Below, one piece after another: positions 1 through 24,443 of a stretch of 24,443 bases of DNA (position 1 is its first letter; every line of letters begins with the position of its first letter). Below the pieces are notes generated by a model, which made no database searches, was not told where the DNA came from, and worked only from the letters and a program-made list of their open reading frames with translations. A program made the position numbers and the translations under genes. This stretch comes from a virus. The stretch spans positions 1 through 24,443 of IMG/VR virus record IMGVR_UViG_3300027710_000132. One strand, given 5' to 3'.

Positions 1-2
1 GT

Positions 3-59
3 ATATGGGGTGCGCTTGGACTATTTGGTTTAGTTTCATTGTTTAGACTATTTCTATGA
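3..59 (+). CDS. C-terminal end of an upstream membrane-type protein (partial)
   Basis: The frame beginning at position 3 is open from the window edge to a TGA at 57-59 and encodes 18 very hydrophobic residues, starting IWGALGLFGL and ending RLFL. The stop overlaps the ATG of the next gene as ATGA, the usual translational-coupling arrangement in compact phage genomes. The other two plus frames are closed by stop codons within this stretch. The hydrophobic tail suggests a membrane segment at the protein's C-terminus. Only 18 codons are visible, so the product cannot be named. The call rests on the ATGA junction and the composition. Confidence 0.5.
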   Translation: MWGALGLFGLVSLFRLFL

Positions 60-694
60 AAAATGGAAAATATTTTATAGTTCTCTTCTGTAACAAGAAG
101 AAAGTTAAAATATTATATAAGTGTATGAAACGTACCACTGTTTATGAATATTGGCGCGAATTTAAAACAGAAAAGAAACCAAGATACGTAAAACAACAGG
201 GTGGAAAACGTAATCGTGAACTAATATATGAGTTGGGTCTCATATTTCCAAACAATAGATGGGCAACTCAGGTGTGGGTTAAAGATAGTTTAGGTAGGAA
301 CGAACCTGCAAAAATTGAAGATGATAAGTTTCGTATCAAAGAGATTGTACCTTATTGGGAAGAAGAGTTGATATACGATTACTCAATTAAGAAAAGAATC
401 CGGTACCATCAAATGATGGAGTATATCGAAAGTGTAACTGAAATTGCTCAGATTTTTACATTAAATAACAAATTATTTGTTCAAGTGGAGGATGATGTGA
501 GATTATTTGGTAATAAGAACATCAAAGATGCGGATAGATTACTTGAATTAGTTAAAGAAGACCTACTAAAAAAGAAACGTGGTAACTTTATCTTTGTTAG
601 AGATGTTACCACGCATCAAAGGACTCTGTTATATGATTTACTTGAATCTAAGGGCTTCAAACGTCAAGAGTTGTTCAGACACTACTCTTATTAA
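56..694 (+). CDS. Hypothetical protein, 212 aa, only complete plus-strand gene
   Basis: I do not recognise this family. The protein is basic and mixed alpha/beta in look, rich in Lys, Arg and aromatic residues, with no clear membrane segment. The ATG at 56 is chosen because it forms an ATGA overlap with the partial gene upstream; a later Met at residue 24 (MKRTTVYEYW) is an alternative start. It is the only full gene on the plus strand and converges on the long minus operon: its last 20 bases overlap the 3' end of the neighbouring minus gene. Bases 578-613 within it form an inverted repeat that looks like a terminator for the opposite strand. Early or host-takeover genes are often on the opposite strand to virion genes in phages, but no role can be assigned here. 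Confidence 0.8.
   Translation: MKNGKYFIVLFCNKKKVKILYKCMKRTTVYEYWREFKTEKKPRYVKQQGGKRNRELIYELGLIFPNNRWATQVWVKDSLGRNEPAKIEDDKFRIKEIVPYWEEELIYDYSIKKRIRYHQMMEYIESVTEIAQIFTLNNKLFVQVEDDVRLFGNKNIKDADRLLELVKEDLLKKKRGNFIFVRDVTTHQRTLLYDLLESKGFKRQELFRHYSY
568..613 (-). terminator. Terminator-like hairpin for the minus operon, antisense within the convergent gene
   Basis: The arms CGTGGTAAC (578-586) and GTTACCACG (605-613) form a perfect 9-bp inverted repeat around an 18-nt loop. Read on the minus strand, the hairpin is followed at once by TTTCTTTTTT (577-568), the order expected of an intrinsic terminator. The last minus gene ends at 675, about 60 nt upstream in that direction. The large loop lowers confidence, and because the arms are also coding the repeat could be coincidence. 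Confidence 0.5.
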
Positions 695-908
695 AAATAA
701 GGTCTACAAATCCAATTGTAATTGAAAAGGAACCGTCCGGTTTATCCATTTTCCTGCCGTATTTTTTCTGTATAAAATCAAACGAATAATTAAATTCTTC
801 ATTCGATAGTTCTAACACTACGGTACTTGATACTGTTTGTATCGATAACTTTTCGATTAAATCTGATATGATAGCTAATTGATTTAATAAATCACCCTTT
901 CTTTCCAT
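675..908 (-). CDS. Hypothetical protein, 77 aa
   Basis: Small unknown protein starting MERKGDLLNQLAII, with an amphipathic N-terminal helix and a beta-rich C-terminal half (GSFSITIGFVDLIF). The ATG at 908 is preferred over an in-frame TTG two codons upstream. The gene overlaps the 3' end of the minus gene before it by 17 nt, and its own 3' end overlaps the convergent plus-strand gene by 20 nt. It is the last gene of the minus-strand series in this window. No domain is recognised and no function is proposed. Confidence 0.65.
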   Translation of the reverse strand: MERKGDLLNQLAIISDLIEKLSIQTVSSTVVLELSNEEFNYSFDFIQKKYGRKMDKPDGSFSITIGFVDLIFNKSSV

Positions 909-1017
909 ATCCAAATATCTGTGCTATTTTTTTAATAAATGTTAATTTTTCTTTTGGTGTTGGTTTGGGTATTAATTCGTTTTTATCAAATTTTTTCAAT
1001 TCATTAATCATCTTCAT
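892..1017 (-). CDS. Small basic hypothetical protein, 41 aa (68 aa if the upstream start is used)
   Basis: Very small Lys-rich protein ending KKIAQIFGYGKKG; no recognised family. Two starts are plausible. An ATG at 1098 gives 68 residues but overlaps the preceding gene by 95 nt. The ATG at 1017 gives 41 residues with a 14-nt overlap, and an ATG at 1011 gives an 8-nt overlap. The shorter form is chosen because the neighbouring genes overlap only briefly. An AAGGAGA stretch lies 14 nt upstream of the 1017 ATG, probably too far to act as a ribosome-binding site. Its frame is open, but coding evidence is weak for a gene this short. Confidence 0.5.
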   Translation of the reverse strand: MKMINELKKFDKNELIPKPTPKEKLTFIKKIAQIFGYGKKG

Positions 1018-1492
1018 CTTGTGGTTCTGTATCTCCTTCTCGTCCTTCGTCATTTCCTTGTTCAACCAGTCCATACCCTGTTGCAATTTCTTGTCCATCT
1101 TTATTTAATAAATCTAAGTCTTTTAATTTATCTAACGGTTCGCTTTTAAAGCGTTCTTCTAATTCTTTAACTTTTAAATTATAATCTTCTTGTAATCTTT
1201 TTTGTTTTTCTATAAATAACCTACGTTTTTCCTCCTCTTCTTTATTGACATTAATAATTTCAAGAGCACACGCCAAAACTACTTCATAACCTTCCATTGT
1301 TGATGTAGCGATAAGTGAGACTAACGTATATTTTTCATTTTTATCTTGAACCTTTATTTTTAATGAACGATATGGTTTGACAATATCTTCAAACTTCCAA
1401 GACAATGGTAATTTAATATCTAAACTGACGTTATTTTCAATCTCTCTTAATGAGTGAAAATATGGTCTTAATGATTTTATTGATTCAAACAC
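1004..1492 (-). CDS. Hypothetical protein with charged coiled-coil C-terminal half, 162 aa
   Basis: Unknown protein. Residues 1 to about 80 look alpha/beta (with VSLIATSTMEGYEVVLACAL). Residues about 82-130 are a strongly charged helix (EEEEKRRLFIEKQKRLQEDY) likely to form a coiled coil, followed by an acidic tail (DTEPQDEDD). The first codon is GTG at 1492; no ATG lies nearby in frame, and this start sits just after the stop of the preceding 59-residue membrane gene (1497). Composition and length are typical of phage accessory proteins. Function unknown. Confidence 0.75.
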   Translation of the reverse strand: MFESIKSLRPYFHSLREIENNVSLDIKLPLSWKFEDIVKPYRSLKIKVQDKNEKYTLVSLIATSTMEGYEVVLACALEIINVNKEEEEKRRLFIEKQKRLQEDYNLKVKELEERFKSEPLDKLKDLDLLNKDGQEIATGYGLVEQGNDEGREGDTEPQDEDD

Positions 1493-1496
1493 GTTG

Positions 1497-1676
1497 TTAA
1501 ATTAAAAAATAAGTTATTATGTATGATAACGATGCCAAATAAGATACTTGCTCTAATTTAGTTAACGTTAACGGTTTTGGGTCTTCTTCTGTTAGTCTTA
1601 ATACAAACTCAACAACAAAATGTATTATGTATAAAATGCATAATACAAATACAAACAATTCAATCTCTTCCTTCAT
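1497..1676 (-). CDS. Small membrane protein with two hydrophobic segments, 59 aa
   Basis: Easily missed open frame of 59 codons. It begins at ATG 1676, overlapping the 3' end of the histone-like gene by 17 nt, and ends with TAA at 1497-1499, 4 nt before the next gene's start. Residues 5-28 are highly hydrophobic (IELFVFVLCILYIIHFVVEF), residues 29-43 form a polar linker (with TEEDPKP), and residues 44-59 form a second hydrophobic stretch (VSYLASLSYIITYFLI). This predicts a two-helix inner-membrane hairpin. It fills the only otherwise empty 167-nt gap in this part of the operon with normal gene spacing on both sides, which supports its being real. Holin-like or superinfection-related roles are possible for small phage membrane proteins, but nothing here proves one. 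Confidence 0.7.
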   Translation of the reverse strand: MKEEIELFVFVLCILYIIHFVVEFVLRLTEEDPKPLTLTKLEQVSYLASLSYIITYFLI

Positions 1677-1848
1677 GTCTTTTTATTTCGTCTAAAATTT
1701 CCTTACGGAATGTCGCAATAAGTGATTTTACCTCTTGTGCGTTTTTTCTTGCTCTGATTGATGCGCTATGATTTCCTTTCACAAAAACTTTCTTCGTATC
1801 TACTGATATCTTTTCAACCAGGTCCTTTATTTTAATTAAGGTTTCCAT
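1660..1848 (-). CDS. Histone H1-like DNA-binding protein (Hc1 family), 62 aa
   Basis: Residues 24-48 contain KGNHSASIRARKNAQEVKSL followed by a TFRKE segment. This aligns by eye with the signature of the short Bacteroidota histone H1-like proteins (KGNKAAGTRARKxxxELEKLxKEFRKxS), and the length is close to the 55-60 residues usual for that family. Family members are basic, helical nucleoid proteins that bind DNA non-specifically. Here the protein could help condense or protect phage DNA, or alter host chromatin; that role is inferred. A candidate promoter (TTG, 20 nt, TATATTG) lies 20 nt upstream of the ATG, so it may be transcribed on its own. The small two-helix membrane gene overlaps its 3' end. 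Confidence 0.8.
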   Translation of the reverse strand: METLIKIKDLVEKISVDTKKVFVKGNHSASIRARKNAQEVKSLIATFRKEILDEIKRHEGRD

Positions 1849-1868
1849 ATTATTTCGGTTTTTAATAT

Positions 1869-1898
1869 CAATATACGGGAAAATAATTACTTTTTCAA
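1869..1898 (-). promoter_or_regulatory. Candidate Bacteroidota-type promoter for the histone-like gene
   Basis: On the minus strand, TTG (1898-1896) is followed after exactly 20 nt by TATATTG (1875-1869), and the ATG begins 20 nt further on. Known Bacteroidota promoters have TTTG or TTG near -33 and TAnnTTTG near -7, 19-21 nt apart. The -7 match lacks one T. The same TATATTG lies before two other genes in this window. Confidence 0.45.
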
Positions 1899-2342
1899 GT
1901 TTTGTTCTAACAATTTGTAAATTTCTGTTAACATATCAAGTTCCGACCTTGACTTTCTGTATTTGAAATCGAATAACTTATAAAAGTATTCCGATATTTT
2001 GCTTGACTCATTATCTAATTGCACAAAATAATAAGCTTCTAAAAAGAAGTTCCAAAAATATTGGTAATGTTGTCCCCTCTCTTTAATATAAATTTTTTCT
2101 TTACTGAAGTTTTCAATTGTTTTATCCCAACACCAAGTGAAATGATTTTTCTGGTCTTCCTCTGCTTGGATTACATCGTTACCCAAATAAGTTTCATCAA
2201 TTAAGGAATGGAATGAATAAATAAAGTCGTAAAAGAGTTCTATTCTTTCACGACTTATATTGTATGCTTTGTACCAAATATCAATTTGGTTCTTGTAATT
2301 TTCCGAGGTAATAAACTCTAAATAACCTTCTCTATTTTCCAT
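1887..2342 (-). CDS. Hypothetical protein, 151 aa
   Basis: Unknown protein rich in aromatic residues (many Tyr, Phe and Trp) and probably all-helical, for example YDFIYSFHSLIDETYLG and QHYQYFWNFFLEAYYFVQL. No membrane segment, signal peptide or catalytic motif is visible. It starts at ATG 2342, and a TATATTG box lies 15 nt upstream, so it may begin its own transcript. The downstream histone-like gene follows after 38 nt. No function proposed. Confidence 0.8.
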   Translation of the reverse strand: MENREGYLEFITSENYKNQIDIWYKAYNISRERIELFYDFIYSFHSLIDETYLGNDVIQAEEDQKNHFTWCWDKTIENFSKEKIYIKERGQHYQYFWNFFLEAYYFVQLDNESSKISEYFYKLFDFKYRKSRSELDMLTEIYKLLEQNLKK

Positions 2343-2357
2343 AATCCTACTTACTTA

Positions 2358-2364
2358 CAATATA
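2358..2364 (-). promoter_or_regulatory. Candidate -7 box (TATATTG) before the 151-aa gene
   Basis: TATATTG on the minus strand lies 15 nt before the ATG at 2342, in a 49-nt gap between genes. It matches the box before the histone-like and sigma genes. No clear TTG is found 19-21 nt further upstream, where the sequence is T-rich only, so the call is weaker than for the other two sites. Confidence 0.3.
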
Positions 2365-2391
2365 GGGATAAAAGAAAATAAAAAAAAGATA

Positions 2392-3636
2392 TTACTGAGT
2401 TTTTTTGTTATACCCAAAAATCTTTTTCATCTTCTCAATATCCTCATTGATAAGATTTGTTTTTAATACTTCTGACTCATCAATCCTATCTTTTGGACCC
2501 GGGTCTTTTTTATACATCGGAGCTTTTTCTTGTTCAGCTTCTTTTTTCTTAGCTCTGTCTGCTAATTTTTTTCCTGTGTCAGTTGCAATAACATTAGCTG
2601 CATCATGTGAATTACCCATTGTTGTGTCACCATCTAATGCTTTCTTTATTCTTGCGTTGAATTGTTCTGATGGTTCGTTATCGTAATCTAAATCTAACAA
2701 TGTACCACCTCTAAAGTTGCTTACAAATTCATCTTCCTTTTCATTATTGTTAACTGCAACCTTTTCTCCTTTTTTATTTGCTTCAGGAAACTCAGGATTA
2801 GTTCCACCCGGTATTTCTAACTGACCTTTAATTTTTTTATTAACATCGTTTAAATTAGCGTCGTTTTCTTTACCACTTGCTGAACGTATTTTCTTTTGTG
2901 TATCAATACCCGGTACCGCAGCTTCGCTAACCATCTTACTAATTAATTTAGTCAATTCAGATTCAGTTAAACGTATTGTCTTCTTTTTAGATTCCATCAT
3001 AGCACCAGAACACTCAGTACACATACCTTCTTCATTCATCATACCACCACATTCGTTGCAAGTGTCCTTCATTTCATTTATGTCTTCTTCCATGTAGCCG
3101 CTACCACATTCATCACATTCTTCCTCTTCTTCTTTGGTATCTTGTTTTTGGCCTTTAAGGATTTTGAAATCCTCACCATCTATTTTACCATTATTGTTTT
3201 TATCTAATTTCTTTTGTCCACCAATTAATTCTTCCTCCACATCGAATTCTTTACCATCAACGGTAAATGTTTTTTCACCGCTTTCTTTTGCTTTAGTCAT
3301 TGCACCGGTAAATGCATTACCTTCTTTTGTTTCAAATTTTTTCATATTTTCAGTTTCTTCTAATTCTTCACCCATTTTATCTAATTTTTCAATCATATCA
3401 CTATGAGATTCATAATTTGCTTTCTCAATGATAAATTGTTTTCCCGGATGTTCTTTTTCTAATTTATTAACATGCTCTTCAGCTTCTTCTTGTGTGTCGC
3501 AAGCAACAACAGGTTCACCTTCACAAGTTACATTATATTTTTCCATTAAACCACCCATTGATTCTTTAAGAATACTTTTCTTAATTTCATCAAAAACGAT
3601 GCTTTCCATGATTGAGTTTAATTCTTCAACTTTCAT
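2392..3636 (-). CDS. Acidic multi-domain protein with EF-hand-like loop and three CxxC pairs, 414 aa
   Basis: Very hydrophilic, Glu/Lys-rich protein of unknown function. An N-terminal part (1 to about 75) includes a compact unit with CDTQEEAEEHVNKLEKEHPG. Residues 145-156 (DKNNNGKIDGED) match a calcium-binding EF-hand loop. Three CxxC pairs follow at C174/C177, C193/C196 and C206/C209, probably a zinc-ribbon-like unit. Residues 219-236 contain TIRLTESELTKLISKM, a motif I associate from memory with proteins of environmental T4-like phages. The C-terminus is disordered and ends KMKKIFGYNKKTQ. It is next to the ParB-like gene with 1 nt between stop and start. A virion or assembly role is plausible from composition and context but not shown. 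Confidence 0.7.
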   Translation of the reverse strand: MKVEELNSIMESIVFDEIKKSILKESMGGLMEKYNVTCEGEPVVACDTQEEAEEHVNKLEKEHPGKQFIIEKANYESHSDMIEKLDKMGEELEETENMKKFETKEGNAFTGAMTKAKESGEKTFTVDGKEFDVEEELIGGQKKLDKNNNGKIDGEDFKILKGQKQDTKEEEEECDECGSGYMEEDINEMKDTCNECGGMMNEEGMCTECSGAMMESKKKTIRLTESELTKLISKMVSEAAVPGIDTQKKIRSASGKENDANLNDVNKKIKGQLEIPGGTNPEFPEANKKGEKVAVNNNEKEDEFVSNFRGGTLLDLDYDNEPSEQFNARIKKALDGDTTMGNSHDAANVIATDTGKKLADRAKKKEAEQEKAPMYKKDPGPKDRIDESEVLKTNLINEDIEKMKKIFGYNKKTQ

Positions 3637-3637
3637 A

Positions 3638-4735
3638 CTAAATAAATATCTGTTTTATTTCATTTAATACAATTTTTTGAATTTCATTTTTAGGAATACC
3701 CGTATTTTTTGAAACTTCATTAATTGCATTTTGTATTTCTTTATCTTCTTTGATAAATTCCAATGCTCCGGTGTTACCTTGATTACAATATGGGAACCTT
3801 TTACACTTTTCTTTTATCTTAACAAATACACCACCGGGTCCTCCCCATTTTGGAAAATTTTTATCCTTAACTGCTCTACCTTTATAGATGCTGTCAGGTC
3901 CATCAATCTTTAATGGGTTCCTACGTCCACCCTTTGGTGTTCTACCAAATGCAGGAACATCATATGCTCCTGATGATGACGATGTGGTAGCTTCTTCAAC
4001 CTCTTCTTCTTGCTCGTTTAATTTAGCATTATGTATTGTGTTGATTTTTCTTTTAACCATACTACCAAACGCAGGTCCTTCAAAAGAACCCGATGAACCA
4101 CTATCAGTTTCGTCAATATCTTTTTTTTGTGATTTTACACCTGACATTTTAGAAAATTCTTTTTTACTAAATTGAACATCCTCTTTGTCAAATTTATCAA
4201 CCATATTATTAAAAACTTTTTTTCGGTTGCCTGTGTCTTTAATTTGTTTTAAAATTTCTGCTACACCAATAACCATATCATCGTCATGTTCATGAGAATC
4301 ATTACCATCTGATTTATTTGATTCGTTCATATTTTCTATTCTTGCAATAAAAACTTTAGGACTCACACCAATAGCGGCAGCGGTACTTAATCTTGTGTTA
4401 CCTGCCACTAAAATATATCTATCCCCCAATTTTAATATTAATGGTCTATTATATTCACCATTCATGATTGCCTTAGCTAAAATTTTTGGACTTGTCTTGT
4501 TGTACATTTTGGCAATCTTCATTACCGCATTCGTATCACCTTTTTGGATTTCATTAGATTCTGTGTTCTCTAATTTACCCCATATATCATTGGTTAAAGT
4601 TTCTTCTTTAGAACTATTGAAAGCTTTAACTAATTGTTCTACACTAATTTCAATATTTTCATCACGACTCAAGTCTTGAACCGCTCTTTGCAGTTCATCC
4701 ATTTCACCTTCAATGTCGGGTCTTTTATTGCTCAT
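3638..4735 (-). CDS. ParB-like domain protein with duplicated PAFG motif, 365 aa
   Basis: Residues about 64-131 carry a ParB/sulfiredoxin-type core: NRPLILKLGDRYILVAGNTR (96-115) followed by LSTAAAIGV, the usual G-x-x-R...A-A...G pattern. Proteins with this domain bind nucleotides, and some cleave DNA. The remainder is unlike ParB: an acidic His/Asp stretch (about 141-153), two copies of a Ser/Gly-rich PAFG motif (about 212-224 and 252-264), and a C-terminal segment with CKRFPYCNQG (C311, C317) and a helical tail. It overlaps the upstream 79-aa gene by 1 nt (TAATG). In this hydrophilic gene cluster a virion-linked or packaging role is as likely as segregation; no ParA partner is visible. Confidence 0.65.
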   Translation of the reverse strand: MSNKRPDIEGEMDELQRAVQDLSRDENIEISVEQLVKAFNSSKEETLTNDIWGKLENTESNEIQKGDTNAVMKIAKMYNKTSPKILAKAIMNGEYNRPLILKLGDRYILVAGNTRLSTAAAIGVSPKVFIARIENMNESNKSDGNDSHEHDDDMVIGVAEILKQIKDTGNRKKVFNNMVDKFDKEDVQFSKKEFSKMSGVKSQKKDIDETDSGSSGSFEGPAFGSMVKRKINTIHNAKLNEQEEEVEEATTSSSSGAYDVPAFGRTPKGGRRNPLKIDGPDSIYKGRAVKDKNFPKWGGPGGVFVKIKEKCKRFPYCNQGNTGALEFIKEDKEIQNAINEVSKNTGIPKNEIQKIVLNEIKQIFI

Positions 4736-4974
4736 TATTTAACATTCTTTAATGCGCCTTCCCAAAAAGATTTACGTTGCCATAATGTTTTAAACAATTC
4801 AACAACAACTTTGGTAGATAAATCAATTATTTTATCATCAATATTCTTAGTACCCAATTCTTTTTGAACCATCTTAATAACTTGGCTATGTGCTTGAGTA
4901 GTATCCAAGAAATCTTTTATTTCTTTTCTTGTGATTCTTTCAATCTCTTTTTTATCTTCGTTACTAAGTGCCAT
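4735..4974 (-). CDS. Small helical hypothetical protein, 79 aa
   Basis: Highly charged helical protein starting MALSNEDKKEIERITRKEIK and ending RKSFWEGALKNVK. No known domain is recognised. It is tightly packed: its TAA overlaps the ATG of the ParB-like gene by 1 nt, and its ATG lies 1 nt after the stop of the 169-aa gene. The three proteins may be co-translated and work together. Confidence 0.75.
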   Translation of the reverse strand: MALSNEDKKEIERITRKEIKDFLDTTQAHSQVIKMVQKELGTKNIDDKIIDLSTKVVVELFKTLWQRKSFWEGALKNVK

Positions 4975-4975
4975 T

Positions 4976-5485
4976 TTAGTTATTATTTCTTTGACTTATT
5001 ATTGGTTCCATTGAGCTTTTAAACACTTCGTTGAACTTAGCTAACTTCTCTAATGTATTTGCAACGTTCTGCTCTAATTTTAACATATCAGCCATAACAT
5101 ATACACCACCTTCTTTACCCGCAATAAACACAAACTTGATTCCATCATCAGTTAATGTACCATCCAATCTAATTTGGTCAGGAAACAATGAAAACCCCGG
5201 TTCAAAGTTTACAATTTGTGAAACTTGTTGTCTAAAATTATCTATAATACCGGAAATTTCATTCTTTTGCTCATCCAATAATTTCATATCAACGTCATCA
5301 GTAGAATTCATTTTAACATCAACATCATTAATGACAAGAATATCATCTTTCATGCTTTGTTCTGGTTGAGGTTCATCTTGTGCCATCTCAACTTGTTCCC
5401 TTAAAATTTTATTTGACGCAGTTGATTCATTGAGTTTCCTCATCATGTTCAACATTTTTTTGTCTAAGTCGTAACTATTTTTCAT
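4976..5485 (-). CDS. Hypothetical protein with helical ends, 169 aa
   Basis: Residues 1-35 form a charged helix (YDLDKKMLNMMRKLNESTAS). Residues 36-75 are acidic and probably disordered, residues about 75-95 are helical, and about 95-135 contain a beta unit (with DGIKFVFIAGKEGGVYVMAD), followed by a final helix. Its start overlaps the 3' end of the amidase-like gene by 11 nt. No family is recognised. A chaperone or assembly role is possible from context, but there is no direct evidence. Confidence 0.75.
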   Translation of the reverse strand: MKNSYDLDKKMLNMMRKLNESTASNKILREQVEMAQDEPQPEQSMKDDILVINDVDVKMNSTDDVDMKLLDEQKNEISGIIDNFRQQVSQIVNFEPGFSLFPDQIRLDGTLTDDGIKFVFIAGKEGGVYVMADMLKLEQNVANTLEKLAKFNEVFKSSMEPIISQRNNN

Positions 5486-6092
5486 TTTTTCTTGGATTGC
5501 TAAAGAATACCCTAAAATTAAAAGAAGGGTTTATATCAGTATAAATACTTGCAAAATTAGATTTACATACAATTCCATTGAAATTTGATGCATTTTCTAA
5601 GTATCCTTGTGATGGCACTGTTTGTTTATATATCTCATGTTTATCACATAAGTGTTCACACAGTTCGGCAAGTGAATTTAATTGTGTTTCACCGTACTTA
5701 TCCCAAAAATAATAGTTTCTCCAATTACGTATGTGTGGCTCAGACCTATACGGGTCTCCAATCCAATTGTGTAATATACCGGTGATTGTGTTTTTGTTTA
5801 ACCACCCCAAGTTTTCGACGGCGATTTTAATTTGTTTCCTATCTATTTTTGGGTTATCAAAGGTATTTGAACTATAGTTGGTGTCAAATAGTTGATAAAC
5901 CATACCAAGCTTAGAAACAACAAAATGGGGTACGTCTTCGTACTTCCCATTTTTGCGATACTTTATCTTATTTATGAAATCGTCGACACGTCTTTGTGTG
6001 TCATAAAGTAAAATCTGCGTTTTTTTAGATTTTCTTTTATGTATGTTAAGTTGATTTTTATCTAACGTTTCTACATTAAAAATTTCTAACAT
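5475..6092 (-). CDS. Amidase_2-fold protein (N-acetylmuramoyl-L-alanine amidase-like) with altered zinc-site residues, 205 aa
   Basis: The layout follows type-2 amidases: a beta strand at 26-32 (QILLYDT), then PHFVVSKLGMVYQLFD (55-70), a core strand with IAVENLGWL (90-98), a helix TQLNSLAELCEHLCDK (136-151) and a terminal GIVCKSNFASIYTDINPSF (173-191). In active enzymes the first zinc ligand is a His in an HHT-like position, here YDT (Tyr30-Asp31). The second is a His near the C-terminal GH motif, here Cys176. The third can be Asp, and Asp186 is kept. It may be inactive and only bind cell wall or act structurally, or it may use altered ligands. There is no signal peptide. It follows the poly-A frameshift site of the preceding gene. 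Confidence 0.6.
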   Translation of the reverse strand: MLEIFNVETLDKNQLNIHKRKSKKTQILLYDTQRRVDDFINKIKYRKNGKYEDVPHFVVSKLGMVYQLFDTNYSSNTFDNPKIDRKQIKIAVENLGWLNKNTITGILHNWIGDPYRSEPHIRNWRNYYFWDKYGETQLNSLAELCEHLCDKHEIYKQTVPSQGYLENASNFNGIVCKSNFASIYTDINPSFNFRVFFSNPRKNEK

Positions 6093-6094
6093 TC

Positions 6095-6199
6095 TTATGA
6101 TTTTTTATCATCAGCTTCCCAATATATGTCACGATATTTTACTGAATTTGACATTTCCTCCGGGTGGTTTTCTATTATTTCTTCCGAAGACTTGGTTAT
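6095..6199 (-). other. Possible -1 frame extension of the 399-aa membrane protein (34 codons)
   Basis: The 399-residue frame ends GAA AAA AAA AAA TAA within a run of 11 A (6209-6199). Shifting back one base at the run continues as ATA ACC AAG TCT and stays open for 34 codons to a TAA at 6097-6095, leaving just 2 nt before the next ATG at 6092. The extension is charged (with SSEEIIENHPEEM and YRDIYWEADDKKS), like the tail it would extend. A programmed frameshift, polymerase slippage or a homopolymer sequencing error would each explain it. Confidence 0.5.
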
Positions 6200-7395
6200 T
6201 TTTTTTTTTCGTCGATTGCGTCATCTACGATATCTAACATTTTATCTAATTCTTTTGAATCTGTTTGATAAATTGGTTCGTCATCTTTGCCTATTGGGTC
6301 TACACCCACATCCCACGCTTCGTCAGGTTCGGGTGACAATTCTTCTAATGCTTCTAACATTTCCAATTCATTAAATTCAGCGATTGCTTGGTCAATTTCT
6401 TCATCAGTTAAATTGAGTTCATCGCTTTCCCAACTTTCAATTTTTTTTAAAGCCTCAGCTTGTTTTTCAAGAATTAAAAGATTATTATCTTCTTCCACTT
6501 CTTTCATATGTTGTGCTTGACGTTGGAAATAATCATTTTTCATTTTGATAAATTCTTCATCATCTTCAACCTTTAATCTATGTTCGCTGTTAGCTAAAGC
6601 ACCAACAGGGTCTTCGCTTTCATCCTCATACCCTCGTATTTCATTTTGAATCTCGCCAATTCTTTTCATACGTTCGGCTATTCTTTTAAATTCAATTTTC
6701 TGTGCTCGTTCCACAATTTCTTCGTCACTTAAAGTCACATCATCTTTTAATGATGCTTTTTGAAGTTTCTCATATTCTTCTTTAGGTTTTGTACGTAATA
6801 AACGTTCTTCAAGTAACGCCAAATCTTCTTCGGTTAACCTAACTCTTGAAATCTCCCCAATTAAATCTGATGCATTAATTTTTTCTATATTTTCTTCTTT
6901 TTTATCATCAACAGGTAATTCTACTTGTTTTTCCGCCTCACTGAATTTTACTAACATGTGAAGAAAAGATAATGAAATTAGTGGTAACATACCACCAGAG
7001 AAGAACGCCAAGAATCGTTTGTGTCCTATGAAGTCCGTAGGCTCCACCCCTGTTATTTCTAACAACGGTGATACAAGCTCAACCCAAGATTTAAACGAAC
7101 TGGCGGTTACATCGATAAATGAATAAGCAAAGAATACATTGCCTATGAATTGTATTAATGTAACAATACCAAATGGGAAGTAAATTTTCTTACCCATATT
7201 TGCCGAAATAGCTGCAAGTGCAGATAACGCTGCAATTTCAATACCAACTGATAGGTAGATTGCCCACGTAAATGGATTTGATATCCCGTACCATTGAGTA
7301 ACATGTGATATTGAAACCACAGCCACTGTAATGATTGGTATCAAAAACGCTAATATGATTACCGTTTTGTAATTCTTATGAAACCAAACTTTCAT
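6196..7395 (-). CDS. Four-helix membrane protein with long acidic cytoplasmic tail, 399 aa
   Basis: Four hydrophobic segments are predicted at about 11-31, 42-66, 72-95 and 126-149. From residue 152 onward the protein is hydrophilic, strongly Glu-rich and helical (with LTEEDLALLEERLLRTKPKE and LTDEEIDQAIAEFNELEMLE), probably a cytoplasmic coiled-coil tail. The stop lies inside an 11-A run, and the -1 frame is open for a further 34 codons, so the natural product may be about 433 residues. The ATG overlaps the stop of the upstream 88-aa membrane gene by 1 nt. The role is unknown; superinfection exclusion, lysis control or membrane tethering of phage factories are guesses only. Confidence 0.75.
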   Translation of the reverse strand: MKVWFHKNYKTVIILAFLIPIITVAVVSISHVTQWYGISNPFTWAIYLSVGIEIAALSALAAISANMGKKIYFPFGIVTLIQFIGNVFFAYSFIDVTASSFKSWVELVSPLLEITGVEPTDFIGHKRFLAFFSGGMLPLISLSFLHMLVKFSEAEKQVELPVDDKKEENIEKINASDLIGEISRVRLTEEDLALLEERLLRTKPKEEYEKLQKASLKDDVTLSDEEIVERAQKIEFKRIAERMKRIGEIQNEIRGYEDESEDPVGALANSEHRLKVEDDEEFIKMKNDYFQRQAQHMKEVEEDNNLLILEKQAEALKKIESWESDELNLTDEEIDQAIAEFNELEMLEALEELSPEPDEAWDVGVDPIGKDDEPIYQTDSKELDKMLDIVDDAIDEKKK

Positions 7396-7661
7396 TATTT
7401 GTTAGATTCTAATTTTTTTATTTCTTCGTCAATCTGTGTTTGTCTTTGCACATCTAAAATTTTTCTATCGGATGCTTGGATTGAACGTTTCTCAGATTTT
7501 AATCCTTCAATTTGCATTTGCTTATTTAAACGACCTTCTAAATCGGTCATTTCTTTTCTAACCTTAGTAATTTCTCTTGTGTCACCACAACTCTTTAAAA
7601 AACCTAATAATGATATCACCAATACAATTATAGTGAATTTTTCTTCGATAATTTTTTTCAT
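7395..7661 (-). CDS. Single-pass membrane protein with coiled-coil domain, 88 aa
   Basis: One hydrophobic helix at about 9-24 (FTIIVLVISLLGFLKSCG) after a short basic start, then about 60 charged residues predicted to form a coiled coil (EITKVRKEMTDLEGRLNKQM). The order of a short N-terminus, an anchor and a soluble helix resembles i-spanin-like lysis proteins but is also common among unrelated phage proteins. Cys25 directly after the hydrophobic stretch could suggest a lipobox, but the preceding residues (FLKS) do not fit well. It is packed between the sigma gene (2 nt) and the larger membrane protein (1-nt overlap). Confidence 0.75.
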   Translation of the reverse strand: MKKIIEEKFTIIVLVISLLGFLKSCGDTREITKVRKEMTDLEGRLNKQMQIEGLKSEKRSIQASDRKILDVQRQTQIDEEIKKLESNK

Positions 7662-7663
7662 GT

Positions 7664-8473
7664 CTATAAATAGTTTAATAGATTGAAACTCTCGTTTCTT
7701 AATTTCTTTATTGCTTTATCTCTTAACTGTCTAATACGTTCTTTGGTACAACCAAACTCATCACCTAAGTCATCCAAATTACATTCGATACCATTTAGTC
7801 CGTAATATTTTTCGATAATAACTTTTTCTCTATCATCAAGTACGTTTAACATTTGAGTTACACGTTTTTTCATTTCTTCCGGTGTGTTGAATATCTCTTC
7901 AGGATTACCCGCATCTTTATTGGGGATTAAATCGATTAATTGGTCTCCGTCCTCATTGATTTCCCTAAACAATCCAATACAATATGGTAACATTGTAGTA
8001 TTTTCATTATTACCATCTGTATAAAACTTGTCAATCTTATTGGTTTCGTTTTTCTTATTCTTTTGAGCTTCCTGAACCAAGTTAGATGGTAGTCTAATTG
8101 TTCTTGCATTATCATTTAATGATGCCATGATAGATTGTTTAACCCACCATACTGCATATGATATAAACTTCAATCCGCTATTGGGGTCAAAACGTTCAGT
8201 TGCTTTAATTAAACCGATATTACCTTCAGATATTAAATCTAATAAGTCCATACCTTGTCCTTGATACATTTTTGCAACGGAAATAACAAATCTTAGATTA
8301 CCCAATACAAGTTCTTCTAATAATTTATCTTTTTCTTTCTTAGTTGTGTTAGAATCAAGTAACAATTTAAAGATTTCGTCTTGTCTTTGATGACTTACGA
8401 TTGGAATTTTACGGATATCTTTAATGTATTGATTAATTTCGTCGGTGCTAATAAGGACGGCAGGTTTTCTCAT
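7664..8473 (-). CDS. Phage sigma-70 family RNA polymerase sigma factor, 269 aa
   Basis: This clear sigma-70 protein redirects host RNA polymerase to phage promoters. Region 1.2 is at 11-38 (INQYIKDIRKIPIV). Region 2 is at about 55-125, with LGNLRFVISVAKMYQGQGMD, DLISEGNIGLIKATERFD and FISYAVWWVKQSIMASL, including the -10 recognition helix. Region 3 is short and divergent (about 135-195). Region 4 is at about 205-262, with the helix-turn-helix LDDLGDEFGCTKERIRQLRD. It looks like the short primary sigma of Bacteroidota but is slightly shorter, mainly in region 3. A candidate promoter and a palindrome lie upstream, so it may be regulated separately. It probably drives middle or late transcription; which promoters it reads is unknown. 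Confidence 0.95.
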   Translation of the reverse strand: MRKPAVLISTDEINQYIKDIRKIPIVSHQRQDEIFKLLLDSNTTKKEKDKLLEELVLGNLRFVISVAKMYQGQGMDLLDLISEGNIGLIKATERFDPNSGLKFISYAVWWVKQSIMASLNDNARTIRLPSNLVQEAQKNKKNETNKIDKFYTDGNNENTTMLPYCIGLFREINEDGDQLIDLIPNKDAGNPEEIFNTPEEMKKRVTQMLNVLDDREKVIIEKYYGLNGIECNLDDLGDEFGCTKERIRQLRDKAIKKLRNESFNLLNYL

Positions 8474-8495
8474 AAATTTATGGTATTATATTATA

Positions 8496-8526
8496 CAATA
8501 TAACTAAAAATTCTCAATTTTCAAAA
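8496..8526 (-). promoter_or_regulatory. Candidate promoter of the sigma-factor gene
   Basis: On the minus strand TTTTG (8526-8522) is separated by 19 nt from TATATTG (8502-8496), which is 22 nt before the ATG at 8473. The boxes and spacing fit the Bacteroidota -33/-7 arrangement except for one missing T in the -7 box. The -33 element lies inside a palindrome at 8515-8529. A TATAAT-like stretch also lies just downstream, so the exact start point is uncertain. Confidence 0.45.
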
Positions 8527-8957
8527 TTGTCTAAGAACTTTTTTTCTGCAGGAGTAAGACTCTCCATTCCCGTTTTTTCAATCTTGTCCAATAAATCATC
8601 CAATTCAAAAACTTCATTAGATTCGGGCTTTACGTAATCTAAATTCATTATTTTTAAATTGGACGGCTTATATATAAAATCTTTGATTTCTTGTGGCACA
8701 TGAGCGCTCACTAAATTGTTTCTATCGAATATAAAATAAAACCTAACATTGTCATTTTTTAAAACGTCAAACATATCTTTAGATAACTTTTGTAATTCAC
8801 TATCCGAATCAAATATTACTATAACGTTTTCGGAACTCTCAATCACATATCTAACAGACTTTACACATTCCATTTCACCAATGACTTCCATGCAAAAATA
8901 TTCTATATCTTCGTGGTCTTCAAACATCCCGAAAATAAATAAAATAAATGTGTTCAT
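8514..8957 (-). CDS. Hypothetical protein with a C-terminal DUF6576-like motif, 147 aa
   Basis: Residues 1-100 look like a compact alpha/beta domain with hydrophobic strands (VIVIFDSDS, VRFYFIFDRN). The C-terminal 30 residues (LDDLLDKIEKTGMESLTPAE, then KKFLDNF) match, from memory, a short helical module found at the C-terminus of Bacteroidota rhomboid-type proteins (DUF6576: LDxxLDKIxxxGxxSLTxxEKxFL). Its function is not established, but it points to Bacteroidota ancestry. The gene begins 4 nt after the stop of the 218-aa membrane gene. Its stop overlaps the operator-like palindrome before the sigma gene. Confidence 0.75.
   Translation of the reverse strand: MNTFILFIFGMFEDHEDIEYFCMEVIGEMECVKSVRYVIESSENVIVIFDSDSELQKLSKDMFDVLKNDNVRFYFIFDRNNLVSAHVPQEIKDFIYKPSNLKIMNLDYVKPESNEVFELDDLLDKIEKTGMESLTPAEKKFLDNFEN
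8515..8529. promoter_or_regulatory. Operator-like palindrome over the sigma promoter -33 box
   Basis: CAATTTTCAAAATTG is a perfect 7-bp inverted repeat around one central base. It sits at the 3' end of the 147-aa gene and covers the TTTTG proposed as the -33 element of the sigma gene. It could be a repressor site, but AT-rich DNA yields such palindromes by chance fairly often. Confidence 0.3.
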
Positions 8958-8961
8958 AAAA

Positions 8962-9618
8962 TTACTTTTTAAGTTTTATTTTCCAATACATACCAACGCC
9001 AACATACGGTGACATTTTGTTACCGGTTGGTGTGTTACTATTAGCCACCCCAACATTAAGTTGGACTAACTTATCTTTTTTAGTTTTTAAAATTAGACCG
9101 GCGGAAACGTTACTAACAACATCTTCTTTATTAAACCCACCGTTGAAACCCCAATAAACTTGATTCTTAGGTAATTCTTTTACGATTGTTGTTTCCTTAA
9201 CCGTTCTTTCTTTTAGATATGCGTTCCATTTTCTACCCAATACTTTATTCTTATAAATTGTATCGGTAATTGAAATCATACCTAAATCATTATCTAATTT
9301 TAATGAATCTTTATAAACAACTTTCTTATAAAAATCTCTAAGGATTGTTAACGTATCTACTTTTGTTAATACAGGTACCTCCACATTTTTTTCAACAATT
9401 GTTTCATGGTAAATGTCATCACCTTTCACAATTTTTGTTTTATAATGGTCAATAACAACTGTATCCACCTTGCGGCTTAATAGTTCGTATTTTTTACCGT
9501 TAACTTTTACAGTTTCACCAGGAATGTCGCCGCCTTTATCTGTAAAGTAGTAGTATGCAACAATACATGCTAATATGATTAGTACGATTGTTTTGACGTC
9601 AAGTTTGAAAGTGTTCAT
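8962..9618 (-). CDS. Membrane-anchored protein with beta-rich C-terminal domain, 218 aa
   Basis: A single hydrophobic helix at about 8-25 (VKTIVLIILACIVAYYYF) is followed by an exported-looking region of repeated charged beta strands (for example VDTVVIDHYKTKIVKGDDIY). The last 65 residues (VYWGFNGGFN ... PYVGVGMYWKIKLKK) alternate polar and hydrophobic residues like outer-membrane beta strands. An anchor in the inner membrane plus a beta tail reaching the outer membrane would resemble a unimolecular spanin or an envelope-spanning protein, but this is inference. The ClpP-distal hairpin lies directly upstream; a clear promoter is not visible in the AT-rich leader (9619-9646). Confidence 0.75.
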   Translation of the reverse strand: MNTFKLDVKTIVLIILACIVAYYYFTDKGGDIPGETVKVNGKKYELLSRKVDTVVIDHYKTKIVKGDDIYHETIVEKNVEVPVLTKVDTLTILRDFYKKVVYKDSLKLDNDLGMISITDTIYKNKVLGRKWNAYLKERTVKETTIVKELPKNQVYWGFNGGFNKEDVVSNVSAGLILKTKKDKLVQLNVGVANSNTPTGNKMSPYVGVGMYWKIKLKK

Positions 9619-9646
9619 TATATCTATTTTATATATAAATATAATG

Positions 9647-9666
9647 AAGGGGACTTTTGTCCCCTT
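9647..9666 (-). terminator. Hairpin directly after the ClpP gene, probable terminator
   Basis: AAGGGGAC (9647-9654) and GTCCCCTT (9659-9666) form a perfect 8-bp stem with a 4-nt loop, starting 3 nt after the ClpP stop. On the minus strand the hairpin is followed by an AT-rich run (CATTATATTTATATA) rather than a pure T tract. On the plus strand it is followed by TTATTATTTCTTCTT. It probably ends or attenuates the ClpP transcript before the 218-aa membrane gene. Confidence 0.7.
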
Positions 9667-9669
9667 TTA

Positions 9670-10341
9670 TTATTTCTTCTTGACAACCTCGTCAATGATA
9701 CCGTAAGCTAAAGCTTCATCGGCACCTAACCATAAATCTCGACTTGCATCGTTCTTAACGGTCTCTGCGTCTTTACCACAGTATCCACCTAACAATTCAA
9801 ATAATGTATTGTTAATCTTTTCCCACTCAATCATAGTGATACGAGCATCTTGAATATTACCACCGGCGCCGCCTGATGATTGGTGTAACATAGTACGAGA
9901 GAATCTCAATGAACCACGTTTACCTTTAGTACCCGCGCCCAATAGAACAGAACCCATAGATGCCGCCATACCGGTGTTAATAGTACGAATGTCTGAACCA
10001 ATGTATTCCATTACATCAACCATTGACAAACCCGACTTCACACTTCCTCCTGGTGAGTCAATATGCATCGTGATGTCCGTACTATCCAAACTGTCTAAGA
10101 ACATTAACTGTGCTTGAACTATGGTGGACATGTGGTCATTTACCTCACCTGCTACCCAAATAATTCTTTCCATCATTAAACGAGAGAACACGTCCATTAC
10201 GGTTACGTTCATACTTCTTTCTTCAAGAATATATGGTGTCATACTGTTTTCGATGTTCGAATTGAATCTGTGTAAGTCCAATGAACTGATTTTGTGGTCT
10301 TTAGCGTATAGACCAAAACTATTTAATTCTTTCGGTGTCAT
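9670..10341 (-). CDS. clpP: ClpP-like serine protease, 223 aa
   Basis: ClpP is the barrel-shaped serine peptidase subunit that degrades unfolded proteins with an AAA+ partner. The catalytic triad is visible: Ser128 in GMAASMGSVLL, His153 in TMLHQSSGGAGG and Asp202 in SRDLWLGADEALAYGIID. The oxyanion-side segment HIDSPGGSVKSGLSMVD (93-109) is intact. Length fits ClpP (about 195-210) plus an N-terminal extension of roughly 25 residues. No ClpX or ClpA gene is seen here, so it may work with host unfoldases or alone. ClpP-like proteases also serve as prohead proteases in some phages, but this one is next to the recombination genes rather than capsid genes. A TATCTTTG promoter box lies 19 nt upstream and a hairpin follows its stop. 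Confidence 0.93.
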   Translation of the reverse strand: MTPKELNSFGLYAKDHKISSLDLHRFNSNIENSMTPYILEERSMNVTVMDVFSRLMMERIIWVAGEVNDHMSTIVQAQLMFLDSLDSTDITMHIDSPGGSVKSGLSMVDVMEYIGSDIRTINTGMAASMGSVLLGAGTKGKRGSLRFSRTMLHQSSGGAGGNIQDARITMIEWEKINNTLFELLGGYCGKDAETVKNDASRDLWLGADEALAYGIIDEVVKKK

Positions 10342-10360
10342 ATATTTATTATTTAGGTAA

Positions 10361-10368
10361 CAAAGATA
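10361..10368 (-). promoter_or_regulatory. Candidate -7 box (TATCTTTG) of the clpP promoter
   Basis: TATCTTTG on the minus strand matches the Bacteroidota -7 consensus TAnnTTTG exactly and lies 19 nt before the clpP ATG, in a 42-nt gap after the SbcC-like gene. A TTTC, not TTTG, sits about 20 nt further upstream, so the -33 element is degenerate. Confidence 0.4.
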
Positions 10369-10383
10369 GTTAAAAAATCGAAA

Positions 10384-12717
10384 CTACGAAATTTTTGTTG
10401 TGATAAAATCAATGGATGAAACATTCTCATCTTTCTTAATCATAATCAAATTATCTGACCAGTTACGAATCAATGGATTATGAGATATAACGATAATATG
10501 TTCAAAGTAATTTTTAATCTTCTTAAAAAATTCACCAACCATTTCAAGGTTTTCATCCGCAATCTTGCCAAAGACTTCGTCCATTACAACGATGTTAGGC
10601 TTTGGTAATGATGAGATTTTAGTTAATACACTACGAAGTGCTAATGACGAAATTGTTCTTTCGTAACCCGAACCGGCATTAAGCGGTTTAGCTATTCGTG
10701 TTTCATTATCAATCATAATGAATTCAACCTCATTCTTATCGTTAATGTTCATCTCCAAAATGAAATGACAACTATCAACCAATAGTCGATATAGTTCTTG
10801 ATTAATCAGCGGTACCATGTTTTTAAGGATAACCTTTGAGATACCATTCTTACCATATACGGTTAGGTATACCTTAAACACTTGTAACAATTCTTCCTCT
10901 GATTTAATTTTCTTTATCAAATCTTCGTTTACACCAATCTTTTCTTTCATATTGGCAATATTGTTCTTATGTCTTTCGGTGTTGGTTCCGTTCAAGCGAA
11001 TATCAGCATTGGCGGTCTCAATTTTTGTTCTGATACCAACAATTTCCGCGTCAATTTTACGATTATCTTCAAGTTTCTTCTTGTTATTTTCGTAATTGTC
11101 TAACTTTAATTGTTTAGCATCAATTTCAACTTGTTTTTGTTCAACCTCTAATTCATAACGTGCTTTGATAATCTTATTTCTTTCGTAAGTATCAAATTGG
11201 TCTTTTAAATCTTTGAATGATTTTTCTTTATCACGCAAATCTTTTAATTTACCTTCACGCTCTTCCCGATTTTTCTTTAATGTTTCAATAAGTTCTTTAA
11301 TCTTATTGATTTCATCGGTGTGGTCAACATCTTCAAGTGCCCTATTACATGTTGGACAGATTGAACCTTCTTCAAATTGTTTGATTAACTTTTCGTTTCT
11401 TCCGATAGCATCAAAATCAACCTTGTCTTCAACCAAAAGTCCATTAATTAATACTTTAACCGCATCGTGTTCTTCTTCTAAATAATATTGAGTTGGTTCG
11501 GTTACGTTAACACCATTTGCATTACGTCTGCTTGACGATTGCTTACCTTTTAAATCATCAATATCACTTTGAAGTTGAGTTGGGTTGGTATTAATTAACT
11601 CATTGTCAATATTATTATTTCTTGACCCAAGTAATTCATCTCTTTTATCCTCTAAACTTTTTAATGTCTTAGTATGTTCATCTAGTTGATTAACTAAAAT
11701 TTCTAGTTGTTCTTCCGAATTAGTTATACTTTCATTATAAGTTTGATTATCAATTTCTAATTGAGCGATGTTGTGCGTGTTTGAAATTAACTTCTTACTC
11801 CAATCATTATAAATGTTCTTAGCAACTTCTTCCTTTTCTTTAAGGCTCTCTAATCCCATGAACTTAGTCAATATCTGTCCACGAGCAGTTGGCTTCGACT
11901 CAATCAATTCTTCGAGGTTATAACCGGTAGTTAAGATAGTTGACAAGAAGTCTTCCTCAGTACCGATTGCAGATTCAATAAATGATTCGGTTTCTCTACG
12001 TTGTTCACCGGATAGATTTTCAATTGTACCATCTTCCTTACGTTTGTAGAATTCCAACTTATTGGTTACCGTGTATTCTCCTGATTTTGATTTTTTTCTT
12101 AATGTCTTTCTCTCAATAACGTAATCACCACCATCAATGGTAATTTCGCCACGAACACTAACCTCATCTTTATCTGTAAATCTATTAAAGATTTCAGCAT
12201 TGGTTTTGGTCTTAGTCGTTGAATTAAAGAATAAGAACATTAATAAGTCTACCGTTGATGTAGATTTTCCACCAAAGTTTTTAGGAGTGGACTCAACAAC
12301 TGATATTCCATCCAAATTAGTAAAATCAATAACGTTATTATCACCAAAAGATAAGAAATTAGAAAACTCAACTTTCTTGATGAACCATTTATTGTAGCGT
12401 ACTTTGTTTTCATTTTGTTTATCAATCTCACCATTAACTCTATTATCTAATCTATCAACAAGTTCCCATTTAGTTGTCATTTTGTTTTCATCCATGAATT
12501 CCTTCATCAATGTTTTTTGATATTGACTATCTAAAATATTATCGGATACCTCTAATGATTGTAATCGAGTATTTTGGACATTAGATAATGTCTTGGTTAT
12601 AATTTGTACGCTTGTACTATTATATTTGTTTTGAAAGTACGTCTTGACTCTCTTGATTTTTTCGGGCGTGAAATTCTCGGGAACATCTTGCCATGTAACT
12701 TTAATAAATGGATTCAT
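10384..12717 (-). CDS. SbcC/Rad50-like recombination ATPase (T4 gp46 type), 777 aa
   Basis: This SMC-like ATPase partners the SbcD/gp47 nuclease to process DNA ends during recombination and replication. The ATPase head starts near residue 112 (KKVEFSNFLSFGDNNVIDF). The Walker A is PKNFGGKS (145-152), with Pro in place of the usual first Gly. Long coiled coils flank a zinc hook CPTC (C454, C457). The C-terminal head has a signature-like AGSGYERTISSLALRSVL (681-698), Walker B IVVMDEVF (709-716) and the H-loop ISHN (His746). About 110 residues precede the head, an extension absent from the usual SbcC or gp46 layout, where the head is at the N-terminus. It is separated from its SbcD partner by two other genes. 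Confidence 0.92.
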   Translation of the reverse strand: MNPFIKVTWQDVPENFTPEKIKRVKTYFQNKYNSTSVQIITKTLSNVQNTRLQSLEVSDNILDSQYQKTLMKEFMDENKMTTKWELVDRLDNRVNGEIDKQNENKVRYNKWFIKKVEFSNFLSFGDNNVIDFTNLDGISVVESTPKNFGGKSTSTVDLLMFLFFNSTTKTKTNAEIFNRFTDKDEVSVRGEITIDGGDYVIERKTLRKKSKSGEYTVTNKLEFYKRKEDGTIENLSGEQRRETESFIESAIGTEEDFLSTILTTGYNLEELIESKPTARGQILTKFMGLESLKEKEEVAKNIYNDWSKKLISNTHNIAQLEIDNQTYNESITNSEEQLEILVNQLDEHTKTLKSLEDKRDELLGSRNNNIDNELINTNPTQLQSDIDDLKGKQSSSRRNANGVNVTEPTQYYLEEEHDAVKVLINGLLVEDKVDFDAIGRNEKLIKQFEEGSICPTCNRALEDVDHTDEINKIKELIETLKKNREEREGKLKDLRDKEKSFKDLKDQFDTYERNKIIKARYELEVEQKQVEIDAKQLKLDNYENNKKKLEDNRKIDAEIVGIRTKIETANADIRLNGTNTERHKNNIANMKEKIGVNEDLIKKIKSEEELLQVFKVYLTVYGKNGISKVILKNMVPLINQELYRLLVDSCHFILEMNINDKNEVEFIMIDNETRIAKPLNAGSGYERTISSLALRSVLTKISSLPKPNIVVMDEVFGKIADENLEMVGEFFKKIKNYFEHIIVISHNPLIRNWSDNLIMIKKDENVSSIDFITTKIS

Positions 12718-12730
12718 TCAAAAATTTTTG

Positions 12731-13042
12731 TTATTTGATTCTATTCTCCTCAAAAAATTCTACAATTGCATTCACCGCCCATACAGCACCGGCGGTAAAC
12801 ATACCATCAAAAAATGTGGTTGGTACAATCGGTAACTCAACAAAGGTGTTTATTAAACCACCCATAACAATTGACATGAAGAATCCAACCCATGTTGCTG
12901 TACACAATGTACATGAGATTAAATCACCAAAAAACTTTGAGTGTTTCTTTATAAAAATACGGGGTCTTTCAAAGATAGAACCCCAAACAAGGATAGAGGT
13001 CATTCCATAACCTGCGATAATCCAAAAAATAATTAATTCCAT
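12731..13042 (-). CDS. Small membrane protein resembling DUF1360 proteins, 103 aa
   Basis: Hydrophobic segments lie at about 3-22, 48-66 and 78-95. Between the first two is KFFGDLISCTLCTATWVGFF, with a CxxC pair (C44, C47) followed by a conserved-looking Trp. That arrangement recalls DUF1360 (YjcA-like) membrane proteins, which carry a Cys-x-x-Cys...W motif. The function of that family is not established. It lies between the SbcC-like gene and the repeat-protein gene, 13 nt upstream of the former, which is odd for a membrane protein. Identity by motif only. Confidence 0.65.
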   Translation of the reverse strand: MELIIFWIIAGYGMTSILVWGSIFERPRIFIKKHSKFFGDLISCTLCTATWVGFFMSIVMGGLINTFVELPIVPTTFFDGMFTAGAVWAVNAIVEFFEENRIK

Positions 13043-13077
13043 AACGAAATATAGATAAAAAAAATGAATAAAAAAAA

Positions 13078-13788
13078 TTACTCGTCATATAAAGAATTCA
13101 TGTCGCTATTTCTCATAAATTTTGCCTTATTAATTTTAGTAAGACTTTCTGTAATAGCGTCTAATTCTTTTTGTAGTTTTTCATTTAGTCCTTTTAGACG
13201 AATTATCTCCGTTTCGTCTATTTTAACGATTTCTTTGATAACTTCAATCGGCACCTCTTTGATAACCTCTTTAATAACTTCGACGGGAACTTCTTTGATT
13301 ACTTCCCTAATAACTTCAATGGGTACCTCTTTAATTACCTCAATCGGTACTTCTTTTATTATGGTTTTAGTCTTTGACTCACCCGGTACTTCTTTGATAA
13401 CCTCAACCTCAATAGGTACTTCTTTGACGACCTCGACCGTAACTTCTTTAATTATTTCCTTAATGACTTCGACTTCGACAAAGACTTCTTTGATGACTTC
13501 CTTAATAACTTCGACCGGTACCTCTCTAACAACTTCCCTAATAACCTCAATTGGTACTTCCACAAGCTTTTCAACTGTGATTTCAACGATTTTTTCGACT
13601 TCCTTAATGACTTCTTTTTCAATTGTTACCTCCTTTCCTTTTATATGTGATGGGGTCTCACCATACTTTAAAATTGTGAAACCCCTATTGAATGTTTCTT
13701 TTGCTTTTTTATCTAAGTCTTGAACGTTATTTAATTCACAATATTGTATGAATTCTTTATCCAAGGTTAAGGTGTGCTTCTTTACCAT
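13078..13788 (-). CDS. Val/Glu/Lys tetrapeptide-repeat protein, 236 aa
   Basis: Residues 1-50 look like a small ordered domain (LTLDKEFIQYCELNNVQDLD, NRGFTILKYG). Residues about 53-189 are built of four-residue units of the type IKEV, PIEV, IREV and PVEV, roughly 30 in a row, interrupted once by PGESKTKT (135-142). Residues 190-236 form a charged helix (LKGLNEKLQKELDAI). Such alternating hydrophobic and charged repeats could form a long beta or fibrous rod, or a charged tether. The start overlaps the 3' end of the SbcD-like gene by 32 nt. The function is unknown. Confidence 0.8.
   Translation of the reverse strand: MVKKHTLTLDKEFIQYCELNNVQDLDKKAKETFNRGFTILKYGETPSHIKGKEVTIEKEVIKEVEKIVEITVEKLVEVPIEVIREVVREVPVEVIKEVIKEVFVEVEVIKEIIKEVTVEVVKEVPIEVEVIKEVPGESKTKTIIKEVPIEVIKEVPIEVIREVIKEVPVEVIKEVIKEVPIEVIKEIVKIDETEIIRLKGLNEKLQKELDAITESLTKINKAKFMRNSDMNSLYDE
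13222..13632. repeat. Coding tandem repeat of 12-bp units
   Basis: This stretch encodes about 30 successive four-residue units (IKEV/PIEV type) of the repeat protein. Units are conserved at protein level but differ at many third codon positions, so the DNA repeat is imperfect. That suggests the repeat is old and maintained by selection on the protein rather than freshly expanded. Confidence 0.85.
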
Positions 13789-14575
13789 CCTCTATGTCGG
13801 TTATATCTTTTATTTCAAAATGGAGAAATGGTTGTTCATTTGGTAAATCGTGAAATGTATAACCATCTGTCTCCATATTATATATACCGTAACCGTGATG
13901 TTTCATTGTCTCGCCAAAATTTTGTTGAATAAGACTACCGGGCATTATCGCCTTACCACCTTCAGGTAATGTAAATGTTTGTCTCTTATGGATGTCACCA
14001 CATAATAATAAATCCAAACCAACAAAGTTTAATCTATCGTACGCATCTTCAAATTCAAACCCCATATCCGTAGATAACCCTTGGATTGGTCCGTGGAATA
14101 AACCTACGTGGAATTTACCTTCCTCCTTTTCGTATTCAGGTTTCACATTATGTTGATACAACGAATAAACAACCCAATTAATATTCTCATCAGGATATAC
14201 ACCACTATCTTTATAATAAGCAATAGGTTCATCGTACAATAGTTCTACGATTGGTGTGATACTATCCAAACGTTGTGTATTGTTTTCCAAGAAGTCGTGG
14301 TTACCCGGTATGATAACAACTTTACCAAATTCACCTAATTCTTTTAAAAACCAACTCGTTAACATCAATTGTTCATTCGAGATATTAATTTTTTGATGAG
14401 CAATATCACCGGCAACGACAACACGAATATTATCCCAAGTAAGACCTTCATTAACCCAACCTTGATATTGAACCTTTAATTCATCAATTAGTTTTTGGAA
14501 TTGCGCCCTATACAATTCATGGTATTGAAATGTTCTAATGTGGATGTCAGCAATGTGTACAATTCTTTTTATCAT
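13757..14575 (-). CDS. SbcD/Mre11-like nuclease (T4 gp47 type), 272 aa
   Basis: A calcineurin-like metallophosphoesterase that is the nuclease partner of the SbcC/gp46 ATPase; it trims DNA ends for recombination. All metal-binding motifs are present in order: ADIHIR (Asp10, His12), AGDIAHQ (Asp57, His60), PGNHDF (Asn92, His93, Asp94), LFHGP (His161) and CGDIHKRQ (Asp194, His196). The length, about 270 residues, suits a phage gp47 with a short C-terminal capping part. The start overlaps the stop of the exonuclease gene as ATGA, and its 3' end overlaps the repeat-protein gene by 32 nt. Confidence 0.92.
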   Translation of the reverse strand: MIKRIVHIADIHIRTFQYHELYRAQFQKLIDELKVQYQGWVNEGLTWDNIRVVVAGDIAHQKINISNEQLMLTSWFLKELGEFGKVVIIPGNHDFLENNTQRLDSITPIVELLYDEPIAYYKDSGVYPDENINWVVYSLYQHNVKPEYEKEEGKFHVGLFHGPIQGLSTDMGFEFEDAYDRLNFVGLDLLLCGDIHKRQTFTLPEGGKAIMPGSLIQQNFGETMKHHGYGIYNMETDGYTFHDLPNEQPFLHFEIKDITDIEDGKEAHLNLG

Positions 14576-15429
14576 CGTTTTAAATATTTTCCTAAATCCA
14601 TTGTTAAGATTGTGTCATTTATTTCTTTTGGTATTCTAAACTCCTCAAATGTACCGTTTTCTTTTAAAAGAACAATAACACCGCCCATTAATTTTGTTTT
14701 ATTAAATTTGGTTCCTTGTAACATCTTTAATAACAATCGACCATATAATGGTAACTGTAAGTAATAGTGACCTAAGGCGTTATCGTGGTAATTACTAAAT
14801 GGTGGATACAATCTACCCGTATAATATTGAACTTCAAAGTTCTTTGGCTTGTTTGTTTTCCAATCGGTGATAACCAAACCGTAATCTGTTTTTGCTTTAT
14901 TTTCCATTAACCAAACCTTATCGGGTTGACCGGTATATCCCTCTTCAGGGTCACCTAATACCATTTCAGTATCTAACAATACACCACCACGTTCTAACAT
15001 CAAATCAAGGAATTGTTTTCCCGCAACAATCATAGCATCGCTTTTACGTTGTTGTTCTTCGTTGATTTCAAATATCGGTTGTCTGACATCCTTATAACCA
15101 CCAAACCTATCAATGGTATCGCTTTCTAATTCAAAGTGAACACGGCTACCCATATTGGTTGATAAATCACCGGCAAGTTTCCATTCTGCCAACAATTCTT
15201 TTGTGGCTTCAGGGTCACCTTTACACATCTGTAATGCTTTACCTTCCGAGTCAAAGTGTTTGTGGAATTTTGATATAAGTCTTGATACCGATGGGAAATT
15301 ACTTTTAATTTCACCATTTAGGTCTCTCATATAATAAATGTGGTCTTCTTCAATAAAGGTCAACTCTAATTGTTTTCTCTTCTCTTCAAGCACTTCTCTC
15401 ATCTCTAAGGAGATATCGTTTAAATTCAT
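14572..15429 (-). CDS. PD-(D/E)XK exonuclease, RecB/Cas4-like, 285 aa
   Basis: The fold and active site of the PD-(D/E)XK nuclease superfamily are recognisable. GSRVHFELE (94-102) carries the His of RecB-type nucleases, TEMVLGDPEEGYTGQPDKV (154-172) contributes Asp170, ITDWKT (187-192) gives the D-x-K pair (Asp189, Lys191), and QLPLYG (225-230) is the QxxxY motif typical of RecB and Cas4. It probably degrades or resects DNA ends for recombination or recycles host DNA. No cysteine cluster for an iron-sulphur centre is seen, so it is unlike full Cas4. It sits between primase (1 nt gap) and the gp47-like nuclease (ATGA overlap), all likely co-translated. Confidence 0.85.
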   Translation of the reverse strand: MNLNDISLEMREVLEEKRKQLELTFIEEDHIYYMRDLNGEIKSNFPSVSRLISKFHKHFDSEGKALQMCKGDPEATKELLAEWKLAGDLSTNMGSRVHFELESDTIDRFGGYKDVRQPIFEINEEQQRKSDAMIVAGKQFLDLMLERGGVLLDTEMVLGDPEEGYTGQPDKVWLMENKAKTDYGLVITDWKTNKPKNFEVQYYTGRLYPPFSNYHDNALGHYYLQLPLYGRLLLKMLQGTKFNKTKLMGGVIVLLKENGTFEEFRIPKEINDTILTMDLGKYLKR

Positions 15430-15430
15430 A

Positions 15431-16375
15431 TTAATCTAATTTTTTTTCTTTGTATTCACTTAAATCACCGGCAAGGTCTGCAATGTCCTTATCACCTTCT
15501 AACTTAATGATGTTCACTCGACCCATTAATTTACCGCAATTAATTTTGTGGTAAAGTCTTTCAGCATCGTTCCACGCATCGGGGTCTAATACAATTGTAA
15601 GTTCTCCTTTTGCATTGTCATATAATGTATTAAAAAGGTGGTCTGACATAAACTTGCCTAACATTGGTATTGAATTGGGTATGAATATACTATCAAAAGC
15701 ACCTTCGACAATGTATATCTTTTCGCTCCAATTAACTAACTTTTCATTGAAGATAATGATTTCTTTTTGTACTTCAGGATTTTTATACTTCAATTTGGTA
15801 TAGGAAAGATATGACCTTGCAATAAAATAATTTAAATAACCTTCTTCGTTATATGATGGTATGATAATCCTATTTGCAAAATCACCTTCGTAACAGAATC
15901 CAATGTTATATCGTTCTAACATTTCATCCGTGATATTTCTTTTTTTAATATAAGCCCACGCTTGTCTGAATTGTGATGTTAATTGTAAACCTCTACTTGC
16001 ATCTTTAAATGCAATAAATTCTTTTGGTAATTTTACCTGCTTATAAATTCTTTTAGGTGCTTCACCATCCTCATCAGGTCTTAATATAAGATACTTCTTG
16101 AGTAGCTTTGGATTACCGTGTTGTTTTATTAATTTATATAATGTACCGCGTGTTCCGTGTGTTTCAGAACACGACCAGCATTTAAAAACACTTTCTTTAT
16201 AGTTGATTTCAAGATTTCCTTTACCATCTCCGTGGTCAAGTTCCTTAATATCATATGAACAAACAGGACAATCAAATGATATTTGTCCTTTGTAATCGTT
16301 GTGGAGTTTAGGCGTACCTAAAATGTCCTCAAGGATATCAATTACCGGTGAATAATCTACTTTTTGGTCAGTCAT
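15431..16375 (-). CDS. DnaG-type DNA primase, zinc finger plus TOPRIM, 314 aa
   Basis: Primases make the RNA primers for lagging-strand synthesis. An N-terminal zinc finger of two CxxC pairs is seen at C36/C39 (FDCPVCSYD) and C66/C69 (FKCWSCSETHG). A DnaG core segment is at 169-188 (with RIIIPSYNEEGYLNYFIARS). The TOPRIM metal site is clear: VEGAFDS (Glu224) and VLDPDAWND (Asp264, Asp266). At 314 residues it is shorter than bacterial DnaG and lacks the C-terminal helicase-binding domain, similar to T4 gp61 in size. It heads the run primase, exonuclease, SbcD-like nuclease, just downstream of a terminator. Confidence 0.9.
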   Translation of the reverse strand: MTDQKVDYSPVIDILEDILGTPKLHNDYKGQISFDCPVCSYDIKELDHGDGKGNLEINYKESVFKCWSCSETHGTRGTLYKLIKQHGNPKLLKKYLILRPDEDGEAPKRIYKQVKLPKEFIAFKDASRGLQLTSQFRQAWAYIKKRNITDEMLERYNIGFCYEGDFANRIIIPSYNEEGYLNYFIARSYLSYTKLKYKNPEVQKEIIIFNEKLVNWSEKIYIVEGAFDSIFIPNSIPMLGKFMSDHLFNTLYDNAKGELTIVLDPDAWNDAERLYHKINCGKLMGRVNIIKLEGDKDIADLAGDLSEYKEKKLD

Positions 16376-16419
16376 ACTCGAAAGGTATGTAAAATATTTG
16401 ATAAAAAAAAATTAGACAT

Positions 16420-16453
16420 AAAAAAAGAGAGTCAGACACCACCCTGACTCTCT
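16420..16453 (-). terminator. Intrinsic terminator after the RuvC-like gene
   Basis: AGAGAGTCAG (16426-16435) and CTGACTCTCT (16444-16453) form a perfect 10-bp stem with an 8-nt loop. On the minus strand the hairpin runs straight into seven T (16426-16420, the first T also closing the stem), with another T-rich stretch after it. It lies 75 nt after the RuvC-like stop and 45 nt before the primase ATG, so primase probably has its own promoter or relies on read-through. Confidence 0.85.
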
Positions 16454-16462
16454 ACCAACCAA

Positions 16463-16480
16463 GAATGTATTGCTACATTC
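16463..16480. repeat. Second small inverted repeat beside the terminator
   Basis: GAATGTA (16463-16469) and TACATTC (16474-16480) pair perfectly around TTGC. On the minus strand this hairpin precedes the main terminator by 9 nt. It may stabilise the RuvC transcript's 3' end or be part of a small structured RNA, or it may be chance. Confidence 0.45.
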
Positions 16481-16527
16481 CCGACCTACATTAATAAATA
16501 TAAATAAAAGATTTTAAAAAACAAAGC

Positions 16528-17142
16528 CTACTTCGTATTTTTTTCAATTTCTTTTATCATATTTACATATCCTATTACACAACACGCAGCATCTGCCATA
16601 TCGTAGTTTTCTTTCTTTAACGCATTGTTTTTTCCGTACAACCAATTAATGTCAGGACAAACCTCATTAACGTGTTCCCATATCACATGTTTCTTATCAA
16701 TATCTTTTGGATAACCACCAAACAAAACATTACGTCCCTTATCATTTGGACCAACCAAATCAGGAAAAGCAAACTTTCTTGAATTGTATGTTGAGATAAA
16801 TGTTGGTAAGACGCCTAAAGCATCGTAACACACTTTAAGAATTAAAGTATTGTAACGTAACAAAGTACCAATTGTATAAATGTTGTTAGATTGAAGGAGT
16901 GGCTCTTCTATAATGACACGGGTAATTCCCATTCCTTTATAGTTTTCGATGTGCGCCTTAAACGCATCCGCCTTCTTAATTAATTCTTCAATTTTATCTT
17001 CGGGTTGTGGTTTAATTTTTGGTGAAAAGTGTGTTAACTCCAATAATTTTGAACCCGAAATATCAAATAAAGCAAAACCTATGGTTTTTGTGCTGATGTC
17101 TAATCCAAGAATTTTAGCCGACTCAAGTATTTTTTTATTCAT
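16528..17142 (-). CDS. RuvC-like Holliday junction resolvase, 204 aa
   Basis: An RNase H-fold endonuclease that would cut four-way DNA junctions before packaging. The motifs fit RuvC: ILGLDISTKTIGFALFD (11-27, Asp15), a second acidic strand RVIIEEPL (75-82, Glu79 and Glu80) and a C-terminal acidic helix ENYDMADAACCVIGY (178-192, Asp181 and Asp184). Length is slightly above bacterial RuvC (about 170). A phage resolvase is expected alongside the gp46/gp47-like pair and would do the job of T4 endonuclease VII. A strong terminator follows. It starts 39 nt after the structural gene block. Confidence 0.85.
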   Translation of the reverse strand: MNKKILESAKILGLDISTKTIGFALFDISGSKLLELTHFSPKIKPQPEDKIEELIKKADAFKAHIENYKGMGITRVIIEEPLLQSNNIYTIGTLLRYNTLILKVCYDALGVLPTFISTYNSRKFAFPDLVGPNDKGRNVLFGGYPKDIDKKHVIWEHVNEVCPDINWLYGKNNALKKENYDMADAACCVIGYVNMIKEIEKNTK

Positions 17143-17181
17143 ATAAACTATATTAAATAATAAAATATGAATAGTAAAGTC

Positions 17182-19236
17182 TTAGAAGTCTAATTTAACA
17201 GCAAAAACTTGTGTTCCAACTCTTTCGATTGGTTTTGCGGTCTTTGCAACTAATAATGTCTCTTTGCTTTCGTTAAGTAATATTACTTCGGTAATATATT
17301 TTTTAGTTGTTGTTTCTACACCATTATTAAATCTTGTTGGGTTTTGTGATGTTGTAAACTTAAGATTTGGTAAATTAATTAAGAAATTCATCTCTTCAAT
17401 ATCTGTAGCTCTCACTAACTTTACATAACCAGGGAATGGTTGCTCATCACCAAATTGTGGTGAAGTAGATGGCTCATTTGGTATTGAACCCATGAAATCT
17501 TCAATATCGAATGCGGCACCACCACTATACTTGGTTTTATTGATAGTAAATGTTACACCCGTTAAGTCTGTTGGGTCTAATGGATTATTACCATCTCCAC
17601 CCGCTTCTGATGTAAAATCAATATAATTCCAATCATCTGATAGTGGTTGTTCACCATTTCCAACCATTTGTGTTAATATGTAAAACTTATTAAAGACAAA
17701 TCCGTTTTTAATATCATTCATTGATATTTTCATAAAGTTAAATCCACCGTTAAACTTAACAGTAACATTTGAAGGTGTTGTAGTTCCCGTGATTTTTGTG
17801 AAATAATTACAAGGTAAACCATTTAATGTTGTTGACCCCGTACCATTTGACAGCATATACGTTACCCATAATGTTTGACCAGTAGTTCCACTCAGTGTTG
17901 AATTTGCGGCATTACTATCTGAAGGTGTTAATCCTACTTTTGGTGCCGGTAATGTATATGTTCTATTTGATTTATAATCTAATGCCGCAACAATTTCTTC
18001 GTCATCAAATACCACAACCTTCTTGTCAACAAAAATCTTACCAACTTTGTATCCATTCTCATCAAGTAAATCTCTATAACGTAATGAGAAATTTTGATTA
18101 ATAGCTGACTTAACTAATTTTGGTTCGTCATCTGCAGTAAAAATTGTACCTATTGTTGTTCCTGTACTTCTATGATATGACAAAAATGGAAGATACACTT
18201 GGAAATATTCGTAGTCGTCTGAACCATCTAAAGTAATTGTAGAACCGGTAGCCATACTAATATAATCGTCATATTTAAAAAATCTATCAGGGTCAATTTC
18301 AAGGTCACCAAGTTTCGAATAATGAATTAAACCTATTGATTTTTGTTCAGTCGGTATTATTTCAATCTCTTCACCAAATGAATTAATGTATGATGTTGGT
18401 TTTGTTATTGTTCCACCCGTTAAGTTTACAAATGTTTGTCCTGTTGAATTATAACCCAAAAATTCTTTTGTTGAAATATATTTACTACTTGTGAAACCTG
18501 ATATACTTTCATCTACTGTGCTAAAACCTATTGGTTTTTGTGACCATACAACATTTAATGTCCACGGGTCTTCATTATCAGTTGATGCCATGTCACAACT
18601 ATTACACACTACTTGTGCTGTTCCCGTTAATCCCGATAAATTTGGTGTTGCTCTATCTAACACTATTAATTGTGTTGTTGGTGTTACTCCTGTAACCGAA
18701 ACTACTTTATAAATTTGTGAATTAGTATCACCGGTGATGATATCACCATTAAACTTATTCAACGCTAATGTAATATATTGACAATTTGCGTAAGTTGTGC
18801 CTGTTGATATTGTTACTAATAACGATGAAGCACCTGTGATACCAGAATAATTAATCGTATTATTTAAACATTGAACCGTAGATTCATCCTCAAGTAAATT
18901 ATATTCTGATACAAAACCCGCAGGTTCCATTAGATTTCTAATTGTTTCAACCGTTGAACCTGTTACAGGTACACCATATTGTGTAGCATTTGTTGAATCA
19001 AATAAAAATGGATACTTAATTTGTGAATCTTTATCTAACGGTGCAAATACTCCTTGATGTGTTGTACCTGTTATTACATTACCCGTAATTCCAGAAAATG
19101 GATTAGTATACACAAATTCCGAATCACCAATTGAAAAGTAACTTATTTTAAAATCACCCTTTGCAATTGCTCTTCTACCTGATTGTGTTAATCTTGCTGA
19201 TAGATATTCTGAATTATTACCGTTTAAAAAGCTCAT
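17182..19236 (-). CDS. Virion structural protein, probably tail or baseplate associated, 684 aa
   Basis: A Thr/Ser/Gly-rich protein with many predicted beta strands and short TGT/TGS turns, typical of tail and fibre proteins. It begins MSFLNGNNSEYLSARLTQSG followed by a SYFSIGDSEF segment, a start I associate with structural proteins of T4-like Bacteroidota phages. The ATG at 19236 is chosen over an in-frame TTG at 19272 because the conserved-looking N-terminus begins there. A 32-nt AT-rich spacer separates it from the baseplate-adhesin gene. Specific identity (for example a baseplate wedge, plug or spike part) cannot be decided by eye. Confidence 0.7.
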   Translation of the reverse strand: MSFLNGNNSEYLSARLTQSGRRAIAKGDFKISYFSIGDSEFVYTNPFSGITGNVITGTTHQGVFAPLDKDSQIKYPFLFDSTNATQYGVPVTGSTVETIRNLMEPAGFVSEYNLLEDESTVQCLNNTINYSGITGASSLLVTISTGTTYANCQYITLALNKFNGDIITGDTNSQIYKVVSVTGVTPTTQLIVLDRATPNLSGLTGTAQVVCNSCDMASTDNEDPWTLNVVWSQKPIGFSTVDESISGFTSSKYISTKEFLGYNSTGQTFVNLTGGTITKPTSYINSFGEEIEIIPTEQKSIGLIHYSKLGDLEIDPDRFFKYDDYISMATGSTITLDGSDDYEYFQVYLPFLSYHRSTGTTIGTIFTADDEPKLVKSAINQNFSLRYRDLLDENGYKVGKIFVDKKVVVFDDEEIVAALDYKSNRTYTLPAPKVGLTPSDSNAANSTLSGTTGQTLWVTYMLSNGTGSTTLNGLPCNYFTKITGTTTPSNVTVKFNGGFNFMKISMNDIKNGFVFNKFYILTQMVGNGEQPLSDDWNYIDFTSEAGGDGNNPLDPTDLTGVTFTINKTKYSGGAAFDIEDFMGSIPNEPSTSPQFGDEQPFPGYVKLVRATDIEEMNFLINLPNLKFTTSQNPTRFNNGVETTTKKYITEVILLNESKETLLVAKTAKPIERVGTQVFAVKLDF

Positions 19237-19268
19237 ATATATTATAAATATTAATTTTATTATTTTTA

Positions 19269-22200
19269 TCAACCTGGTGGAAGTGGGTCACCACCACCGC
19301 CACTAGTCGTACATTCACTTAAGTCTGTATTAGTAATTGTTCCTAACAATTCTAAATTATCACCAGTATAGAATGTTCTTCTATGTGCCCCGTAGGAATC
19401 AACAAAATACCAATCACCTTGCATAAATGTTCCAAGATTTTCCCAATTTCCTGAAACATTAAAGGTTGTGTATTTGTAAGTATCATTTAACACGTATGAT
19501 TGATATGGTTCAGACGCGGAGTTTGCGTTGGCACATGTTGTATAATAAACATCAGATAATTGCCAACATTCTGAGTTATCTCCTGTTGCAACTTCATCCG
19601 TTGTATTATATTCTGATGAACATGGATTATTATCAATTTTTAGTTGATATTCAGTCCCATTTATACAATATGGTGAACCCGAATCAACCCAATTAGGTGT
19701 GGTGATTGGTTCTGAAGTTAACATTGACGTTATTCCTGAGAATGTTAGAGTTCCACCTGTTCCATTACTAAATTGATTTCCTGTAAAGTATGAATTAGTA
19801 TTTTCATATATATCGTATTGGTAAACAGTACCATTATCACATTCCCATCTTGGCCCACGAGATGTTAAATAAGTAGGTTCAGTCGATGGTGGTGGAGTTG
19901 GCGTCAGTGATGGTGTCATTGATAATGATGGTACTGGTGTGCTACATGGTGTCCAGTCTTGTATAATTCCACTACTATTAATTGATGCTACCATTGTAAA
20001 GTTACCTGAAGCTCCTTGTATTTTAATTGCATACCATTTACCACCACCATCAGGTGTTGCACCATTGGTTGCTACATTACTAGTGTATAATTGATATGTT
20101 GTTCCTGATGTGATACTTGTTTCATCTACATAAAGGTTACCACTATTTAATTGAGTATATCCAAGATTTATAGCTAATTGTTGTTCGTCTACACCACATA
20201 CTTCCGACTTAATTGTTGTTAAATCAACTGTATCTCTTGTCCACGCAGTAACATATGCGGTTCTATTTTCAGGTGGTGGTGTCACTTCAGGACAACCATT
20301 GATACTTGGTGAAACGGCATCAACATCATACTTAGTTCCATTAGGGTCGGGGTCCACGGTAAATGTATTTCCCGCAGCATAATAGGTTTCAGAACTTCCC
20401 ACTACTCTCTGTCCGCTAGTAAATGTTCCCGGTGGTTTAAGTATTGAATAAACATCAGAACCACCTGCACAAGGTGATAATTGATAATAAACAGGACTTA
20501 ATGAACCGTCGATAATTGTCACTTCATTTGAGGTGGACAATACCGTTCCAGAGGCACTTCCACTTCTAAGTTCTAATTTAAATTTCTCAGTACCTTCGGT
20601 TAATTGGTCTTCAGCTAATGAGAATGAATATTCTTGTCCCGATTGATTCAATGTAATTGTTGATGGAAAATTATTTTGAAAGTCATTTAAATCAACCGTT
20701 CCAGATGTGCTTAATATGGTGATATAAAGCGTTTGAGGGAATGAAATATTCGCGGCAGTTACTGTTGCAGTAAATGCACCTCCTAAGTCATCCCGACTAT
20801 CTGGACTTAGACTTATACCATATGATGGTGTTGGACCAGGTGTGGCTGACGGAGTTGATGTCATTGTCATTGTCATCGTTGGTGTCATCGATGGTGTCAT
20901 TGTCATTGTCATCGTTGGTGTCTGAGTAGGTGTCATCGTCATCGATGGTGTTGGTCCAAGTGTAGTTGACGGAGTTGGTGTCATCGTCATCGATGGTGTT
21001 GGTGCAAGTGTTGTTGACGGAGTTGGTGTCATTGTCATTGTCGATGTCTGAGTTGGCGTCATCGTCATTGTCATTGTTGGCGTCATCGTCATTGACGGTG
21101 TCGGTAACGGTGTAACCGCATCGTATGTAATTGGATAATATAATGGTGACCCCATAAAGAAATTAAATGAATTCACTATGGTACAACTATTTGGTCCATA
21201 TTTATATGACTTGAATTTAATTTTTTCATTACCATTATCATCAGTAAAGAATTCATACGATAATAACGGTCCATTTGTTGTGCCCGTTAATGCTGAATTG
21301 CCAATACTATTACCATAAACCGTATTTTTACCAACATTATCAATATTAAACCCAAAATTGTTGTTTATGTAATTAATTGCACCAACAATTGCATCTTTCC
21401 ATAATATATGTAATGCGTCTAAGTCAATACAATAAGTACTATCATACGCATCAGCACCTTCCGCTCCAACATCTAAAGTATTTCCCGCTGTTCCACAATA
21501 TAAACTTGCTCGTTTGGGTGATGTTGTTGTGCTTGATGTTGTTCCACTTAAAACTACATATGTTGATGTGTCACTTGTGTTTCCTGAGTACTTAACCCCA
21601 TCAATTTCAAATGTTGGGAATATTCTTATATAACCATCTTTATTTGAATCGCCAAATTGTAGTTGAAATCCTGTGCTAACATCCGTGATGATTTCATTAA
21701 CGTATGTTCTAAATCCAATTTCAGGATAAACATCATCAATAATTTCAACTAATTGACATGGCTTTCTGTATTTAAATTTCGAACGACCTAATTTACCGTT
21801 CTCAATAACGTTACCACCAGTCCATAATGTGGTTGCGGGGATAAATTGTTCTACAACTTGCACCCAATATGGACTCATTTTGTTGACAAACTCATTAAGG
21901 GTTATAAAATCATATGGTACTTCTACCGTACTAACATAAGCATTGTAGACATCTTCTAAGCTAATGTATGTCTTTTCGTATCTAACTGAGTGTGAATTTT
22001 TGATGACGTTTGATAATACATTATCAATAAATTCTGCGAATGTTATGCCTGTTTGTGGTGTTAATCCACCAAAATTAACGGTACCATTCTTTGATTGTCT
22101 CCAAATATCATAATCAATTGTTTGTGATGGTGATAAGTAAACGCTAATATTTTTTCTATTTAATATTAATGACGATTCTTGGTCATTAGAACTGTTTTTG

Positions 22201-24077
22201 ATTTTTAAATTATCAACTTTGGATTCTAAGTCAAAACCATAATCTAAGCCGGGTAAATTTCTAAAAACATCAAAGTAATCTTCACCGTAAGTATAGGGTG
22301 CATTTTTGGTTTTGGTAAATTTTAATCTACCCGTTAACTGTGAATTCGCTTCATCTAAGATTAATGGTGACCGGTGCTGTAATGTTATGTCATACCAACC
22401 TGAACCTTTTTGGAAATATAAATTACCGTTTGAGGTATACGCTTTTCTTGGTAAACCATTCTCATCAATTGGATATTCGTCTCTTGTTAATGCACTTGAC
22501 GAAGTTGTTGTACCTGTCAAATATGTGTATGTACTCGCAGAAAAACCTGTAATTACAAAATCTGTTTTAATGTCATTAATAACATCATACAAATCATCCT
22601 CTAATGTTGATATGTTTGGTAATTTTGTTACCTCATAAACATACTCATTGATTTTAATCATTGGCTCCGGCGCACCCAAGAATTTTAAAAAGAATTCTAA
22701 AGTTTTACGTGTACCTTTTGACTTATATAATTGAGCTAAGTTAATTAAAATTCTTCTATAGAATTCGTATTCTGATTCAATTAAATTCTTACCAACAGCA
22801 ACACCTGAATAGTTACTATCTTGTCTTGTGTAAAGAATATCGTTTAAACTTTTCTCATCGAAAAGATTTACGGTATCAAGTCCCAAGTTTTGTGACAAGT
22901 TTTTTAACAACATGTCAGGTATGTTATTGATAGCATCGTAACTCACATGTCTCATGAACGCAATGTTATCAATGTATTTTTTTACACTATCAAAGCTTTG
23001 ACCATATAATTGGAATACGGACTCAGCTCTTTTATCTTCCGTGTCGAATTCAAATAGTTGTGGTGATGTTAAGAATCTAACAATTAAATTAGACTTATAA
23101 TCATCAATCTCATCCGATAAATCAAATAAGCTTTGAACAAATTGATTGTATTCAATACCCACAATTTGTGGATTCCAACCATCTTTTGATACCGGCCATG
23201 ATACGTTAACACCAACTAAATCAGTTGCACTGTTATCGTAATTGTCTCTTGGTACTCTGAAACTTGAAGTGTATATTGGATTTGATTCTCTATTAAGTAA
23301 TAATTCCTCAAGGTCATCTAAATTTTTAAAGAATTCCTCAATGATGCTATCATTTGGTTTAATAACATAATCAAAATTTACATCAGTGTATCCACTAAAT
23401 AAATTACCCTCAACTTCTAACGTTAAAACAAAGTTATTATCAAAAGTTGGTTCGGTATAATTTGTGATGTTGTATGAAACACCTTGATATATTAACACAT
23501 AATTTTTAAACGCTGAATAAAAATCTCTAACAGGGTTATCGGTCTCAATTATGACATTGCTATTAGGCTTTGTTAATATAATTTCAAAAGGATTGTAAAA
23601 AATTGATTGTTGTGATTCGAATTGAGTAATTTTAGTTACACTATCATATGAAATATTCTCCGCAGTATAGTTTGTTGTTTTTGTTACTGTTGAGCTATCA
23701 GCTAATAACGACGCAGGAAACTTAGCAATTATTCTACCAAGTGAAATGTTTATTCTTTCTTTTAATGAACCAAATAATGAACGTCCCGCATCACTTCTTG
23801 ATGGTCTAAACTTAATAACATCTTTTGTTGTTTTTGATGTATTTGTTTTTGGTGCATTAGTTTCTTCTTTTAAAGTGTCTAACGTTAAGAAATCAGAAAA
23901 TGGTACGCTTGAAAAACTTTTACTATCTTTTTCAGGTGTTGCTCTGTCGAGTGCAAAGTTGGTATTAGTCAATTGACTACTACCATCGGTAATTTGAATA
24001 CCGACTAAATTGTCACTAAACGTTTGTGCCCCACTAGCGGCCTGACTCGGAACTTTATACTTAACTACTTTTGCCAT
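19269..24077 (-). CDS. Giant baseplate-like protein fused to adhesin-like modules, 1602 aa
   Basis: Residues 1 to about 985 form the conserved part. Around 440-475 lies YRRILINLAQLYKSKGTRKT followed by LEFFLKFLGAPEP, resembling the tail-protein domain of baseplate proteins such as P2 gpI. Residues about 989-1085 are a low-complexity linker of TPSMTMTPT-type units. A beta-sandwich of Calx-beta type follows at about 1088-1190 (with FSLAEDQLTEGTEKFKLELR). Further Cys-containing beta modules follow, then a second Pro/Ser/Thr linker near 1378-1400 and a last module of about 200 residues with six Cys, ending GGGGDPLPPG. The N-terminal part probably sits in the baseplate while the C-terminal modules are exposed and bind host surface polymers. 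Its ATG overlaps the stop of the previous gene by 1 nt. Confidence 0.75.
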   Translation of the reverse strand: MAKVVKYKVPSQAASGAQTFSDNLVGIQITDGSSQLTNTNFALDRATPEKDSKSFSSVPFSDFLTLDTLKEETNAPKTNTSKTTKDVIKFRPSRSDAGRSLFGSLKERINISLGRIIAKFPASLLADSSTVTKTTNYTAENISYDSVTKITQFESQQSIFYNPFEIILTKPNSNVIIETDNPVRDFYSAFKNYVLIYQGVSYNITNYTEPTFDNNFVLTLEVEGNLFSGYTDVNFDYVIKPNDSIIEEFFKNLDDLEELLLNRESNPIYTSSFRVPRDNYDNSATDLVGVNVSWPVSKDGWNPQIVGIEYNQFVQSLFDLSDEIDDYKSNLIVRFLTSPQLFEFDTEDKRAESVFQLYGQSFDSVKKYIDNIAFMRHVSYDAINNIPDMLLKNLSQNLGLDTVNLFDEKSLNDILYTRQDSNYSGVAVGKNLIESEYEFYRRILINLAQLYKSKGTRKTLEFFLKFLGAPEPMIKINEYVYEVTKLPNISTLEDDLYDVINDIKTDFVITGFSASTYTYLTGTTTSSSALTRDEYPIDENGLPRKAYTSNGNLYFQKGSGWYDITLQHRSPLILDEANSQLTGRLKFTKTKNAPYTYGEDYFDVFRNLPGLDYGFDLESKVDNLKIKNSSNDQESSLILNRKNISVYLSPSQTIDYDIWRQSKNGTVNFGGLTPQTGITFAEFIDNVLSNVIKNSHSVRYEKTYISLEDVYNAYVSTVEVPYDFITLNEFVNKMSPYWVQVVEQFIPATTLWTGGNVIENGKLGRSKFKYRKPCQLVEIIDDVYPEIGFRTYVNEIITDVSTGFQLQFGDSNKDGYIRIFPTFEIDGVKYSGNTSDTSTYVVLSGTTSSTTTSPKRASLYCGTAGNTLDVGAEGADAYDSTYCIDLDALHILWKDAIVGAINYINNNFGFNIDNVGKNTVYGNSIGNSALTGTTNGPLLSYEFFTDDNGNEKIKFKSYKYGPNSCTIVNSFNFFMGSPLYYPITYDAVTPLPTPSMTMTPTMTMTMTPTQTSTMTMTPTPSTTLAPTPSMTMTPTPSTTLGPTPSMTMTPTQTPTMTMTMTPSMTPTMTMTMTSTPSATPGPTPSYGISLSPDSRDDLGGAFTATVTAANISFPQTLYITILSTSGTVDLNDFQNNFPSTITLNQSGQEYSFSLAEDQLTEGTEKFKLELRSGSASGTVLSTSNEVTIIDGSLSPVYYQLSPCAGGSDVYSILKPPGTFTSGQRVVGSSETYYAAGNTFTVDPDPNGTKYDVDAVSPSINGCPEVTPPPENRTAYVTAWTRDTVDLTTIKSEVCGVDEQQLAINLGYTQLNSGNLYVDETSITSGTTYQLYTSNVATNGATPDGGGKWYAIKIQGASGNFTMVASINSSGIIQDWTPCSTPVPSLSMTPSLTPTPPPSTEPTYLTSRGPRWECDNGTVYQYDIYENTNSYFTGNQFSNGTGGTLTFSGITSMLTSEPITTPNWVDSGSPYCINGTEYQLKIDNNPCSSEYNTTDEVATGDNSECWQLSDVYYTTCANANSASEPYQSYVLNDTYKYTTFNVSGNWENLGTFMQGDWYFVDSYGAHRRTFYTGDNLELLGTITNTDLSECTTSGGGGDPLPPG
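20822..21112. repeat. Low-complexity coding repeat (Thr/Pro/Met/Ser linker)
   Basis: About 97 codons encode units such as PTPSMTMTPT and TMTMTPS. On the plus strand the DNA shows recurring GTCATTGTCATCG-type segments. It links the baseplate-like and adhesin-like parts of the giant protein. Repeats like this can expand or contract by slippage and may vary between related phages. Confidence 0.9.
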
Positions 24078-24424
24078 TATACGTCAGTAATGTTATCTAA
24101 TCCTAATGTTTCATCAATATCCGTTCTTTCTTCACGAACCTCATATAGTGTCTCACTAAATTCGTCTTTGATTTCGTATAGATTGTATTGTTTGTAAATT
24201 TGGTTATTATCATCGTAGATTGTGTAGATACCCGGAGTAATCGCTTTAGTTTGATTACCGTACAATGCGTGAGCTAATGTAGATGCATCATGTTCAACCA
24301 TATCAACCTCAATTGTTGTTGGATTAACAAACGTATTGGTTAATATGATTTTTTGACCCGGTTGTCCAATAAATGGAATAACATTTGGTCTACTCGATGG
24401 TGATGACGAAGGTGTAATCGTCAT
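24077..24424 (-). CDS. Hypothetical protein of the structural block, 115 aa (start may lie outside the window)
   Basis: It begins MTITPSSSPSSRPNVIPF and then continues as a beta-rich domain (GQKIILTNTFVNPTTIEVDM, GIYTIYDDNNQIYKQYNLYE) with an acidic tail. The Pro/Ser-rich N-terminus resembles the linkers in the giant neighbour. The same frame remains open upstream to the window edge, so the true start could be further out and this may be the end of a longer protein with a TPS-type linker. Its TAA overlaps the ATG of the giant baseplate-like gene by 1 nt, suggesting coupled expression. No family recognised; a small tail or baseplate component is the likely class. Confidence 0.65.
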   Translation of the reverse strand: MTITPSSSPSSRPNVIPFIGQPGQKIILTNTFVNPTTIEVDMVEHDASTLAHALYGNQTKAITPGIYTIYDDNNQIYKQYNLYEIKDEFSETLYEVREERTDIDETLGLDNITDV

Positions 24425-24443
24425 GAATATTAAGTTACTTACT

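Follow-up and report, generated by a model that had tools for sequence, protein, structure and literature searches.

The phage tail assembly chaperone G/GT owes a C-terminal extension to conserved -1 ribosomal frameshifting. RNA polymerase can likewise open another reading frame, by slipping on a homopolymer. In many bacteria transcriptional slippage becomes important at about nine A's, a threshold of 9 nt (PMC1088944), and a reporter study with E. coli RNA polymerase found no slippage below eight A's and, among the poly(A) runs tested, none by deletion (PMC6260861). The dnaX gene of Thermus thermophilus has a sense-strand run of A9-A10 and gives a long and a short form from one gene (PMC1088944, PMC3711429), and in Shigella spa13/spa32 slippage lengthens the C-terminus by a stretch whose codons overlap the beginning of the following gene (PMC5009743). 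Three products from one site have been described for paramyxoviruses, together with switching of the default frame (PMC8204654), and for Ebola (PMC5009743). In these P/V/W and GP/sGP/ssGP systems, a homopolymer-containing site joins a common N-terminus to three C-termini in three frames. Here we describe a phage gene with the same layout. Judged from its sequence and those of its relatives, it probably carries a programmed slippage site where RNA polymerase, slipping on A9-A11, gives one membrane protein three alternative C-termini. Programmed transcriptional slippage itself is already known; in the open-access literature searched, we met no three-tail version in a DNA phage.

The DNA analysed (hereafter the window) is a phage contig of 24,443 bases from IMG/VR. 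A co-oriented block of minus-strand genes within it encodes, in order, a DUF6576 protein, a phage RNA polymerase sigma factor (7664..8473, minus strand; PF04542 and PF04545; PHROG 351), an 88-aa protein (7395..7661, minus strand), a membrane protein of 399 aa in the default frame, and an Amidase_2 protein (5475..6092, minus strand; PF01510, E=6e-7). The 88-aa gene overlaps the start of the membrane-protein gene and encodes an N-terminal hydrophobic helix followed by a charged, coiled-coil-like region. The membrane-protein ORF (7395..6196, minus strand) ends in GAC GAA AAA AAA AAA TAA, with a run of exactly 11 A on the sense strand (6209..6199). As the initial annotation had reported, the default-frame TAA (6198..6196) directly follows the run and closes a short form ending ...DEKKK*, the -1 frame stays open for about 34 codons (KKKITKSSEEIIENHPEEMSNSVKYRDIYWEADDKKS) up to a TAA at 6097..6095, 2 nt ahead of the amidase ATG at 6092, and the 103 nt separating this ATG from the annotated stop (6093-6195) hold no annotated gene. 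With one A extra, this -1 frame (6095..6198, minus strand) would supply an acidic tail containing the motif IYWEADD. The initial annotation had also proposed that slippage would give two forms of the protein. The homologues described below support the slippage site, but the predicted forms number three, since the +1 frame, then overlooked, is open as well: its 26 codons past the run (KKKNNQVFGRNNRKPPGGNVKFSKIS) reach a TGA at 6131..6129 and would encode, once an A is lost or two are gained, a basic tail (6129..6200, minus strand) ending in GGNVKFSKIS*. Elsewhere on the minus strand of the window, positions 13078-13788 encode a 236-aa protein made mostly of near-repeats such as VPIEVIKEV, and positions 19269-24077 a protein of 1602 aa that looks structural and contains long TPTPTMTMTPT tracts; five relatives (L008, L025, L045, L053, L059) have comparable TPTPT tracts in their acidic tails.

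Relatives of the gene were collected from IMG/VR down to approximately 50% full-length identity, and broader searches turned up 80 loci that share its membrane domain and whose 3' ends fall into three states. The slip state comprises 37 distinct sequences of the gene with a complete 3' end. All 37 have a run of A9-A11, mostly A10 and never shorter than A9, with a 0-frame stop 0-4 codons on and a -1 ORF of 32-151 codons. In 35 of the 37, the -1 ORF ends no more than 4 nt from the start of the next gene or overlaps it by 32-38 nt; the exceptions are L055, with a stop 21 nt short, and L019, for which our script took another ATG as the next-gene start. The 32-38 nt overlap of the acidic tail with the amidase start is the usual arrangement, and the window and three close relatives stop 1-4 nt before it. 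The fused state consists of four scattered sequences (L038, L041, L046, L048), and the short state of one supported clade, in which the gene, only 224-265 aa long, stops where the amidase gene starts. An alignment of homologues had been suggested to learn whether the extension is fused in frame or a slippery run is retained, and the four fused sequences do both, carrying the long tail in the default frame and still an A10 run. In 376 kb of flanking sequence, A-runs of at least 10 were almost restricted to the slip site. A run of about ten A's thus appears to have been kept over long evolutionary time, apparently for slippage. A pattern scan of bacterial genomes found no relative, and the membrane domain has a distant homologue, 35% identical, in L016 (LR756500.1), a 462-kb uncultured phage, where a coiled-coil tail ends in frame at the ATG of the next gene and no comparable tail structure is present.

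The same comparison bears on the plain explanation put forward at the outset, that the error-prone homopolymer was misread or misassembled and the true gene is one ORF of 433 aa. Exactly A11+TAA is also present in three relatives (86-96% identical) that come from other metagenomes, and no indel interrupts the alignment between the run and the -1 stop. All diverged slip-state relatives share the out-of-frame A9-A11 run and a conserved -1 extension; the out-of-frame state is conserved in 37 distinct sequences, and an error would leave the selection on the +1 frame (see below) unexplained. With the same end in other metagenomes and the out-of-frame state conserved, the homopolymer observation is not a sequencing error; the single-ORF reading is refuted and its probability is negligible.

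The -1 frame has the features of a coding sequence. In 26 pairwise frame-agnostic alignments, all indels in the -1 tails were multiples of three. Across the first 44 codons of 29 representative relatives, no stop was observed in the 1201 -1 codons examined, and 0-frame stops amounted to 5-10% throughout. Past the +1 stop, substitutions numbered 99/108/321 at -1 codon positions 1/2/3. The tails share a recurring motif, LYWE[KS]DDxNPNQVIYDLENNxTIIP, of which the window retains IYWEADD. By alignment, substitution pattern and stop depletion, we judge that the -1 tail is coding and under selection. An internal ATG of the -1 frame was considered as the start of a separate gene and rejected, the codon being ACG in L003 and L004. 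Ending as it does at the start of the amidase gene, the acidic tail may have a second role in translational coupling, by analogy with the arrangement reviewed for Shigella spa13/spa32 (PMC5009743).

In most lineages the basic tail is approximately 20-25 codons long; its terminal motifs include GNVKFSRIS*, PNVRINRF*, NIRFDRIS* and KLWFGxWG. Where the two tails overlap, substitutions by -1 codon position were 122/210/172, most of them at -1 position 2, which is +1 position 3. In disjoint pairs, the counts were 47/35 in the overlap vs 22/76 in the stretch after the +1 stop (Fisher p=3e-6). Stops in the +1 frame occurred at 2% in codons 1-18 and at 11-14% in codons 19-44 of the 29 representative relatives. 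A synonymous-shuffle null for +1 conservation gave z ~10, a value inflated by shared ancestry, which this null ignores, so the case for the +1 frame is carried by the substitution positions and the stop densities. Because +1 third positions change most where the tails overlap, these data argue that the +1 tail is coding too and under selection. It has been lost in L041 and is almost missing from L008 and L026. We also considered that the two tails belong to small overlapping genes that initiate independently and are unfused to the membrane protein. An ATG, GTG or TTG does precede the run in the +1 frame of 25/37 relatives, the window included, and could allow separate initiation there; no start precedes it in the other 12 or, for the -1 frame, in 36/37, and some homologues carry the long or the basic tail as an in-frame part of their default product. 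Separate genes are therefore extremely unlikely.

A scan with the acidic tail revealed that this cytoplasmic region, with its run and tails, also sits on another membrane domain, made of hydrophobic segments around a coiled coil. This alternative anchor occupies the corresponding locus, flanked by the sigma-factor and amidase genes, and replaces both the four-helix domain of the window protein and the 88-aa protein, whose gene is absent from these relatives. In two of them, L114 and L116, residues 72-154 in the coiled coil gave a weak Rz-like spanin match (E ~0.005-0.01), and the helix plus coiled-coil layout of the window 88-aa protein resembles this spanin-like part. Across both anchors, the genomic default is the stub in most phages. 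The long tail is the default in L038, L041, L046 and L048 and, on the alternative anchor, in L094-096/L162; the basic tail is the default in one contig only (L113 = L124), also on the alternative anchor. Each of the three frames is thus the default somewhere, yet the run is retained, in most cases with all three tails. The frame order is constant on both anchors, the acidic tail lying in the -1 and the basic tail in the +1 frame relative to the stub.

The contigs L113/L124 and L114/L115 are 98.7% identical over 4 kb and have a single gap at the slip run, A10 vs A11, which switches the default tail between basic and stub. Such a pair is what would be expected if replication slippage varied the run between virions, each genome then making one form. 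Run length is uniform within every other near-identical group (of 12, 6, 5 and 3 contigs, and several pairs), and the one-A difference in the sole discordant pair may be an assembly error. As run length is common to near-identical contigs, one pair apart, DNA-level phase variation is very unlikely.

We then weighed a slip in transcription against one in translation. Every slip-state run contains the in-phase X_XXY_YYZ heptamer A_AAA_AAA, on which E. coli ribosomes slip well by -1, and for this reason the -1 product alone needs no polymerase slippage. Poly-A heptamers are also common in genes with programmed frameshifting (PMC3711429). Programmed ribosomal frameshifting would have ribosomes slip on the AAA codons by -1, or less often by +1, on an unaltered mRNA. 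Seven A's would suffice for this, yet the minimum seen is nine, in agreement with the bacterial threshold for transcriptional slippage (PMC1088944), and the codon phase at the start of the run varies (GAA vs TTA, GTA or ATA). A stimulatory stem-loop or pseudoknot is common at such sites and not obligatory; here pseudoknot-free folding showed no shared downstream RNA structure (mean z -0.37). Nor would ribosomal slippage readily account for selection on both the -1 and the +1 tails or for a default frame that swaps between phages. We consider it less likely, but the main rival. The runs of at least 9 A, their varying phase, the interchangeable default, the two selected frames and the missing conserved RNA structure lead us to favour slippage in transcription rather than translation as the better supported reading. 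Polymerase slippage fits because it puts the downstream sequence in all three phases. The locus combines a long conserved homopolymer with a selected alternative-frame product, as expected for transcriptional slippage, and shares with P/V/W-like systems a conserved outcome in all three frames (L008 and L026 excepted) and a default that switches across lineages at a persisting site.

Under polymerase slippage, RNA polymerase would slip on A9-A11 and generate a pool of mRNAs with runs of differing length. Unslipped mRNA would give the stub (...KKK*), one A extra the long acidic tail reaching or overlapping the start of the amidase gene, and one A fewer or two more the short basic tail. Given the lack of deletion slippage by E. 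coli RNA polymerase (PMC6260861), insertion of two A's may be required for the +1 form. Nine large contigs of relatives lacked a multi-subunit phage RNA polymerase, and a sigma-factor gene lies next to the site, so the enzyme is most likely the host RNA polymerase with the phage sigma factor. All three forms would be made, their tails would bind different partners, and the -1 form might in addition couple its translation to that of the amidase.

Residues 1-152 of the protein are predicted to form a four-helix membrane domain, and the rest a charged cytoplasmic linker. AF2 modelled residues 1-161 as all helical (pLDDT 77) and the whole protein poorly (pLDDT 47). The membrane domain belongs to no Pfam or PHROG family, had neither a sequence nor a fold match in the PDB, and retrieved only uncharacterised phage proteins in a BFVD structural search. 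Since an amidase gene follows, we considered a holin or other lysis protein; neither Pfam nor PHROG searches gave a lysis family, structural comparison matched no named protein significantly, and the amidase neighbour is only circumstantial as a hint of a lysis role. The TacA-type antitoxin model PF08681 matched the protein in several relatives (5/9 members, best E=4e-8). With the second anchor, it was the C-terminal half of the model that matched, in the cytoplasmic linker (E=6e-5; for example L114 residues 267-308). As a lead from these matches, the linker might mimic an antitoxin and, tethered to the membrane, bind GNAT toxins of the host.

Another cassette occurs outside the window, in type-2 relatives (L138-L200), where A9-A11 lies in the middle of another membrane-protein gene and the default frame is the long one. 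There the -1 frame stops at once (KKKRN*) and the +1 frame leads to a conserved basic tail, KLIPLQ[QR][MIL]W[KR]KMK*. Over 247 non-independent pairs, the default codon positions had 848/390/362 substitutions, with the +1 third position changing most. In L167 and L170, the run is A9, the default stops at KKKSLNLI*, and the -1 frame runs on into the DGDGSIDGYDTDGDG domain, which is in frame in relatives. With at least two unrelated anchors at one locus and an independent second cassette with a different selected +1 tail (KLIPLQQMWKKMK) in further relatives, tri-frame tail cassettes might be a modular device of large aquatic phages, a proposal on which we find the balance even. If true, polymerase slippage would fix the ratios of membrane-anchored isoforms in DNA phages.

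Gene callers give a truncated gene and an intergenic gap at this locus, so the two selected tails are invisible in annotations. Polymerase slippage predicts precise peptides to be sought in metaproteomes and metatranscriptomes, with junctions ITKSSEEIIENHPEEMSNSVK for the acidic and PPGGNVK for the basic tail. Our non-exhaustive search of the open-access literature retrieved no report of a DNA phage gene with two selected alternative frames past one homopolymer besides the default stop, nor of one in which every frame serves as default. The closest phage parallel, G/GT, is also a conserved frameshift giving a C-terminal extension; it concerns another gene and site, encodes a tail-assembly protein, has two products and is ribosomal. 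In T. thermophilus dnaX, by contrast with the phage gene, the default is long and the alternative product truncated, and selected alternative tails have not been described. For Shigella spa13/spa32, a third selected tail has not been described, and the genes are unrelated. Paramyxoviruses and Ebola offer the nearest likeness, the former also in the evolutionary switching of the genomic default frame. They differ as RNA viruses that use an RNA-dependent RNA polymerase, whereas the gene described here belongs to a tailed DNA phage, would probably be read by the host RNA polymerase on A9-A11 and would yield membrane-anchored products. If slippage occurs as the sequences suggest, decoding by polymerase slippage extends from paramyxoviruses and Ebola to uncultured large phages.
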